From an uncultured Phycisphaerae bacterium (lineage in GTDB: Bacteria > Planctomycetota > Phycisphaerae > UBA1845 > Fen-1342): a stretch of 64,000 nucleotides of DNA. Location of the stretch: contig CALGJV010000026.1 in assembly GCA_937928595.1 (NCBI GenBank), forward strand, positions 62,001 through 126,000. Direction: 5' to 3'. Of the stretch, positions 1-64,000 are shown in pieces. The position numbers and the translations under genes are program-made. Position 1 is the stretch's first letter. Each line of letters opens with the position of its first letter. The notes beneath the pieces are model-generated. The model was given only the letters and a program-made list of their open reading frames with translations. It had not been told where the DNA came from and did no database searches.

Positions 1-857
1 AGGACGCGATCCAGACCCTCACGCGCGCGGCGGCGCTGAACCCGTCCCCGCTCGCCTTCAACAGCGATCTGGCCGAGGCCTACGTCGGCGCCGGCCGGGT
101 CCAGCTCGCGCGCGGCGACCTGACCGGCGCGCTGTCACGGTTCGAGGAGGCGCGGACCCTCGCGCCCACGCTGAGTGCGGTCCGCCTGGCGCTGGCCGAG
201 GGCTACATCGCCCGCGGTACGCAGCAGGCCCAGCGGCGGCAGTACGCCGCCGCGCTGAACGACTTCACGCAGGCGGCGCCGCTTCTGCGCGGCTCCGACG
301 GCCGCAAGTTGCGGGCCACGCTGGCCGACCAGGTGTACGACGTCGGCCGGGCCCTCGAGCAGCGGCGGCAGGCGTCGGGCGGCGAGATCGACGCCGAGGT
401 CCGCGCGTTCCAGACGGCCTTCGATCTGGCCCCCCAGAAGGCCACGTACCGGCAGAAGCTGGCGGAGGCGCGCACCGCCCTCGGCGAGCAGTACGAGGTG
501 GCGGGCAAGCTCGAGAGCGCCGCGTACGCGTTCCGCCGCGCCCAGGAGCTCTTCCCCCGCCGCGACGCCTATCGCGACCGGGCGGTGAATGCCTTCCTGG
601 CCTGGGGCGACGAGCGCAGCGCCGCCTACGCCCTCTCGGATGCCGTCACCGCTTACCGCGCGGCGTACGACCTGCACACTGACAACACCACCGCCCGCAC
701 GAAGCTGGCGGAGGCGTACATCCGCCGCGGACTCGACTACAAGGAGCAGAGCGAGTTCCGCCGCGCCGCGCGTGACTTCCGTGAGGCGCTGAAGCTGTTC
801 CCCCGCAACGAGACGTACCAGGCACACTACAACAGCGTCGCCGCGTGGGAGCGCTGA
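1..857 (+). CDS. TPR-repeat protein, 5' end outside window
   Basis: The reading frame is open from base 3 and ends at a TGA at 855-857, so only about the last 284 residues are visible. The chain is almost all helical, with repeating pairs of amphipathic helices. Tetratricopeptide features recur: an Ala/Tyr-rich helix, then 'AL..F..A..L.P' about every 34 residues, for example ALSRFEEARTLAP, AFRRAQELFP and DFREALKLFPRNETY. Such repeats build protein-binding superhelices; no catalytic motif is visible. It converges on the minus-strand diguanylate cyclase 15 bp away. The partner and the N-terminal domain (kinase, secretion or assembly factor) cannot be told from this fragment. Confidence 0.75.
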   Translation, partial: DAIQTLTRAAALNPSPLAFNSDLAEAYVGAGRVQLARGDLTGALSRFEEARTLAPTLSAVRLALAEGYIARGTQQAQRRQYAAALNDFTQAAPLLRGSDGRKLRATLADQVYDVGRALEQRRQASGGEIDAEVRAFQTAFDLAPQKATYRQKLAEARTALGEQYEVAGKLESAAYAFRRAQELFPRRDAYRDRAVNAFLAWGDERSAAYALSDAVTAYRAAYDLHTDNTTARTKLAEAYIRRGLDYKEQSEFRRAARDFREALKLFPRNETYQAHYNSVAAWER

Positions 858-872
858 CGGTCCGCCGGCGCG

Positions 873-2189
873 TCATACCGGGTGGCCCGTCTCCGCGGCG
901 GGCCGCGCCCCCCCCTCCCCCGACGCCGGCCCCGCCAGCGCGATCCGGTCCTTGCCTTCGCGCTTCGCCGTCAGCAACGCCGCGTCGGCCGCGCGCAGCA
1001 GCCCGGCGCGGTCCGTCGCGTCCCACGGAAAGCACGCCAGCCCGCCGCTGATCGTGACCGGCCCCGGCGCCTGTGCGCCCAGACACTGGAACCGATGCCC
1101 GCGGATGACCGCCCCGAACCGCTCGGCCAACGCCACCGCCGACGTCGGATGCTGCGAGCCCGGCACGCGCGGCCGCTCGGCATCCCAGAAGATCACCGCG
1201 AACTCGTCGCCGCCGTAGCGGGCCACGACGTCCCGCTCGCGGCAGCAACGGGTGAGCAGCGTCGCCACCTCGCGCAGCAGCGCGTCGCCCGTGTCGTGGC
1301 CGTAGCGGTCGTTGTACGTCTTGAAGTCATCGATATCGAACAGCAGCACGGTCAGGCGCCGGCGGCCGGCGCGGCATTCGTCCAGCAGGCGGTCGAGCAC
1401 CCCCTCGAAGTAGCGCCGGTTGCGCAGTCCGCTCAGGTCGTCGCGCCAGGCCAGATCCTGCCAGTGCGCCTGCTCACGGGCCTGAGCGACCAGCGCCTCG
1501 ACCAGCACGGCGTAGTCCGCGAGGCGCGCGGCGTCGCGCGCCGTGTACGCCCCCGTCCGCCGCCGCCCCACCGCGAGGCACCCGACCGCCGCGCCGCCGC
1601 GCAGCACAGGCTCCGACAGCACGGCGGCGCACTCCGGCTCTCCGTCGGTCGCGCTCAGTTCATCGACGCTCACACGAAGCCCGACCGCATCGAACGCTTC
1701 CCGAAGGAGGCGCGCCAGCCGCGCCAGCACCGCCGCCGGACCCTCGCGCAGGTTCCGCAGCACGTCGCTCAACCCGTGCAACTCCGCCAGCGTCGGTCCA
1801 CTTTCGGTCCCCGCGGCCGGCGCGACCGCCGGCGGCCCCGCCGCCCGCACCCGCAGCGCGGTCGCCAGGTCGTCGCCCGCGAGCGGCTCCAGCACGTAGT
1901 CGTCGGCCCCCGCCTTCAGCGCTTCCAGCGCGTGCGGCTCGGCCGCCGTCGGACAGGCGAGCACGATCCGTGCGTCTGCGGCGACCTGCCGCAGGTGCGG
2001 GAGCACGCGGCGCACGTCAGCGCCGGTTCCCAGGGCCAGCACGATGCCGCTCGGACGCTCGTGCCCGGCCGCCCATAGGCCCGCCAAGAGCGTCCCCCGG
2101 CCCAGCACATCGCACTCGGGCAGCGCCCGCGCGACGTCGCCGCGTAGCTCCGACGAGCCAATCACCAGCAGGCGCGGGCGCTCCGCCAT
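873..2189 (-). CDS. Diguanylate cyclase with degenerate receiver domain
   Basis: The 438-residue protein should make cyclic di-GMP from two GTP. The C-terminal GGDEF domain is intact: GGDEF at about residues 326-330, the product-inhibition site RERD at 317-320 with the canonical five-residue spacing, and 'DLSGLRNRRYF' opening the domain. Residues 1-115 have a response-regulator fold pattern (GADDYVLEPL near the end), but the acidic pocket is missing, the phospho-acceptor position reads ALGTGAD instead of LLDxxMP, and the usual KP lysine is Glu. It is therefore probably a pseudo-receiver. The middle (about 130-235) looks like a GAF-type sensory domain. It lies 77 bp downstream of another receiver-like gene on the same strand and probably shares its transcript. 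Confidence 0.88.
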   Translation of the reverse strand: MAERPRLLVIGSSELRGDVARALPECDVLGRGTLLAGLWAAGHERPSGIVLALGTGADVRRVLPHLRQVAADARIVLACPTAAEPHALEALKAGADDYVLEPLAGDDLATALRVRAAGPPAVAPAAGTESGPTLAELHGLSDVLRNLREGPAAVLARLARLLREAFDAVGLRVSVDELSATDGEPECAAVLSEPVLRGGAAVGCLAVGRRRTGAYTARDAARLADYAVLVEALVAQAREQAHWQDLAWRDDLSGLRNRRYFEGVLDRLLDECRAGRRRLTVLLFDIDDFKTYNDRYGHDTGDALLREVATLLTRCCRERDVVARYGGDEFAVIFWDAERPRVPGSQHPTSAVALAERFGAVIRGHRFQCLGAQAPGPVTISGGLACFPWDATDRAGLLRAADAALLTAKREGKDRIALAGPASGEGGARPAAETGHPV

Positions 2190-2266
2190 CGCGCGCTTAC
2201 CAACCCTTCCTCAGAGAGGGCCGGGCTGCGGACCGCCGCGCCCACGCGCGGGGCTGCCGCCGGCCG

Positions 2267-2929
2267 TCACCGTCGCGTGGCATCACCCTCGTCGAGCAAT
2301 GCCGCCAATTCCTCGGCCGTCAGTACGGCACGGGAGTCCGGGTTCGCGCCGCCTGCCGCGCGCGCCGCCGGTCCATCCGCCGCCCGCGGCATCCCGGACA
2401 TCGGCACGCCTGCCGCGGGCGCCTGCGCTCCACCGGCCGGCACCGGCCGCGGCAGCACACTCCGCTCCGTCGGCGGATCGCCAACCAAGAGGCGTCGGAG
2501 TGCATCCGTCGGCGGCTCAGCCAGCAACTGCCGGAGCGCCGCGGGCGAGCGACAGCTCATGGTGCGCGGCCATCCGTCCGCCAACCCCGCGCCGGCCAGC
2601 TCGCCGTACACGATGATGCCTGTGCGCGGCCAGGTCTGCCGGATGAAGCCGACCAGTTCCAGCTCGTCCGGGCGCAGGGCGTCGACGGCTACGAGCGCAA
2701 GGTCCGGAACCAGGTCAAAATCCAGCAGAAGATGAGCGCAAGCGGCGTACGCGTCGTCGAACGCGCGGCTCGCCACACCATGCCCTGTGAGCCACTCGTC
2801 GACCGCGACCGTCAGCGCCGCCGGCCCCGTCCGGACATGAATTGCGCTGCGGACGTCGTACACCGGCCACACCTGTCGAGAAGCTGGCGCTCCTTGAGCC
2901 CCGGACCTCGCTTTGCCTATCTTACGCAA
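2267..2929 (-). CDS. Receiver-like protein of unknown function
   Basis: I do not recognise the family. The 220-residue product has a Rossmann/receiver-like alternation in its first 150 residues ('LVAVDALRPDELELVGFIRQTWPRTGIIVYGEL'-type strands and helices), then a Pro/Ala-rich linker, then a short acidic helix 'LTAEELAALLDEGDA' at the C-terminus. The codon at 2927-2929 is TTG; in-frame GTG codons about 19 and 22 residues further in are alternative starts, so the N-terminus is uncertain. Its position just upstream of the pseudo-receiver diguanylate cyclase suggests the two work together, perhaps as a nonphosphorylated sensing pair. That is inference from context only. Confidence 0.6.
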   Translation of the reverse strand: MRKIGKARSGAQGAPASRQVWPVYDVRSAIHVRTGPAALTVAVDEWLTGHGVASRAFDDAYAACAHLLLDFDLVPDLALVAVDALRPDELELVGFIRQTWPRTGIIVYGELAGAGLADGWPRTMSCRSPAALRQLLAEPPTDALRRLLVGDPPTERSVLPRPVPAGGAQAPAAGVPMSGMPRAADGPAARAAGGANPDSRAVLTAEELAALLDEGDATRR

Positions 2930-3093
2930 AGGCCCCCGCGCGTGTCAAAAACCGCTTCCGCCGACCAGCCGTTCGCGCCGCGAATCCCACCGCGCCTCGA
3001 CATCAAGGCCGCTGCGAGCCGCGATTATTCGGGCGTGGCGGCCAGTCGATCAGCCGACATCGACGCAACGGCCGGATAACGAGGCGCAGCGAA

Positions 3094-3125
3094 CGGGGCC
3101 GCCGACTTCGCCGCCGACGGCCCCG
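3094..3125. terminator. Hairpin after the 3163-4221 lipoprotein gene
   Basis: CGGGGCCG at 3094-3101 pairs perfectly with CGGCCCCG at 3118-3125. The hairpin lies about 40 bases past the minus-strand stop codon at 3163. There is no good U-run, so it may stabilise the 3' end or assist Rho-dependent termination rather than act as a classical terminator. Confidence 0.35.
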
Positions 3126-3162
3126 ATTGGTTCGTGATGCGCTTCGCTCCAGCGCTGCGCCG

Positions 3163-4221
3163 TTAGCGGACGCCCGCGCGCGAGTCGAAGGTGTGTGCCC
3201 GCGAGCCCGACGCGTCCGTCACCTGCCAGAGAAGCTGCGGATACGGCGGGTCCGTGTCGTCCCGTACGAAAACGTAATCGATGCGGCCGCCGCGGAGGAA
3301 CACGTTGCACAGGCCCGGGACGCCGCTGACGGTCGAAGCCGTCAGGTTGGACGCTCCGAGGATCGCCCACGGCTCGCTGCCCAGGCCGCAACTGCAACCC
3401 GTACCCTGAATCTCGTCCGGAACGCGGCGACCCGAGTTGAACCCCAGCGCCCGCGAGCCGGCCAGAAGATCGTTCTCATCGACGTAGTAGAACGCGTCCT
3501 GGCGACAGACCGGGTCCGGCGCCGTCTGCTCGCCCGAGGAACAAGGTGACACGAGGCTCCGGCTGATCTTCAGGGAGGACCCCGCCCCGATCCCCGGGTT
3601 GTGGAAGAGGATCAGGTCAGGCACAGGCACTGACGCGCCGGCACTGGTGAAAAAACCGTCGTAAGTCGGCGCGCCGCTGCCCTGGGCGGGCGCGATCGCC
3701 GACGCCAGCGATACGCCGCCGCTACCGCCCGAGCCGCGGAACTGCCCGTTGCGGTGGAAGTAGTACAGGGCGGGCCCCACGATGCAGTAGTTTCCGAACT
3801 CGCGGGCGCTGCCGGCCGGTACCGAGACGTAGCCGAAGGAGGTGTAGAGCCCGACATCGTCGGGACACACCGCCCCGTCCGGGTACTCGGTGCTTTGCAC
3901 GAACGCGACCAGCACGAGGAAGTAGTGAATGTAGTCGGTCGATTGGTTCCGCATCGAGATGCGGACGAACTTGCGGCTCTGCGTCTCGTTGCAGGGATCG
4001 ATCGTCCCGGTGGTTCCCCCGAGGCTGCCGCCGGTCGACCGACCGCTGCCGCCCGGGCCCCCGGTCGTCGTGCCACCGCCGACGTACGGGAACGGTGAGC
4101 CGCCGAAGTTCGAGAACGCGCCGCCGCCCCCGCACCCCACCGTCGCGACCGCCGACGCGAACCCCAACCCCAGCACCATCGCCGGCCTGCGCCAGCCGGG
4201 CGCGCTTCGTGACGTCACCAT
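3163..4221 (-). CDS. Secreted lipoprotein, Gly/Ser-rich, unknown function
   Basis: Starting at the ATG at 4219-4221 the product is 352 residues; an upstream in-frame start at 4287 would add 22 residues that do not look like a signal sequence. The N-terminus has basic residues, a hydrophobic stretch 'MVLGLGFASAVATVGC' and a cysteine followed by Gly, so it is probably a lipoprotein although the lipobox (TVGC) is weak. A flexible Gly/Ser/Thr linker of about 50 residues leads to a beta-rich, Cys-containing body with no domain I recognise. The cysteines could form disulfides outside the cytoplasm. Its promoter probably includes TATAGT on the minus strand (4314-4319). Confidence 0.7.
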   Translation of the reverse strand: MVTSRSAPGWRRPAMVLGLGFASAVATVGCGGGGAFSNFGGSPFPYVGGGTTTGGPGGSGRSTGGSLGGTTGTIDPCNETQSRKFVRISMRNQSTDYIHYFLVLVAFVQSTEYPDGAVCPDDVGLYTSFGYVSVPAGSAREFGNYCIVGPALYYFHRNGQFRGSGGSGGVSLASAIAPAQGSGAPTYDGFFTSAGASVPVPDLILFHNPGIGAGSSLKISRSLVSPCSSGEQTAPDPVCRQDAFYYVDENDLLAGSRALGFNSGRRVPDEIQGTGCSCGLGSEPWAILGASNLTASTVSGVPGLCNVFLRGGRIDYVFVRDDTDPPYPQLLWQVTDASGSRAHTFDSRAGVR

Positions 4222-4313
4222 GCCTGTTCGCTCCGGAAACCAGCCGGCTTGTGCCGTCGCGGGGTCAGACCGTCCATCGCGGCGCACGGCGCCGCCTGAC
4301 CCGCACCGAGGGA

Positions 4314-4319
4314 ACTATA
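4314..4319 (-). promoter_or_regulatory. Possible -10 box for the lipoprotein at 3163-4221
   Basis: Read on the minus strand, TATAGT lies about 93 bases upstream of the chosen ATG. No convincing -35 accompanies it. Confidence 0.3.
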
Positions 4320-4433
4320 CCGCCCCGCCATGTGGGCGACAAGCCGCGACCGCTCCCGCCGATCGCCGCCGGGCTGCGTTTGCGTCTCGTGCCCGCCGCG
4401 CGCAAACTGTCCGCGGGGTCGCGGAGTGCGGCC

Positions 4434-4877
4434 ATGAGCAGCGAGAGTGGCGTGCCCTCGAAAGTCCTGATCGCCGACGACAACCCGCAGATCCTCGAAC
4501 TGCTCGAGGCCTACCTCGAACCGCTCGGCGTCGCCGTGCGCCTGGCCAGCAACGGCGAGGCCGTGCTGGCTGCCGTCGAGGCGGACGAGCCCGATCTGAT
4601 CCTCCTCGACATCATGATGCCGCGCCGCAGCGGATTCGAGGTCTGCCGCACGCTCAAGGACGATCCCCGCTATCGCGACATCCCGATCATCATGGTCACC
4701 GCGCTGCACGAACTGGGCGACCTCGAGCGGGCCCGCGAGTGCGGCGCCGACGATTTCCTCAGCAAGCCCGTCAACAAGATCGAACTCATTACCCGGGTGC
4801 AGAACCTGCTCAGGATTCGCCACCTGAAACGCGCAGGCGACGGCCCGCCCGACCCGCCCCCGCCGCCGGAAGCCTGA
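4434..4877 (+). CDS. Single-domain response regulator (CheY-like)
   Basis: The 147-residue product is a stand-alone receiver domain with all key residues: the acidic pair in 'VLIADDN', the phospho-acceptor Asp in 'LILLDIMMP', the Thr in 'IIMVTAL' and the Lys in 'DDFLSKPVN'. A short Pro-rich tail follows and there is no DNA-binding or enzymatic output domain, so it probably works by binding a partner or in a phosphorelay. The ATG at 4434 is preferred because GGAG lies eight bases upstream and the receiver fold starts right after it; the longer upstream frame has no domain. No histidine kinase is adjacent, so its partner is elsewhere. Confidence 0.9.
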   Translation: MSSESGVPSKVLIADDNPQILELLEAYLEPLGVAVRLASNGEAVLAAVEADEPDLILLDIMMPRRSGFEVCRTLKDDPRYRDIPIIMVTALHELGDLERARECGADDFLSKPVNKIELITRVQNLLRIRHLKRAGDGPPDPPPPPEA

Positions 4878-5216
4878 GCGCATCCGTTCGCACATGGGCA
4901 CGCCGCATCCGGCCGAGGAGCCGGTCGGCCGGCGCCGTGCCCCAGCCTTGGGGGCCGTCCGCGCCGCGCCCCCCCACCCCTGGTTGACGCGATCCGCCGC
5001 TCGCCCGGCGGGCCGTTGCCAAGGCGACCGTCGCGACGTACACTGCGCGTAGCGGTGGCAACGGTGCCGAAAGGCGCGCGGACAGTTGCAACCGCCACGG
5101 GGGACGCGGTTTCCGGTCAACCGGTGCGGCTCACGCAGTTGTTTCGGCAGAGTCACAGCGGGCGGCGCCACCGCTTGTGCGTGCGCGCCGATCCCAGCAC
5201 AGCGAGACAGGCCAGT
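4878..5216 (+). other. Intergenic leader region of rho
   Basis: This 339-bp stretch has no supportable gene. It carries a good promoter (-35 at 5016, -10 at 5039) and then a leader of about 165 nt before the rho start. Rho genes are often autoregulated through their leaders, so the long leader may matter, but I see no clear hairpin or small ORF in it. Confidence 0.5.
5016..5044 (+). promoter_or_regulatory. Predicted promoter of rho
   Basis: TTGCCA (5016-5021) and TACACT (5039-5044) are separated by exactly 17 bases, a sigma-70-type arrangement. Transcription would start near 5051. Confidence 0.45.
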
Positions 5217-6377
5217 ATGCCAGCCAATGGAACTCGGGGCACGGGTGGACCCGCCGGCGTGGCGGTTGGGGACGTCAGCGAAGGATTGCTCGAACTGGAC
5301 CAGCAGGGCGCAGGCTTCCTGCGCTTCGCGGCCCGCAACTACGCCGCCCGTCCGGACGATCCGTACGTGTCCCCCGACGCAATCCGCAAGTTCGGCCTGC
5401 GCGGCGGCGAGCTGCTCCGCGGCCCGACCGGACCGGTCGAGGGCAAGGGCAACCGGCGCGTCCGACTCGTGCGGATCGAGGCGATCAACGGCGTGGCGGC
5501 GGACCGGTGGGAGTCGCCCACGCCCCTGGCCGACACGGTCGCGATCGACCCGACCCAGGCCCTGCGCTTCAGCACGCCCGGCGGCCCGCTCACGATGCGC
5601 GTGGTGGACCTGTTTACGCCGATCGGGCGCGGTCAGCGCGGGCTGATCGTCGCACCGCCCCGTACCGGCAAGACGATCCTGCTTCAGCAGATGGCGCACG
5701 GGATCGCGGTCAACCACCCCGAGGTCTACATGATCGTGCTGCTCATCGACGAGCGGCCCGAGGAAGTGACCGAGATGCGGCGCAATGTCCGTGGCGAGGT
5801 CGTCGCCTCCAGCAACGACCAGGACGTGCTCTCGCACGTGCGCGTCGCGCGACTCGTCATCGAAAAGGCCCGCCGCATGGTCGAGCTCGGCGGGCACATC
5901 GTCGTGCTGCTGGACTCGATCACGCGCCTGGCCCGCGCCTTCAACGCCTTCGTCGGTTCGAGCGGCCGCACGATGACCGGCGGTCTCGACATCCGCGCGC
6001 TCCAGGAGCCCAAGCAGATCTTCGGCTCGGCCCGCAACATCGAGGGGGGCGGCTCGCTGACCATCATCGCCTCGGCGCTGGTCGACACCGGCAGCCGGGC
6101 CGACGACTTCATCTTCCAGGAGTTCAAGGGCACCGGGAACATGGAGCTCGTGCTCAGCCGCGAGCTCGCCAACCTGCGCATCTGGCCCGCGATGGACCTG
6201 CACCAGTCCGGCACGCGGAAGGAAGAGAAGCTCCTGCCGCCCGACGCGCTCAAGAAAGCCTACTTCCTGCGACGGCAGCTCGGCGACCTGCCGCCCGCCA
6301 AGCAGATGACCACGCTGCTCGACCGCATGCAGAAGTACGACACGCTCGAGGGCTTCCTCGACAGCTTGCGGGCGTAG
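5217..6377 (+). CDS. rho: Transcription termination factor Rho
   Basis: The 386-residue protein is a hexameric RNA helicase that ends transcription. The RNA-binding cold-shock-like domain is visible (about residues 20-100: 'GFLRF', 'DDPYVSPDAIRKFGLR', 'IEAING'). The ATPase domain has a Walker A 'APPRTGKT' at 146-153, a Walker B 'VVLLDSITRLARA', and the Rho signature 'GGGSLTIIASALVDTGSR' with 'FQEFKGTGNMELVLSR'. With the ATG at 5217 it lacks the N-terminal Rho_N helical domain of E. coli Rho (419 aa). A longer frame reaches back to 5016 but is low-complexity and overlaps the predicted promoter, so I reject it. The phosphoesterase gene follows 32 bp downstream. Confidence 0.96.
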   Translation: MPANGTRGTGGPAGVAVGDVSEGLLELDQQGAGFLRFAARNYAARPDDPYVSPDAIRKFGLRGGELLRGPTGPVEGKGNRRVRLVRIEAINGVAADRWESPTPLADTVAIDPTQALRFSTPGGPLTMRVVDLFTPIGRGQRGLIVAPPRTGKTILLQQMAHGIAVNHPEVYMIVLLIDERPEEVTEMRRNVRGEVVASSNDQDVLSHVRVARLVIEKARRMVELGGHIVVLLDSITRLARAFNAFVGSSGRTMTGGLDIRALQEPKQIFGSARNIEGGGSLTIIASALVDTGSRADDFIFQEFKGTGNMELVLSRELANLRIWPAMDLHQSGTRKEEKLLPPDALKKAYFLRRQLGDLPPAKQMTTLLDRMQKYDTLEGFLDSLRA

Positions 6378-6409
6378 CGGCCGCCGGGGAACACGAGGAA
6401 CGCGGCACC

Positions 6410-6976
6410 GTGATCGTCGGCATCCTCTCCGATACGCATGGCCAGGTCCGCCGCACCGCCGCCGCCGTCCGGCTGCTGCGGCGACTGGACGCGACCGCCC
6501 TCCTGCACTGCGGCGATATCGGCAGCCCGGCCGTGCTGGAAGAGCTCGCGGGCCTGCCGGCCTGGGCGGTCTGCGGCAACACGGACACGCTCGATGGCGC
6601 CTGCGAGCAGTACGCCGCGGTCCTCGGCGTCCGGCTCGCCCGACAGGGGCCGGCACGCGTCGCGCTCGGCGGCCGCACGCTGGCCCTGTGCCACGGACAC
6701 GAAGGCGGGTTCCACGGCCTGCTGGCGGCGGCCGAGGACGGCCGGCCCGCGCCGGACGGCACGCGCTACGACTACGTGCTGCACGGGCATACGCATGTCG
6801 CGGGCGTCCGGACGGTCGGGACGCTGCGCGTCGTCAACCCCGGGGCGTTGCACCGGGCGGCGGTGCACACGGTGGCCACGCTCGATCTGGACCGTGACGA
6901 CGTGCGCTTCTGGTGCGTGCCCGATGGGAAGGCGCCGGAACATGCGCCGCCGGTGCCGTACGAGCCCGGCCTGTAA
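6410..6976 (+). CDS. YfcE/MJ0936-type metallophosphoesterase
   Basis: The 188-residue protein is a small binuclear-metal phosphodiesterase. The metal-binding motifs are in order: 'GILSDTHG' (DxH), 'LHCGDIG' (GDxx), 'AVCGNTD' (GNxD), 'LCHGHEGG' and 'LHGHTH' (GHTH). Family members hydrolyse model phosphodiesters; the natural substrate is usually unknown. The start is the GTG at 6410, right before the first beta strand. It lies 32 bp after rho on the same strand and is probably co-transcribed. Downstream a hairpin at 7004-7027 separates it from the convergent dehydrogenase. Confidence 0.9.
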   Translation: MIVGILSDTHGQVRRTAAAVRLLRRLDATALLHCGDIGSPAVLEELAGLPAWAVCGNTDTLDGACEQYAAVLGVRLARQGPARVALGGRTLALCHGHEGGFHGLLAAAEDGRPAPDGTRYDYVLHGHTHVAGVRTVGTLRVVNPGALHRAAVHTVATLDLDRDDVRFWCVPDGKAPEHAPPVPYEPGL

Positions 6977-7003
6977 CAATCCGCTGCGAATTGTGACCAC
7001 GTG

Positions 7004-7027
7004 GCGTCCGACCCCTGCGTCGGACGC
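7004..7027. terminator. Hairpin between convergent genes
   Basis: GCGTCCGA (7004-7011) and TCGGACGC (7020-7027) form a perfect 8-bp stem with an 8-nt loop, in the 84-bp gap between the phosphoesterase (+) and the dehydrogenase (-). It could serve both strands. The T-run is poor. Confidence 0.5.
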
Positions 7028-7060
7028 TTGTCCGGCGCGCCGTCCCCCGTCGCGGCGCGC

Positions 7061-9988
7061 TTACTCCAGCGCGTCCGCCAGGTACTCCACCACGTGCCGG
7101 GCCGGCACCCCCGTGTGGTGCTCGACGTGGTGCCGGCAACTGAAGCCCGAGATCGCGATCTGCGCCGCGCCCCGCGCGCGGATCGCCGGGAACAGCCGCT
7201 GCTCCCCCACCGCCCGCGCCACGTCGTAGTGCTCCACCTCGTGCCCGAACGAGCCCGCCATCCCGCAGCAGCCGCTGTTGATCTCGCGGGCCTGCCCGCC
7301 GGTGCACGCCGCCAGCACCTGCACCGCGTCGGCCGTGCCCAGCAGCGCCTTCTGGTGACAGTGTCCGTGGTACAGGAGCGGCGCGGCGCCGGCCCGGAAC
7401 CGCAGTGCGTCCGGCCGCTCGGCCAGTGCCCGCGCGACGAACTGCTCGATCGTCTGCGCCGCGGCGGCGATGCGCCGGGCCTCGGGCTTCCGCACCAGTT
7501 GCGGCAGCTCGTCGAGCAGGGTCGATACGCAGCTCGGCTCCGTGCCGACGATCGGCACGCCGTCCAGCGCGTACGGGGCCAGCACCGCCGTGTTGCGCTC
7601 GCACAGCGCCCGGGCGTCCTTCAGCAACCCCTTGCTGATCAGCGGGCGGCCGCAACAGCCGGTCGGCGGCGCCAGCACTTCGTAGCCCAGCGCCTCGAGT
7701 ACGCGGACGGCGGCCTGTCCGACCTGCGGCAGGTAGAAGTTCGTCCACGTGTCCACGAAGTACACGACCGGCGGCCGCGGCCCGGGCGGCGCCTGCACGC
7801 GCCGGTGCCGCGCGAACCACTGGCGGAACGTCGTGCGGGCGAAGCGCGGCGGCGGCACCCGCCGGTCGAGGCCGTACCAGTGCTCCAGGAGCACGCGCAC
7901 GGCGCGCGACTGCATGAGCCAGTTGCTCAGGGGCGCCAGACGGCTGCCCCACGCGGCCTGGTGCACCGAGGCCGCGATGAGCCGGCTGCGCCGCGGCACG
8001 CCCTGCCGCTCGTTGCGGTGGTGCAGCCACTCGGCTTTCAGCCGGGCCAGGTCCACGCCCGTCTGGCACTCCGTCTTGCACGCCTTGCACGCCAGGCACA
8101 GATCCATCACTTCGTCGAGCGCCGGATCCGCCAGCCCGTCCAGCAGGCCGCGGTTGCTCAGCGCCGCCCGCAGCGCGTTGGCCCGCGCCCGCGTCGTGTG
8201 CGTCTCGTCGCCCGTCGCCATGTACGACGGGCACATCGTGCCGACCAGGCGCTGGCGGCACTGCCCCAGCCCGCTGCACATCTCGGCCAGCCCGGCCATG
8301 CCGCCGTGTGCGCCGAAGTCGAGCAGCGTCGCCGGCTGCCGCGCCGCGTACCCCGCGCCGTACCGCAGGTTCTCGTCCATTGGCAGCGGCCGGACGATCT
8401 TGCCCGGGTTGAGCAGCCCCGCCGGGTCGAACGTGTCCTTGATCCGCTCGAACGCGGCCACGATCGTGCGGCCATACATCTTCTCCAGCCAGCAGGAGCG
8501 CACCAGACCGTCGCCGTGCTCGCCGGTCATCGTGCCGCCGAACTCGGCCGCGAGGCTGCTGACGCGCTCCGCGATGCGCCGCAGACGCGCGATGTCGTCG
8601 CGCTGCTTGAGGTTCAGGGCGGGGCGGATGTGGATGCAGCCCACGCTGGCATGCCCGTAGTAGCCCGCGTGCGCCGCGCCCTCCTCCTCGAGGATGCGCG
8701 CGAAGCGCACGGCGTAGTCGCGCAGGCGGTCCGGCTCGACCGCGGTGTCGTCCACGAAGTCCAGCGGCTGCTTGTCGCCGGGCCGCGACATGAGCAGCCC
8801 GGTGCCGGCCTTCCGCACGTCCCACACGTCCGCCTGTCGCGCGGCGTCGGTCAGGAGCGGCCAGGCGTAGCCCACCTTGCGAGCCTGCAAGTCGGCCCGC
8901 AGCGCCGCCAGCCGCCGCTCCACCGCGGCCGCGTCGTCCCCGTAGAACTCGACGATCAGGATGGCGGCCGGATCGCCTTCCAGGAAAGCGCGCTTGCGCT
9001 GCATCGTCGGGTTGTCGCGGGTCGCGTCGAGGATGAACTTGTCGACCAGCTCCACGGCCGCCGGCTGATGCGCGAGCAGCGCCGGCACGGCGCCCAGCGC
9101 CTCCAGCAGGTCGGCGAAGTGCGCGACCAGCAGCCCCTTCGCGGCTGGCAGCGGCACCAGCCGCAGCGTCGCCCCCACGACGATTCCCAGCGTTCCCTCG
9201 CTGCCGACGATCAGCGTCTCCAGGTTCAGGCGGCCGTCCACGGACCGCACGCGGTCGAGCGCGTAGCCGCCGTTGCGGCGCGAGACCGTCGGAAAGCGGG
9301 CCCTGATCTCGTCGGCCAGCTCGGTGACGACCGCCCCGACCACTTCCTCGCACCGCCGCGCGAGCGGATTGTCCGGCGGCGGGGCGCCGACGCCCCACGT
9401 GCAGCACGAACCGTCCGCCAGCACCACGTCCACGCTCAGCACGTGGTCGCAGGTGCGCCCGTAGATCAGCGAGTGCGCCCCGCAGGAATTGTTGCCGATC
9501 ATGCCCCCGATCGTGGCGCGGCTGCTGGTCGCGACGTCCGGCGCGAACTGCAGCCCGAGCGGCCGCAACCGGGCGTTCAGCTCGTCGAGCACGACGCCCG
9601 GCTCGACCCGCGCGACGCGCCGCGCCGCGTCGATCTCCAGCACGCGGTCGAGGTAGCGCGACAGATCCACCTGCACGCCGCGGTTGACCGTCCCGCCCGC
9701 GAGGCCCGTGCCCGCCCCGCGCGGCGTCACCGGCACGCCGTGCTGCGCCGCGATCCGGACCGTCGCCGCCACGTCGGCGACCGACCGGGGCAGCACGACG
9801 ACATCCGGCACGATCTCGTAGATGCTGGCGTCGGTGGCGTACAGCGCGCGGGCCAGCCGGTCGTCCCGCACGTCCCCCGCCAGCGTCCCCCGCAGCGCCT
9901 GCACAACCGCCGCCACCTTGTCGCTCGTCGGGCCCATGTCCGCTCCGCTTCGCGCGGCGGCCTCCGTCGGGCCGGGGGTCCGCGCCAC
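7061..9988 (-). CDS. FAD-linked oxidase / Fe-S 2-hydroxyacid dehydrogenase (YdiJ/GlcD-GlcF type)
   Basis: The 975-residue fusion oxidises a 2-hydroxyacid and passes electrons to Fe-S clusters. Residues from about 60 to 530 are a PCMH-type FAD domain ('VTPRGAGTGLAGGT', 'IGGMIGNNSCGAHSLIYG', 'GSEGTLGIV') and an FAD-oxidase C-terminal domain ending in 'TGEHGDG' and 'LLNPGKIV'. A ferredoxin-like segment 'CLACKACKTECQTGVDL' follows, then two CCG cysteine-rich repeats ('TGCCGRPLISKG' and 'NSGCCGMAGSFGHE'). The layout and length match E. coli YdiJ (1018 aa) and D-lactate, glycolate or D-2-hydroxyglutarate dehydrogenases; the substrate cannot be read from sequence. ATG at 9937 is an alternative start. 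It is divergent from rlmN. Confidence 0.92.
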   Translation of the reverse strand: MARTPGPTEAAARSGADMGPTSDKVAAVVQALRGTLAGDVRDDRLARALYATDASIYEIVPDVVVLPRSVADVAATVRIAAQHGVPVTPRGAGTGLAGGTVNRGVQVDLSRYLDRVLEIDAARRVARVEPGVVLDELNARLRPLGLQFAPDVATSSRATIGGMIGNNSCGAHSLIYGRTCDHVLSVDVVLADGSCCTWGVGAPPPDNPLARRCEEVVGAVVTELADEIRARFPTVSRRNGGYALDRVRSVDGRLNLETLIVGSEGTLGIVVGATLRLVPLPAAKGLLVAHFADLLEALGAVPALLAHQPAAVELVDKFILDATRDNPTMQRKRAFLEGDPAAILIVEFYGDDAAAVERRLAALRADLQARKVGYAWPLLTDAARQADVWDVRKAGTGLLMSRPGDKQPLDFVDDTAVEPDRLRDYAVRFARILEEEGAAHAGYYGHASVGCIHIRPALNLKQRDDIARLRRIAERVSSLAAEFGGTMTGEHGDGLVRSCWLEKMYGRTIVAAFERIKDTFDPAGLLNPGKIVRPLPMDENLRYGAGYAARQPATLLDFGAHGGMAGLAEMCSGLGQCRQRLVGTMCPSYMATGDETHTTRARANALRAALSNRGLLDGLADPALDEVMDLCLACKACKTECQTGVDLARLKAEWLHHRNERQGVPRRSRLIAASVHQAAWGSRLAPLSNWLMQSRAVRVLLEHWYGLDRRVPPPRFARTTFRQWFARHRRVQAPPGPRPPVVYFVDTWTNFYLPQVGQAAVRVLEALGYEVLAPPTGCCGRPLISKGLLKDARALCERNTAVLAPYALDGVPIVGTEPSCVSTLLDELPQLVRKPEARRIAAAAQTIEQFVARALAERPDALRFRAGAAPLLYHGHCHQKALLGTADAVQVLAACTGGQAREINSGCCGMAGSFGHEVEHYDVARAVGEQRLFPAIRARGAAQIAISGFSCRHHVEHHTGVPARHVVEYLADALE

Positions 9989-9995
9989 AACCGGC

Positions 9996-10001
9996 TACAA
10001 T
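9996..10001 (+). promoter_or_regulatory. Possible -10 box of rlmN
   Basis: TACAAT lies 68 bases upstream of the rlmN ATG in the divergent gap. The -35 region is poor. Confidence 0.3.
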
Positions 10002-10069
10002 AACCCCGCGCGGCGGCGGTGCAATCCGCCCGCCCGGCGCGCGCCCGGCCCCGCCGGAACCCGCGAGCG

Positions 10070-11125
10070 ATGGACGTTCTGGACCGCGAGTTCTGTGAAA
10101 TCGACACGGCGCTCGGCCTGCGCGCGCACCAGCGCAAACGGGTGCGGGCGGCGTATCGCCGCTTGCTGCACGGCGGCCCGCCCACCGACGGCGTGCCGCT
10201 CACCGCCGACATCCGCCCGGTCGTCCGCACGCTCGCCGACGGCGAGCTCCGCAAGTTCGTGCAGCGGACGGCCGACGGCCTCGAGATCGAGAGCGTCGTC
10301 GTGCCGATGCAGCGGCGCGGGGGTCAGTGGAAGACGCTGTGCGTGTCGTCGCAGATCGGCTGCGCCCGCGCGTGCCGGTTCTGCGAAACGGCGCAGCTTG
10401 GGCTCCTGCGCAACCTGACGGTTGCCGAGATTGTCGGGCAGGTCGCCGCCGCGCAGCGGGACTGCGGCCGGGTCCGCAACGTCGTGTTCATGGGCATGGG
10501 CGAGCCGCTCGACAACTTCGACGCCGTCGTCAAGGCGCTCCGCGTGCTCAGGGACCCCGCCGGCCTGTCCTTCGCGGCCGAACGCCTCACCATCTCGACC
10601 GTCGGCCGGACCGCGGGCATCCGCCGACTCGCGCAGCTCGGCTGGCGACGGCTCAATCTCGCCGTCTCGCTCAACGCCCCCAACGACGAGATCCGCTCGC
10701 GGATCATGCCCCACAACCGCTTCGAACCGATGGCCGAGCTCCGCGCCGCGCTGCTCGACTACCCGCTGCGCAACTGCCAGTACTTCATGATCGAGTACGT
10801 GCTCATCCCCGGCGTCAACGATGCCCACGCGCACGCGCTGGAGCTCGTCGAGTTCCTCCGGCCGCTCAAGGCCGTGGTCAACGTCATCCCCTACAACCCG
10901 CGCACCGCTTCACCCTGGCCCGCGCCCGCCGAGGAATCCGTCGTACGCTTTCTGAACTGGCTGGAAAGCGCCGGGCAGATGTGCAAGCGACGCCTGACCA
11001 AAGGCCGCGAACAGATGGCCGCCTGCGGGCAGCTCGGCAACCCGGAGCTGCGAACCGCCGCCCGCCGCGCAACGGTCCATCCGACGCGGGCGGCCGGAGA
11101 CGAACGCGGCGAGCGCGCGTCGTAG
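10070..11125 (+). CDS. rlmN: Radical SAM rRNA/tRNA adenine-C2 methyltransferase RlmN
   Basis: The 351-residue enzyme methylates C2 of adenosine 2503 in 23S rRNA and A37 of some tRNAs. The radical-SAM cluster motif CxxxCxxC is Cys98, Cys102 and Cys105 ('CARACRFC'). 'FMGMGEPLDN' is the typical SAM-binding GEP motif. Cys319 in 'EQMAACGQL' matches the methyl-carrying cysteine of the family. The RlmN-type C-terminus argues against the Cfr resistance branch, but the two are close. The start is the ATG at 10070; the frame before it is an unstructured GC-rich stretch. It converges with the sigma factor gene, about 80 bp apart. Confidence 0.94.
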   Translation: MDVLDREFCEIDTALGLRAHQRKRVRAAYRRLLHGGPPTDGVPLTADIRPVVRTLADGELRKFVQRTADGLEIESVVVPMQRRGGQWKTLCVSSQIGCARACRFCETAQLGLLRNLTVAEIVGQVAAAQRDCGRVRNVVFMGMGEPLDNFDAVVKALRVLRDPAGLSFAAERLTISTVGRTAGIRRLAQLGWRRLNLAVSLNAPNDEIRSRIMPHNRFEPMAELRAALLDYPLRNCQYFMIEYVLIPGVNDAHAHALELVEFLRPLKAVVNVIPYNPRTASPWPAPAEESVVRFLNWLESAGQMCKRRLTKGREQMAACGQLGNPELRTAARRATVHPTRAAGDERGERAS

Positions 11126-11204
11126 TCGGCGCGCGTTCGCCGTCGCGGCACCCCCGGGGCCCGGCCGGGGCGGTTATAACCCGGGGACCGTGGCTCCATC
11201 ATCT

Positions 11205-12209
11205 CTACGAGGCCGCGAGGAGGCGCCGCTCGAGCTCCGCCCGCAGCTTCAGCATGGCCTGGTTCTGGATCTGCCGCACGCGCTCCTTGCTCACGCCGAG
11301 CGACACGCCGACCTGGTCGAGCGTGCGACGGCGGGCACCGGACCGCCCGGCATCCTCCTCGGACTGTCCAAGCGCGAACCGCGCGCTCAGAACACGCTGC
11401 TCGACGGGGCTCAGGTCGGCGGTGTTCTCGAACAGGATGCGCTTGAGCTCGTCGATGCACTCGTGCTCGATGCGCTCGCGCTTCACGTCGAGGTAGTCGC
11501 TGCGCTCGAGCGCCGGGTCGTACGGGGTCGGAAACTGCACCCGGTACCGGGTCGACTTCGCCGCCGCCCGCGAGAAGCTCGCCAGGATCGCCCGGCACGC
11601 ATATGTGCTGAACTTGAAGCCGCGCGACACGTCGAACTTGTCCACGCACCGCAGCAGCGCCAGGTTCCCCTCGCACACCAGCTCGCTGATCTCGGTGCTC
11701 GAGTTCCGCGAACGCCGGGCCATCGCCAGCACCAGCGACGTGTTCGCCCGCACAATGTCCCCGCGCAGACGATCCGCCAGCCGCGCCCAATGCAACAAGT
11801 CCCGCGTCGCCCCGAGCGTCAGCCGCCGCCCCCGGTGAGCGTGCAGCATGCGCATGACACGGTAACGGCAATAGTTGAACCGCAGGAACAGCGTCCGCTC
11901 GGCGCGCGCCGTCAACACCTCCGTCGGCGCGACGTAGTCCGGATCGTCCGCCTCCTCCGCGACAAGCGGCACGGGTCGGGTCAGAAACGCCGGCAGATCC
12001 TCGTCCGACCCCGGCCACGTCGAGCGCCGGAAGATCGGGTTGTAAACGCATTCGGCCGGCGCACCCAGCAACGACATCAGCAGCGTGCGGTCGGCCGGAT
12101 TGAAGCGCGACAGAATCGATTCGACCGGCGGTCGGGCAGTCGGCCGAATGCGCCGGACGTTGGCGGCCGGCCGGGGCTTGTTGGCGACGTTGAGGGCGGG
12201 CTTCTTCAT
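11205..12209 (-). CDS. Sigma-70 family RNA polymerase sigma factor, atypical
   Basis: The 334-residue protein has a sigma region 2 ('ELVCEGNLALLRCVDKFDVSRGFKFSTYACRAI' spans the core-binding and -10 recognition parts; quoted pieces: ELVCEGNLALL, GFKFSTYA) and a region 4 helix-turn-helix ('TLDQVGVSLGVSKERVRQIQ'). Where housekeeping sigmas have aromatic residues for -10 melting (FSTYAYWWI), this has CRAI, so promoter choice or melting should differ. The first 100 residues are unlike region 1. The ATG at 12207-12209 is preferred because GAGGGAG lies about nine bases upstream; a start 60 bases earlier is possible. The upstream region has a dyad that overlaps the likely promoter, suggesting repression. 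Confidence 0.87.
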   Translation of the reverse strand: MKKPALNVANKPRPAANVRRIRPTARPPVESILSRFNPADRTLLMSLLGAPAECVYNPIFRRSTWPGSDEDLPAFLTRPVPLVAEEADDPDYVAPTEVLTARAERTLFLRFNYCRYRVMRMLHAHRGRRLTLGATRDLLHWARLADRLRGDIVRANTSLVLAMARRSRNSSTEISELVCEGNLALLRCVDKFDVSRGFKFSTYACRAILASFSRAAAKSTRYRVQFPTPYDPALERSDYLDVKRERIEHECIDELKRILFENTADLSPVEQRVLSARFALGQSEEDAGRSGARRRTLDQVGVSLGVSKERVRQIQNQAMLKLRAELERRLLAAS

Positions 12210-12340
12210 GATTCGCACTCCCTCGGCGGCGAGTTCGCCGCGCTGGCCGTAGAACGGCGGGTTCAGCACTGACTAAAACCGGACTGGGTCTGTCCTGATT
12301 CCACTCCAAACGCCAAAATAGCACCTAAACCGTACTAGTT

Positions 12341-12365
12341 AGTATAACACCACTTTCGGGAACTT
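12341..12365 (-). promoter_or_regulatory. Predicted promoter of the sigma factor gene
   Basis: Read on the minus strand, CTAACA is followed after 18 bases by TATACT (12341-12346). Transcription would start near 12334, giving a leader of about 125 nt. The -35 lies in the loop of the TTTCGGG/CCCGAAA dyad. Confidence 0.4.
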
Positions 12366-12377
12366 GTTAGCCCGAAA
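12354..12377. promoter_or_regulatory. Operator-like dyad over the sigma factor promoter
   Basis: TTTCGGG (12354-12360) and CCCGAAA (12371-12377) are perfect inverted 7-mers separated by 10 bases. The dyad covers the putative -35 and part of the spacer, the classical place for a dimeric repressor. The following T-rich stretch on the plus strand also makes it terminator-like for plus-strand transcripts, but no gene reads into it. Confidence 0.45.
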
Positions 12378-12463
12378 TGGAATTTTTCCGGTCCTCTATA
12401 CCTCATCCTTGATACGCCGCACCGTCGCCAAGGTGCGCGGCACGGCGAATTGTTCATAAGTCA

Positions 12464-12482
12464 TTATTTCATAATGAAATAA
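12464..12482. promoter_or_regulatory. Perfect 19-bp palindrome
   Basis: TTATTTCATAATGAAATAA is two 9-bp arms around one central base. It sits in the AT-rich gap, 166 bp before the lipoprotein start and outside the predicted sigma promoter. Its form fits a binding site for a dimeric helix-turn-helix regulator. Confidence 0.5.
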
Positions 12483-12631
12483 GGCAGAACGCACGCCTAT
12501 GGACACACGCCCGTCAGTCGGGACCCCGATGCACATATCTTCCGTGCGCGATTCCAGGCGCGTCGCCGGTGTCCTGTCGTAATAGGCGTTGCGGCTCGAC
12601 CTCCTCCGCACCACCATTCGCCGTCCTTTCG

Positions 12632-12637
12632 TATAAT
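12632..12637 (+). promoter_or_regulatory. Consensus -10 box just before the HEAT-like lipoprotein gene
   Basis: A perfect TATAAT ends 10 bases before the ATG at 12648. Transcription from it would start within a few bases of the ATG, so the mRNA would be nearly leaderless. No good -35 is visible. Confidence 0.35.
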
Positions 12638-12647
12638 CTTCGCACCC

Positions 12648-13064
12648 ATGTCCAACGGAGCCTTCACCCGCGCGTGTCTCATGGGCATTGCCCTCTCGCT
12701 GGCCGCCGCCGGCTGCCGGTCCGCCGCGCAGAACCGCGCCCAGCTTCAGTCGCCGAATCCCGTGGACCGCGCCAAGGCCGCGGTCGTGGCGGCGGAACGG
12801 AAAGACCGCGACGCGGTGCATGCCCTGATCGGCCTGCTCGACGACCCCGAAATCGCAGTGCGGCTCTATGCGATCGAGGCGCTGCGGCGGCTCACGGGCA
12901 ACGACTACGGGTACCGGTACTACGCGTCGGATGCGGACCGGGCCGCGGCCATCGCCCGGTGGCAGGCCGCAGCCCGCTCGGGCGAGTTGACCCTCGGCGG
13001 TACGACCGACCGATCCCGCGCGAACCCCGATTCTCCGTCGCCGGACTCCCGGCCGGCCTCCTGA
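12648..13064 (+). CDS. Small HEAT-like lipoprotein
   Basis: The 138-residue protein starts with a clear lipoprotein signal, 'MGIALSLAAAGC', with the lipobox cysteine near residue 23. The body is helical and has one HEAT-repeat-like unit: 'AVHALIGLLDDPEIAVRLYAIEALRRLTG' is the A/B helix pair (shown in pieces: ALIGLLDDPEIAVRLYAIEA). HEAT repeats bind other proteins. The C-terminus is polar and disordered. There is no Shine-Dalgarno; the strong -10 box close to the ATG suggests a near-leaderless transcript. Function unknown. Confidence 0.75.
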   Translation: MSNGAFTRACLMGIALSLAAAGCRSAAQNRAQLQSPNPVDRAKAAVVAAERKDRDAVHALIGLLDDPEIAVRLYAIEALRRLTGNDYGYRYYASDADRAAAIARWQAAARSGELTLGGTTDRSRANPDSPSPDSRPAS

Positions 13065-13168
13065 GCAGCGCGTCGGACGCGCTACCGGCTGGGCACGGCT
13101 GGCGTCGCGACCACGGCGCGGCGAGAATCGGCAGACCACGTGGAACGCCCACGGCGCCGGAGGCCTGT

Positions 13169-13525
13169 GTGAGCAGCGACGCAGCCCACCCGCTCGAGAT
13201 CGAACGCGTGACGCTGGACGGGCAGGAGGTGCTCCGGGTCCGCGGGGAAGTGGACCTGCGAACCGCGCCCGAATTCCGCCGTTTCCTGGCCGGCGAGGCG
13301 CGCCATGTGCAAGGCGGGCGGATGCTGCTCGATCTCGCGAGCGTGGCCCACATGGACTCCTCCGGCATCGGCACGCTGGTCTACGTCAAGCGCGAGCTCG
13401 AGCGCAACGGCGGCCGCCTCATCCTCATCGGCCTGACGAGCCAGGTCCGTAGCCTGTTCCAGGTGACGCAGCTCGAGCGCTTCTTCACGATCGTGTCGTC
13501 GCTGGGAGAGGTGCCCAAGCCGTGA
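13169..13525 (+). CDS. STAS-domain protein (anti-sigma factor antagonist / MlaB-like)
   Basis: The 118-residue product is a single STAS domain. The conserved 'HMDSSGIGTLVYVKREL' carries the serine that anti-anti-sigma proteins of the SpoIIAA type have phosphorylated by a partner-switching kinase. The GTG at 13169 is the best start: GGAGG at 13159-13163 is five bases upstream. It overlaps the next gene, an MlaE permease, by four bases (GTGA). In Mla lipid-transport systems a STAS protein (MlaB) binds the ATPase, so two roles are open: a regulator of a sigma-factor switch, or an MlaB-like subunit. Context favours the second; the intact DSSG favours the first. Confidence 0.85.
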   Translation: MSSDAAHPLEIERVTLDGQEVLRVRGEVDLRTAPEFRRFLAGEARHVQGGRMLLDLASVAHMDSSGIGTLVYVKRELERNGGRLILIGLTSQVRSLFQVTQLERFFTIVSSLGEVPKP

Positions 13526-14379
13526 GCGCCCCGGCGCCGCCAAGCGGGGCCGCCGCCTGGCGCCGCGGCCCGGAGGCCGTGGGCCGGCTGGTGCGCGGCG
13601 GGGTTGCGGCCCTGGGACGTGGCGTGCGCTACGTCGGCGGCCTGACGCGGCTCTACGGCACGGCGGCACGCCGCGCGCCGCGCTCCGCCCGCGGAGGGGC
13701 CCTGGGACTCTCGTGGCGCGCGCTGAGCGACCAGGCCGTCCGCGTGGGGGTGCGCAGCATTCCCATCGTCGTGCTCGTGCAGGTGTTCATCGGCATTATC
13801 CTCGCGCTGAACCTCGCGCCGACCCTGGCCACCTACGGCCAGCTCGAGCGCGTCGCCGACGTCGTCGCGATCGCCGTCTTCCGCGAGCTGGGCCCGCTCA
13901 TCACCGCCGTCATCCTCAGCGGCTTCGCCGGCGCGTCCATCGCGGCCGAACTCGGGGCGATGGTCGAGGGCGAGGAGATCAAGGCGTTGCGGGCGCACGC
14001 CCTCGATCCCATCCGCTTCCTCGTCGTGCCGCGGGTCCTCAGCACGACGATCATGCTCGTTGCGCTCACGGTGCTCGCGGACGCGGTCGGCGTGCTCGGC
14101 GGCCTGGGCACGGCCGTGTTCGTCCTCGGTGTCAGCCCGAACACGTATCTCGACCTCACGCAGCAGGCGCTCACGCTCGGCGACTACTTCACGGGCCTGT
14201 CGAAAGCGGGCGTGTTCGGCCTGCTCATCGCCGGGCTGGCTTGTTACGAGGGCCTGAACGTCCACGGCGGCGCCGAGGGCGTCGGCCGCGCCACGACGAC
14301 GACCGTCGTCAAGAGTATCGTGGGGCTGATCGGCGCGGACTGCCTCTTCACCGTGGTGTTCTACGCGCTGGGGTGGTGA
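13522..14379 (+). CDS. mlaE: MlaE/YrbE-family ABC transporter permease
   Basis: The 285-residue integral membrane protein belongs to the permease family of phospholipid/lipid (Mla, Mce) ABC transporters. After a basic, Ala-rich N-terminus of about 75 residues come about five hydrophobic segments. The family core is clear: 'FRELGPLITAVILSGFAGAS', 'IAAELGAMVEGEEIKAL' and 'GLLIAGLACYEGLNVHGGA'. It would sit in the inner membrane with an MlaF ATPase and an MlaD substrate-binding protein, neither of which lies in this window. The GTG start at 13522 overlaps the STAS stop, and its own stop overlaps the next gene, so translation is probably coupled throughout. Confidence 0.92.
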   Translation: MSAPAPPSGAAAWRRGPEAVGRLVRGGVAALGRGVRYVGGLTRLYGTAARRAPRSARGGALGLSWRALSDQAVRVGVRSIPIVVLVQVFIGIILALNLAPTLATYGQLERVADVVAIAVFRELGPLITAVILSGFAGASIAAELGAMVEGEEIKALRAHALDPIRFLVVPRVLSTTIMLVALTVLADAVGVLGGLGTAVFVLGVSPNTYLDLTQQALTLGDYFTGLSKAGVFGLLIAGLACYEGLNVHGGAEGVGRATTTTVVKSIVGLIGADCLFTVVFYALGW

Positions 14380-15338
14380 CCGTGCCGCTCGTGCTTGGCA
14401 TCGATGAAGCCGGTTACGGCCCGCTGCTCGGCCCGCTGATCATCGGCGCCACCCTCTGGCGCTGCGCGCTGCGCCCCGCCGACGCCGACCTCTGGCAGCG
14501 CCTGGACACCGCCGTCACCCGGGCCGCCGGCCGCCGCGACAGCCGGCTCGTCGTGGACGATTCCAAGCGTGTCTTCGATCGCGGCCGCGGGCCGGCCTCG
14601 CTCGAGCGCACGGTCCTGGCTTTCGCGGACGCGGTGGGCGTGCCGCACGGGACGCTCGGCGAGTTCGTCACCGCCCTCGCGGGCGTGCCGCTCGGCAGCG
14701 TGTGCCCGTGGTACGCCGATCTCGGCCGGCGCCTGCCGGTCGCTGCTGCCCCGGACGCGCATGCCGGCGCGAGAGAGCGGCTCGTCGCGACGATGACGGC
14801 CGCCCGGGCCGCGTGCATCGCGCTGCGGGCCGAAGTCCTGCCCGAGGATCTGTACAATCGCCGCGTCGCCGCGACCCGCAACAAGGCGGCCGTCCTGCTC
14901 GAATCCGTCCTGCGGCTCGTGCACTGGGCCGGCGCCCGCGCCGCGCGCCAGGACCTGTACGTCGTCGTCGACCGGCTCGGCGGCCGGGCGGATTATCGCA
15001 GCGTGCTGCTGGCCGCCTTTCCCGAGCGTCACCTGCACGTCGTGGCTGAAGAGGAGGGCCGCAGCGCATACCGCCTGGCGGACGCGACCAGCGACTGGCA
15101 CCTCGAGTTCGTCGTGGACGGCGACCAGCGGTACCTGCCGATCGCGCTGGCCAGCATGCTGGCCAAGTACCTCCGCGAGCTGCTCATGCACGAGTTCAAC
15201 GCTTTCTGGCGCGGCGTGGTGCCGGGCGTCCAGCCGACGGCGGGCTACCACACCGACGCACAGCGCTTCCTGGCCGACATCCGGCCGGGGTTGGCGCGGG
15301 CAGCCGTCGCGGCGAATGAGTTCGTCCGCGCCCGCTGA
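14376..15338 (+). CDS. Divergent RNase HII-like protein
   Basis: The 320-residue protein has an RNase H-like fold related to RNase HII. It opens with 'GIDEAGYGPLLGPLIIGA', matching the family's GxDExGxGPLxGP metal-binding strand, then 'VVDDSKRVF' (the DSK motif) and a later 'VVVDRLGGRADY' that could supply the next catalytic Asp. A conserved-looking 'SMLAKYLREL' resembles the RNase HII SxxAK helix. It is about 100 residues longer than normal RNase HII, with an insertion in the middle, so the activity should not be assumed. The GTG at 14376 overlaps the mlaE stop (GTGA); GTG at 14382 is an alternative. Confidence 0.75.
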   Translation: MTVPLVLGIDEAGYGPLLGPLIIGATLWRCALRPADADLWQRLDTAVTRAAGRRDSRLVVDDSKRVFDRGRGPASLERTVLAFADAVGVPHGTLGEFVTALAGVPLGSVCPWYADLGRRLPVAAAPDAHAGARERLVATMTAARAACIALRAEVLPEDLYNRRVAATRNKAAVLLESVLRLVHWAGARAARQDLYVVVDRLGGRADYRSVLLAAFPERHLHVVAEEEGRSAYRLADATSDWHLEFVVDGDQRYLPIALASMLAKYLRELLMHEFNAFWRGVVPGVQPTAGYHTDAQRFLADIRPGLARAAVAANEFVRAR

Positions 15339-15364
15339 CGCGCCACCCGGCGGTGACTTCTCCG

Positions 15365-15370
15365 TACAAT
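15365..15370 (+). promoter_or_regulatory. Possible -10 box
   Basis: TACAAT lies 41 bases before the ATG of the large secreted protein. The -35 region is poor. Confidence 0.25.
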
Positions 15371-15410
15371 GCGGCGGGGCGCGCGGCAGCGCGCCGACGC
15401 GAGGGACGCC

Positions 15411-18400
15411 ATGCGGCGCGAGTGGTGCCGGATGCGGTGTGGAGCGGCGGGCTGGATCGTCGCGGCGTTCGCGTGTGCGGCCCCGGCGGACGCGCCGCCG
15501 CCGCGGGACTGGTCGCCGGCGGTGAGCGCCGCCCGCGCCGCCTACGAGGACGGGCGCTACGACGACGCGGCCGGCCTGCTGACGCGCGTGCTGACGGACC
15601 CGCCCGACGCCGCCGCCCGCCGCGACGCCGAGCTGCTCCAGGCCCTGTGCCTGCTGCGGCAGCCCGAGCGCACCGAACGCCTCAGCGGCCGCGGTCTGCT
15701 CGCCCAACTCGCCCGCGCCGATCCGCGCCTGCACGACGACCCCGACTGCCTGCTCGCGTACGGCGTCGCCCAGACCGCGCTGGCCGAGACCGGCAGCGCG
15801 CTCGACGCCCTGGCGCGCGCCGCGGACGGCTTCGCCGCGCAGCATCGCCCGGACGCGCAGCTCGCCGCGCTGGCCGCGCTCGCCCAGGCGTGGGCCGCCC
15901 ACGGCGAGTGGTTCGCGACGCCGGCCCGCTTTCGGGTCGATCCACCGCGCGACCCGGCCGAGGCCGACGCCATTCGCGGCCGGCAGATTGAAAGAGTCCG
16001 CGCAGAGGCCGCGGCCCTCCCCGGCAGCGACGCCATCGTGGCCGCGATCGACCTGACGCTCGCCCGGCACCGACTGAAGCAGCCGGAGACCGCGGACGGC
16101 AGTCGGACACTCCTCGAGGCGCTGGCGCAGCGTTCCACCCCCGCCGAGACGGCCGCCGAAGCGGCGCTGGTGCTGGCGCGCCTGGCCGACGACGCAGGCC
16201 GGGCGGCCGATGCGCACCGCTGGTACGGCCGGGCGGCCGACGTCGGGTCCGGCCGCACGCGACAGGAGGCGCTAGAGCGCATCGCAGCGTTGTCCCGGCC
16301 GGAACTGACGGTGGCCGCGCTCGAGCCGGTCGGCAGCGAGGCGGCCGCGCCGCTGGACGTGACGGCGCGCGGCCTGGTGGCGGTCCAGCTCGAGGTGCGG
16401 CGGATTGACCTCGACGCATGGCTGGCCAGGCCGACGCAGCGCGGAAACGAGGCACTGCTGCCGGAGTCCGGGTCCGTGGCACTCGCACGCGAATTCCAGC
16501 CTGGCCAGTCGCTCGCAACCGCCTGGCGCAGCGCCGCACTCACCCCTCCGCTTGCGTTCCGCGGACCGCCGGGCGCTTACGCGGTGATCGCCCGCGGGCG
16601 CACGGCGGAGGGCCGGGAAGTGACGGCCAAGCGCCTGCTGATCGTGAGCGACCTGCTCGGCATCGCGTGCGTGGGACTGGAGGAGGGCGCAGTCTTCGGG
16701 CTGCCGCGGCCGGCGGCCGCCGCGCCGCCCGACCTCGCGGCGCTGACCGGGCGCTTCTGGATGTACTCGTCGTTTGCGCCCACGGAAATCCCGATGACCG
16801 CGGGCGCCGGGCTCTTCGCGCTGCCGCCGGAAGCGCGGGTCGCGCGGGAGCGTCGCTGGGTGTGCCTGTTGCGCGCCGGCGCGCACGTCGCGCTGTGCCG
16901 GGGCGAACTGCCGGACCCGGCCGCGGCCGAGACGCGCGATGCCATCTTCTTCGCCGCGCCGGCGGAGGTCGCGCCGGGCGGATCCGTGGCCGTCGCCGGC
17001 TGGATCGCGCCGCCGCCGGACCCGGCCACGGCGACGCCGCCGGCTCCGCAAGCCGAGCTGGTGGACACGCTCGAGCGCGTGTTGGCCACCGCGCCCCTGA
17101 CGCCCGACGTCGGCGGGGGGTTCGCCGTCCAAGTGCGCGTGCCGCCGGACACCGTGCCGCAGGCGCTGCGCGTCTTGCTGCGCGCGAGCGGCCGCAGCAT
17201 AGAGAACCTCGCACCGCCGCAGACGATCCGCGTCCTCGCACCCACCGGCGCGGCCCGGCTCGAGTGCGACCTGCCGACCCTGAGCACCGCCGATCAACCC
17301 GCGCCGCGCGCGGCGCCGGTCAGCGCGGTGTGGGCGTGGGGTGCGCCGGCCACGCTCCGCGGCGGCCGGCTCCGCATCAGCATCCACACCCCCACGCCCG
17401 TGCCGGGTGACGTGTGGTCGCTGCCGTTCGCCAGCGCCGCGCAAGCCTTCGCCGCGCACGACCGCGGCTGGACGGCCGACCTGTCCGCCCTCGATCCGAC
17501 GGGGCAGGCGCGCCTGCTCGAATGCGGGCTCGAGCTGACGGGCTGGCTGGCCGACGGTCGCAGCGCGCGGCGGCTCGCAAGCTGCGCGGTCCAGAATCGA
17601 TCGGCCGGCGCGCCGCCCGCCGCCGCGGAAGACCCGCTGCCGCGCTCGGCGGTGGAGTTGTCGGCGCAGCTGCGCACCGACGAGAGGCCGCCCTTTGTGG
17701 ACCTCGAGGCCCGGACGCGCGACGGACGCCCGGTCGCCGTGCTTCTCGAAGGCGGCCGATTCGTGCAGGCACTCGTCGGGCCACCGAACACCCTCGAGCA
17801 CCTGCGCGTGCCGCTTCCGGCCGGCGTCTCGGCGGCAAACCTGCGCCTGCACGCCTTCGTGGCGGAGAGCGACCGGGTCACGCGGGTCATCCCGCGCGCC
17901 GTCCGTCCCCCGCCGAGCCCCGGTCCGAGCCCGACCGTCGCAATCGAGCGGGATGCGCTGTGGGGCGACGCGCGGCTGCGCATCACGTGGGATCCGGCGT
18001 GTCCGCCCTCCGCGCACGAAGCGTTGCTCATCCGCGTCGCCGAACTGCCCACGGAGCGCTGGCGGCCGCCGTGGGCCGGGCGGGTACCCGACGCACCCGC
18101 CGTGGCCGCGTCGTTGCCGCTGTCCACGCAACTCGCGGTAAACGACGTGGACTGGCCCGAACTGCTGCCGACGCAGCGCTGGCGCGCCCTGGCCGGACCG
18201 ACCGCGTGGTGCGCGGCCGTCCCGTTGCCGAAGGGGACGGGCGAGCTGTCCGTACCGCTGCCGGAGGCGCGCTGCACGCAGACCGTGTCGCTCTGGCTGG
18301 TGAACCGACACGGATTCGTCGGCGACGCGAACATCAGGGTGCCCGCTGCACCCACCGGCGCTGCGTGGCTCGACGTCCCGCCCCGCTGGACGGTCGGCGA

Positions 18401-19247
18401 CCGCGGCCGCGTCACGCTGGGCCTCACGCGGCCCGCCGGGGCGGCGCTGACGGCCCGCGTGTCCGTCGAGGGGGGCGAGTTACTGGCTCTCGAACAGCTC
18501 CGGTACCGCACCGGGCTGACGGGCGACTGGCAGCTCTGCGCTGCGGACGGCGTTGTCCCGCTGGCCGCCGGCGCGACGACCTGGATCACCGTCGAGGCCG
18601 AAGCCGCCCGACCGGGCTCGGGCAGCGTCCGCCTGACCCTGGAGCCGGTGGAGGGCGACGCCCACACCTGGTCCGCACCGCTCGAGATCGCGGCCGCGCC
18701 GGGCGGCACGGCGGCCACCGACGCGCTCGAGCTGCGGCGCACGATCGAAGTTTGGGTGCCGGAAGACAGTGCCAACCCCGCGCCGCCGCTGACCATTCCG
18801 ACGGACGAGCCGCGACCGGGGCCGTCGGGCACGCCGGCCGGCTCCTCGTCGCCGCCGGCCGCGACGCGTGCCGCCGCGGGAGCGTGGGTGCCGGTTCCGC
18901 CGGGCCGTCCCGTGCCGCCGGAACGTTACCTCCGCGTTCGTGAGGAGTTCGAGCTGCGCCGGTCGGACGGTCTGATCGTCTGGACGCAGCCGCTGCCGCT
19001 GACCTGCACGAGCCTGGCAGCCGACCCGCCCGAGTGCCCGCCCCTGGGCCGCCGCGTGCTCGGCCCCGCGGAGCGGCTCCAGTACCGGCTGCCGTTGCTG
19101 CCCCCGGGCACGCACCGACACGCGTATGTGCTGCTCACGACGCGAACGGGCAGCGGCCTGCTGCCGCCGCCCGAACTGCGGCTGAACGACGTCGCGCTGC
19201 CGGTGCGCGTCGCGCCCGGCGAGACCCGGCTCACCGTGCAGCCCTGA
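15411..19247 (+). CDS. Large secreted protein, alpha-2-macroglobulin-like
   Basis: From the ATG at 15411 (GAGGGA upstream) the product is 1278 residues with an N-terminal signal ('GWIVAAFACAAPADA'). Residues up to about 300 are TPR-like helices. The rest is a string of beta-sandwich modules. Several resemble the macroglobulin domains of bacterial A2M: 'AVQLEVRRIDLDAWLA', 'GAYAVIARG...LLIVSDLLG', and 'VPPRWTVGDRGRVTLGL', the usual entry to the A2M core. I find no CxEQ thioester and no terpenoid-cyclase helical domain, so it would not trap proteases covalently. An Ala/Pro linker precedes the last domain. It probably acts outside the cytoplasm; the A2M link is inference from motif style and needs a profile search. 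Confidence 0.6.
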   Translation: MRREWCRMRCGAAGWIVAAFACAAPADAPPPRDWSPAVSAARAAYEDGRYDDAAGLLTRVLTDPPDAAARRDAELLQALCLLRQPERTERLSGRGLLAQLARADPRLHDDPDCLLAYGVAQTALAETGSALDALARAADGFAAQHRPDAQLAALAALAQAWAAHGEWFATPARFRVDPPRDPAEADAIRGRQIERVRAEAAALPGSDAIVAAIDLTLARHRLKQPETADGSRTLLEALAQRSTPAETAAEAALVLARLADDAGRAADAHRWYGRAADVGSGRTRQEALERIAALSRPELTVAALEPVGSEAAAPLDVTARGLVAVQLEVRRIDLDAWLARPTQRGNEALLPESGSVALAREFQPGQSLATAWRSAALTPPLAFRGPPGAYAVIARGRTAEGREVTAKRLLIVSDLLGIACVGLEEGAVFGLPRPAAAAPPDLAALTGRFWMYSSFAPTEIPMTAGAGLFALPPEARVARERRWVCLLRAGAHVALCRGELPDPAAAETRDAIFFAAPAEVAPGGSVAVAGWIAPPPDPATATPPAPQAELVDTLERVLATAPLTPDVGGGFAVQVRVPPDTVPQALRVLLRASGRSIENLAPPQTIRVLAPTGAARLECDLPTLSTADQPAPRAAPVSAVWAWGAPATLRGGRLRISIHTPTPVPGDVWSLPFASAAQAFAAHDRGWTADLSALDPTGQARLLECGLELTGWLADGRSARRLASCAVQNRSAGAPPAAAEDPLPRSAVELSAQLRTDERPPFVDLEARTRDGRPVAVLLEGGRFVQALVGPPNTLEHLRVPLPAGVSAANLRLHAFVAESDRVTRVIPRAVRPPPSPGPSPTVAIERDALWGDARLRITWDPACPPSAHEALLIRVAELPTERWRPPWAGRVPDAPAVAASLPLSTQLAVNDVDWPELLPTQRWRALAGPTAWCAAVPLPKGTGELSVPLPEARCTQTVSLWLVNRHGFVGDANIRVPAAPTGAAWLDVPPRWTVGDRGRVTLGLTRPAGAALTARVSVEGGELLALEQLRYRTGLTGDWQLCAADGVVPLAAGATTWITVEAEAARPGSGSVRLTLEPVEGDAHTWSAPLEIAAAPGGTAATDALELRRTIEVWVPEDSANPAPPLTIPTDEPRPGPSGTPAGSSSPPAATRAAAGAWVPVPPGRPVPPERYLRVREEFELRRSDGLIVWTQPLPLTCTSLAADPPECPPLGRRVLGPAERLQYRLPLLPPGTHRHAYVLLTTRTGSGLLPPPELRLNDVALPVRVAPGETRLTVQP

Positions 19248-19283
19248 CGACGTGGAGCACTCTGCGCGTCGGGACGCCGCGGC

Positions 19284-21503
19284 CTACGCCGCGCGCCGCA
19301 GTCGCAGCGCATTGCCCACCACGGTCAGCGAGCTGAGCATCATCGCCACCGTCGCGAGCGTCGGCGGCAGCGGCGCCAGCATCGCCAGCGGCAGCATCAC
19401 GACGTTGTAAGCCAGCGCCCAGAACAGGTTCTGCTTCATCACCCGGCTGCTCCGCCGCGACAGGCGGATCGCGTCCGCGATGCGCAGCGGCGAGTGCCCG
19501 ACGAGGCAGATGTCGGCGGTCTCGCGGGCCACGTCGGCGCCCGTCCCGATGGCGATGCCCACGTCGGCCGCCGCCAGCGCCGGAGCATCGTTGACGCCGT
19601 CGCCGACCATCGCCACGCCGCCGTCACGCCCCGCCAGCGCCTGCACGCGCGCCAGCTTGTCCGCGGGGCTGAGCTCCGCCTCGAACGACGCGACGCCGAG
19701 CTGCTGCGCCACGTGCCGCACCGCCGCCGCCCGGTCGCCGCTGAGAATGTGCGTCGCCACGCCGAGGGCGCGCAGCGCCGCCACGGCCGCGGCGGCCTCG
19801 GGATGCAGGGTGTCGGACAACACAAACAGTGCCGCCGCCTGACCGTCGAGCCCCGCCCACACGACCGTCGCCCCGGTCGCCGCCCATTCCTCGGCCGCCG
19901 CCGGGTGTGCGGACGTCGCCACCCCCTGCTCCGCCAGCCACGCCGCCGTGCCGACCACCACGTCCGCCCCGGCCACGTCCGCCCGCACGCCCGCCCCCGG
20001 CCGCGACCGCAGCTCACGCGCCGCCGGCCACGTCAGCCCGCGCTCGCGGGCCGCCGCCACGAGTGCGCGGGCCAGCGGGTGCTCGCTGTGCTGCTCGACG
20101 GCCGCCACGAGCCGCAGCACATCCTCTTCACGGCGGCCCCCCAGCGGCACCACCGCCTGCAAGCTCGGCCGACCGAGCGTCAGCGTGCCGGTCTTGTCCA
20201 GCAGCACGGTCCGGACCCGTCCGGCCGCCTCGAGCGCCGCGGGGTCGCGCACGAGGATGCCGCGCTCGGCCGCGCGCGACGTGCCGACGAGCACGGCCGT
20301 GGGGATGGCCAGCCCCAGCGCGCAGGGGCAGGCGACGACCAGCACCGCGATCATGCGGGTCAGGGCGGCGGCGGTGTCCGCGCCCGCCAGTTTCCACCCG
20401 AGCAGCGTCAGGACCGCCAGAACGACGACGGCGGGTACGAAGACGGATGCGACGCGGTCGGCGAAGCGCTGCCAGGGCGGCTTAGCCGCCTGGGCGTCGG
20501 CCACCAGTCGGGCGATGCGCGCGGCGGCGCTTTCCGCCCCGCTGGCGGTCGCCCGCACGCCCAGCAGCCCGTCGAGCACCCGCGTGCCGCCGAGCACGCG
20601 GTCGCCCGGCCCGCACGCCCGCGGCAGCGATTCGCCGGTCAGCAGGGATTCGTCGACCGCGCCGTGCCCGGCCAGGACGTCGCCGTCCACCGGCACGGCT
20701 GCATGGGCAGGCACGCGGACGACGTCGCCCGGCCGGATGTCATCGAGCGCGACAGTCTCAACGGCATCCCCCGCCACGCGCTGCGCGGTCTGCGGCAGCC
20801 GGGCCAGCAGCGCGCGCAAGGCCGCCGAGGCCCGACCCCGGGCCCGGGCCTCCAGGTGCTTGCCGACCGCGACGAACAGCACGATCGGCGCGGCCGCGTG
20901 GAACAACATCAGTTCGTGGATGTGCAGCGCGACGCCGAAGACGCTCGCGACGAGGGCCGTCACGGCGCCGAGGCTGACGAGCAGGTCCATATTCGCCGTG
21001 CGGCGCACCAGGGCCCGCCCCGCCCCGAGCAGCATCGGCCCCCCGGCCACGATCAGGATCGCCACGGTGAGCGTCGCCTGGGCCGGCCAGCCCGCGAACA
21101 GCGACAGCACCGCCGCGACCGGAACCGGCACGAGCCCCGGCGGTCCGGCTTCGGCCAGGTGGCGGCCCAGCAGCGGCAAACCAAGCACCACGGCCAGCGT
21201 GAGCCGCCGACGCTCGCGCGCCGGATCGTCCCGCCGTTCGTGTTCGCCGGACGCAACCACACCGGCGGCGATGGGCTCGGCGTCGTAGCCGGCCCGTCGC
21301 ACGGCGTCGAGGCAGGGCCCGGGGTCGTCGGGAGCGTCGTTCGTCAGCGTCACCGTGGCCTGACCGGTCGCAAGGTTGACGGCCGCCTCCGTCACGCCGG
21401 GCACCCGCCGCAACGCCCGTTCGACCGACGCGGCGCACCCCGCGCAGTGCATCCCCCGGATGCGGAACTGGAGCCGCTCGCCGGGCTTGGACGCGGGAGA
21501 CAT
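19284..21503 (-). CDS. copA: Copper-exporting P1B-type ATPase
   Basis: The 739-residue membrane pump drives Cu(I) out of the cytoplasm with ATP. One heavy-metal-associated domain is at the N-terminus, with its CxxC at Cys20 and Cys23 ('GMHCAGCAAS'). The membrane metal site CPC lies near residue 390 ('VACPCALGLAIP'), the phosphorylated Asp near 437 ('DKTGTLTLG'), the HP motif in 'EQHSEHPLARAL', and the hinge in 'GDGVNDAPALAAADVGIAIG'. The ATG at 21501-21503 is preferred because the upstream frame is unstructured. It is convergent with the A2M-like gene and divergent from the secretin. I see no CueR- or CsoR-type operator. Confidence 0.95.
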   Translation of the reverse strand: MSPASKPGERLQFRIRGMHCAGCAASVERALRRVPGVTEAAVNLATGQATVTLTNDAPDDPGPCLDAVRRAGYDAEPIAAGVVASGEHERRDDPARERRRLTLAVVLGLPLLGRHLAEAGPPGLVPVPVAAVLSLFAGWPAQATLTVAILIVAGGPMLLGAGRALVRRTANMDLLVSLGAVTALVASVFGVALHIHELMLFHAAAPIVLFVAVGKHLEARARGRASAALRALLARLPQTAQRVAGDAVETVALDDIRPGDVVRVPAHAAVPVDGDVLAGHGAVDESLLTGESLPRACGPGDRVLGGTRVLDGLLGVRATASGAESAAARIARLVADAQAAKPPWQRFADRVASVFVPAVVVLAVLTLLGWKLAGADTAAALTRMIAVLVVACPCALGLAIPTAVLVGTSRAAERGILVRDPAALEAAGRVRTVLLDKTGTLTLGRPSLQAVVPLGGRREEDVLRLVAAVEQHSEHPLARALVAAARERGLTWPAARELRSRPGAGVRADVAGADVVVGTAAWLAEQGVATSAHPAAAEEWAATGATVVWAGLDGQAAALFVLSDTLHPEAAAAVAALRALGVATHILSGDRAAAVRHVAQQLGVASFEAELSPADKLARVQALAGRDGGVAMVGDGVNDAPALAAADVGIAIGTGADVARETADICLVGHSPLRIADAIRLSRRSSRVMKQNLFWALAYNVVMLPLAMLAPLPPTLATVAMMLSSLTVVGNALRLRRAA

Positions 21504-21813
21504 GCCGGAATGATAGACCGTGGGCGGCCCCGGCCGCCCTGGGCACGGCCGACATGCGCCTTGCGGGGGCGGCCGCAGGGCTCGGAATTTGTGTCGCCGG
21601 GCCGCGCTCCCGCCGTTGCGAGCGGGCAGGAGCAGGGCTACACTGGCCCCCCGTATGTGGTGGTCTGACTTCCAGCCCGGCTTCATTCGTTCATCCATCC
21701 CGACTGTCGGTTTTTGTCGTGTGACAGAGGATGGCCGCCCGCGCCGCGCTGCGGTTGCGCGGCGGATGAGCTGACCCGCCCCGCGGGTCGGCGTGAGATC
21801 GGAGGAACTCCGA
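21504..21813. other. Divergent intergenic region, copA / secretin
   Basis: 310 bp without a gene. It holds a plus-strand promoter (21616-21644), a short weak hairpin followed by T5 near 21700-21715, and a perfect 7-bp hairpin (GACCCGC/GCGGGTC, 21773-21789) just before the secretin ribosome binding site, where it could affect translation. Confidence 0.5.
21616..21644 (+). promoter_or_regulatory. Predicted promoter of the secretin gene
   Basis: TTGCGA (21616-21621) and TACACT (21639-21644) are 17 bases apart. The start would be near 21651, giving a leader of about 160 nt. Confidence 0.45.
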
Positions 21814-24762
21814 GTGAAATCAGTGGTTCGAATCTGGAGCGGAGTCGCGGTGTCGCTCGTGCTGACCCTCGTCCCCGCGGCGGTGGCGCAGAACGCGAAG
21901 TTGCGGGAGGCGGCCGACCTGTTTGAACGACAGGACTACAAGGCCGCCCAGCAGGCCCTGCAGGAGGTCCAGCGCGACGGGCTCACGGAGGCCGAACTCG
22001 CCCGACTGGATGAACTCCTGAAGCAGGTCCCCGAGGCAATCCGGGCGGCCGAGAGGGCCGAGCAGGACCTGGCGGCCGCCGGGCAGGCGTACGACCGGGG
22101 CGAGTGGGAGGCGGCCGAGCGGCTGTACCAGGCCGTGGTCGACAACCGCTTCGCCCGGCCCGAGCAGCGGCAGTCGGCCGCGCAGCAGCAGGCCCGCATC
22201 GCGGAGAAGAAACGGCTCGCCGAGGCAGCGAAACCGGGCGGCGTGGTGGAGGAACCGCCGGCCGAGCCGGTCTCCGCGGCCCGGCCCGCCGAGCCGATGC
22301 CGGCTCCGGAGCCCCCTAAGCCCGAGGAGCCGCGGCGGCTCACGCCGTCCGACGAGATGCGCATGCGGGACGACTTGCTCTGGCAGCGGGCGGTGGCCCG
22401 GGCGCTGGCGGCGGCCGACGCGGCCCGCGAGGCGATGGGCAACAACCGCTACGACGAAGCCCGCAAGCTGGTGGACACGGCGCAGCAGGTGATCGAGGCG
22501 GCACGGCGCTACGCCGAGCCCGTCGCCCGCTATGAGGCGATGAAGGCCCAGATGGCCCAGCTCCGCGACGAGCTGGACGCGCGGGCGCGTGAGCACGAGC
22601 AGCAGAGCACCCAGCAGCAGCTCGATCAGATTCGCGCGCGCCAGGCCGCGCGGAGGGAGATTCTCGAGCGTCAGAAGGCCGAGACGATCGAGCAGCTTTT
22701 CAATAACGCGGACCAGCTCCGCCGGGAACGCAAGTTCGGCGAGGCCGCCGAGACGCTCCGGCAGATCCTGCGGATCGCCCCGGACAACGCCCGCGCCCGC
22801 TACGAGCTGACCTGGGCCGAGGACTTCGCTTCGTACAACCAGCAGGCGGAGTGGCACCACGACTTGTACACGCAGCAGCGCCAGACGCTCATCGAAACGG
22901 ACGAGGCGCTGATCCCCTGGGTGCAGGAGGTGCTGTACCCGCGGAACTGGATCGAGATGACCGCCAAGCGCTCGCCGCTGGGCGTGTCCGGGCGGGCCGG
23001 CGCGGCGGAGGACAACGAGCTGAACCGCAAGCTGAGCGAGACGTTGCCCGAGGTGCGGTTCGAGCAGCAGCCGTTCGAGCAGGTGGTCGAGTTCCTGGCG
23101 GAGATCACGAAGATCAACATCGCGGTGGACTGGACCGACCTGGCGGACCACGGCATCGAGAGGGACAAGCAGGTCACGCTCCGCCTGACGAACCTGAGCT
23201 TCCGCACGGTGCTCCAGGAGCTCATCGGACAGGTGGGCGGCGAAGTGGAGCTGGCCTACGCGGTGGGCGACGGCCTGCTGCGCATCGCGACGAAGGCCAA
23301 GCTTGACAAGGACAAGATGGTCCTGATTTACGACATCCGCGATCTGCTGGTGAACATCCCGCGAGCCCAGCGGCGCTCGTCGTTCGACGTGACGCAGGGC
23401 ATGGGGCAGGGCCGCGGCGCGGGGGGCGGCGGGGGCGGCGGCTCCGGCATGTTCCAGCAAGGCGCGCAGAACCAGCAGCAGGAGGACCCGAACAACCAGG
23501 GCGCCAACCGTGTGCTGGTCGAGCAGATCATCGACATCATCCGGCAGACGGTTGAGCCGGATTCGTGGCGCGAGACCGGCGGCGGCGACGCCTCGATCCG
23601 CGAACTCAACGGGCAGCTCATCATCTACAACACGTCCAACGCCCATCGGCAGGTCGCTGACCTGCTCAGCCAGCTCCGCGAGCAGCGGGCCCTGCAGATC
23701 GCGGTCGAGGCCCGGTTCCTCCAGGTCGTGTCGAACTTCCTCGAACAGTTCGGCGTAGACCTGGACTTCGTGTTCAACTCGGGCTCGGCCGGCTACGACC
23801 GCGCGATCGGCGCGCAGGGCGAGTCCATTGTCGACCCGGCCACGGGCGCTCCGGTCCTGATCGACCGGCGCTACTCGCGCGCGGGCGTGTTCCCGAGCCC
23901 GCCGCCGTTCGGCACCCCGCTGACGCCCGGCACCGTCCCGCAGCAGCCCTACAACCAGGCGGGGTTCGTGCCGCGCGGCACCGGCGTTTCCCCGCATTTC
24001 GATGACATGACGCCGATCGGCGCGCAGCAGAGCTCGCTGAACCTGGTCGACCCCGGCAACCGCAACACCGGCGTACCCGGCTCGTTCGGGCCCAACGCCG
24101 CGCTCAACCCGGCACTCAGCATCGCCGGTTCGTTCCTCGACAACCTCCAGGTCGACTTCCTGATCCGCGCGACCCAGGCCAACGCCCGTTCCAGCATCCT
24201 CCAGGCGCCGCGCCTGGTGCTGTTCAACGGCCAGGCCTCGTCGATCCAGGTCGGCCGCTCGCGCGACTACGTCTCCAGCCTCGAGCCGCGGCTGGCCGAG
24301 GGCGCGGTCGGCTTCTCGCCGCAAATCAGCCAGGCCGACAGCGGCGTGTCCATGTACGTCGAGGCCACCATCAGCGCCGACCGCCGCTACGTCACGCTCA
24401 CGCTGTCCGTGCAGCAGCGCGACGAGCCGACGCTCGAGAAGTTCGAGGTTCAGCGGGCCAGCGGCAGCTCGCCCGGTGCGTTCATCCAGCTCGTCGATCA
24501 GGCGTTCGCCATTCTCGAGACCACCGTCTCCGTGCCGGACGGCGGCACCGTCCTGCTGGGCGGCGTCAAGCAGGTCGGCGAAGTTGAGATCGAGGCCGGC
24601 GTCCCCGTGCTCAGCAAGATCCCCGTGCTCAAGCGGGCGTTCAGCAACATGACGACCGTGAAGGACACGCGCACGCTGCTGATCCTCGTCAAGTCCAAGA
24701 TCATCATTCAGAAGGAGGCCGAGGAAGAGGCCTTCCCGACCTTCACCCGCTCGGGCGTCTGA
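21814..24762 (+). CDS. Secretin with N-terminal TPR/coiled-coil region
   Basis: The 982-residue outer-membrane pore protein belongs to the GspD/PilQ secretin superfamily. The GTG at 21814 has GGAGGA seven bases upstream; a signal peptide follows ('VAVSLVLTLVPAAVAQ'). Residues to about 380 are TPR-like and then Gln/Arg/Glu-rich coiled coil. A secretin N-domain ('FEQVVEFLAEITKINIAVDW') and a Gly- and Gln-rich loop come next. The C-terminal beta-barrel module has the hallmark 'VPDGGTVLLGGVKQ' and 'VPVLSKIPVLKRAF'. Secretins form channels for type II secretion, type IV pili or related systems. No ATPase or pseudopilin gene is adjacent, so the system served is unknown. The long helical front end is unlike GspD and more like planctomycete secretins. 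Confidence 0.9.
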   Translation: MKSVVRIWSGVAVSLVLTLVPAAVAQNAKLREAADLFERQDYKAAQQALQEVQRDGLTEAELARLDELLKQVPEAIRAAERAEQDLAAAGQAYDRGEWEAAERLYQAVVDNRFARPEQRQSAAQQQARIAEKKRLAEAAKPGGVVEEPPAEPVSAARPAEPMPAPEPPKPEEPRRLTPSDEMRMRDDLLWQRAVARALAAADAAREAMGNNRYDEARKLVDTAQQVIEAARRYAEPVARYEAMKAQMAQLRDELDARAREHEQQSTQQQLDQIRARQAARREILERQKAETIEQLFNNADQLRRERKFGEAAETLRQILRIAPDNARARYELTWAEDFASYNQQAEWHHDLYTQQRQTLIETDEALIPWVQEVLYPRNWIEMTAKRSPLGVSGRAGAAEDNELNRKLSETLPEVRFEQQPFEQVVEFLAEITKINIAVDWTDLADHGIERDKQVTLRLTNLSFRTVLQELIGQVGGEVELAYAVGDGLLRIATKAKLDKDKMVLIYDIRDLLVNIPRAQRRSSFDVTQGMGQGRGAGGGGGGGSGMFQQGAQNQQQEDPNNQGANRVLVEQIIDIIRQTVEPDSWRETGGGDASIRELNGQLIIYNTSNAHRQVADLLSQLREQRALQIAVEARFLQVVSNFLEQFGVDLDFVFNSGSAGYDRAIGAQGESIVDPATGAPVLIDRRYSRAGVFPSPPPFGTPLTPGTVPQQPYNQAGFVPRGTGVSPHFDDMTPIGAQQSSLNLVDPGNRNTGVPGSFGPNAALNPALSIAGSFLDNLQVDFLIRATQANARSSILQAPRLVLFNGQASSIQVGRSRDYVSSLEPRLAEGAVGFSPQISQADSGVSMYVEATISADRRYVTLTLSVQQRDEPTLEKFEVQRASGSSPGAFIQLVDQAFAILETTVSVPDGGTVLLGGVKQVGEVEIEAGVPVLSKIPVLKRAFSNMTTVKDTRTLLILVKSKIIIQKEAEEEAFPTFTRSGV

Positions 24763-24839
24763 TCCGCCCGCGTGGTTCGCGACTCGTCCCGCGCCCGCCG
24801 TGGTTCCCGCGGCGGGCGCGGCCGTTTCCGGAGTCCCGC

Positions 24840-25793
24840 ATGATCCGAAGCCGCACGCCGCACGGCCTGGCGGCGGCCGTTCTCGCGGCCCTGCTCGGCG
24901 CGCTCACCGTCGCGCGCGGCGTGCGGGCCGACGATCCCCTGCCGCGCGCCGCACCCGCGCCGGCCACACGCCCCGCCGGACCGCGGCCGTTCCAGCCCGG
25001 CGTGCAGATCGATTGGGCCCGCCGCGAAGTGCTGGCGGCGGCGCACGTCGTGCTCCGTTCCGGGCCGCTCGAACTGCTGGCGTGCGGACCCGGCAAGGAA
25101 CACGAAAGCATCCTGCGACTCGACGCCGCGGCCACGCACGTGTATCTCGCCCTCGGCCTGCTCGGCGTGCAGCCCGGACATCCGCCCCGCTGGGACGACG
25201 AGCGGGAGCAGACCTTGCCCGCCGACGGCGAGCCCGTCGACATCCTGCTCCGCTGGACGAACGACGGCACCCCCCGCGAAGTCCCCGCGCACGATTGGCT
25301 GATCGATATCGAATACGGTCGGACGCCGCAGCCCCGGCCGTGGGTTCTGGCGGGCTCCGTCGCGCGCGGCGACGGCACGCTCGCCGCCGACGCCAGCGGC
25401 ACCGCCATCACGCTGGTGGACTTCAGCGATGCGCTGCTGGCGCCGCGCCGGCCGCACACTAGCCGCGACGCAGAGCTGTGGGCGCGGGCCAACCCGTCTG
25501 CGATTCCACCGCTGGACACGCCGGTGACCATCGTGCTGCGCCCGGCCGCGGCCGCGGCCGGCGCGTGGCGTCTGGACCTTCGGGGCAGGCTCGCGCTGGA
25601 CGGCCGGCCGGTATCCTGGCCGGACGCCGCCGAGCGGATCTGGCTGGCGCGGCGGGCCGACCCGAGGGCGGTCGTGCGCATCGACGCCGCGGCCGCGCTG
25701 CGCAGCGACGTGGCCGCGCTGCGTCGCGTGCTGTTTGCGGCGGGTGTACCGGCTGAAGCCGTCGCCTTCGAGCCCGGGCCGGGCGGGCCCTGA
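24840..25793 (+). CDS. Secreted YdjY-like protein
   Basis: The 317-residue protein has a signal peptide ('LAAAVLAALLGALTVARGVRA'). The core matches the YdjY-type domain: 'LELLACGPGKEHESILRLDA' followed by 'LALGLLGVQPG' and a DDE/E-rich turn. This domain is common in secreted planctomycete proteins and has no established activity. The C-terminal 60 residues ('VRIDAAAALRSDVAALRRVLFAAGV') resemble the periplasmic end of ExbD/TolR; that is only a resemblance. GGAG lies eight bases before the ATG. It follows the secretin by 77 bp on the same strand and may be co-expressed. Confidence 0.72.
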   Translation: MIRSRTPHGLAAAVLAALLGALTVARGVRADDPLPRAAPAPATRPAGPRPFQPGVQIDWARREVLAAAHVVLRSGPLELLACGPGKEHESILRLDAAATHVYLALGLLGVQPGHPPRWDDEREQTLPADGEPVDILLRWTNDGTPREVPAHDWLIDIEYGRTPQPRPWVLAGSVARGDGTLAADASGTAITLVDFSDALLAPRRPHTSRDAELWARANPSAIPPLDTPVTIVLRPAAAAAGAWRLDLRGRLALDGRPVSWPDAAERIWLARRADPRAVVRIDAAAALRSDVAALRRVLFAAGVPAEAVAFEPGPGGP

Positions 25794-25800
25794 GCGCCGG

Positions 25801-26598
25801 TCAGGGGGCGGCGGGATCGGCCACGGTGTTGGTCAGCGTGCCGATGCCCTCGATCTCGACTTCGATCCGATCCCCGGCCCTCAGGAAGACCGGGGGTGTG
25901 CGGGCCATCCCGACGCCTTCGGGGGTGCCGGTCAGGATCACCGTGCCGGGCAGCAGCGTGAACTGGTGCGAGAGGTAGCTGACGAGTGCCCGGCACGAAT
26001 GCAGCATCGCACTCGTGCGGGCATCCTGCATGATCCGGCCGTTGAGCCGGCTGCGAATACGAAGGTCCGCGGGGTCGAGCGCATCCGCCGTCACGAGCCA
26101 CGGCCCCAGCGGACAGAACGTGTCGAAACCCTTGGCCCGCGCCCACTGCTTGTCGTTGCGCTGGCAGTCGCGGGCCGACACGTCGTTGGCGCAGGTATAG
26201 CCGAGCACGAAGTCCAGCGCCCGGTCCTCCGACACGCGCCGCGCCGGCCGGCCGATGACGACCGCGAGCTCGGCCTCGTAGTCCACCTCGGCGGGGGCCG
26301 CCGCGGGGAGCACGATCGTCCCGCCGTCCCCCAGCAGGGCCGTCGTCGGCTTCATGAAGATCAGCGGCCGCTCGGGCACCGCCGCGCCGGTCTCGGCCGC
26401 GTGCGCCCGGTAGTTGCGGCCGATCGCGAAGACGTTCGGCGGCTCGACCGGGGGGAGAAAGCGGGCGACCGGAAGGCGCGCCGGGGCGAACTCCAGCGCG
26501 CCGAACAGCGCGCCGATCAGCGCCTCGGCCGTACGGTCATCGATGAGCCGCCCGATGGCGGTGCGGCCGTCGGGCGTGACAAAGCGGGCGATGCGCAT
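25801..26598 (-). CDS. Fumarylacetoacetate hydrolase-family enzyme
   Basis: The 265-residue protein has the FAH fold. Metal-binding acidic residues are in 'DYEAELAVVIG' (ExE) and 'DVSARD' (Asp); 'GRNYRAHAAE' and 'LLPGTVILTGTPEGVG' are family signatures. Members hydrolyse or decarboxylate acylpyruvates and 2-oxo-ene acids in aromatic and sugar-acid degradation, or decarboxylate oxaloacetate; the substrate cannot be told. GAGGA precedes the ATG. It is 27 bp downstream of the zinc-ribbon gene on the same strand, probably one transcript. Confidence 0.9.
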   Translation of the reverse strand: MRIARFVTPDGRTAIGRLIDDRTAEALIGALFGALEFAPARLPVARFLPPVEPPNVFAIGRNYRAHAAETGAAVPERPLIFMKPTTALLGDGGTIVLPAAAPAEVDYEAELAVVIGRPARRVSEDRALDFVLGYTCANDVSARDCQRNDKQWARAKGFDTFCPLGPWLVTADALDPADLRIRSRLNGRIMQDARTSAMLHSCRALVSYLSHQFTLLPGTVILTGTPEGVGMARTPPVFLRAGDRIEVEIEGIGTLTNTVADPAAP

Positions 26599-26625
26599 GC
26601 TTCCTCGCGGGCCGCGACGCGGGTT

Positions 26626-27129
26626 TCAATAGAAGACCGTGACGATCAGGTGCGGGTCCTGATGCTTGCCCTCGACGACGCCGATGCAGGACGTGGCGAA
26701 CTTAATCTCGATGTGCTCGTCCGCGTCGGCCCACTCGTTGATCTGGGCGTTCAGGTGCCCCAGCGCGGCATCCGTCAGCTTGCAGTGGAACGTCCGGCAA
26801 CGGGTCGCGTTCGGGCTGCCGGTGAGCAGCGGCCGCCGCAGGTTGAGTTGCGGCACGACCGCGGCCTCGCTCATGCTGCCCGGCCCGCCGCCGAACGAGC
26901 GAATGGCCTTGGGGCTGCGCGACGGCGGCAGACCGAGCGCATCCTCACCGACGAGCTGGATCGGCTCGGGTGCGACCGGCGCGCCGGACTTCTCCTTCGT
27001 TTCCCCTACGCAGTGACGGCACAGCAACCGGCCGTCCACCTCCGCCGCCAGGTGCTTCTCGACATGCTCCGGGTAGATCGTCGCGCCGCACGCGGCACAC
27101 GCGAGGACCTGTTCCTCGTCGCCGGCCAT
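26626..27129 (-). CDS. Zinc-ribbon protein with conserved C-terminal domain, unknown function
   Basis: The 167-residue protein has four cysteines in a zinc-ribbon layout near its start: Cys11, Cys14, Cys37 and Cys40, with His22 and His26 between them. A disordered linker leads to a C-terminal alpha/beta domain of about 65 residues ('CRTFHCKLTDAALGHLNAQI', then 'EIKFATSCIGVVEGKHQDPH', ending 'LIVTVFY'). I do not recognise that domain. GAGGAGG sits about five bases before the ATG. No nucleic-acid-binding signature is clear beyond the ribbon. Its neighbours are MiaA upstream and an FAH enzyme downstream, which does not define a pathway. Confidence 0.7.
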   Translation of the reverse strand: MAGDEEQVLACAACGATIYPEHVEKHLAAEVDGRLLCRHCVGETKEKSGAPVAPEPIQLVGEDALGLPPSRSPKAIRSFGGGPGSMSEAAVVPQLNLRRPLLTGSPNATRCRTFHCKLTDAALGHLNAQINEWADADEHIEIKFATSCIGVVEGKHQDPHLIVTVFY

Positions 27130-27267
27130 GGCTGCCTCCTCGCGCTCCGCTGCCCGGCGCAGCGCTGCCTGGAACGCGTCGGGATGCGGGCGGCGCCCGT
27201 GCCCGCGACGCGCGAGACTCGGGACGTGACGCCCGTACTATAAGCCGCAGCCGCCCTGCGCCAAGCG

Positions 27268-28206
27268 TCAGCCCCGCGCAGGCAGCGCCTCCGCCCGCGC
27301 CAGCACCGTCGCCTCCGGCTCGTCCGCCGCGACATCCAGCCAAGTCACCCCGCCCATCCGCCGCAGCCACGTCCGCTGCTGCTTGGCCAGCCGCCGCGAG
27401 TTCACCTTGATCTGCTCGATCGCCTCGTCGAGCGACAACCGCCCCGCGAGGTGCGCCAGGAGCTCCGCGTAGCCGACCGCCTGCGCCGCCGGCGCGCCCA
27501 GGCCCCGCGGGTCGGCGGCCAGCCGCCGCACTTCGTCGAGCAGCCCGGCCGCGACCATCTGCCGCACACGCAGGTTGATCCGATGGTTCGCGTCGGCCCG
27601 CTCGCGCCGCAGACCGATCAGCCGCCAGCTCCACTCCGGGCGCCGGGGCGTCGCCGCCCCCCACTGGCGTTGCAACGCGCTGATCGGCCGGCCCGTCAGC
27701 CGGTGCACCTCGAGGGCCCGCTCGATCCGCCGCAGGTCGTTGCGGTGGATGCGGGCGGCGGCCTCGGGATCGACCGCCGCCAGCTCGGCGTGCAGGGCGG
27801 CCACGCCCTCGTCCGCAGCCCGGCGGCGCAGCTCCGCCCGCACGGACGGATCCGCGGAGGGCCCCGCGAAGAGCCCCTCGTACCAGCACTTGAAATACAG
27901 CACCGTGCCGCCGACGGCCACGACCGGCCGCCCGCGGGCGTGGATGTCGGCGACGGCCCGGTCCGCCCGCGCCACGAACTCGGCGGCCGAGAACGCCTCC
28001 CACGGGTCCGCGACGTCGATCAGGTGATGCGGCACGGCGGCGCGGGCCGCGGCCGACGGCTTGGCCGTGCCGATGTCCATCCCGCGGTAAACCTTCATCG
28101 AGTCGATGCTGACGATCTCGGCCCCCATCCGAGCGGCCAGGGCCCGGGCCAGGACGCCCTTGCCCGAAGCCGTGCAGCCGAGGATGACCAGCACGCGGTT
28201 TTCCAC
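27268..28206 (-). CDS. miaA: tRNA dimethylallyltransferase
   Basis: The 312-residue enzyme adds a dimethylallyl group to N6 of adenosine 37 in tRNAs reading UNN codons. It has the P-loop 'ILGCTASGKG', 'EIVSIDSMKVYRGMDIGTAK', 'PHHLIDV', and the GGT strand 'AVGGTVLYF'. The later 'LLDEV', 'AVGYAELLAHL' and 'LAKQQRTWLRR' motifs also fit. The P-loop position usually PT is CT here. I prefer the GTG at 28204-28206, which puts the P-loop near residue 10 as in other MiaA; an ATG at 28251 would add 15 residues. It is divergent from a small lipoprotein. Confidence 0.93.
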   Translation of the reverse strand: MENRVLVILGCTASGKGVLARALAARMGAEIVSIDSMKVYRGMDIGTAKPSAAARAAVPHHLIDVADPWEAFSAAEFVARADRAVADIHARGRPVVAVGGTVLYFKCWYEGLFAGPSADPSVRAELRRRAADEGVAALHAELAAVDPEAAARIHRNDLRRIERALEVHRLTGRPISALQRQWGAATPRRPEWSWRLIGLRRERADANHRINLRVRQMVAAGLLDEVRRLAADPRGLGAPAAQAVGYAELLAHLAGRLSLDEAIEQIKVNSRRLAKQQRTWLRRMGGVTWLDVAADEPEATVLARAEALPARG

Positions 28207-28312
28207 GCCGCCGTTGTATCGCGGCCCCCGGGGCGGGCTCAAGCACGCCAACCGCTCCGGCGCGGGCCTGTCTTCCCCTCGGGATACGGCTGCGTCTCCG
28301 GCAGCGCCGAGC

Positions 28313-28318
28313 TACACT
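28313..28318 (+). promoter_or_regulatory. Possible -10 box
   Basis: TACACT lies 39 bases before the small lipoprotein ATG. The -35 is weak. Confidence 0.25.
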
Positions 28319-28351
28319 ACGGCACCGCCACGGGCGCCGAGGAGAAATACG

Positions 28352-28642
28352 ATGGGTCGCCGATGGTTGCTCATGGGACTGCCGGTCGTGCTCGCGGGGC
28401 TGGCCGGGTGCGTCAACGTCAAAGCGCCGGAGCGGATCGTCCTCAACGGCGACCCGCCGCCGGTGGACGCGAGTCGCGTGCCGGAGACGACCTCGCACGC
28501 CGACTGCCGGGACGAGCTGATTCGCGCGTACCAGAACATCCAGTACCTGGAACGCGAGAATGCCCGCCTGAAGCAGCGGGCCGACGAGTACAAGCGCGAA
28601 CGGGACGAAGCCCGCAAGCGGCTCAAGCGGTACGAGGACTGA
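28352..28642 (+). CDS. Small coiled-coil lipoprotein
   Basis: The 96-residue protein has a textbook lipoprotein signal ('VVLAGLAGC', Cys at about residue 20) with an ATG at 28352 and a GAGGAG ribosome site. After a short linker, residues 55-96 are a charged heptad helix ('IQYLERENARLKQRADEYKR'), a likely coiled coil as in Lpp-like or spacer proteins. It ends 20 bp before the convergent KorB gene. Function unknown. Confidence 0.75.
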   Translation: MGRRWLLMGLPVVLAGLAGCVNVKAPERIVLNGDPPPVDASRVPETTSHADCRDELIRAYQNIQYLERENARLKQRADEYKRERDEARKRLKRYED

Positions 28643-28661
28643 GGCGTCCGGCCGGCGGCGG

Positions 28662-29678
28662 CTACTCGACCGTCCACGTCTCGCCGGCGGCGAAGAGGGC
28701 CGCGAGCTGCCCGGGACCGCTCTTGGCGCGGGCCGCATGGATCTGCTCCATCAGCAGATCTTCGTAGACCGGCTTCTGCTGGGCGAGGAACACACCCATC
28801 GGCTCCGGGAAATCCGGGTAGTGCATGCGCGCCAGCCGGAACGCCATCGAGGGGTCGGGGTTGCGCTCGTCGTGGATGATCAGGTCGTCGCGCGGCACCT
28901 TGTCCACCGGCACCACTTCGAGCAGGTCGCCGTTCAGGCGAATGCCCTTCTCGCGGTTCTTGCCGAAGATCAGCGGCTGGCCGTGCTCCAGGTACAGCAC
29001 GTTGTCGGCCTTGGCCGTGCGGTCGGTCGCGAAGCCGAACGCGCCGGGGTTGAACACCTGGCAGTTCTGGTACACCTCGACGAACGCCGTGCCGCGGTGC
29101 TCGCTGGCCCGCTTCAGCACGTACTGGAGGTGCTGCACGTCGGTGTCGATCGCGCGGGCCACGAACGTGACCTCGGCGCCGATCGCGACCGAGATCGGGT
29201 GCATCGGGTGGTCGATCGACCCCTGCGGCGAGGATCGCGTCCGCGTGCCGAACTCGCTCGTCGGCGAATACTGCCCCTTGGTGAGCCCGTAAATGCGGTT
29301 GTTGAACAGCACGACTTTGAGGCCCACGTTCCGCCGGAGCGTGTGCAGGAAATGGTTGCCGCCGATGCTCAGTGCGTCGCCGTCGCCGGTGACGACCCAC
29401 ACGTCGAGTTCCGGGTTCGCGCACTTCACGCCCGTCGCCACCGCCGGCGCGCGGCCGTGAATCCCGTGGAAACCGTACGTCTCCATGTAGTACGGGAAAC
29501 GGCTCGAGCAGCCGATGCCCGAGACGAAGACCGTGCGGTCACGGTCGGCGCCGTTGGCCGCGAGCACCTTCTGCAATTGCGTCAGGATCGAGTGGTCGCC
29601 GCAGCCCGGGCACCACTTGACCTGCTGGTCGCTCTTGAAGTCCTTGACGGTCACGCCGGTTGGCGGGGTCGCGCTCAC
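28662..29678 (-). CDS. korB: 2-oxoacid:ferredoxin oxidoreductase, beta subunit
   Basis: The 338-residue subunit binds thiamine diphosphate. 'KWCPGCGDHSIL' (Cys23 to Cys26 region), 'GIGCSSRFPYYM' and the TPP motif 'VVTGDGDALSIGGNH...NNRIYGLTKGQ' are typical. With the alpha subunit it decarboxylates a 2-oxoacid, most likely 2-oxoglutarate, to acyl-CoA with reduction of ferredoxin, or runs in reverse for CO2 fixation. The ATG overlaps the alpha-subunit stop by four bases, so the two are translated together. The substrate (2-oxoglutarate against pyruvate or branched oxoacids) is not fixed by sequence. Confidence 0.93.
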   Translation of the reverse strand: MSATPPTGVTVKDFKSDQQVKWCPGCGDHSILTQLQKVLAANGADRDRTVFVSGIGCSSRFPYYMETYGFHGIHGRAPAVATGVKCANPELDVWVVTGDGDALSIGGNHFLHTLRRNVGLKVVLFNNRIYGLTKGQYSPTSEFGTRTRSSPQGSIDHPMHPISVAIGAEVTFVARAIDTDVQHLQYVLKRASEHRGTAFVEVYQNCQVFNPGAFGFATDRTAKADNVLYLEHGQPLIFGKNREKGIRLNGDLLEVVPVDKVPRDDLIIHDERNPDPSMAFRLARMHYPDFPEPMGVFLAQQKPVYEDLLMEQIHAARAKSGPGQLAALFAAGETWTVE

Positions 29679-31546
29679 GCCGCACCTCCGAGGAGCTGGT
29701 CAATCCGGTCGCAAATCTCGCTCACCATGAACGGCCGACCCTGGACCTTGTTCAGGCCCTGCGCGTCGACCAGGTACGCGCCCCGCAGCAGTTGCCGCAA
29801 CTGGCCCATGTTGAGCTCGCACACCAGCACGCGCCGGAAGCGGCGAAGCACCGCGCCCAGATTCGCGGGCATCGGGTTCAGCCACCGCAGGTGCGCGTGC
29901 GAAACGTTCTGGCCCTTCTCGCGGGCCTGCTCGATGGCCGTGCGAACGGCCCCGAACGTGCCGCCCCACGACACCACGAGCAGGTCGCCCTCCGCGTCGC
30001 CGAAGACCTCCTGCGCCGGCACGTCCTGCACGACGCGGGCCACCTTCTCCGCCCGCAGGTGCGTCATGCGCTGGTGGTTCTCCGGCACGTAGCAGACGTT
30101 CCCCGCTCCGTCCGCCTTCTCCAGCCCCCCGATCCGGTGCCGCAGCCCCGGCGTCCCCGGGACGGCCCACGGCCGGGCCCCGTTCGCGTCGCGCAGGTAC
30201 GGCTGGAACGTCGCCGGGTCGGTCGCGTGATGGACCGGAATCGGCGCCAATTCACGGACGGCGGGCACGCGCCACGGCTCGGAACCGTTCGCGATGTACC
30301 CGTCCGTCAGCAGGATCACCGGCGTCATGTACTTCACCGCGACGCGCACCGCCTCGATCGCCGCAGCGAAGCAGTCCGCCGGGCTCTGCGCCGCCAGCAC
30401 CGGCAGCGGGCAGTCGCCGTTCCGACCCAGGACCGCCTGCCAGAGGTCGGACTGCTCGGTCTTGGTCGGCAGGCCCGTGCTCGGGCCGCCGCGCTGCACG
30501 TCCACGATCACGCACGGCAGCTCCGTCATGACGGCCAGGCCGATCGCCTCCTGCTTGAGCGCCATGCCCGGACCGCTCGTGCCGGTGCAGGCGATCGCGC
30601 CGGCAAACGCCGCCCCGACAACCGCGCACATCGCGGCAATTTCGTCCTCGGCCTGAAAGACCCGCACATCGAAACTCTTGTGCAACGCCAGCTCATGCAG
30701 AATGTCGCTGGCCGGCGTGATCGGGTAGCTCCCATAGAACAGCGGCTTGCCGGCCAGCTGCGCCGCGGTGATCAGCCCCAGCGCCGTCGCCTGGTTGCCC
30801 GTCAGGTTTCGGTACGTGCCGGGCGCGAGCTTCGCCGGCTTCACGCGGTAGCGGGTCGTGAAGATCTCCGTCGTCTCGCCCAGCGCATAGCCCGCCTCCA
30901 GCGCCAGCGTGTTCGCCCGCGCCACCGCCGCCACCTTCGCGAACTTGCTGTTGATCCAGCGGCGGGTCGGCTCCAGCGGCCGGTCGTACAGCCAGTACGC
31001 CAAGCCCAACGCGTAGAAGTTCTTGCAGCGGCTCGCATCGCGCGGCCCCAGCCCGGTCTCCTTCACGGCCGCGAGCGTCTGCTGGGTGATCGGAATCTTG
31101 TAGAGCTGGTAGCGGCTCAGGCTGCCGTCCTCCAGCGGGTTCGTCTGGTACTGCGCCCGCTGGAGATTCGACTCGTCGAACTCGTCCGAGTTGACGATCA
31201 GCACCCCGCCTTCGACGAGGTCGCCCAGGTTGGCCTTCAACGCCGCCGGATTCATCGCGATGAGCGCATCCACCCGGTCCCCCGGCGTGTGGATGTGGTG
31301 GCTGCTGAAGTTCACCTGGAAACCGGACACGCCGGCCAGCGTGCCGAGCGGGGCCCGGATCTCGGCCGGGTAGTCCGGGAACGTCGCGATGTCGTTCCCG
31401 ACGATCGCCGACGTCGCCGTGAACTGGCTGCCGACGAGCTGCATCCCGTCGCCGGAGTCCCCGGCGAAGCGAACCGCGGCCCGGTCGATCTCGCGCGCCG
31501 GCGCGGGCCGACCCGGCTGCGTCTTCTCGGAAGTTGCCGTGCTCAT
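29675..31546 (-). CDS. korA: 2-oxoacid:ferredoxin oxidoreductase, fused gamma-alpha subunit
   Basis: The 623-residue protein has an N-terminal gamma-type domain ('VRFAGDSGDGMQLVG', 'GFQVNFSSHHIHTPGDRVDA') fused to the alpha pyrimidine-binding domain ('LFYGSYPITPASDILHELA', 'TSGPGMALKQEAIGLA', 'VDVQRGGPSTGLPTKTEQSD'). The fused form is common in bacterial KorA. The ATG at 31544-31546 has a GAGAGA run upstream; the frame before it is unstructured. It pairs with KorB through an ATGA overlap. Electrons go to ferredoxin, so the enzyme is an anaerobic or microaerobic counterpart to the E2/E3 dehydrogenase encoded 2 kb upstream. Confidence 0.93.
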   Translation of the reverse strand: MSTATSEKTQPGRPAPAREIDRAAVRFAGDSGDGMQLVGSQFTATSAIVGNDIATFPDYPAEIRAPLGTLAGVSGFQVNFSSHHIHTPGDRVDALIAMNPAALKANLGDLVEGGVLIVNSDEFDESNLQRAQYQTNPLEDGSLSRYQLYKIPITQQTLAAVKETGLGPRDASRCKNFYALGLAYWLYDRPLEPTRRWINSKFAKVAAVARANTLALEAGYALGETTEIFTTRYRVKPAKLAPGTYRNLTGNQATALGLITAAQLAGKPLFYGSYPITPASDILHELALHKSFDVRVFQAEDEIAAMCAVVGAAFAGAIACTGTSGPGMALKQEAIGLAVMTELPCVIVDVQRGGPSTGLPTKTEQSDLWQAVLGRNGDCPLPVLAAQSPADCFAAAIEAVRVAVKYMTPVILLTDGYIANGSEPWRVPAVRELAPIPVHHATDPATFQPYLRDANGARPWAVPGTPGLRHRIGGLEKADGAGNVCYVPENHQRMTHLRAEKVARVVQDVPAQEVFGDAEGDLLVVSWGGTFGAVRTAIEQAREKGQNVSHAHLRWLNPMPANLGAVLRRFRRVLVCELNMGQLRQLLRGAYLVDAQGLNKVQGRPFMVSEICDRIDQLLGGAA

Positions 31547-31717
31547 GAAGTCTCTCTCGGAGCCGATGGGCCGCAGCGCTGCGAAGCGTCCGGAACGGCC
31601 CGCTTGCCTGCGGAGGCGCATCCGGGGACGGCCACGCGCGGGCCGGCCGCGCCGGCTCACAGGTACAGACCGCAGATTCTACGCGGTGCCTGGGGCCCCT
31701 AGCAACGGTCCCCGCCG

Positions 31718-33529
31718 TCAGCCCCCACCCGGCCGGGCATGCACCTCCACCGTGATCGTGCCCGCCGAGGTCCGCGGCAACTCGAACAGCAGCAGGTCGC
31801 CCCGCTCACGCCACAGCGGCTCGACCGGACGCCCGCGGGCGTAAACCCAGCACGTCCGCCCCGCCGTGCCGTGCACGCGGAATCGCGGCTCGAACCGCAC
31901 CACCTTGCCGGGATCGAACGTGAACCGCAGCACGTTATCGGCCAATTCCAGCTCGAACAGCCCCTCCCCCTCGTTGAACCCGTCGCCGTCCCGGTCGCCG
32001 GCCACATCCGTCACAAGGCGCCCCGCCAGCACCCGCACCCCTGCCGGCCGCGCGTAGTCCGCCGCGTAGCTCGCGGCCTCCGGCGGCCCGTCGAGATCGG
32101 CCGGCCAGACCCGGAGCAAATGCACCGTGTGCACTTCCGGCGCCGCGGGAACATCGCCCGCGACGGTCGCGATGCGGCGCTCGTCCTGGCTTGCGAAGTC
32201 GCGGCGCAGCGGCAGGGCCCCCCGCTCCGGCCAGGTCCAGAGCAGGTCGGCCCGGCCGGGCTGCGGGCGGGCCAGCAGGACCAGCGCGGGGGCGTCCGGC
32301 ACGGCGTCGATCCGCGGGGACGTGAAGCCCCGCCGTCCGTCGAGCCCCACCGCGTAACCGACCCGCGGCGCGCCCCAGCCCCCGGGCGGCGCGGTGCTGG
32401 CGAGCTGCACATGCACCGCTCCAGAAGGATAGAGCGTGTACGTCCAGCAGTGCCCGGGTTCGCGCCCAGGGGCGGCGGCGTCCGGCGGCGCGGCCCCGCT
32501 TCGCCAGCGCCACTCGCCCATCACGACCACGCGGGCCGGCGTGGCTTCGACCAGCCCCTGGCTCGTCGCCACCATCGGCCCCCACCCGGCGTAGAGCTGC
32601 GGGTCGTCGTAGGCGATCGGCGCCGCGTCGGGGGCCGCCCAGCCGTCCGGCAGCGGCACCGGCCACGGGCCCAGCCCACCAACGTCGCAGAGGTTCTCAC
32701 CCGTCGCGTCCTGCCAGCGGACGATGACGCCGTCGGCCAGCGCCAGCTCGAAGCGGTCGCGCGCGCCGACGTACAGCCGCCGCCCGCGCGTGCGCACATA
32801 CAGCTCGCCCGACGCGGCGTTTTCGCCGAGCACCCAGCGCCGGTTGTCCGCGAGGATCACGTCGTCAACGAACAGCTCCACCCCGCCCGTCGCCCCCGGC
32901 ACCCGCCACGCCAGGGCCCGCACGTCGGCCAGATCGACGTAATCTCCGATCGTGGCGACGTCCAACGTGACGAGATTCCACTGCGGCTTGAGCTGAAGCG
33001 TGCGCGTCCAGTGTCGCGACGGATCCTCGCCGCTGGTAACGGTGAACTCGACCACCGCCCCGCCCGGCGGACCGTACAGGCTCATGAGCAGCAGCGCGTA
33101 CGGCCGCCAATCGCGGATGAGTGCCAGCTCCGACGACCGCGCGCCGTCGAACACGAGCCGGTCATCGGGCCCCCGCAGCACCGCCTTCAGGCCGCCCGCC
33201 CCCGTTTCGTTGCGGCTCCGCAGAATGCTCAGCGTCGGTTGCTCGTCCGGTTGCGTCCCGTCCGCCCGGAGCGTCCGGAACAGCAGCACCTGCCCCGGCG
33301 ATTCGAAGTCGGCCAGACTGATGAACGGCCCCTCCCGCAGGTCCGGGTACGCCTGCCGCATCCGCTCCAGGATCGGCGACAGCTTCGGCCGGCTCGCCGC
33401 GGCCGGCGCCGCCGGTTGCGCCGGCTGAAACCACTCGCAACCGGCCAGTGCCGCGAGCAGTGCCGTCCACGCGAGCCCGCGGCGGGCCGTGCTACTTCCG
33501 CAACGCGTGAATCGCCGTTCCGAGCACAC
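31718..33529 (-). CDS. Large lipoprotein, beta-rich, unknown function
   Basis: The 603-residue protein starts at a GTG and has a lipoprotein signal ending 'LLAALAGCEW', Cys near residue 31. The body looks all-beta, with two jelly-roll-like halves: 'ISLADFESPGQVLLFRTL' and 'WNLVTLDVATIGDYVDLADV' resemble carbohydrate-binding-like domains found with glycosidases. Later there is a Ca-binding-like 'DRDGDGFNEGEG'. I find no catalytic motif. Its first 38 bases overlap the end of lpd, with no better start inside, so it may depend on lpd translation. It separates the E2/E3 genes from korA on the same strand. Confidence 0.7.
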   Translation of the reverse strand: MCSERRFTRCGSSTARRGLAWTALLAALAGCEWFQPAQPAAPAAASRPKLSPILERMRQAYPDLREGPFISLADFESPGQVLLFRTLRADGTQPDEQPTLSILRSRNETGAGGLKAVLRGPDDRLVFDGARSSELALIRDWRPYALLLMSLYGPPGGAVVEFTVTSGEDPSRHWTRTLQLKPQWNLVTLDVATIGDYVDLADVRALAWRVPGATGGVELFVDDVILADNRRWVLGENAASGELYVRTRGRRLYVGARDRFELALADGVIVRWQDATGENLCDVGGLGPWPVPLPDGWAAPDAAPIAYDDPQLYAGWGPMVATSQGLVEATPARVVVMGEWRWRSGAAPPDAAAPGREPGHCWTYTLYPSGAVHVQLASTAPPGGWGAPRVGYAVGLDGRRGFTSPRIDAVPDAPALVLLARPQPGRADLLWTWPERGALPLRRDFASQDERRIATVAGDVPAAPEVHTVHLLRVWPADLDGPPEAASYAADYARPAGVRVLAGRLVTDVAGDRDGDGFNEGEGLFELELADNVLRFTFDPGKVVRFEPRFRVHGTAGRTCWVYARGRPVEPLWRERGDLLLFELPRTSAGTITVEVHARPGGG

Positions 33530-34907
33530 TTTCGGCCGCCTCCATGAGGGTCTCGGACGTCGCCGGATGCGGATGGATCGTCAGGGCGATGTCCTCGGCC
33601 AGCGCCCCCATCTCGATCGCGAGCACCGCCTCGGCGATCAGGTCGCCGGCATGTTCCCCGACGATGCCGACACCCAGCACGCGGTTCGTCTGCGCGTCCG
33701 CGATGACCTTCGTGAGACCCTCGGGCCGGCCCATCGCGATCGCCCGCCCCGACGCGCCCCACGGGAACTTGCCGACCTTGATCGCGCGGCCGGCGGCCCG
33801 GGCCTCGCTCTCGGTCAGCCCGCACCAGGCCACCTCGGGGCTCGTGTACACCACCGCGGGAATCGCCCGCGCGTCGAACTCGGCCTTGTGTCCCGCGATC
33901 ACCTCGGCCGCGACGATCCCCTCGCGGCTGGCCTTGTGCGCGAGCATCGGGTTCCCGGCCACGTCGCCGATCGCGAAGATCCGCTTGTCGGCGGTGCGGC
34001 GCGTCGCATCGACCTCGATGAACCCGCGGTCGTTCACGACGACCTGCGTGTGTTCGAGCCCGAGGTTGTCGGTGAGAGGCTGGCGGCCGACCGACACGAG
34101 CACCTGCTCGAACTTGAGCACGTGCCGCTCCGGGCCTTTGGTGAACGCGACCTCGATTTCCTTGCCGACCCGGCGGGCCGCCTCGAGCTTGGCGCTCACA
34201 TGGACGGCCTCGAACTGCTTCGTGAGCCGAGCGACGAGCGGCCGGGCCAGATCGTCGTCGCACCCCGTCAGCAGCCGGTCGAGCGCCTCGACGACGGTGA
34301 TGCGGCTGCCCAGGGCCGCATAGACCTGCCCCAGCTCCAGCCCGATGTACCCGCCGCCGATGACCAGCAGCGTCTTCGGCACGGTCGCCAGCTCCAGCGC
34401 GCCGGACGAATCGACGCAGCAGTCGGCCGGGATCAGGCTCTCCGGCAGCCGCTTCGGCCGCGAGCCCGTCGCGATGATCGCGTGCTTGAACTTCAGCCGC
34501 GCGCCCTGCGGGCCGTCCACACGGATCGTCCGTCCGTCCTCGAACCGGGCCACGCCCTGGATCACCCGGATGTTGCGCTTCTTCGCCAGCGTGCTGATGC
34601 CCCCGCAGAGCTTGTCGACGACGGACTGCTTCCAGTCGCGGACCTTGTCCACGTCGATCTTGGGCTTGCCGAACGTCACGCCCCACTCGGCCGCCGCGTG
34701 GGCGTTCTCGATGAGGTGCGCGACGTGCAGCAGCGCCTTGGACGGGATGCACCCCTCGCGCAGGCACACCCCGCCGAGCACGGGGTTGGCGTCGACCAGC
34801 GTGGTCGGCACGCCCAGGTCCGCCGCCCGGAACGCGGCCACGTAGCCCCCGGGCCCGCCGCCGATGACGACCAGATCCGTTTCTTCCAGCAGTTCGCCGA
34901 CCACCAT
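33492..34907 (-). CDS. lpdA: Dihydrolipoyl dehydrogenase (E3)
   Basis: The 471-residue flavoenzyme reoxidises dihydrolipoamide with NAD+. It has the FAD dinucleotide motif 'VVIGGGPGGYVAAFRA', the redox disulfide Cys48/Cys53 in 'GGVCLREGCIPSK', a central NAD motif 'LLVIGGGYIGLELG', a second FAD strand 'IFAIGDVAGNPMLAHKA', and the catalytic His-Glu pair in 'IHPHPATSETLMEA'. It lies 82 bp after the E2 gene and serves that complex, and possibly glycine cleavage as well. Confidence 0.95.
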   Translation of the reverse strand: MVVGELLEETDLVVIGGGPGGYVAAFRAADLGVPTTLVDANPVLGGVCLREGCIPSKALLHVAHLIENAHAAAEWGVTFGKPKIDVDKVRDWKQSVVDKLCGGISTLAKKRNIRVIQGVARFEDGRTIRVDGPQGARLKFKHAIIATGSRPKRLPESLIPADCCVDSSGALELATVPKTLLVIGGGYIGLELGQVYAALGSRITVVEALDRLLTGCDDDLARPLVARLTKQFEAVHVSAKLEAARRVGKEIEVAFTKGPERHVLKFEQVLVSVGRQPLTDNLGLEHTQVVVNDRGFIEVDATRRTADKRIFAIGDVAGNPMLAHKASREGIVAAEVIAGHKAEFDARAIPAVVYTSPEVAWCGLTESEARAAGRAIKVGKFPWGASGRAIAMGRPEGLTKVIADAQTNRVLGVGIVGEHAGDLIAEAVLAIEMGALAEDIALTIHPHPATSETLMEAAESVLGTAIHALRK

Positions 34908-34989
34908 GTTTCGCTCTCGACTCCCGCGGGGGATTCGCTGCGGCGCGCGTCGCCGGGGCGGGACGGCCCGGACGCGCGCCCGTCGCCCC

Positions 34990-36321
34990 CTACGCCAGCG
35001 CGATCAGCCGCAGCGGGTTCTCCAGCGCCCGGATCACCGCCGTCGTGAACCGCGCCGCGTCGGCCCCGTCCACCACCCGGTGATCGAACGACAGCGACAG
35101 CGGCAGGATCAGCCGCGGCACGACCTGCCCCTCGTACACCGCCGGCCGCAGCTTCGCCTGCCCCAGCCCGAGGATCGCCACCTCCGGGAAGTTCACCATC
35201 GGGGTGAAGAACGTGCCGCCGATCGCGCCCACGTTCGTGATGCTGAACGTCGCGCCGCGCAGGTCCGCGATCTCGAACTTCACCGCCCGGGCTTTCTCGG
35301 CGATGGCCTGCAACTCGGCCGCGACCTGCGGCAGCCTCTTGCGGTCGGCGTCTCGCAGCACCGGCACAACCAGCCCGCGCGGCGTGTCCACCGCGATGCC
35401 GATGTGCCGGTAGTCCTTGTAGACGATCTCCTCCGACGCGGCGTCGTAGCTGCAATTCAGCATGGGATAATCGCGCAGCGCCAGCGCGACCGCCTTGATG
35501 ACGATCGCCGTCATCGTCAGCTTCGCCTCGCCCGCGCGCAGCGTCGCGTTGTAGTCCTTGCGGTGCCGCTCGAGCTCCGTCACGTCGGCCGTGTCGGCAT
35601 GCGTGACCCGCGGCACGTTCTGCCACGCCCGCGTCATCTGCCGCGCGATCGTCTTGCGGATCTGCGGTGCCGCCTCTCGCCGGACCGGCCCGTGGGCCGC
35701 GAAGTCCGGCAGCTCCGCCCCGGCCGGCAACACCGCCGCCGCGGCGCCCGCCGGCGCCGCGGGCGCCGCCGCCCCGCCGGCCGCCGCCCGCTCGACGTCC
35801 TCCCGCAGCACCCGCCCGCCGGGCCCGCTGCCCGCAATCCGGTTGATCTCCACCCCGAGATCCCGCGCCAGCTTGCGCACCGCCGGAGCGGCCGGGACCG
35901 GCCCCTCATCCTCCCCGCGCGCCGCCGGCGCCGGCGCGCTCGCAGCCCCAGCCGGGCGCGACGCGGCCGCCGGAGCCTCGGCCGGCACCGCCGCGGCCGG
36001 AGCCGCCGACACGGGCGCCGCGGTCGGCTGCAGTGCCGGTGCCGCGGTCGGCTTGGCGGTGGGAGCGGCCTCCGCCTGCCCATTGCCGCCTTCCTCAATG
36101 CTGATGAGGACCTGCCCGACCTTGACGGTCTGCCCCGCGTTGACGTGGACCTTGGCGACGCGACCGCCCCGCGGCGAGGGGATTTCGACCGCGGCCTTGT
36201 CGGTTTCGATCTCGAGCATCGGCTGGTACTCGGCGATCGTGTCGCCTTCCTTGACCAGCACGTTGACGACTTGTCCCTCGTGAACGCCTTCGCCCAGGTC
36301 CGGCAGCTTGAAGTCGAACAT
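34990..36321 (-). CDS. Dihydrolipoamide acyltransferase (E2) of a 2-oxoacid dehydrogenase
   Basis: The 443-residue core protein has one lipoyl domain (residues 1-80, lipoyl-Lys42 in 'EIETDKAAVEI'), an Ala/Pro linker, a peripheral-subunit-binding domain ('VRKLARDLGVEINRIAGSGP') and a catalytic domain ending with 'FDHRVVDGADAARFT' (active-site His and the DG pair). The ATG at 36319-36321 starts directly with the lipoyl domain. It could be the E2 of pyruvate, 2-oxoglutarate or branched-chain complexes; one lipoyl domain and the DHRVVDG form fit pyruvate or branched-chain types. No E1 gene is next to it; only E3 follows. Confidence 0.92.
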   Translation of the reverse strand: MFDFKLPDLGEGVHEGQVVNVLVKEGDTIAEYQPMLEIETDKAAVEIPSPRGGRVAKVHVNAGQTVKVGQVLISIEEGGNGQAEAAPTAKPTAAPALQPTAAPVSAAPAAAVPAEAPAAASRPAGAASAPAPAARGEDEGPVPAAPAVRKLARDLGVEINRIAGSGPGGRVLREDVERAAAGGAAAPAAPAGAAAAVLPAGAELPDFAAHGPVRREAAPQIRKTIARQMTRAWQNVPRVTHADTADVTELERHRKDYNATLRAGEAKLTMTAIVIKAVALALRDYPMLNCSYDAASEEIVYKDYRHIGIAVDTPRGLVVPVLRDADRKRLPQVAAELQAIAEKARAVKFEIADLRGATFSITNVGAIGGTFFTPMVNFPEVAILGLGQAKLRPAVYEGQVVPRLILPLSLSFDHRVVDGADAARFTTAVIRALENPLRLIALA

Positions 36322-36410
36322 CGCGTGTCCCTGCTTCGCAGGCCTCGTCCCTACACCCGCTTGGACCGCGATTGTAGCGGCCGCCGGGAACAGGGTGAAC
36401 GGCACGAGTT

Positions 36411-36494
36411 GCGAATCGCGAATCGGGAGGTCGGGAGCAAGTTGGCAAGACGGAAGTTAGAAGTGGGAACTGGGGAGCGCGAAGGCGGAAGCGT
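36411..36494 (+). repeat. Degenerate heptanucleotide array, copy A
   Basis: Twelve consecutive 7-base units run GCGAATC, GCGAATC, GGGAGGT, CGGGAGC and so on to GAAGTGG, GAACTGG, GGAGCGC, GAAGGCG, GAAGCGT. Purine-rich 'GA' recurs every seven bases. The internal part GGAAGTTAGAAGTGGGAA closely matches copy B read on the other strand. Confidence 0.65.
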
Positions 36495-36783
36495 CGCGAC
36501 GAAACCGACTTGTCGCGCACTTCAACCCGTCACCCGCCGTTCCCCACGCGCGCTGGATTGGCGTCACACCGCCGGGTCGGCCGCAACGCGCCCGCCGCAT
36601 AGCGACCTGTTGAAAGACTGGCGGCACGGGCGTCCCGCCCATGTTCTCACCGGCCGGATGCCGCTGCCATGAGGGGCCGATTGCTTTCTCGACGGGCCGA
36701 TCGAGCCCGGAGCGAGCGGCGAACCGTCAGAGGCGGCTGAGCGGAAACGAGGTCCGGATGGCGGAAAAACGGCGACGGCGTGC

Positions 36784-36860
36784 GTTTCCCCGTTCCAACT
36801 TCCCGATTCCCACTTCTTACTTCCGCCTCGCTCCTCGCCACTCGCTCTTCGCTAGTCGCT
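36784..36860 (-). repeat. Degenerate heptanucleotide array, copy B (inverted)
   Basis: On the minus strand eleven 7-mers follow one another: AGCGACT, AGCGAAG, AGCGAGT, GGCGAGG, AGCGAGG, CGGAAGT, AAGAAGT, GGGAATC, GGGAAGT, TGGAACG, GGGAAAC. Position 5 is A in every unit. It begins one base past the NagX-like stop codon. Confidence 0.7.
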
Positions 36861-36861
36861 C

Positions 36862-38121
36862 TCACAGCGCCAACCGAATCCGCATCCGCGTCCCCACCGC
36901 CGTCAAGGCCACCATCAGTGCCGCGAACACGGCCGCCCGCGCCACGGCGACGCCGCCCGCGATGAAGTGCTCCTCCAGCCAACGCACGCCCGCGACGGCC
37001 AGCCCGGCGTACACGATGTCGGGCAGGATGTACGCCAGCAGCGGGTTCGCGCCGACCGGTTGCAGCGGCCGGGCCCACGCCCGCCACCGCCGGCGGTCCA
37101 CCAGGAGATACAGCAGCAGGAACAGGCCCGTGCACAGCGCGGCGCTGTACAGGCACCACGTCGGCGTCGCCTCCACCTTGGAAATGCCGTGCAGCGGATC
37201 GAGCAGCCAACCCGCCGCCGCCAGCCCCAGCCCCAGAAGGAACACCGATGCCACCCCGCCGCCGCGGGCCGCCGCGCCCGCCGCGGCCGAACCGCCGCCG
37301 GCCCGCGCCCCGCCGAGCCCCATCAGCACCGCCACCAGCATCCCCGCGACCGTCAGCGACGCGTGCCCGCCGATGTGCCCGCCCAGGAAGATGTACTCGC
37401 GCACCGGCTGAAACGCCGCCAGCGCCCCGCAGCGGTCGCCGATGTTCAGCAGGACCAGCAGCCCCAGCACGCCCATCAGCCCGGCCGGCGTGCCCCGCGT
37501 CGCCAGGTACGCGAGGCTGCTCACCAGGTACGCCCAGCCGATCAGGCCGAGGACGCCCCACCACTGCGTACGCAGCCAGACCGGGCCGTCGGGCGTCGTG
37601 CCGCGGTACTGCCGCGCGAGCAGGACCAGCAGCACGATCCCCAGCCCGCGCACCGCCAGCCACAGCACGCGCCGCCAGCCCTGCGCGTCGGGGTAGCGGT
37701 TCAGCACGAGGATCACGCCCGCGTACAGCAGCAGCTCGAACACCGGACGCGACAGGCCCGTCGCCGCCGGATCGAGCGCGTGCAGGTTGACCGTGAACAC
37801 GCCCAGCACAAGCAATCCGAACGTGCGGCCGACGATGTGACGCAGCACGCGGTGCCGCGGCCAGCCCTGGGCCCGCCGCCGGTCCAGCGCGAGCGGAATC
37901 GCCAGGCCGACGATGAACAGGAACGCCGGGAACACGAGGTCCGCCACCGTCATCGCGCTGACGTCCGCGGGCGCGTGCCGCAGCCACGCCGGCACATCCC
38001 GCAGGAACCCCTGCCCCAGCTCGTTGACAAAGATCATGCCGAGGATCGTCAGCGCGCGGAACACATCGACCGACGGCACGCGGTCGCCGGCCGGAGGCGA
38101 AATCGCAGGGGGCGTCGTCAT
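36862..38121 (-). CDS. NagX-like membrane acyltransferase (DUF5009 / HGSNAT family)
   Basis: The 419-residue membrane protein has about ten hydrophobic segments. 'RVPSVDVFRALTILGMIFVN' at the N-terminus and 'FPAFLFIVGLAIPLAL' are typical of bacterial relatives of heparan-alpha-glucosaminide N-acetyltransferase (NagX, DUF5009), which acetylate sugars across the membrane. The terminal 'ANPLLAYILPDIVY' segment is also characteristic. The ATG at 38119-38121 follows the GH-family lipoprotein stop by 11 bp on the same strand, so the two are probably one operon, and a role in carbohydrate handling fits. The stop codon is directly followed by the inverted heptad array. Confidence 0.85.
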   Translation of the reverse strand: MTTPPAISPPAGDRVPSVDVFRALTILGMIFVNELGQGFLRDVPAWLRHAPADVSAMTVADLVFPAFLFIVGLAIPLALDRRRAQGWPRHRVLRHIVGRTFGLLVLGVFTVNLHALDPAATGLSRPVFELLLYAGVILVLNRYPDAQGWRRVLWLAVRGLGIVLLVLLARQYRGTTPDGPVWLRTQWWGVLGLIGWAYLVSSLAYLATRGTPAGLMGVLGLLVLLNIGDRCGALAAFQPVREYIFLGGHIGGHASLTVAGMLVAVLMGLGGARAGGGSAAAGAAARGGGVASVFLLGLGLAAAGWLLDPLHGISKVEATPTWCLYSAALCTGLFLLLYLLVDRRRWRAWARPLQPVGANPLLAYILPDIVYAGLAVAGVRWLEEHFIAGGVAVARAAVFAALMVALTAVGTRMRIRLAL

Positions 38122-38132
38122 GCCGCAGTACT

Positions 38133-40835
38133 CTAGCGAAGCGGCGCGGCAGCCGGGACGTCGGTTTCGCGAGAAGGGACCTGCCGGACGACGCCGATCC
38201 CGTAACGCGACGGGTCGATCCAGTTCGCGGCCCCGCCGGTCCACGCGGCCCGCCGTCCCGGGGCCACGCCCGCGGGCACGAACTCGTTGCGGTCCACGTC
38301 GTTCAGCGTCACATCCAGCCCCAGCACCGTGCCGGGTCGGACCTGATGCGCCGTCAGACCGATTTCCGCCAGCGGAATCGCGGCCTCGAGCACGTACCCA
38401 TCGTCCGTCCGCCGGGCCGCCAGCCGCGCCCCCGTCAGCACGCGGTCGGGCCCGAACCAGAACGCCACCGGCGGGCCGTCCGTGTTGTGAACGGGCGCGA
38501 GGCCGAGGTGGATCTCGCAGTCGCGGCGGATGACCGTGCGGGCCGTCGGGCCGCACACCCCGAGGAACACTTCGAGCCCGTCACCGCGCCACATCTCCCG
38601 CGCCGGATGCGGGTTCACGAGCGGGTCCTGGTCCCGCACGTCCGCCCGCACGTACAGCGCATCCGGCCCGACTTGCAGCCGCACCTCGGCCGACGCGTCC
38701 TCCGGCGACCACGCCCCCGCGCGATGAAAGAGCTGCTCCGCGCGGTCGATCCGCAGCGGCGGCGCGTGCCAGCCCGCCCCGGCCGCATCCGCCGCGCCGC
38801 CCAGCTTCGGCCCGCGCGCGTCCGACCACGCGAGCGGCACGACGCCGATCCGCTGCCGCGCCGGACCGAACTCGACGAACCACTCCTCGAGCGTCGCCAC
38901 GCGCCGCAGCCGCTCCAATGGCACCGCCAGCTCCACCGTGCGGGTCTCGCGCGCGGCGAGCACCTCGATGCGCTGCCCCGCCAGCACTTCGCCTCCGCCC
39001 GCCGGCCCGCCGACCACCCGCAACTCGCCCGCCGCGGGCCGCTCGGTTTCGCTCGTCAGGCGCGCCGCCAGGTGCAGCGCTTCGCCCTCGACGCGGCGAC
39101 CGACCGTCAGCGTCAGCGTCGGCAGCACCTCGACCTCGCTGTGCAGGTACAGCGTGACCGCGCCCTCATCCGCCGCCGCGGCCGGCCGCACGCACACCGT
39201 GGCCGTCACCGTCGGGTTGCCCGCCGGCGCCGCTTCGAGCGGCGCGAGCGTCAGCCGCCCGTGCTCCGCGTCCCAGGCCAGGCCCGGCGAGCACACCACG
39301 CGCTGCACCTCCACGCGGCAGTCCGCCAGCAGCGGGTGTTTCACGATCGTCAGCGGCGCGGACTCGCCCGGCGCCAGGAGCGTCAGCGCCGCCGAGAAGC
39401 GCACGCCCGCCCGCAGCGCGTACGCGCGGTCCACGCCCCGGATGTACCGCGGGTGCCGGTCCAGCGATACGGCGGCGCTGCGCCCATCCGCCCGCGCGCC
39501 GGCCCCGGCGACCGCCCGCAGCGTCGTGACGTCGCCGTACGGCCCGACCACGCGCAGCGCCGACCCTGCCGCGCGCACGTCCAGCGTCGCCCTGCGCCCC
39601 AGGTCCGCCGTCCACGCCGTTAGCACGTACTCGTCCGCGTCGGCGTCGTAGAACAGCACACCCCACACGTTCTCCCCTAGCCCCGGCACCCGGCCGAGAA
39701 TCGGCTGGTAGTCCACCTGCTGCACGAGCGTGCGGTATGCATCAAAGGCACGCTTCTTCCGCCCCGCCGCCGTCACGAGCCCGAGCTGCGTGCCCCACTC
39801 GGCCGGCCGGTCGTCCGCCCAGTTCTGGAGATCGAACCAGTAGATGCGCTCCACGCCGGCCGCCAGACTCAAAAGCTGGTTGCGCACGACCAGCGCCGCT
39901 TGGCGCTCGTCAGGCCCCGTGCGGCCGTCCACGATGCTCGTCACCCCGCTCTCACTGATGTGGATCGGCTTGGCGGCGTCGCCGTAGCGGGCCATCACCG
40001 CGCGGATCTCCGCGATCTCCCGCGGAACCTCATGCTCCGGCGGATCGTTCCGATAATAGTGATAATCGAAGATATCGAACGCGTCGCGCGCCCCGAGCCG
40101 ATACAGCCCCTCCACGAACTGGCGGTCCCACGCCCCGAGCGGCGCGACCGCCGGCGCACACACCCGCGCCGCCGGGTCCGCCCGCTTGATCGCCGCAGAC
40201 GCCACCTTTAGCAGCCGCACATAGTCCGCCACACTCGGCTCCGGCGACCAGAACTCGTGAATGTTCGGCTCGTTCCAAACCGACCATTGCGTGATGCGGC
40301 CGCGAAAACGCCGCACCGTCTCCTCGACGTATCGGGCGAAGTCTTCGTAGTCCCGGTCCTCCAGCGGCGCGGTTCGCCCCGTCGGATACCACGCCGCCCC
40401 ATAGCACAGGATCGGGTACCAGCGCAGCCCGGCCCGCTCGAGCGCCGCGTACACTCGCTCCGCGCGGTCAAAGTCGAACCGCCCGCGCTCCGGCTCGACG
40501 ACGTGCCACCACAGATCGCACCGGTCCCACGTCACGCCCAACTCGCCCATCCACGCCGCCCGCCGCGGCACCGTCGTGTCGAGCTCGTCGGGGATGTGAA
40601 ACGCCTTCGTGCCGTTCAGACCGAAGTAGCTGCGCGCCGGATCCCGCGCCGGCCGCAGCGGGCCCGACCAACCCGGGTCCGCACCCGCGCCGCTGCCGGG
40701 CCCGCCCGCAGAACGACACGCCGCCGCGCTCCCGGCCACCCACACCGTCGCGAGAACCAGCCCCGCTGCCCGCCCCCGCCCGCACAACGTCGCCTTCCGC
40801 CGCGTCGTACCACTCCCCGTCGCGCATCCGCTCAT
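38133..40835 (-). CDS. Clan GH-A glycoside hydrolase lipoprotein with C-terminal CBM9-like domain
   Basis: The 900-residue protein has a signal with a cysteine ('VAGSAAACRSAG'), so it is probably a lipoprotein; AGGAG precedes the ATG at 40833-40835. Residues 60-420 form a (beta/alpha)8 barrel of the GH39/GH5 type: acid/base Glu189 in 'WNEPNIHEF' and nucleophile Glu295 in 'IHISESGVTS' are the usual pair of retaining glycosidases. Beta-rich domains follow. The last 230 residues resemble CBM9-type carbohydrate-binding modules ('LYVRADVRDQDPLVNPHP', 'GDGLEVFLG', 'EAAIPLAEIGL'). The sugar is not predictable; beta-xylosidase- or glucosidase-like activities are common. It is divergent from the URO-D-like genes. 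Confidence 0.82.
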   Translation of the reverse strand: MSGCATGSGTTRRKATLCGRGRAAGLVLATVWVAGSAAACRSAGGPGSGAGADPGWSGPLRPARDPARSYFGLNGTKAFHIPDELDTTVPRRAAWMGELGVTWDRCDLWWHVVEPERGRFDFDRAERVYAALERAGLRWYPILCYGAAWYPTGRTAPLEDRDYEDFARYVEETVRRFRGRITQWSVWNEPNIHEFWSPEPSVADYVRLLKVASAAIKRADPAARVCAPAVAPLGAWDRQFVEGLYRLGARDAFDIFDYHYYRNDPPEHEVPREIAEIRAVMARYGDAAKPIHISESGVTSIVDGRTGPDERQAALVVRNQLLSLAAGVERIYWFDLQNWADDRPAEWGTQLGLVTAAGRKKRAFDAYRTLVQQVDYQPILGRVPGLGENVWGVLFYDADADEYVLTAWTADLGRRATLDVRAAGSALRVVGPYGDVTTLRAVAGAGARADGRSAAVSLDRHPRYIRGVDRAYALRAGVRFSAALTLLAPGESAPLTIVKHPLLADCRVEVQRVVCSPGLAWDAEHGRLTLAPLEAAPAGNPTVTATVCVRPAAAADEGAVTLYLHSEVEVLPTLTLTVGRRVEGEALHLAARLTSETERPAAGELRVVGGPAGGGEVLAGQRIEVLAARETRTVELAVPLERLRRVATLEEWFVEFGPARQRIGVVPLAWSDARGPKLGGAADAAGAGWHAPPLRIDRAEQLFHRAGAWSPEDASAEVRLQVGPDALYVRADVRDQDPLVNPHPAREMWRGDGLEVFLGVCGPTARTVIRRDCEIHLGLAPVHNTDGPPVAFWFGPDRVLTGARLAARRTDDGYVLEAAIPLAEIGLTAHQVRPGTVLGLDVTLNDVDRNEFVPAGVAPGRRAAWTGGAANWIDPSRYGIGVVRQVPSRETDVPAAAPLR

Positions 40836-40926
40836 GGCCACGCTCCTGTCGTGATCTGAGTCACCGCCGCCGCGCCCGCTCACGCGGGGTCATTCTACGG
40901 CCGCCGCCACCGCGCGCCGACCTGGA

Positions 40927-40944
40927 CAAATGTTCTGACATTTG
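40927..40944. promoter_or_regulatory. Operator-like palindrome in the divergent carbohydrate promoter
   Basis: CAAATGTtctgACATTTG is a perfect 7-bp inverted repeat with a 4-base centre, lying in the 171-bp divergent gap between the glycosidase (-) and the URO-D-like gene (+). Its TGACATT half recurs at 40992-40998. Such sites are bound by dimeric regulators; one could control both directions. Confidence 0.45.
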
Positions 40945-40969
40945 GCGCGATCAGCGGCACGTTGCCCGG

Positions 40970-40998
40970 TTGACAGCGCTTACCAACTGCCTGACATT
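40970..40998 (+). promoter_or_regulatory. Possible promoter of the 41007 gene, perhaps leaderless
   Basis: A perfect TTGACA (40970-40975) is 17 bases before GACATT (40993-40998), a poor -10. A start from it would lie just before the ATG at 41007, which has no Shine-Dalgarno; the transcript may be leaderless. The -10 overlaps the second TGACATT half-site. Confidence 0.3.
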
Positions 40999-41006
40999 CC
41001 GGCCTG

Positions 41007-42011
41007 ATGAACTCCTACGACCGCACCCTCGCCCAGCTTCGCGGCCGGCCCGTCGATCACCTGCCGGTCGCGCCGCTGCTGATGGTCTTCGCGGCCGATC
41101 ACATCGGCGTGCGCTATCGCGACTACGTTCGCGATCACCGGCTGCTGGTTCGCGCTCAACTCGCGCTGTGCGAGGACTACGGCCTCGACCTCGTCTCCTG
41201 CTGCTCGGACGCCTGGCGCGAGGCCGCCGATTGCGGCGCGGCGCTGGAGTTTCCCGAGCACCAGCCGCCGCACGCCGCCGGTCGCCGCCTCACCGCGCCC
41301 GCCGACCTCGCCACGCTCACCCCTACCGACCCGCTCGGCGGCGGACGCATGACCGACCGCATCGCCGCCGTGCAGGCTTTCGCCGCCGCGGTCAAAGGCC
41401 GCGTCCCGATCCTGGGCTGGATCGAGGGCCCGCTGGCGCTGGCCGCGAACCTGTACGGACTCAACGAGTTCCTGATCGCGACGCGGCGCGAGCCGACGTT
41501 CGCCGCGGCGCTGCTCGACTGGTGCGTCGCGCTCGGCGAGCGCTTCGCCCGCGCGCAGGTCGCCGCCGGGGCCGACCTGATCGGCATCGGCGACGCGGCC
41601 GCGTCCCTGGTCGCCCCCGCGTACTACGAGCGCGAGATCGCACCACGCGAGCGGCGGCTGGTCGCTGCGATTCACGCCGCCGGGGCCGCCGTGCGGCTGC
41701 ACATCTGCGGCGATCTGCACGGCAAGTTCGCCGCGGCCGCCGCGACCGGTGCGGACCTCATCGACGTGGACTTTCCGCAGACGCTGGCCGAGGTGCGGGC
41801 GGCGGTCGGGCCGGACGTGTGCCTCGCGGGCAACCTGCACCCGGTCGAGCAGGTGCTGCACAGCGACCCGGAGCGGATCCGCCGCGACCTGGCGGTCTGC
41901 CACGGACAGGCCGGCCCGCGGTACGTCGTCGCCGCCGGGTGCGAGGTGCCCCCCGGCACGCCGCCCGAGAATCTGCGGGCGCTGGTGGACTACGCCCGGT
42001 CCGCGGCCTGA
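41007..42011 (+). CDS. URO-D superfamily protein, MtaA/CmuA-like methyltransferase type
   Basis: The 334-residue TIM-barrel protein belongs to the uroporphyrinogen decarboxylase superfamily. It has the zinc-site pattern of the MtaA/CmuA corrinoid:coenzyme methyltransferases, HxC(x)nC: His232, Cys234 ('LHICGD') and Cys312 ('AAGCEVPPGTPPENL'). True HemE lacks this and uses other residues, so a role in methyl transfer is more likely than heme synthesis. It sits between a glycosidase and another URO-D protein. In this context it may remove methyl groups from methylated sugars, which is inference. No corrinoid protein is adjacent. Confidence 0.85.
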   Translation: MNSYDRTLAQLRGRPVDHLPVAPLLMVFAADHIGVRYRDYVRDHRLLVRAQLALCEDYGLDLVSCCSDAWREAADCGAALEFPEHQPPHAAGRRLTAPADLATLTPTDPLGGGRMTDRIAAVQAFAAAVKGRVPILGWIEGPLALAANLYGLNEFLIATRREPTFAAALLDWCVALGERFARAQVAAGADLIGIGDAAASLVAPAYYEREIAPRERRLVAAIHAAGAAVRLHICGDLHGKFAAAAATGADLIDVDFPQTLAEVRAAVGPDVCLAGNLHPVEQVLHSDPERIRRDLAVCHGQAGPRYVVAAGCEVPPGTPPENLRALVDYARSAA

Positions 42012-42041
42012 GGGCCCCGGCCGGCACGAGGTGGGAACCGC

Positions 42042-43103
42042 ATGGCAGACGTGACCCCGCGGGAACTGGTGATTCGCACCCTGCGGCACGAGCCGACGCC
42101 GCGCCTGCCCCGGCAGCTCTGGGCCGGCAAGCTGGCCGAAAGCCGCTATCCGGCCGAGCTCGCCGCCCTGCGCCGGGACTACCCGGACGACATCCGCGGG
42201 CCGGACATCGTGCTGCCGCCGATCGAGGGCATGCGCGGCGACCCCGACGCCGTCGGCACCTACGTCGACGAGTGGGGCTGCGAGTTCGTCACGCTCGAGC
42301 CGTACGTCATGGGCGAGGTGAAGACCGCCCCACTCAAAGACTACGCCACCGACCTTGACCGCGTGCGGCCGCCGTGGGCCTGGGTGGACATCGACCCGGA
42401 CCCGGTGAACCGCTCGTGCGCGGCCAGCGACGCCTTCATGCTGGCCCTGGCGCCGATCCGGCCGTTCGAACGAATGCAGTTCCTCCGCGGAACCGAGGCC
42501 CTCATGCGGGACCTGTACCGCGACCGGAACAACCTGCTGAAGCTGCGCGACCGGATCCACGAGTGGGCGTGCGCCCTGCTGGAGAAGTGGGTCCGCACGG
42601 ACATCGACGGGATCGTCTGGTTCGACGACTGGGGCACGCAGACCGCGCTGCTCATCCGCCCGGCGCTGTGGCGCGAGCTCTTCAAGCCGCTCTACGCCGA
42701 CTACGTGCGAATCATCCACGCGGCCGGCAAATTCGCGTTCATGCACAGCGACGGCTACATCCTCGACATCTACGAAGACCTCATCGAGATCGGCCTCGAC
42801 GCCATCAACAGCCAGCTCTTCTGCATGCCGATCGAGACCATCGGGCAGCGCTTCGCCGGGCGCATCACGTTCTGGGGCGAGATCGACCGCCAGCACGTGC
42901 TCGCCTTCGGCACCGTGGACGAAACCCGGGCGGCCGTGCGGCGCGTGGCCGCGGCGCTGTACCGCGGGCGCGGCGGCGTCATCGCCCAGTGCGAGTTCGG
43001 CCCCGGCGCCCGGCCGGACACGGTGCGGGCGGTGTTCGAGGAATGGGAACGCATCGGGGCGGAGTGGCAATCCGCCCCGCGACCGGCGCAGCCCGCCGGC
43101 TGA
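42042..43103 (+). CDS. URO-D superfamily protein, second member
   Basis: The 353-residue protein is a more distant member of the same superfamily: 'TPRELVIRTLRHEPTPRLP' at the start, 'FDDWGTQTALLIRPALWREL', 'FAFMHSDGYILDIYEDLIEI' and 'GLDAINSQL' in the barrel, and a final 'ARPDTVRAVFEEWERIG'. It has His in place of the HxC pair (MHSDG), so it lacks the zinc cysteines of MtaA. Many such proteins occur in sugar-catabolism clusters of Planctomycetes with unknown activity. The ATG follows GAGG; the gene is 30 bp downstream of its relative and is co-transcribed with it. Confidence 0.82.
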   Translation: MADVTPRELVIRTLRHEPTPRLPRQLWAGKLAESRYPAELAALRRDYPDDIRGPDIVLPPIEGMRGDPDAVGTYVDEWGCEFVTLEPYVMGEVKTAPLKDYATDLDRVRPPWAWVDIDPDPVNRSCAASDAFMLALAPIRPFERMQFLRGTEALMRDLYRDRNNLLKLRDRIHEWACALLEKWVRTDIDGIVWFDDWGTQTALLIRPALWRELFKPLYADYVRIIHAAGKFAFMHSDGYILDIYEDLIEIGLDAINSQLFCMPIETIGQRFAGRITFWGEIDRQHVLAFGTVDETRAAVRRVAAALYRGRGGVIAQCEFGPGARPDTVRAVFEEWERIGAEWQSAPRPAQPAG

Positions 43104-43288
43104 CGTCGGTGCCCCGCCGTCGGGTCACGCGCGACGCCGAAAAACCCCCTGCGTCGCCCCGGGTCGTCCCGGCGCGGCCGGACGCTCAAGCGGCGGTCAG
43201 CGCACCCGCTCCCGGAGTTCCGCTTCCGCGCGGCGCGCTGTACGCTGCGCCGCACGGACGCCGCGCCGTCCGCCGAGGAGACCCGCCG

Positions 43289-45304
43289 ATGCACATTCGC
43301 CGCACCGCTTTCCTCGCCCTGTTCCTCCCGCTCGTCGGCTGCGTCGCCGCCCGCCCGCCCGTCACGACGCGCGCGCTGCTTGCGGAGATGCATGACCTCG
43401 CGGGCCTCGCCGAGCACCCGGACCCGCCGTTCAAGACCGCGCAGAGCTCGAGCTACGACCGGCGCTCGACCTCCCCGACGCAGCCGGAACCGCCGGAGGA
43501 GGGCTGGTTCGCCAACGGCGATTACAACCACTTCGTGCGCACCGAAACGCGCGCCGGCCGCACCGAGTACGTGCTCCTCGACGTCCCCGGCCCCGGCGCG
43601 CTCGTGCGGATCTGGTCGGCCAACCCGAAGGGCGTGCTCCGCATCTATCTCGACGGATCCGACCAGCCCACCCTCGAAACGCCGATGGCCGACCTGCTCA
43701 GCGGCCGCACGCCCGGCGTGCCCGACCCGCTCGGCTACACGCGCAGCCGCGGCTGCAACTGCTACCTGCCGATCCCGTACGCGCGGCGCTGCGTGGTGAC
43801 GAGCGACCGCGACCAGTTCTATTACCACGTCAACTACCGCACGTATCCGCCCGGCACGCCGGTCGAAACCTTCCGGCCCGAGCAGCTTGCGGCGCTGGCG
43901 CCGGAGCTCTGGCAGGTCGCCGGTCGGCTGGCCGCCCCCGCCCAGGGCGGCACCTGGCCCGGCCCGGTCGGCAAGGCGGAGTCCCTCGAATGTCAGCTTC
44001 CGCCCGGCGGCACGGCCGGTCCGCGCCGCTTCGACGGCCCGGCCGCACTTCGCACGCTGGCGGCCCGCGTGACGGCCGCCGACGTGGATCTCGCGCTGCG
44101 GCAGACCGTGCTGACCATGACCGGCGACGGCCAGCAGACCGTCGAGTGCCCGCTGGGTGATTTCTTCGGCGGCGGGCCGGGCGTGAACACGTACGAATCG
44201 CTGCCCATGGGCGTCGACGCCGACGGCCGGATGTGGTCGCACTGGGTCATGCCCTTCGAGCGGGCGGCGGAGCTCGCGCTCCACAATCGCGGCACACAGG
44301 ACGTGCAGGTCGCGCTGGAGTGGACCGTCGCACCATACCGCTGGACCGACCGCTCCATGCACTTCCACGCCGGCTGGCGGGCCGAGTACGACGTGCCGAC
44401 GCGTCCCTTCCGCGACCTGAGCGTCCTGAAGGCCCGGGGGCGCGGCGTCTTCGTCGGCGCGGCGTTCTCGATCAGCAACCCTGTGCGGCACTGGTGGGGC
44501 GAGGGCGACGAGAAGATCTGGGTGGACGGCGAGGCGTTCCCGAGTTTCTTCGGGACCGGCACGGAGGACTATTTCGGATATGCCTGGTCAAGCAACGTGC
44601 CCTTCCGCCACGCCTACCACAACCAGCCCCGCAGCGACGGGCCCGGCAACTACGGCCTGAGCGTCTGCAACCGCTGGCACATCCTCGACCGCATCCCATT
44701 CGAGCGCGACTTCCGCTTCGATCTCGAGCTGTGGCACTGGCATCCGCAGACACGCATCAGCTACGCCGTCACGGCCTACTGGTACGCCCGCCCCGGCGCC
44801 ACCGACGGCTTCGCCCCGCTCACGGCCGCCGACCTCCAGCTCCGACCGCTGCCGAAGTACGTCGTCTTCACGGTGCCGGGAGCCATCGAGGGCGAAAAGC
44901 TCCGGGTCCTGGGTAAGCGTGAGCAGGCCCGCGTTGATCCGCATCTCCAGGAAGGCGCCAGCGGCGACGAGACGCTGCTGTACCATTACGACACACGGCT
45001 CGGCGACCGGCTGGAGCTGGCGTTCGACGTCCCGCAGGCCGGCCGCTACCGCATGCTCGCGCGGTTCCTCAAGTCGCGCGATTTCGGCATCGTCCAGTGG
45101 TCCGTCAACGGTGCGCCAGCGGGCCCGCCCGTGGACCTGTACGCGCCGGAGGCCGTGTTGACCGAGGAGACATCGCTGGGCACGTTCGAGTTGCCGGCCG
45201 GTCAGAACCGGCTCGGCGCGGAGCTCGTGGGCACCAACGAGGAGTCGGTCTCCCAGCGCTACATGCTCGGACTGGACTACATCCGGCTCGAGCCGGCCCC
45301 CTAG
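43289..45304 (+). CDS. DUF2961 lipoprotein, glycoside hydrolase family 172
   Basis: The 671-residue protein has a lipoprotein signal ('LALFLPLVGC', Cys near 18) and an ATG at 43289 preceded by GAGGAG. The DUF2961 domain (GH172) spans about residues 60-450: 'GPGALVRIWSANPKGVLRIY', 'NCYLPIPYARRCVV', 'GTGTEDYFGYAWS' and 'YNLPVR'-like turns. GH172 members include alpha-D-fructofuranosidase/difructose-dianhydride hydrolases and exo-arabinofuranosidases; the Glu in GTEDYF is a likely catalytic residue. The last 150 residues look like a beta-sandwich binding module. It ends the plus-strand carbohydrate run and is probably displayed on the cell envelope. Confidence 0.85.
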   Translation: MHIRRTAFLALFLPLVGCVAARPPVTTRALLAEMHDLAGLAEHPDPPFKTAQSSSYDRRSTSPTQPEPPEEGWFANGDYNHFVRTETRAGRTEYVLLDVPGPGALVRIWSANPKGVLRIYLDGSDQPTLETPMADLLSGRTPGVPDPLGYTRSRGCNCYLPIPYARRCVVTSDRDQFYYHVNYRTYPPGTPVETFRPEQLAALAPELWQVAGRLAAPAQGGTWPGPVGKAESLECQLPPGGTAGPRRFDGPAALRTLAARVTAADVDLALRQTVLTMTGDGQQTVECPLGDFFGGGPGVNTYESLPMGVDADGRMWSHWVMPFERAAELALHNRGTQDVQVALEWTVAPYRWTDRSMHFHAGWRAEYDVPTRPFRDLSVLKARGRGVFVGAAFSISNPVRHWWGEGDEKIWVDGEAFPSFFGTGTEDYFGYAWSSNVPFRHAYHNQPRSDGPGNYGLSVCNRWHILDRIPFERDFRFDLELWHWHPQTRISYAVTAYWYARPGATDGFAPLTAADLQLRPLPKYVVFTVPGAIEGEKLRVLGKREQARVDPHLQEGASGDETLLYHYDTRLGDRLELAFDVPQAGRYRMLARFLKSRDFGIVQWSVNGAPAGPPVDLYAPEAVLTEETSLGTFELPAGQNRLGAELVGTNEESVSQRYMLGLDYIRLEPAP

Positions 45305-45492
45305 TCCGCCGAAACCGCACCCGGCACGAAGCGCCGAGCGGTCCGCCCCAACCCGTCGAACCACGGCCGCACACCATGCGGCCCGCCCCCGCGCGTTCGC
45401 GCCGGAGCGAAGAATCGGCCGGACTTGCCGGCGTGAGAACGCCGCCCCAGCAAGCGAAAGGTCTGATAATGCTGTGTTCCAAAATGTGAAAT

Positions 45493-45515
45493 GAGCGCAC
45501 AAAGGAGCGCACAAA
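45493..45515 (+). repeat. Tandem 11-mer GAGCGCACAAA x2
   Basis: Exact copies at 45493-45503 and 45505-45515, spaced by one base (12-bp period), just upstream of the -35 box. They could be activator half-sites on nearly the same face of the helix. Confidence 0.5.
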
Positions 45516-45516
45516 C

Positions 45517-45545
45517 TTGAACGGGTTCAATACAGGAAGTATGAT
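45517..45545 (+). promoter_or_regulatory. Predicted promoter with palindromic -35 region
   Basis: TTGAAC (45517-45522) and TATGAT (45540-45545) are 17 bases apart. TTGAACGGGTTCAA (45517-45530) is a perfect 6-bp palindrome around two bases, so a regulator dimer would sit on the -35. Start near 45552. Confidence 0.5.
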
Positions 45546-45677
45546 GCATAAACCGGTGGCGGAGACCGGGCCCGTCGTGCTCCTGTGGCCCTTGGCAAGT
45601 CAACGGCCCGTCGGGTGCGGGGAGTCGGCGGGGAGAGAACACGTCCAGGTCCGTTGAACGAGGATGAGGAGATGGCA

Positions 45678-46478
45678 ATGAGGAAGTCTTGTGTGATGGC
45701 GCTGTTGGTGGCCCTCCTGGTGCCGATGGCCGCCGCCGACACGTGGATGGGACGGCTCTATGGTGGCATTCACCCGTCGGATCGGCCGGAGATCTCGACG
45801 ACCGACCACGTGCAGGGGCAGGTTCCGGCCGTCGGCGGCAAGGGCTTCCACGGCGCCACCCCGCCCGGCGGCGAGGTCAGGCTGACGGACGGCACGACTG
45901 CCGGCGTGGTGAACGCCGACTTCGGTGCGCACCTGGCGACGATCATCACCTTCGAGGACACCCTGAACAACTTCACCCCCACCGTCGTGGAGCGTATCCG
46001 CAGCTTCGGCGGCAACCCCGACACGCGCAACTGGCAGAACCTCGTGGTCGAGTGGAAGAACGCCCAGGGCGTCTGGACGCGCTTCTTCGCCGACAGCCCG
46101 AGCTTCGGCCACATGTACGCCACGATCACCGGCAGTGACGGCAACCCCCGTTGGGGCGAGAACATCGCGGTCGAGTACCCCTCGGCCACGCAGTCGCTGA
46201 TCGAGATCTACAACCCCAACGGCGGCCTGCTGGCGGGCGGGGCCATGATCTACGGCCTCCGCTTCAACTACTGGCTAGTCTCGTCCTGGGGTTCGCAGAT
46301 CCTCCCGGGCAAGGAGGAGTTCGACCTCGGCTTCCAGCCGACGCCGGCCGTCCCCGGCCAGCACCCCGGCTACGCCGACGTCACGGGCTCGATCATCCAG
46401 GAGATCGACGTGTTCGTTCCCGAGCCCGCCAGCCTGCTGCTCCTGGTGAGCTGCGCCGCCCTCATCCGGCGTCGCTGA
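45678..46478 (+). CDS. PEP-CTERM sorting-domain protein
   Basis: The 266-residue secreted protein starts MRKSCVMALLVALLVPMAAA, a clear signal peptide; ATG 45678 has GAGGAG six bases upstream, and ATG 45672 is an alternative. The middle is beta-rich with aromatic and Gly/Asn turns and no known catalytic motif. It ends 'VPEPASLLLLVSCAALIRRR': the PEP motif, a hydrophobic stretch and a basic end, the signal cut by exosortase for attachment to the surface or export into an exopolysaccharide layer. No exosortase gene is in the window. A terminator hairpin follows. Confidence 0.88.
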   Translation: MRKSCVMALLVALLVPMAAADTWMGRLYGGIHPSDRPEISTTDHVQGQVPAVGGKGFHGATPPGGEVRLTDGTTAGVVNADFGAHLATIITFEDTLNNFTPTVVERIRSFGGNPDTRNWQNLVVEWKNAQGVWTRFFADSPSFGHMYATITGSDGNPRWGENIAVEYPSATQSLIEIYNPNGGLLAGGAMIYGLRFNYWLVSSWGSQILPGKEEFDLGFQPTPAVPGQHPGYADVTGSIIQEIDVFVPEPASLLLLVSCAALIRRR

Positions 46479-46508
46479 AACCGCCCTGCGCACCGACGTG
46501 CGAAACGC

Positions 46509-46555
46509 GGGGTCGCGTCCGGGTTCTCGCCCCGAACGCGACCCCGATCGTTTAC
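46509..46555 (+). terminator. Terminator of the first PEP-CTERM gene
   Basis: GGGGTCGCGT (from 46509) pairs with ACGCGACCCC (ending 46545); after one mismatch four more pairs continue inward. ATCGTTTA follows. It sits 30 bases past the stop in the gap before the convergent DsrE gene. Confidence 0.65.
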
Positions 46556-46637
46556 CCCCGCGCTGCCGCCCGCATCCGCCGGCCGGCGACCCCACATCGT
46601 CTTCGTGGGACGCGCGTGCCGGGCCATGCGCGGCCGC

Positions 46638-46997
46638 TCAGAGCGTGATGACCTTCTCCGCCCCGTCCAGCACGCGGATGATCTCGTCCATGTTCGACAC
46701 CGGCCCGACCGCGGGCTGCACACCGAACGCCTCCAGACACGTCCCGCACGGCAGCAGCTCGACCCCGTGCTCGTGCAGCGCGCGCAACTCGGCCAGCACC
46801 GGCGAATCCGCCGCCACGAGCCGGACGCCCGCGTTCACCAGCACGATCGCGGTGACAGTTTGGAACGCGACCGACTTCCGCAGAAACGTCGCCAGGAGCC
46901 GGCGGCCCAACGCCGCATCGCCGTGCCCCAGCCCGTCATGATTCAGCAGAACGACCGTTCGCATATCAAGCAACTCCCGTTTCGCGGCCTCGTTCAC
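46638..46997 (-). CDS. DsrE-like protein
   Basis: The 119-residue protein is a DsrE/YchN-fold protein close to the C-terminal domain of YedF ('VVLLNHDGLGHGDAALG', 'LLPCGTCLEAFG', 'VSNMDEIIRVL'). The conserved cysteines in LLPCGTC are typical; DsrE-fold proteins carry or sense persulfide sulfur. It is the last gene of the multiheme operon: its GTG start overlaps the stop of the 23-heme cytochrome by four bases. ATG at 46962-46964 is an alternative with GGGAG upstream. The link to the redox complex suggests sulfur chemistry or sensing, which is inference. Confidence 0.85.
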   Translation of the reverse strand: MNEAAKRELLDMRTVVLLNHDGLGHGDAALGRRLLATFLRKSVAFQTVTAIVLVNAGVRLVAADSPVLAELRALHEHGVELLPCGTCLEAFGVQPAVGPVSNMDEIIRVLDGAEKVITL

Positions 46998-49570
46998 TGC
47001 GCCGCCGACGCGCCCGCCGGCACGGTGTTGCGCACCCGCGCATCATGGAAAAACAGGAACTTATTGCGGGCCTCGACCCCGTGGCAGGCCGTGCATACGT
47101 TCGGCGCGACGAACGGCCGCACCTGCGCCCGCAGCGCGTGCCGCTGCTCGGGCGTGAAGTCCGGGTTCTGCTCGAGCACTTTCAGCAGGTCCAGCCGGCC
47201 GTGCGAAACGTGGCACGTGCGGCACACGACCTGGCCCTGCGGGTCCTCGCGCCCGTCCGGACCGAACAGCGGCAGGTAACCCGGCTCGCCGGCCTGCTTG
47301 ATGTTCATCATCGGCATCTTCGGATGCGCGATGAACCGCCGCAGCGGCGCGGGGCCGTCGGCGTGGTGGCAGGCCATGCACGGCAGGCACGACTCGCCCT
47401 CGAACCCGGGCACGTCGTCGCACCGGCCCTCGAGGAAGCGCGGCGAAAGCATCTGTCCCCACGAACCGTCGGGCGCCGCGTGCATCGCGTGGCACGGCCG
47501 ACACGAGTCGGCCTCGAACCCGACCGCAGCGAGCTTTTCCGCCGAGTGCCCGGTGTGCCGGATGTACTGCTTCTCGACGTGGCAGTTCAGGCACAACGCC
47601 TGCCCCGGCTCGCCCGGAGCGACCCGCGCCAGGTGCGCCGGCTGCGCCCCGGCGTGCGGATCGTGGCAGGTGCGGCAGCCGAGCCGCAACGTGCCCGTCT
47701 CGTCCGTCGGCACCAGCGCCAGGTTCACGCGCGACGCCTCCGGGTTGATCCGCTGCGGATGGAGGGCCGCGACGGCCGAGTTCGCCTGCCACGCGGTATC
47801 GACGTGGCACGACAGGCAGACGTCGTCGTGGTTGCCGACCGGCTCGGGACCGCCCACGCGGAACAGGTCCGCCCGGTCGCCGCCATGCGGCACGTGGCAC
47901 GGCAGGCACGGCCCGTGCTGCGCCAGCGCCGCCGCCGCGGGCGTCAGCGCCGCCGGGGCCGACGCCGCCGGCCGGCCGCGCAAGAAGCGCGTCAGATCGT
48001 GCGGCCCGCCCACCAGCCGCGCCGCGTCCGCGTGGCACGTCTGGCACAGCTCGGCCGCCGGCCGCGCCAGGAACTGCCCGTGACGACGGCTGTGCGGATC
48101 GTGACACCCGGTGCAGGCCGTCTGAGGATGCATCGCCCCGCCGACGACCTTCGCCTGCCCGCATTCGCCGCTGCGGTGGCAGTTCACGCAGGTGCCGGTC
48201 GGATCGCCGGGCCCGGGCACCGCCGGCCGCCCCGGCCGGTGCGCGAGGTGGCACGCCCCGCACGCGCCGCCGTCCGTCGGCGTCAGGCCCGCCGCGTTCG
48301 CCAGCCGCGGAAAGTTCGTCCGCAGGTCGTGCGGCGTGCCGAAGACGCCGGCCGTCTGCGGGTGACACGCGACGCACGCGTCGCCGTAGTGCGGCCGGTC
48401 CGCCAGCAGCTTCGCCTGGGGCGCGCCGCCGTGCACGCGGTGGCACGAGAGGCACAGCAGCTCGCCGCCCGGACCGACGCGGCCGTTCCAGCGGGCCACC
48501 ACCGCGCGCTGCTCCGCGTCGAGCGGCGGGCTTTGCCCGTGTCGCGGCAGGCCGCCGTGCAGCGTGCCGGCCGCGAGGGCCTCGGCGTGGCACTTCAGGC
48601 ACAGCTCGTTGCGGTCGCGCGGGAGGCGGAGCAGTCGCTCGTGGCCGGCCTCGTGAACCGCGTGGCAGGTGAGGCAGGTCACGTCTGTACCCGGGTCGTG
48701 CGGGCCGGTGCGGAGTTCGGCCGGTACCGCCTGGGCCGTCGGGCCGAGCGGGTGCATGCCGCGGGCGGCCCCGTCGGCGAGCCCGGCGTGGCAACGGATG
48801 CAAAGCTCGGCGGCGGGCTGACGCAGAAACTCGCCGTGCGTGGCGTCGTGCGGGTTGTGGCACTGGAGGCAGTGCGACTCCGGGTGCTCCATCGTCGTCC
48901 GCGGGTGGCCCGCGGCGACCTGGTACGCGCGGTGGCAACTGAGGCAATACCCGTCCGGATCCAGCGGCGACGGGATGATCTCACGGGCAAAGCTGTGGGC
49001 CAGATGACACGCGCTGCACGGCCCCGCCTCGCCGGCCGTCTGGCCGAAGCGGTTGCGCTCCTGGGGGGCCGAGACGCGCAGATCGTGCGGCGTTCCCTGG
49101 GCGTAGTGACCGGGGTGGCAGCGCTGGCACAGGCCGCTGTCCGCCAGCGACACCGCCAGCATGTAGCCGGTGCCGTCCACGCCGAGCCGGTGGCACGACA
49201 TGCAGATGAGCGTGTCGCCGGGGCCCGCGACGGTGCCCATCTCGCGAATGGCGGCCCGCTGCGTCTCGTTCAGCACAACGTTCTGCGAGTGTCCGCGCCG
49301 CACCTCCAGGCCGCCGGCCGCGGGCGCCACCTGCCGGTGGCAGGCCAGGCAGTAGATGCTGCTGCCCGGGTCGTGCCAGTCCACCGGTTCGATCGCCGGC
49401 GGGACGACCGCCGCCCGCGGTTGCCGCCACTGTCGGACGTACGGGACGGCCGCCGCCAGCACGGCCACCACGGCGCCGCTCAGTACGAGCGTCTGAACGC
49501 CCCACGCGACGCGGTCGAGCACGCGCGCCACGGGGCGCGGACCGGGGGGCAACGGGGCGGCCCGGCTCAT
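46994..49570 (-). CDS. 23-heme cytochrome c
   Basis: The 858-residue protein is anchored by one N-terminal membrane segment ('VQTLVLSGAVVAVLAAAVPY') and otherwise lies outside the cytoplasm. I count 23 CxxCH heme motifs, from CLACH to CTACH, many paired with later histidines (CHDPH, CHVPHGG), as in doubled-CXXCH families. Internal duplication is clear: 'GEFLRQPAAELCIRCHAG' and 'GQFLARPAAELCQTCHAD' are near copies. Such proteins are electron wires. ATG 49568-49570 overlaps the stop of the NrfD-cytochrome fusion gene (ATGA). In the Hmc complex of Desulfovibrio the corresponding subunit has 16 hemes, so this is larger. Confidence 0.92.
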   Translation of the reverse strand: MSRAAPLPPGPRPVARVLDRVAWGVQTLVLSGAVVAVLAAAVPYVRQWRQPRAAVVPPAIEPVDWHDPGSSIYCLACHRQVAPAAGGLEVRRGHSQNVVLNETQRAAIREMGTVAGPGDTLICMSCHRLGVDGTGYMLAVSLADSGLCQRCHPGHYAQGTPHDLRVSAPQERNRFGQTAGEAGPCSACHLAHSFAREIIPSPLDPDGYCLSCHRAYQVAAGHPRTTMEHPESHCLQCHNPHDATHGEFLRQPAAELCIRCHAGLADGAARGMHPLGPTAQAVPAELRTGPHDPGTDVTCLTCHAVHEAGHERLLRLPRDRNELCLKCHAEALAAGTLHGGLPRHGQSPPLDAEQRAVVARWNGRVGPGGELLCLSCHRVHGGAPQAKLLADRPHYGDACVACHPQTAGVFGTPHDLRTNFPRLANAAGLTPTDGGACGACHLAHRPGRPAVPGPGDPTGTCVNCHRSGECGQAKVVGGAMHPQTACTGCHDPHSRRHGQFLARPAAELCQTCHADAARLVGGPHDLTRFLRGRPAASAPAALTPAAAALAQHGPCLPCHVPHGGDRADLFRVGGPEPVGNHDDVCLSCHVDTAWQANSAVAALHPQRINPEASRVNLALVPTDETGTLRLGCRTCHDPHAGAQPAHLARVAPGEPGQALCLNCHVEKQYIRHTGHSAEKLAAVGFEADSCRPCHAMHAAPDGSWGQMLSPRFLEGRCDDVPGFEGESCLPCMACHHADGPAPLRRFIAHPKMPMMNIKQAGEPGYLPLFGPDGREDPQGQVVCRTCHVSHGRLDLLKVLEQNPDFTPEQRHALRAQVRPFVAPNVCTACHGVEARNKFLFFHDARVRNTVPAGASAAQ

Positions 49571-51618
49571 GGTCGGCCCTCCGGGCGGGTCGTCGCGGCC
49601 GGACGCGGCACGGGCACCGCGGCGGGCGCGGACGGCTGACTCCGCATGGCGTCGGCGGACACGTGTCCGGGCGGCATCGGCACATACGGGGCCATGCGCC
49701 GATGGTCGGTGTCCTGGAACTCGCGGTGACAGACGTCGCAGCGGTCGAACTCGGCATAGCGCTCGGGGGCGCGGCGCGCCAGGTCCGCATGACACCGGAT
49801 GCACAGGCCGTGCATGGCCTCCATGTAGCCGGGCGCCCGGCCGACCAGCTTCCGTTCGACGGTGGGGATGATGGAGCCGCGGACGACCATGTCGCCGTGG
49901 CACTCGTAGCAGGCCAGCGCGGTGTCGCGCGAGCGCCGGTCGATCTCGGGCGAGTGGCAGACCGTGCAGCCGCGGCTGTCGCTCAGCTTGCGAATGTGCA
50001 GGGCGTGGTCGAACGTGTCGGTCACTTCATACATGTCGCGGTGACACTCGTAGCAGGCCGAGTGCTGGTCGAAGGTCATGTTCTGGTGGTGGCAGAGCCG
50101 GCACGATTCCTGGTCGCCCAGCGCCGCGATGTGGTCGTCGTGCGTGAACGGCACAAAACGCCAGTCGCGGTTGCCGTCGACGACCAGGACGCGCGTGGCC
50201 ACGGGCTCCGCCGCGCGCGGCACGTTGCCCGCCAGACTCGACACATGGAACGAGCGGCGCAGCGGCGGCGGCGCCGGCGTCGCCAGCGCCTCCAGCGACC
50301 GGGCCAACCGCACGGGGGTCGGCCGCGGACGCGGCCCGAACAGCGCATCCTCGGGCAGGAAGCCGACCGCCAGCGCGGCCGCGATCACGAACGCCAGCGA
50401 GTGGCGGCGCAGCGCGGGCGTGTAGAACCCCGGCCCCTCCGGCGTCGGCGCCGCCGGCCGGGACGCCGGGACGGGCTCCGCCGGCCCGTGCTCGTCGACG
50501 ATCCGCAGGTTCTCGTTGAAGAAGATGAACACCAGCACGGCGCCGGCCACGATGCCCACACTCACGGCCAGCTCGGTCCACGTCGGCCAGTACGGCATGT
50601 TCTCCGGCCGATCGAACGCGACGATGCAGATGTTGAAGCGGTAGCCGATCATGCCGAACACGACCAGCGTGGCCGCGGTCGCCAGCCCGGGAACGCTGTG
50701 CCGCACGCGCGGGATGAACAGCAGCACGGCCGGGATCACGGCGCTCAGCAGCAGCTCGAGCAGGAACAGGCCGGCCTGCCACGAGCCGTCCAGCGCCTCC
50801 GGCAGAATGCCGCGCCGCCACAGGTCGCCCATCCGGATCACCACGTACAGCGGCAGGACGAACGCCGCCACGCGACCGAGGCCCGCCAGCAGATCCGTTC
50901 GCACGCGATGTCCGAACAGCCAGGCCGAGAGCAGCGCCTCCAGCGTCACCATCATCAGGCCCAGCCCCACCGCGGACACGAAGAACAGCACGTACAGGAT
51001 CGGGCTGTACCACAGCGGATGCACGCGGAACGGCTGGATGAGAAACAGCGAGCCGAGCGACGACTGGTGCAGCGTCGACAGCACGATGCCCGCGATGACC
51101 AGCGGGATCGTGATACGCTTGATGAACTGCAGCAGGCGCTGGAACACCGGCCGGTGAAAGAGCGGGTGCTCGAGAATGGCCGGGCTGAACTCCAGCGACA
51201 GCACCGTCAGGTACAGCATCACGCACATCGCCACTTCGAACAGCACCGAGTGGTGCTGCGGGAAGACCATCGGGTGCCAGATGTGCCACGGAATGCCCAG
51301 GTCGTAGAGCAGGCCCACCGCCACCGCGATGTAGCCCAGCAGTGCGGTAAGAATCGCCGGCCGCGCGAAGCCGTGGTAGCGCTCCAGCCCGAAGATGTAC
51401 ACCGCGGCCGCGATCACGAACCCGCCCGCCGCCAGGGCCACGCCGGCCATGACGTCGAAGGCGATCCAGAAGCCCCAGGGCGCGACGTCCGTCAGGCCGC
51501 TCGTGGCGCCGATGCCGTGCCCGAAACGCGCGACCGTCACCACCGTCCACACGCCGATGCACGCCCAGAGGAGGGTCTTGACCCGCTCGAGGTTGGTGCG
51601 CCCGACCGTCGGCTGCAT
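49567..51618 (-). CDS. NrfD-like membrane subunit fused to a hexaheme cytochrome c domain
   Basis: The 683-residue protein joins two modules. Residues 1-370 are a polytopic NrfD/HmcC-type quinone-interacting membrane protein (about ten helices; 'GLTDVAPWGFWIAFDVMAGV', 'HPLWYSPILYVLFFVSAVG', 'FNICIVAFDRPENMPYWP'). After a further helix comes an extracytoplasmic tail with six CxxCH motifs: CRLCH, CYECH, CTVCH, CYECH, CIRCH and CDVCH, arranged like a class III cytochrome. The fusion would pass electrons between quinone and heme wires in one chain. It starts one base after the ferredoxin-subunit stop and overlaps the next gene. Confidence 0.92.
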   Translation of the reverse strand: MQPTVGRTNLERVKTLLWACIGVWTVVTVARFGHGIGATSGLTDVAPWGFWIAFDVMAGVALAAGGFVIAAAVYIFGLERYHGFARPAILTALLGYIAVAVGLLYDLGIPWHIWHPMVFPQHHSVLFEVAMCVMLYLTVLSLEFSPAILEHPLFHRPVFQRLLQFIKRITIPLVIAGIVLSTLHQSSLGSLFLIQPFRVHPLWYSPILYVLFFVSAVGLGLMMVTLEALLSAWLFGHRVRTDLLAGLGRVAAFVLPLYVVIRMGDLWRRGILPEALDGSWQAGLFLLELLLSAVIPAVLLFIPRVRHSVPGLATAATLVVFGMIGYRFNICIVAFDRPENMPYWPTWTELAVSVGIVAGAVLVFIFFNENLRIVDEHGPAEPVPASRPAAPTPEGPGFYTPALRRHSLAFVIAAALAVGFLPEDALFGPRPRPTPVRLARSLEALATPAPPPLRRSFHVSSLAGNVPRAAEPVATRVLVVDGNRDWRFVPFTHDDHIAALGDQESCRLCHHQNMTFDQHSACYECHRDMYEVTDTFDHALHIRKLSDSRGCTVCHSPEIDRRSRDTALACYECHGDMVVRGSIIPTVERKLVGRAPGYMEAMHGLCIRCHADLARRAPERYAEFDRCDVCHREFQDTDHRRMAPYVPMPPGHVSADAMRSQPSAPAAVPVPRPAATTRPEGRP

Positions 51619-51619
51619 G

Positions 51620-52450
51620 CTAGTGTCCCGTCGCGCCGGGGCCGCCCGCCGCCCGCTGGGCCGCCTCCGCCTGGAGCTTCATCCGCCGCCCGATGATCCA
51701 GTACACGCCGGACATCGCGGCCGCGACGCCGAAGATCACCGGCGGCACCTTGCTCAGCGCGGCCCAGGTCAGCGCGGGCAGCGGCTCGTCGCCCAGGTTC
51801 GGGCGCCAGCCGAGGAAGCTCAGATCAATGTCCGAGATGTACAGCACGCAGGTGCCGCCGACCTCGTGCTCGCCGTAGATCTCGGGGCCCGACCGGCCGG
51901 GCGGCGTGAAGTACTTGCCGGGCTCGGCGGCGAAGCGGCGCCGCGCCTCGGCCAGGAGCGCGTCGCGCCGTCCGAAGATCGTCGCGCCGTAGGGGCACGC
52001 CTCCGTGCAGGCCGGCTGTCCGCCGGCCTTGAGGCGGTCGTAGCACAGGATGCACTTCCGCACGAGCGGAACCTTCGCCTCCCACGAATACCGTGGGATG
52101 CCGTACGGGCAGGCCATCATGCAGTACCGGCAGCCCATGCAGCGCTTCTCGTCGTAGATCACGGGCCCCAGCTCGGTCTTCCGCAGCGCGCCGACGATGC
52201 ACGCCGAGGCGCAGGCCGGCTGGAGACAGTGGCGGCATTGCTGCCGCACGAACTTGCTGCCCGGCCGGCGGATGATCGTGGTGAAGCGGCTCGACGACAG
52301 GTCGTCAATCTTCTGCTTCCAGCGCCAGGCCCGGTCCGGCGGCAGGTTGTACGTGCGCTGGCACGCGTGGACACAGGTCTCGCACCCGGTGCAGCGCGTC
52401 GTGTCAGTCAGGATGGCGAACATCGGGTCGCCGCGGTCGGGAGTACTCAT
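51620..52450 (-). CDS. 4Fe-4S ferredoxin subunit with membrane tail (HmcB/DmsB type)
   Basis: The 276-residue protein has four cysteine clusters typical of DmsB/HybA/HmcB: 'CTGCETCVHAC', 'CRHCLQPACASAC', 'CMGCRYCMMACPYG' and 'CILC..ACTEACP', giving room for four 4Fe-4S clusters. The C-terminus has a single transmembrane helix ('VPPVIFGVAAAMSGVYWII'), as in HmcB-like and HybA-like subunits. There is no Tat signal, so the clusters may face the cytoplasm. ATG 52448-52450 overlaps the upstream cytochrome b stop by four bases; ATG 52421-52423 is an alternative. Confidence 0.9.
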   Translation of the reverse strand: MSTPDRGDPMFAILTDTTRCTGCETCVHACQRTYNLPPDRAWRWKQKIDDLSSSRFTTIIRRPGSKFVRQQCRHCLQPACASACIVGALRKTELGPVIYDEKRCMGCRYCMMACPYGIPRYSWEAKVPLVRKCILCYDRLKAGGQPACTEACPYGATIFGRRDALLAEARRRFAAEPGKYFTPPGRSGPEIYGEHEVGGTCVLYISDIDLSFLGWRPNLGDEPLPALTWAALSKVPPVIFGVAAAMSGVYWIIGRRMKLQAEAAQRAAGGPGATGH

Positions 52451-53187
52451 GTCGTCAGATACCTCGCGGCGGCCTCGGACGGCCGGGGCGGCGGCTCGGG
52501 CCGCCAGCCCGCCCCGGGCACGATCGTCGTGATGCGCGTGTGGGTGTACGAAAGCAGCCGCGCAAACGGCACCAGCGCCAGCACCACCACAGCGCTGAGC
52601 ACGTGCAGCAGCAGCGTCGTGTGGTAGTCCAGCGGGCTCCACGTCGGGTGCCGCGCCAGCACGCCGGTGAAGAACGGCACCAGCAGGATCAGCGGCTTGA
52701 AGAAGGTCCACGCCGGCTCCACCGCCCGCAGCAGCGGCGAGTACAGCCGGCCCAGGAACAGCACGAAGCCCAGCGTGATCGTCAGCACGGCGCACGCGTC
52801 CGCCACCCGCCCCGGCAGCGCCGGCCATGCCAACCCCAGGCCCCGCTCGAACAGGTACACGTGCGCCACCATGAAGGTCGGCACGAGCACCACCCCCAGC
52901 CGGAACAGCAGCGAGACCCCGCACAACGCCAGATGGTACGCGTACAGCCCGCGGCTGCGGAACGGCCGGGCCTCGTCCGCCACGAGCGTCGGCGCAACCT
53001 GCCAGACCAGCCGCTGCCGCACCTTGCGCCAGAACTCGCCGCGGTCCGTGCAGGTCAGCCAGCCGCCGACGAGATCCGCCAGCGCCAGGAGCAGGGTGCG
53101 GAGCACTCCGAGGATCGCCAGGGCCAGCGCGAAGCGCACCAGCGGTCCCTGCGCGACATCGAGCGCGACGCGCATGCCCGGATCCAC
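52447..53187 (-). CDS. NarI/HmcE-like membrane cytochrome b
   Basis: The 246-residue protein has about five transmembrane helices and resembles the gamma subunit of respiratory nitrate reductase and its Hmc/Dsr relatives. Likely heme-b ligands are histidines in 'YAYHLALCGVS', 'TFMVAHVYLF' and 'DYHTTLLLHVLS'. The start is a GTG with AGGAG six bases upstream; ATG at 53173-53175 is an alternative. It is the first gene of the five-gene redox operon. Such subunits exchange electrons with menaquinone. Confidence 0.85.
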   Translation of the reverse strand: MDPGMRVALDVAQGPLVRFALALAILGVLRTLLLALADLVGGWLTCTDRGEFWRKVRQRLVWQVAPTLVADEARPFRSRGLYAYHLALCGVSLLFRLGVVLVPTFMVAHVYLFERGLGLAWPALPGRVADACAVLTITLGFVLFLGRLYSPLLRAVEPAWTFFKPLILLVPFFTGVLARHPTWSPLDYHTTLLLHVLSAVVVLALVPFARLLSYTHTRITTIVPGAGWRPEPPPRPSEAAARYLTT

Positions 53188-53477
53188 ACGCGACTCCTCG
53201 CCGGGCCGTCCGCCTCGTCCGCACTCCCCTCCCCTGCGTCGGCGGCATCCCGGTCCGCGTTCAATCCAGCAACATTGTCCGCGCGCGACGCGGACTTCTC
53301 AAGGGATATATCAGCAAAAAGCGGAACCGCCCGACGTCGTTCGCCGTGTCCGAAGCGCAAGCAAGGCGCGGCGGCCGCGCCGACCCGGCCCGTTCGAAAC
53401 CCGGAGGGTTCCGGCGAGCCGGGCCGCAGGCAGCCGCCGCGCCCGAGCGTGGTCAAGCCAAACGGGAGCCTGTGTGC
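53188..53477 (-). other. Leader region of the redox operon
   Basis: 290 bp between the chemoreceptor and the cytochrome b gene, same strand. It holds a perfect 7-bp inverted repeat GTCCGCG/CGCGGAC (53277-53295) and an AT-rich GATATATC (53305-53312), possible -10 material on the minus strand. No good -35 is visible. Confidence 0.35.
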
Positions 53478-55679
53478 CTACCAGTCCTTCAACTGCTCAG
53501 TGCCCTGATCCGGCTGAATGTCCCGCGCGGCGTGCGTCGCCGGTGCGACCGTCTGCTTCCTGGCCTTCGGCGCGGCCGCCGGCTGCGGGGCCGGCGCGTG
53601 CTCCGCCGGAGCCTGCGCGCGGGCGGCCCGCACCATGCCCAGCAGCCGGGCCAGCGCGTCGGCGGCGTGGGCCACGCCTTCGGCCTGCTCGCGCATCTCG
53701 TGCACCACCGCCGCGGACTGCTCGGCGCCGGCCGCGTTCGACTGGGTGACCTTGTCGAGCTCGGTCATGGCGGTGTTGATCTGGTTGACGCCCTCGGCCT
53801 GCTGCCGACTGCTTTCGGCGATCGCGCGGACCAGCTCGGCGGACCGGGCCACGTCGGTTCCGATGCGGCCGAGCGCCGCGGTGACCTGGTCGGCGACACC
53901 GGCGCCGTCGCGGGCCCGACCCGCCGCCTGCTCGATGAGCGTGGTGGTCTCGCGCGCCGCCGTGGCCGCGCGCTGGGCGAGGTTGCGGACCTCCTCCGCG
54001 ACGACGGCGAAGCCCTTGCCGTGCTCCCCGGCGCGGGCGGCCTCGACCGCCGCGTTCAGCGCGAGGAGGTTGGTCTGGAACGCGATCTCCTCGATGACCT
54101 TGATGATCTTCTGGATCTCGCGCGAAGAGTCGTTGATGGCGGCCATGGTGGCGTTCAGCCGCTGGACGGTCTGCTCGCCCTCGCCGGCCGCGGCCCGCGC
54201 CTGCTCGACCAATTCCGCGGCCTGGCCGGCGCTCTCCGCGTTGCCGTGGGTCGTGGCCGAAAGCTGCTCCAGCGCGCTGCTGGTCTGCTCGAGGGCGGCC
54301 GCCTGCTCCGAGGTCGACGACGCCAGCTGCGTCGCGGCCGAGTTGATCTGGGCGGCGGCGTTCGCGGCCGCTTCGGAGCGCTGGGTGAGGTCCCGCGCGA
54401 TGCGGCTGACGGGCCCCGTGATGCTGCGGGCCACGAGCAGCGCCACGAGGGTCGCCAGCGCCGTGATGCCCAGGCCCACGCCGCTGCTCCAGGCGATCAC
54501 CGCGCCCAGCGCGTGCCGGTTCGCGTCGCCGACGGCCTGCATCGCGGTCGCCGCCACCTGCTCCATCTCCTTGACCGGCGCGGTGAACTCGTCCATGTAT
54601 GTGCCGATGCCGATCACCCAGTCCCACGGCGCGAAGTAGACGATCTTCGCGACCTTCTCGCGCGGCGCCGGATCGTCCTTGTTTTTCCACGGATAGCGGA
54701 TCTCGCCGATCTCACCGGGCTTGAGCTTGAGCGCCAGCTCGCAGATGTCGCGGATCACGTAGCGCCCCGCGGCATCCTGCACGTCCCAGACGTTCTCCCC
54801 GTCGCGCTTGCCGCCGGCCGAAACCACGTAGTGGCCGCGCGTCGGGCCGGTCGCGTTCAGGATGTATACGTAGCCGGTCCGGCCGATCTTCATCCGGTAC
54901 AGGGCTTCGCGCAGCGTCCGCGTGCTTTCCTGCGGCACGCCCACGTACACCATGCCCACGACCTCCCCGGCCGCGTCGCGCAGCGGCTCGTACGACGTGA
55001 TGTACCAGCGGTCCACCACGAACGCCCGTCCGGTGTACGTTTCGCCCGCCAGCACGGCCTTCACGACCGGGTTCGGCCGGCCGTCGGGATCCGTCGCCGG
55101 AATGAACGTCCCGATCGCGCGCGTCCCGTCCGCCTTCTGGACGTTCGTGCACACCCGGAGCATGTCGCCGGCCGGGTTCATGCGCTGGAAGATCGTGCAC
55201 GTGTCCCCGGTGAGTTCCCGCACGTAGTCCACGATCGGCGCCGGCTCGGACGCGCTCTGGACCGGCTCGATCACCGTGTCGCCGAATTGCAGCTTCGGCA
55301 GCGCGACCGTCACCTTCTCGCCGGTGAACTGGTTGGCGGCCTGCCACTCGAACGTCGCGTCAGGCCGCTTCAGCGGGCCGGCCCGCCGCAAAGCGTCCTG
55401 CGCCGTCTTCAGATCCGCCGCGAGCTTCTGCTCCAGCGTCGTTTGCTGCACGGCGCACAAATTGTAGAGAATGCCGGCCTGGTGCGTGAGGTCTTCCAGG
55501 CTCGCCTCAGTGAGCGCTTGCGCCGCGTGTTGCGCGACCTCCTGGAACCCCTTCTCCGCGTCGGCGCTGCCCCGCTTGAAGCCGCTCGACGCCTGCCAGA
55601 GGCAGATGACCGCCACGATCACAACCGGCAACGTGGCCAGCGACAACTGCGAGACGAGGACCTTTTTTCCCAAAGTCAT
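53478..55679 (-). CDS. Methyl-accepting chemotaxis protein with double-Cache sensor
   Basis: The 733-residue receptor has an N-terminal membrane helix, a long periplasmic double-Cache domain (Cache_3-Cache_2 type: '[20 protein letters not shown]', '[20 protein letters not shown]', 'GVPQE' turns), a second helix at about 410-435 with a HAMP-like segment, and a cytoplasmic coiled-coil signalling domain with the hallmark hairpin '[23 protein letters not shown]' (quoted part [18 protein letters not shown]). An Ala/Pro linker leads to a short C-terminus. Ligands of this Cache type are often small organic acids. ATG 55677-55679 has GGAGG eleven bases upstream. It lies upstream of the redox operon on the same strand. 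Confidence 0.93.
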
Positions 55680-55827
55680 AATTCCCGACACCTCCGGGTG
55701 CTACCGGCGCGGCAGACGCCCGCCACGGCGCGTGGACGCGCGCGCACGTCACGTGGGCAAGCGCTTCTTCCGCTGGGCGGCATAAGTACCACCTTTCTGG
55801 TAGTCCTTCGGCTCGTGGCGTCTCATT

Positions 55828-55852
55828 CATGAAAAAACGCCCCGGTCGGGGA
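55828..55852 (-). terminator. Terminator-like hairpin upstream of the chemoreceptor gene
   Basis: On the minus strand a short CCCC/GGGG stem with GACC loop is followed by GCGTTTTTT. It lies about 150 bases before the chemoreceptor start, where an attenuator would be. The stem is short. Confidence 0.35.
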
Positions 55853-55915
55853 CCCCAGCCGCCACGCGGCCGGCCGTGCCCCGCCGTACACCCCGAGCTC
55901 CGCGGGCGACCGGGA

Positions 55916-55944
55916 TTGTCGCGCGTCAGGGCACCCCCTACAGT
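55916..55944 (+). promoter_or_regulatory. Predicted promoter of dnaE
   Basis: TTGTCG (55916-55921) and TACAGT (55939-55944) with a 17-base spacer. Start near 55951, 36 bases before the ATG at 55987. Confidence 0.45.
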
Positions 55945-55986
55945 GTCTCCGAGGCACGAGAAGTTATCGGCGATCGGACGGACACG

Positions 55987-58900
55987 ATGGTTCAGACGCA
56001 GATCGCGGTACCGCCGTTCGTTCACCTGCACCTGCACACCGAGTACTCGCTGCTCGACGGCGCGTGCCGGGCGAAGGACCTCGTCGAGCGCTGCAAGCAG
56101 CTCGGCATGCCCGCGGTCGCCGTGACCGATCACGGCAACCTCTTCGGCGCGATCGAGTTCTATTCCGCCGCCATTGCCGCCGGCGTCAAGCCCATCATCG
56201 GGTGCGAGGTCTACATGGCGCCGGGGGACCGACGCGACCGGGAGACGCGCGGGCTCGGCGAGGCGAGCTACCACCTGCTCCTGCTGGCCGAGAACCTGAC
56301 CGGATACCGCAACCTGCTGAAGCTCACGAGCCTGGGCTACCTCGAGGGGTTCTACTACAAGCCGCGCATCGACAAGGAGGTGCTGCGGGCCTACCGCGAA
56401 GGTCTGATCTGCACCAGCACCTGCTTGGGGGGCGAAATCCCGCAGGCGCTGATCCGCCGCGACGCGAAATTCGCCCGGCAGGTGGCCGAGACGTACGCCG
56501 AGATCTTCGGGCCGGACCGCTTCTTCATCGAGCTCCAGGACCACGGCCTCGCCGACCAGCGGGAGCTGAACCCCGAGCTGGCGGAGCTGGCGCGGAAACT
56601 CGGGGTCGGCGTGGTCGCGACCAACGACGTGCATTACCTCGACGCCGGTGACTACGAGGCACACGACATCCTCTGCTGCATCGCGACACGGGCCCGCGTC
56701 AGCGAGGAGAAGCGCCTGCGGTTCGAGCAGAACGAGTTCTATCTCAAGTCGGCCGAGCAGATGGCGGCGGCGCTGGGGCGCTGGCCGGAGGCGCTGGCGA
56801 ACACGGCCCGGATCGCCGAGCGGTGCAACGTCGAGTTCGACTTCACGCGGCGCTTCGCGCCGAAGTACGACCCGCCGGCGGGGCGGACGGCGGACGACTA
56901 CTTGCGCGAGCTGGTGCTGGCCGGGGCGCGCGACCGCTACGGCGAAATCCACGCCGAGCTGCGCGAGCGGATCGACTACGAGCTGGAAGTCATCCGCAGC
57001 AAGGGCTTCAGCAGCTACTTCCTGATCGTGTGGGACTTCGTCAAGTACGCCCGGGACCACGGCATCCCGGCGGTCGCCCGCGGCAGCGGGTGCAGCACGG
57101 TGGTCGGCTATTGCCTGGGCATCAGCGCGGTCGATCCGCTGCGGTACGGGCTGTATTTCGAGCGCTTCATGGACCCCGAGCGCGACGAGATGCCCGATAT
57201 CGACATCGACCTGTGCCAGGACCGCCGGGCCGAGGTGATCGAGTACGTCCGACGCAAGTACGGGCACGTCGCGCAGATCATCACCTTCGGCCGCCTCAAG
57301 GCCCGGGCCGCGATCCGCGACATCTGCCGGGCCCTCGACGTGCCGCTCAGCCGGGCCGACGCCGTCGCGAAGCTCGTCCCCGAAGAGCTGAAGATGACGA
57401 TCGACAAGGCGCTGCGGCAGGAGCCGGAGCTCAAGCGCCTGTACGACGGGGACGCGACCATCCGCAAGGTGCTGGACATCGCCCGCAAACTGGAGGGCCT
57501 GGCCCGCCACGCCAGCGTGCACGCCGCGGGCGTCGTGATCGCCGACGTGCCGCTCGACACGCTGGTCCCGCTGCACAAGCCCGCGGATTCCAAGGACGTC
57601 ACTACGCAGTTCGAGGGCGGCACGGTCGAGAAGGTCGGCTTGCTGAAGATGGACTTCCTCGGCCTGCGCACGCTCTCGCAGATCGATCTGACCTGCCGCC
57701 TCATCCGGAAGAACCACGGCGTGGACGTGGACCTCGACCGCCTCGATCTGTCCGACCCGCAGGTCTACGCCCTGCTGGCCCGCGGCGACACCAAGGGCGT
57801 CTTCCAGTTCGAATCCGGCGGCATGCGCGACGTCCTCATGAAGATGAAACCCAACCGCATCGAGGACCTCATCGCCGCCAACGCCCTCTTCCGCCCCGGC
57901 CCGATGGAGTACATCGACGAGTACGTCGCCCGCAAGCACGGCCGCAAGGCCTGGGACACGCCGCACCCGATCATGACCGAAGTCCTGCGCGAGACCTACG
58001 GCATCATGGTCTACCAGGAGCAGGTCTCGCGGCTGGTCCACCGGCTCGGCAACGTCCCGCTCCGCCGGGCCTTCCGCCTCGCGAAGGCCATCTCCAAGAA
58101 GAAGGAGTCGATGATCAACGCCGAGCGCGGCCCCTTCCTCGAGGGCGCCCGCGCCAACGGCCTATCCACCGACACCGCCGAGGCGATCTTCGCCGACATC
58201 CTCAAATTCGGAGGCTACGCCTTCAACAAGGCCCACTCCACCGGCTACGCCGTCGTCGCCTTCAAGACCGCCTGGCTCAAGACCTACTACCCCGCCGAGT
58301 TCATGGCCGCCCTCCTCACCTACGAGAGCGGCAGCACGGAAAAGGTGGCCGAATACATCGAAGAGTGCCGCCGCCTGGGCATCCGCGTCCGCCCGCCCGA
58401 CATCAACCAGAGCGACGAGGCCTTCACGGTCGTCCCGGCCGACGGGCCGCGCGCCCCCGCCGCCGACGCGCCCGCCGGCGGCTCCGCACCGCCCCGGCGC
58501 AGCGACATCTGCTTCGGTCTGGCGGCCATCAGCGGCGTCGGCCACCGGGCCGTGCAGGCGATTCTCGCGGCCCGGCAGACCGGCGGCCCGTTCCGCGACC
58601 TCTACGACTTCTGCGAGCGCGTCGACCTGCTGCTGGTCAACAAGGGCGTGCTCGAAGCGCTCATCAAGGCCGGGGCGTTCGACTGCACCGGCGCCATGCG
58701 CCGCGCTCTCCTGGAGGTCCTCGAGGCCGCCATCCAGTTCGGCCAGAACGCCCAGCGCGACCGCCGCGCCGGCCAGCTCAGCATGTTCGGCCACTTCGGC
58801 GGCGCCGCACCGCCCCCGCCCCCGATCGGCACCGCCGAGTGGAGCGACAGCGAGATGCTGGCCTACGAGAAGGCCACGCTCGGTTTCTACATCACCAAGC

Positions 58901-59517
58901 ATCCCCTCGCGCAGTACGAGAGCCTCGTGCGGCGCTTCAGCACGTCCGACACCGCCGGCCTCGTCCGCCTCTCCGACGGCACCCAGGTCGTGCTCGGCGG
59001 CCTCGTGTCGCGCGTGCGGCCGGTGCTGATCCGCAACGGCCGCTCCGCCGGAAAGAAGATGCTCGTGGCGACCATTGAGGACTTCGCCGGGGCAACCGAA
59101 GCCATCGTGTTCCCGGACCAGCTCGAGGCGCTCCAGCCGCTGCTCCGGCCGGACAGCGTGGTGTTCGTCGAGGGCGCCGTGGACCGCCGACGCGAGGAGC
59201 CGTGCATCCGCACCGAGCGACTCGTGCCGATGGAGCAGGCCGAGCGGGAGTACGCCCGCGAGGTCGTCATCCGGCTGCGCACGCTCGGCCGCGAGTCGGC
59301 CGCGCTGCCGGAGCTCCAATCGCTGTGCCGCGCGCACCGCGGCCCGTCGACGTTGTTTCTGGAAGTCGTGTCGCCGGAGGGGTGGACGGCAACCATCAAG
59401 CGGCGCGAGGGGCCGGGGGTCGATCCGTCGCCGGAGTTCCTCGGCGCAGTGCGCGAGCTGCCCGGCGTCGACGCGGTGTTGTGCTGCGGCAACCGGGGCC
59501 CGCGCGGCGCTCAGTAG
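55987..59517 (+). CDS. dnaE: DNA polymerase III subunit alpha
   Basis: The 1176-residue replicative polymerase begins with a PHP domain ('FVHLHLHTEYSLLDG', 'AVTDHGNLFGA'), then the palm with catalytic aspartates in 'PDIDIDLCQDRR' near residue 403 and an earlier 'GRGSGCST'-like 'ARGSGCSTVVGYCLG'. Helix-hairpin and OB-fold regions follow ('GGLVSRVRPVLIRNGRSAGK', 'FVEGAVDRR'). The length matches DnaE (about 1160), not PolC. ATG 55987 leads straight into the PHP domain; an earlier start at 55876 would overlap the promoter. It stands alone and converges with gatD. Confidence 0.97.
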   Translation: MVQTQIAVPPFVHLHLHTEYSLLDGACRAKDLVERCKQLGMPAVAVTDHGNLFGAIEFYSAAIAAGVKPIIGCEVYMAPGDRRDRETRGLGEASYHLLLLAENLTGYRNLLKLTSLGYLEGFYYKPRIDKEVLRAYREGLICTSTCLGGEIPQALIRRDAKFARQVAETYAEIFGPDRFFIELQDHGLADQRELNPELAELARKLGVGVVATNDVHYLDAGDYEAHDILCCIATRARVSEEKRLRFEQNEFYLKSAEQMAAALGRWPEALANTARIAERCNVEFDFTRRFAPKYDPPAGRTADDYLRELVLAGARDRYGEIHAELRERIDYELEVIRSKGFSSYFLIVWDFVKYARDHGIPAVARGSGCSTVVGYCLGISAVDPLRYGLYFERFMDPERDEMPDIDIDLCQDRRAEVIEYVRRKYGHVAQIITFGRLKARAAIRDICRALDVPLSRADAVAKLVPEELKMTIDKALRQEPELKRLYDGDATIRKVLDIARKLEGLARHASVHAAGVVIADVPLDTLVPLHKPADSKDVTTQFEGGTVEKVGLLKMDFLGLRTLSQIDLTCRLIRKNHGVDVDLDRLDLSDPQVYALLARGDTKGVFQFESGGMRDVLMKMKPNRIEDLIAANALFRPGPMEYIDEYVARKHGRKAWDTPHPIMTEVLRETYGIMVYQEQVSRLVHRLGNVPLRRAFRLAKAISKKKESMINAERGPFLEGARANGLSTDTAEAIFADILKFGGYAFNKAHSTGYAVVAFKTAWLKTYYPAEFMAALLTYESGSTEKVAEYIEECRRLGIRVRPPDINQSDEAFTVVPADGPRAPAADAPAGGSAPPRRSDICFGLAAISGVGHRAVQAILAARQTGGPFRDLYDFCERVDLLLVNKGVLEALIKAGAFDCTGAMRRALLEVLEAAIQFGQNAQRDRRAGQLSMFGHFGGAAPPPPPIGTAEWSDSEMLAYEKATLGFYITKHPLAQYESLVRRFSTSDTAGLVRLSDGTQVVLGGLVSRVRPVLIRNGRSAGKKMLVATIEDFAGATEAIVFPDQLEALQPLLRPDSVVFVEGAVDRRREEPCIRTERLVPMEQAEREYAREVVIRLRTLGRESAALPELQSLCRAHRGPSTLFLEVVSPEGWTATIKRREGPGVDPSPEFLGAVRELPGVDAVLCCGNRGPRGAQ

Positions 59518-59637
59518 TGCCCCCCCGACAGCCGCGGCCGGGCAACGGACTCTCATAACGACTGGTCCAGATTCCGGGGAGCAGGTCAACCCCACCGTGC
59601 CCCTCGCGCGGGCTCGGACGAAGCCCCGCCCGGCGCG

Positions 59638-61050
59638 CTACCGCTTGATCGACCGCAGGAACTCCTGCACCTCGGGGATGCCGCCCTGGTAGACGAGGTA
59701 GCCGTTGTACGGCTCGCGCTCGGTGATCTCGTCCGACACCGGCGTCAGCATCAGCCGCTGCACCTCGACCCGGTCGTCCGTCTGCCCGAGCACCCAGCAC
59801 AGCTTCATGTACGCCACCTCCGGCAGCATGTTGCTCGCCGGTACGATCCCGAGCGTCATCAGGTCGCGCCCCGTGTCGTACACGTACATCCCGCAGTAGC
59901 CCCAGAGCGTCTGCACGGTCATGTAGATGTGCACGCCCGCGTCCACCGCCCGCTTGATCGCCGGGTACAGCGGCTTGTTGATGTGTCCCAGCCCGGTCCC
60001 CGCGATCACGATCCCGCGATAGCCCTTTTCGACGATCGCGTCGACGATGTCCGGCCGCATGTTCGGGTAGTAGTACAGGATCGTGACCCGTTCCTCGAAC
60101 GCGGTGTTCACGACCACGTCGCGGTCCGCCCGTCGCCGGCGGTAATCCTGCCGCAGCGGGATGATCTCGCGCGGCGAGATCATCGCCACCGGGATATCGC
60201 TCAGCGTGCGGAAGGTGCTGCGGTAGCTGCTGTGCATCTTCCGCACCCGCGTCCCGCGGTGCAGCAGGTTGTACTCGTCCGAGGTCGGCCCGAACATGCA
60301 GACCAGCACCTCAGCGATGTCGCCCTCCGCCGCCGCCTTCACCGCGCATTGCAGGTTGATGGCCGCGTCGGACGACGGCCGGTCGCTGGAACGCTGGCTG
60401 CCGACCATGACGATCGGCACGGGCGGGTTCTGGACCATGAACGTGAGGATCGCCGCGGTATGGTGCATCGTGTCGGTGCCGTGGCCGATGACGATGCCGC
60501 TGGTGCCCTGGCGGATTTCCTCGCCGATCTGCTCCGCGAGCTGGATGTACTGCTCGGGGCCCATGTTCTCGCTGAACACGCCGAAGAGCTTCTCGGTGCG
60601 CAGGTTGCAGATGTCCGCCAGCTCCGGCACGGAGCCGTACAGCTCGCCGGGCGAGAAGGCGGGGATCACCGCGCCGGTGCGGTAGTCCAGCCGGCTGGCA
60701 ATGGTCCCGCCCGTCCCGAACAACATCACATTCGGCTTCTTCGGGTCGTGCGGGAACTCCTTCTCGGGGATCTTGTAATGGGCCACGCGCCGCCCCGTCT
60801 CGCGGACCGCGTGGATCGAATCGGCCGCGATGCCGATGTTGTAACCGCTGGCGAGCTTGAGCACGATGTGCTGATCGTCGGCGGTTTCCGAACGCGGCAG
60901 GATCAGGCCGCGGAAGCTCCCGCGGGTGCTGTCGAGCTCTACCTCGCTCCAGACGCCGACGTGGAAGCGCTCCAGGACGGCTCGGCCGGGGCCGCGATAG
61001 CCCTTGAAGGTGTCGTCGGCAGGGGTGGACGATGGGGGAGCGGTGCTCAT
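59638..61050 (-). CDS. gatD: Archaeal-type Glu-tRNA(Gln) amidotransferase subunit D-like asparaginase
   Basis: The 470-residue protein has an N-terminal SH3-like domain ('FRGLILPRSETADDQHIVLK', 'LASGYNIGI') typical of archaeal GatD, followed by an L-asparaginase-type amidase. Catalytic threonines are Thr113/Thr116 in 'FGTGGTIASR' and Thr192-Asp193 in 'GHGTDTMHHT'. In archaea GatD releases ammonia for GatE to make Gln-tRNA(Gln). No gatE or gatABC genes are in the window. Bacteria normally use GatCAB, so this is either a transferred gene or a GatD-shaped asparaginase with another partner. Confidence 0.85.
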   Translation of the reverse strand: MSTAPPSSTPADDTFKGYRGPGRAVLERFHVGVWSEVELDSTRGSFRGLILPRSETADDQHIVLKLASGYNIGIAADSIHAVRETGRRVAHYKIPEKEFPHDPKKPNVMLFGTGGTIASRLDYRTGAVIPAFSPGELYGSVPELADICNLRTEKLFGVFSENMGPEQYIQLAEQIGEEIRQGTSGIVIGHGTDTMHHTAAILTFMVQNPPVPIVMVGSQRSSDRPSSDAAINLQCAVKAAAEGDIAEVLVCMFGPTSDEYNLLHRGTRVRKMHSSYRSTFRTLSDIPVAMISPREIIPLRQDYRRRRADRDVVVNTAFEERVTILYYYPNMRPDIVDAIVEKGYRGIVIAGTGLGHINKPLYPAIKRAVDAGVHIYMTVQTLWGYCGMYVYDTGRDLMTLGIVPASNMLPEVAYMKLCWVLGQTDDRVEVQRLMLTPVSDEITEREPYNGYLVYQGGIPEVQEFLRSIKR

Positions 61051-61333
61051 CGGCGTTTCCGTTGCGGCTGAATCCTGACGCGCCCCACGGGCGCTGCGCG
61101 CAGTGTACTCGCGCGGCCGGCCCAGACCAAACCGGGCGGGCGGGTGCGCCCGTGAACGGCGCCGGCGGTTTCACCAGCTCCCGTGATCGCTGAATCCCGC
61201 GTCAGTTTTTTCGGCGACTTCCTGTCAAAGCGCCTCGTCCCGCCGGCTATGTACGGGCGGAGTGAAGGTCGGCCACGGCGGGTGAGGAGTCCCCCGGGCC
61301 GGCCAAGGGCCGCTTTCCCGGAGGAGGAGTCTC

Positions 61334-62275
61334 ATGGCTCGCGTTGCATACGTGTGTGTCGGTGTTTCCGTCGCGTCCCTGACGTTGGCCGCCGTGGCCG
61401 GCCCCAGCCTGCCCGTCACCAAGCCCCCCGTGCAGCCGCTGCCGAGCTGGACCGGTCCGGGTCTGGACTCGCACGCGCAGAACGGACAGTGGTTTGCCGA
61501 TGCGACCGGGCTGCCGCAGCCCCGCTCGCACGAGTTCTACGACAACGCCGTGCAGTTTGGCGGCGGTTTCCTGGGCACGGACGCGATCTACGGCAAAGTG
61601 ACGAACGTGGTGATGGTGCCGGGAACCGCGGGGATCACCGCGTTTGAGATCACCGCGACGATCACGAACGACGGTCCGGCGACCGGTCCGTGGCAGCCCG
61701 GCCGGAACAGCCACGGCGAATTTCTGGTCACGCAGGAGCAGTACGTCGGCACGCTGTACCAGGCGAAGCTGACGGCCGAGTTCGCGCTGGCGAGTCTGCA
61801 GTTCGTGCCGGCCGCGTGGGTCGGTCCGTATCGGGACCGGCCGGAGTACATCGTCGCGGTCAATCACGACCAGACCGCGTGGTATTGCTACACGCCGGAC
61901 AATCCGGTGGGCCTCGGGCCGGCGGGGAACTACTATGTGCCCGCCTGGGACTTCGGCGATATCCCGGTCGGCACCTCGGTGACGCGCAAGCTGCTCTTCA
62001 ACGTCGCCGGTGCCATCACGCCCAACGACCCGCGCTTCAACGCCATCATGAGCTCGTTCCAGGCGCCGCTGGGCCAGGGCGACGTGTTCCTCAACCGCAC
62101 GACCGACCTGAAGATCGGCGACTGGCTCGATGAGCTGACCCTCGACCTCGGTGTCCCGTACCCGACCGACGGGCTGCTGCGGGGCGGCAACGTCTCGGTC
62201 TTCCACAACATTCCGGAGCCCGCCTCGCTCGTGCTGCTCACGCTCGGTGCGCTGCTCCGGCGCCGCCCGGCGTAA
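61334..62275 (+). CDS. PEP-CTERM sorting-domain protein, second
   Basis: The 313-residue secreted protein has a signal peptide ('VCVGVSVASLTLAAVAG') and GGAGGAG just before the ATG. The mature part is beta-rich with no motif I recognise ('EITATITNDGPATGPWQPG', 'DFGDIPVGTSVTRKLLFNV'). It ends 'IPEPASLVLLTLGALLRRRPA', the PEP motif, hydrophobic helix and basic tail for exosortase sorting. Unlike the other PEP-CTERM gene at 45678 it has no clear promoter in the preceding 280 bp. A very strong terminator follows 97 bases downstream. Confidence 0.85.
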   Translation: MARVAYVCVGVSVASLTLAAVAGPSLPVTKPPVQPLPSWTGPGLDSHAQNGQWFADATGLPQPRSHEFYDNAVQFGGGFLGTDAIYGKVTNVVMVPGTAGITAFEITATITNDGPATGPWQPGRNSHGEFLVTQEQYVGTLYQAKLTAEFALASLQFVPAAWVGPYRDRPEYIVAVNHDQTAWYCYTPDNPVGLGPAGNYYVPAWDFGDIPVGTSVTRKLLFNVAGAITPNDPRFNAIMSSFQAPLGQGDVFLNRTTDLKIGDWLDELTLDLGVPYPTDGLLRGGNVSVFHNIPEPASLVLLTLGALLRRRPA

Positions 62276-62372
62276 GCCGCGCGAACGCTGCGGCGCAGCC
62301 GCCGCCCAACGGCGGCCGCCCCGCGGCGGAGGATCTCGACAGACTTTGGCTCCCATTCCTCTCCCCCATCCG

Positions 62373-62418
62373 CCCCGGCCCGCAATCGTCCCCGACGATT
62401 GCGGGCCGGGGTCGTTTT
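62373..62418 (+). terminator. Strong intrinsic terminator
   Basis: A perfect 17-bp stem (62373-62389 with 62395-62411, core CCCGCAATCGT) has a 5-nt CCCCG loop and is followed by TCGTTTT. It ends transcription of the second PEP-CTERM gene. Confidence 0.85.
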
Positions 62419-62632
62419 GCGCGCCGCGCCGCGGCGTCCCACCCCAACCCCAGCGCTGCACCCTTCGAGCCCGACCGATGAGCCGAGGCACCCGGCGTTG
62501 CGACGCCGCAGCCGGGCCCCGGCGCCCCCGGCCGGGCCCCGGAGACATGCGGCACGGCACCCGCGCGCTCCGGGCGGCAAACTGCTACCCGTACGGTATT
62601 TAGGGCTCAGAAGACCAGTGCCCGGCTCCCCG

Positions 62633-62661
62633 TTGCGGGCCGTCTGAATCTCAGATAAACT
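62633..62661 (+). promoter_or_regulatory. Predicted promoter of rplU
   Basis: TTGCGG (62633-62638) and TAAACT (62656-62661) with a 17-base spacer; start near 62668. Confidence 0.45.
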
Positions 62662-62771
62662 ACCGGGTTCCCGTGGAGCTGCCGGGCCGGCGGCCGGCGC
62701 GGAGTGTGCGCGGTGGCCGCGCCACGCGCGGCCCAAGGCGAAGGGATCACGCCGGGCGTGAAGGAGCGAAC

Positions 62772-63086
62772 GTGTACGCGATTTTCGAAGACGGCGGCAA
62801 ACAGTACAAGGTATCTTCCGGCGACAAGCTGCTGATCGAACTCCGCGACCTGCCGGAAAGCCAGACCGACGTGACGTTCGACAAAGTGCTCATGGTCGGT
62901 GAGGGCGCCGGCGCCAGGATTGGCACGCCGTGGGTCAGCGGCGCGACCGTCACCGCAAAGGTGCTCGAGACGCTCCAGATGCCCAAGGTCCGCGGCGTCA
63001 AGTTCGCACGCCGCAAAGGCCTCTACAAACGTTGGGGTCATCGCCAGAAAATGATGAAAGTGGAGATCGCGGCGATTAATGCCTAG
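62772..63086 (+). CDS. rplU: 50S ribosomal protein L21
   Basis: The 104-residue protein starts at a GTG with AAGGAG six bases upstream. The sequence is typical L21: 'AIFEDGGKQYKVSSGDKLLI', 'VTFDKVLMVGEGAGARIGTP', 'GVKFARRKGLYKRWGHRQ', ending in 'VEIAAINA'. It binds 23S rRNA with L20 in the large subunit. In most bacteria rpmA (L27) follows; here the next gene instead encodes a secreted protein and overlaps the L21 stop by eight bases. Confidence 0.95.
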   Translation: MYAIFEDGGKQYKVSSGDKLLIELRDLPESQTDVTFDKVLMVGEGAGARIGTPWVSGATVTAKVLETLQMPKVRGVKFARRKGLYKRWGHRQKMMKVEIAAINA

Positions 63087-64000
63087 CTCCCGCGCCTGGA
63101 TTCGCGCAACGCGGCGGCTGCTGGTGGCGGCCGTCGCGTTTTCGTGCGCGGCCGCGGCCCTGGCCCAGTCACCCCCGACCGGCCGCAATCGCGGTTCGCG
63201 GAGCAAGGCCGCTCCAACGCCGGCCTCCCGTCCGACTCCACCGCCGGCGACACAACCGGCGCCGGATCCCGTACCGGCCGAGACCCGGCCAGCCGGCCCG
63301 GAAACCGTGGCAGACGCCTTTCGCCGGCTGACGCCGGTCTTGCCCAAACCACTGCGAACCCCGGCGCGCCGCGCTCCGCGGGGGGCGGCGCCGCTGCCGA
63401 CCGCGCCACCGCCACCGCCGGCGCTGACCCACAACGAGCGGGCGCTGCGGGCCGTGCTCGATCTGACGCTCGCCCTCGGACAGGCCGACGGCAAACGGGC
63501 CGCGCTCGTGATCGACGGCAGCGGCTACCAGCCCCTGCCGGAGACCGGCGAGCTCCCGGAGCGGCCCGACAAACCGCTGCACGCAGCCGCGGTCGCGGCA
63601 CTGGTGGCGGCGCGGGCGCCCGCGCCGCTGGGTGAGTTGCTCGTGGAGGACTTCCGCGTGGCGCGGGCCCGCGAGATCGAGTCCCGGTATCCGCCGATCG
63701 CCCGCTGGATGCTCAGCCGCGAGGATCGCGCGGTGCTCATCCGGGCGCCCGAAACGCCTGTGCCGGGCTGGATCGCACGCGACGCGGTCGTCGTCGTGCG
63801 TCTGCGCGGGGCCGTGGCAACCGTAGTCGGCGGGACTCTGCTGGACTGCCTGACGCCCGCGCCGCCCGGCGCGGGGCGCCCGACGGAGCCGTCGACCGGC
63901 GGGTCGCCGCCGGCTGCGACGCCGACCGCACCTCCGGTCGCCGCACCGACCGCCCCCCCGGCCGCCGCTCCCGCTACGCGGCCGGCCGCGAAGCCCGCCG
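63079..64000 (+). CDS. Secreted proline-rich protein, 3' end outside window
   Basis: An ATG at 63079 overlaps the rplU stop, and the frame stays open to the end of the window (at least 307 residues). It has a signal peptide ('RRLLVAAVAFSCAAAALAQ'), a Pro/Ala/Arg-rich low-complexity region to about residue 110, a small folded part around 'ALRAVLDLTLALGQADGKRA' and 'AREIESRYPPIARWMLSRED', and then another Pro/Ala/Thr-rich tail. Only the folded middle is likely to have a specific function, which I cannot name. Coupling to rplU would be unusual; it may simply be read through. Confidence 0.6.
   Translation, partial: MPSSRAWIRATRRLLVAAVAFSCAAAALAQSPPTGRNRGSRSKAAPTPASRPTPPPATQPAPDPVPAETRPAGPETVADAFRRLTPVLPKPLRTPARRAPRGAAPLPTAPPPPPALTHNERALRAVLDLTLALGQADGKRAALVIDGSGYQPLPETGELPERPDKPLHAAAVAALVAARAPAPLGELLVEDFRVARAREIESRYPPIARWMLSREDRAVLIRAPETPVPGWIARDAVVVVRLRGAVATVVGGTLLDCLTPAPPGAGRPTEPSTGGSPPAATPTAPPVAAPTAPPAAAPATRPAAKPA

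Follow-up and report, generated by a model that had tools for sequence, protein, structure and literature searches.

The described systems closest to the locus analyzed here are the Hmc, Nhc and Cbc4-type complexes. Hmc (HmcABCDEF; the sulfate reducers Desulfovibrio and Thermodesulfobacterium) has a transmembrane, quinone-linked layout in which HmcB, HmcC and HmcE are accompanied by the small HmcD, the CCG subunit HmcF and a large cytochrome, the 16-heme HmcA, encoded in the same operon. What Hmc-type complexes do, and in which direction they run, is still not certain, as stated for HmcC (PMC6303296). Nhc (NhcABCD) combines a multiheme cytochrome, the 9-heme NhcA, with a 4x[4Fe-4S] subunit and a ten-helix NrfD; it has no CCG subunit, and its published composition includes neither a NarI-type subunit nor a heme fusion (PMC8076601). 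In Cbc4 (CbcSTU, Geobacter) and in Shewanella SirCD, an Fe-S and NrfD module passes electrons from the quinol pool to periplasmic c-type cytochromes; these systems have three or two subunits and a smaller cytochrome, and no NarI homologue or heme fusion is reported for them (PMC11434368). Complexes without a CCG subunit have precedents in Nhc and Cbc4.

Layout of the locus

We analyzed a window of 64,000 nucleotides (the whole stretch of DNA considered here) from an uncultured Phycisphaerae bacterium. An ORF check confirmed, with their coordinates, all five ORFs that the initial annotation had joined into one complex, each on the minus strand. They are given below from the 5' end of the operon with their profile matches; the best NCBIfam matches of the five proteins all fall below the equivalog cut-offs, except that to the generic paired-CXXCH domain.

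53188..53477, minus strand: intergenic region 5' of the operon; its one sigma-70-like site, at 53302..53274, is weak (consensus match only)
52447..53187, minus strand: NarI/HmcE/TmcC-like cytochrome b subunit, 246 aa (NCBIfam TmcC 1.5e-21, HmcE 2e-19)
51620..52450, minus strand: HmcB/HybA-like 4x[4Fe-4S] subunit with a C-terminal transmembrane anchor (NCBIfam HmcB 4.2e-69, from profile position 37 on)
49567..51618, minus strand: 683-aa HmcC/HybB-type NrfD with 10 transmembrane helices, extended by an 11th and by a hexaheme domain (NCBIfam HmcC 2.3e-91; 6 CXXCH)
46994..49570, minus strand: 23-heme cytochrome with an N-terminal transmembrane anchor, 858 aa (exactly 23 CXXCH)
46638..46997, minus strand: DsrE/YedF C-terminal-domain protein (TIGR03527 8.6e-25, C-terminal half of YedF)

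The NarI-like gene has 246 codons if it starts at GTG 53187, and ATG 53175 is also possible. ATGA overlaps join it to the Fe-S gene and the NrfD gene to the cytochrome gene, and the Fe-S and NrfD genes are 1 bp apart. By motif count the locus encodes 29 hemes c, and the heme numbers first proposed stand at exactly 6 in the NrfD fusion and 23 in the cytochrome. The proposed operon organisation is likewise supported. The gene-order search suggested along with it succeeds, with the four genes recurring in the same order in other Planctomycetota MAGs, and the matches to HmcE/TmcC, HmcB and HmcC agree with the Hmc-like subunit classes named at the outset.

The conserved unit is made up of these four genes only, and we do not retain the DsrE protein as a fifth member of the complex. 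Its orthologue is found in many genomes that lack the four-gene unit, lies on a separate contig from it in four relatives (G396, G409, G416 and G469), and is absent 3' of the cytochrome gene in three loci (L033, L034 and L036). The GTGA overlap reported between the cytochrome and DsrE genes is doubtful, since it requires a GTG start. The ATG at 46964 (MRTVVLLNHDG..., with GGGAG upstream) is the likelier start; it agrees with the relatives and puts 29 bp between the two genes. DsrE had been the sole basis of the suggested link to sulfur compounds, and sulfur metabolism as the substrate has no support apart from it, so that lead was dropped.

Judged from its subunits, the system is a variant of the Hmc/Nhc/Cbc4-type complexes that combines a heme-fused NrfD with a 23-heme wire. 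It resembles Hmc in its HmcB-, HmcC- and HmcE-type subunits, in the large multiheme cytochrome of the operon and in its quinone-linked transmembrane layout, but lacks HmcF and HmcD; its HmcC homologue bears the fused six-heme domain, and its cytochrome has 23 hemes of another repeat type than those of HmcA. With Nhc it shares the multiheme cytochrome, the 4x[4Fe-4S] subunit, the ten-helix NrfD and the lack of a CCG subunit, although NhcA has only 9 hemes. As in Cbc4-type systems, one operon encodes an Fe-S subunit, an NrfD and a c-type cytochrome with no catalytic subunit, here with the NarI-like subunit and the heme fusion in addition.

Forms A, B and C

We refer to the arrangement of NarI, Fe-S, NrfD-hexaheme and 23-heme cytochrome genes without a CCG subunit as form A. 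It is present in 10 of the 114 genomes of the order, and the form-A NrfD and the full-length 23-heme cytochrome occur in the identical set of 10. The fused-heme NrfD family (support 100/99) extends to MAGs of several phyla, where its usual setting outside form A is form B, with the gene order HdrD/DsrK-like CCG, NarI, Fe-S and NrfD with six hemes. The two forms share this gene order, the fused-heme NrfD (53-56% identity for the nearest sequences), NarI and an Fe-S subunit without an export signal. Form B differs in its CCG protein, which is DsrK/HmcF/TmcB-like and adjoins NarI, in a NarI with all ligands for two hemes, in its own sigma-54/PAS regulators and in lacking the long cytochrome. In form C, an unfused NrfD is paired with a 25-26-heme relative of the 23-heme wire. 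The layout had been described as new. This holds in part only, because relatives with a different partner set occur in several phyla; in the open-licence literature we found no description of an NrfD-multiheme fusion.

In the tree, form A is a clade (100/99) nested in form B. The HdrD/HmcF-type CCG subunit, whose absence had already been remarked upon, is missing here and in all form-A loci whose sequence extends upstream of narI. No CCG gene lies in the operon neighbourhood; the genome's CCG proteins are encoded elsewhere, and the one scanned is closer to other families. In form A the lack of the CCG subunit appears to be a derived loss, in parallel with which NarI lost one of its heme-b sites.

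Subunits, hemes and ligands

The following positions within the subunits bear on the electron path.

52900..52902, minus strand: NarI-like codon 96, CGG (Arg), aligned with E. coli NarI H56, a heme-bH ligand
52861..52863, minus strand: NarI-like codon 109, a retained His; NarI H66-like ligand of the periplasm-side heme b, invariant in the alignment
52603..52605, minus strand: NarI-like His195, partner of His109, aligned with NarI H187
52549..52551, minus strand: NarI-like codon 213, TCG (Ser), aligned with E. coli NarI H205, the second heme-bH ligand
51719..51775, minus strand: hydrophobic C-terminal anchor in the Fe-S subunit, with a GRRMKL tail after it (hydropathy; conserved in relatives)
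50356..50412, minus strand: 11th transmembrane helix of the NrfD fusion, residues 403-421 (hydropathy; a weak AF2 model has a helix at 405-419)
49699..50166, minus strand: hexaheme class III/c7-type domain, residues ~485-640 (Pfam Cytochrom_CIII 1.6e-10; PDB matches)

The HmcC match of the NrfD fusion spans residues 21-377 and reaches 307 of 550 bits, below the equivalog cut-off. Published quinone-site and N-side proton-channel residues of NhcC include Asp68, Asp119, Ser137, Glu141 and Ser200, as well as Tyr87 and His197 (PMC8076601). All 14 residues of this set match the NrfD of the window at one offset (2/14 at the next-best), and 12 of them are invariant across forms A and B. The orientation and loop charges of NrfD are standard. 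The 11th transmembrane helix would bring the heme domain to the periplasmic side. In the PDB this domain matches structures of cytochrome c3 and HmcA, with a weak resemblance to HmcA (9e-8), and its six proximal and six other His are invariant in 11 sequences. AlphaFold2 models of the NrfD fusion (pLDDT 56) and the 23-heme cytochrome (pLDDT 35) were too weak for use of fold or length.

A single-sequence PDB search with the NarI-like protein gave no match; a profile search did match E. coli NarI, in which H56 and H205 are ligands of the heme (bP/bH) beside the cytoplasmic Fe-S chain (PMC5338063, PMC11327836). At position 96, all eight form-A sequences have Arg, whereas all form-B sequences and HmcE have His; at position 213, the eight form-A sequences have S, T, C or A, whereas form B and HmcE of the true hmc operon have His. 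On this alignment, form-A NarI, unlike the di-heme HmcE, has lost both axial His of the cytoplasm-side heme b and retained the pair of the other heme. Semi-conserved His have been gained at 85 and 216 (7/8 each), which leaves room for a displaced second heme b.

The Fe-S subunit has the C-terminal tail of HmcB but no Tat signal, which was absent from every form-A and form-B sequence compared. This difference bears on its location. Because the anchor ends in GRRMKL, we infer a C-in/N-out topology with a periplasmic Fe-S domain, as in HybA and HmcB. Were the subunit cytoplasmic instead, the complex would keep its electron exchange with a soluble carrier of the cytoplasm, ferredoxin, as a ferredoxin/quinone:cytochrome conduit running through the Fe-S clusters and one heme b. 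Two observations favor this: the missing signal, given that HmcB of the true hmc operon (L055) and the Fe-S subunit of form C carry RRDFLK signals, and the lack of any Tat-bearing partner in the cluster. The topology of the anchor, the standard NrfD and the missing cytoplasm-side heme ligands point the other way, and the known tail-anchored Fe-S protein without a signal has been described as a periplasmic Tat hitchhiker (PMC10924467). We regard a cytoplasmic location as improbable. Taken jointly with the disconnection from the cytoplasm proposed below, the form-A subunit may be exported without a Tat signal of its own.

Shuffles of the residues of the cytochrome contain a mean of 0.2 CXXCH and a maximum of 3, compared with its 23. 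All 23 motifs and 22 further His are invariant in seven sequences that are 47-54% identical to the window protein, a pattern more in keeping with a wire than with an enzyme. It matches the NCBIfam paired-CXXCH/DmsE family and not HmcA, and its sole match in the PDB is chain 6r2q_A, which we take to be MtrA of MtrCAB. MtrA/DmsE-type decahemes share its paired-CXXCH wire repeats; the window cytochrome differs in having more than twice the hemes, an N-terminal anchor, and a quinone module in place of a porin. The 22 invariant non-proximal His leave one of the 23 hemes possibly without a distal His. Such a heme could be the active site of a multiheme catalytic complex, such as a nitrite, sulfite or tetrathionate reductase. 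We give this very little credence: Pfam, NCBIfam and PDB searches matched no catalytic multiheme family, the motifs are canonical CXXCH only, and the one unassigned distal ligand may simply vary among sequences.

Predicted electron path and direction

We consider it probable that the products of the four genes form an electrogenic menaquinone:multiheme-cytochrome c oxidoreductase in the inner membrane, of the Hmc/Nhc type and without a cytoplasmic route. The menaquinone genes MqnA/MqnD are present in the genome, and the quinone-linked conduit predicted initially gains support from the complete set of NhcC quinone-site residues. Menaquinol would be handled at the NrfD site close to the periplasmic face, and proton exchange would run through the N-side channel of NrfD. 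Electrons would pass through the four [4Fe-4S] clusters, the single remaining NarI heme b, or both, to the six NrfD-fused hemes, and from these to the membrane-anchored 23-heme cytochrome, a putative bis-His wire into the periplasm. The CCG subunit (HdrD/DsrK/HmcF) and both cytoplasm-side heme-b ligands would have been lost together from a CCG-containing ancestor. For the fuller reading the balance is even: form A would be an Hmc-type complex that was disconnected from the cytoplasm, gained the 23-heme wire, has a one-heme NarI and serves as a dedicated quinone-to-envelope outlet of Phycisphaerae.

The likely direction is quinol oxidation toward extracellular or outer-envelope acceptors, via porin/NHL/multiheme proteins whose genes lie elsewhere in the genome. 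Electrons could also run from periplasmic or extracellular donors, such as Fe(II) or cytochromes reduced by H2, sulfur or formate oxidation, through the 23-heme cytochrome to menaquinone, with cytoplasmic proton uptake as in Qrc. Quinone reduction with N-side proton uptake has been shown for Qrc and proposed for Hmc (PMC6303296); the NrfD of this locus belongs to the HmcC/HybB/QrcD ten-helix group and has all the N-side channel residues, and the genome's ACIII-type cluster and heme-copper oxidase could oxidize the quinol formed. The sequence does not fix the direction; no periplasmic dehydrogenase is encoded beside the locus and no donor-specific enzyme within it, and we hold the reverse direction to be rather unlikely.

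Form A is also a candidate for the point in the inner membrane at which electrons enter extracellular transfer in Phycisphaerae, for which we found no established one. The genome has no match to an MtrB/PioB-type porin. Relatives of the 23-heme wire occur in a porin/NHL/multiheme locus that is common in the order; a specific tie between form A and this locus was rejected, with the beta-barrel present in 91 of the 114 genomes. Forms A and B represent a quinone module without and with the CCG/heme-bH branch, so the role of that branch is testable, in an NrfD family whose hemes are covalently tied to the quinone subunit.

A four-gene redox unit and its relatives

A five-gene Hmc-like redox complex, joined by ATGA/GTGA overlaps or a 1-bp gap and including a DsrE protein, had been proposed in the initial annotation. 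The Hmc-like subunit classes, the 6- and 23-heme counts and the ATGA and 1-bp junctions were borne out by the open reading frames, CXXCH counts and NCBIfam matches. The unit comprises four genes.

53187 down to 46994, minus strand: four-gene unit, tightly packed
First gene, minus strand: NarI-type cytochrome b, 246 aa
Minus strand: ferredoxin-like subunit, 276 aa, with four cluster motifs and anchored in the membrane by its C terminus
Minus strand: NrfD-type protein, 683 aa, C-terminal domain with six CXXCH
Minus strand: large cytochrome, 858 aa, 23 CXXCH

In order, the genes are joined by an ATGA overlap, a 1-bp gap and a second ATGA overlap. When the residues of the large cytochrome were shuffled, CXXCH motifs averaged 0.2 with a maximum of 3, compared with the real 23. 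The membrane and Fe-S subunits have HmcE/TmcC, HmcB and HmcC as best NCBIfam matches, and for the 23-heme cytochrome the matches are to the doubled-CXXCH and DmsE families; no subunit reached the equivalog cut-off for Hmc in these profiles.

We looked for relatives of the fused-heme NrfD by scanning genome contigs and searching whole genomes, and found it in many MAGs. The search for the same gene order in Planctomycetota, suggested initially, recovered the window's layout (form A: narI, FeS, six-heme nrfD, 23-heme cytochrome), repeated as far as the contigs reach, in loci L031-L036, L041, L042 and L048. Of the 114 genomes sampled from the order, 10 have the form-A NrfD, and the same 10 have full-length matches to the 23-heme cytochrome; in genome G414 each of the two genes sits at a separate contig end. 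The four genes constitute a real, conserved predicted complex, a variant of the Hmc/Nhc/Cbc4 type. Two further forms were distinguished.

Form B (L037-L040, L043-L045, L094-L098): fused-heme NrfD with a DsrK/HmcF-like cytoplasmic Fe-S (CCG) subunit, in MAGs labelled Planctomycetota, Myxococcota, Deltaproteobacteria, Riflebacteria and Sumerlaeota, labels that binning errors can make wrong
Form C (L195:5539-10250 in genome G426, L196:3264-8112 in G403): FeS, an NrfD without the heme fusion, and a cytochrome of 25-26 hemes related to the 23-heme protein

Form B mostly runs sigma-54/PAS regulator, CCG protein, narI, FeS, six-heme nrfD, PAS histidine kinase and response regulators, often with a Nitro_FeMo-Co protein between the first two; the long cytochrome is absent from the form B clusters read. 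The CCG protein of L038 matches DsrK (9e-83), HmcF (7e-63) and TmcB (8e-60). In a maximum likelihood tree of 41 NrfD sequences (midpoint root, with which the outgroup rows agree), the fused-heme family is a clade (support 100/99), within which form A makes up a 100/99 clade of its own, leaving form B paraphyletic. This nesting places the predicted origin of form A in a form-B-like ancestor.

The fifth gene, DsrE, matches the C-terminal half of YedF (NCBIfam) and is not upheld as a member. From a GTG start it would overlap as first annotated, whereas the family start is the ATG at 46964. Orthologues are present in 26 of the 114 genomes; among genomes with both, G396, G409, G416 and G469 carry DsrE and the complex on different contigs, and in L033, L034 and L036 the cytochrome is not followed by DsrE. 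We therefore rejected DsrE as a component and, on present evidence, regard its position as a lineage-specific adjacency.

Two other neighbours were noted. A same-strand Cache_3-Cache_2 methyl-accepting chemotaxis protein (53478-55691) lies directly upstream of the unit; none was seen beside form A in the relatives read. A gene convergent on the operon (45678-46478) encodes a protein with a PEP-CTERM-like end (VPEPASLLLLVSCAALIRRR), and a PEP-CTERM protein likewise comes after form A in L086.

Heme b ligands, quinone site and topology

The most informative point of the analysis is that loss of the CCG subunit correlates with loss of the cytoplasm-side heme b. Form B has histidines at window NarI positions 96, 109, 180, 195 and 213, as does HmcE from a true hmc operon (L055). 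In all eight form-A sequences, residue 96 is Arg and residue 213 is S/T/C/A, while His 109, 180 and 195 are kept. Profile alignment with E. coli NarI (PDB) equates 96 with H56, 195 with H187 and 213 with H205. In E. coli, H56 and H205 ligate heme bP/bH beside the Fe-S chain; the ligands of the other heme are H66 and H187 (PMC5338063, PMC11327836). Loop charges read from the sequence also put 96 and 213 on the cytoplasm side. Both predicted ligands of the cytoplasm-side heme b are thus missing in exactly the form without a cytoplasmic CCG partner. A shifted second heme b is possible, because form-A NarI gained His at 85 and at 216 (7/8 sequences each).

For NhcC, five residues of a first group and nine of a second are listed (PMC8076601), which we read as the quinone site and the N-side half-channel, respectively. 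All 14 match the window's NrfD at offset 13 (2 at the next-best offset), and 12 are invariant in 13 form-A/B sequences. Qrc is electrogenic through an N-side channel of this kind, and the same is supposed for HmcC/HybB (PMC6303296). MqnA/MqnD-type menaquinone genes, an ACIII-type cluster and a heme-copper oxidase were also found in this genome.

Matches of the fused domain include class III cytochromes and, in a profile search, structures of cytochrome c3 and HmcA; six proximal and six further His are invariant in 11 sequences. In the 23-heme protein, the 23 motifs and 22 other His are invariant in seven relatives at 47-54% identity. Both patterns fit bis-His electron transfer. An 11th transmembrane helix precedes the fused domain, so that an N-in/heme-out topology is consistent with the loops.

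The C-tail of the Fe-S subunit (51620-52450) is of the HybA/HmcB type, which by analogy implies a periplasmic domain. No Tat signal was found in this subunit in form A or form B; the form C subunit of G403 (L196) carries one. In the sole published signal-less tail-anchored case, the partner is a Tat-bearing hydrogenase (PMC10924467), whereas the window's cluster has no Tat-bearing partner. Signal-less tail-anchored subunits, again with no such partner in the cluster, occur in many NrfD-linked relatives (L046, L047, L049, L012, L020, L052-L054).

Multiheme loci elsewhere in the genome

Other contigs of the same genome (G000) encode further multiheme proteins.

Contig C33 (L126:5323-14482): 704-aa barrel-like protein (z 3.1 for amphipathic strands, by a rough heuristic), NHL lipoprotein and 4-, 8-, 8- and 11-heme proteins
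C10 end (L128:3096-7591) and C11 start (L127:1-1818): pieces of another long cytochrome with an NHL part and about 20 hemes, the two contigs sharing an exact 141-bp overlap

The heme region of the NHL-20-heme cytochrome is related to the 23-heme protein (about 39-41% over some 580-594 aa). In G395, G408, G418 and G430, the genes for the barrel, NHL, 11-heme, b561-hexaheme and NHL-20-heme proteins are grouped within ~25 kb, and G498 has two groups of barrel/NHL/multiheme genes; relatives of the locus were found in L184-L194, and in G000 it is spread over contig ends. The locus looks like a trans-envelope conduit, and on this basis the 23-heme protein likely has an envelope-crossing role. The tie between this locus and form A is non-specific, since the barrel occurs in 91 of the 114 genomes. 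We consider the order-wide porin-like/NHL/multiheme locus, including the b561-hexaheme fusion, a candidate system for extracellular electron transfer in Phycisphaerae.

ARAGORN reported a tRNA-Gly of 97 bases (18817-18913), unusual in length and position, inside a plus-strand 1292-aa open frame (15369-19247). The genome also carries an Flx/HdrABC-type cluster (C17, L131:3019-9734) and a Hox-like NiFe hydrogenase cluster (C7, L130:159-4823), which makes flavin-based bifurcation and H2 metabolism probable in this organism as well.
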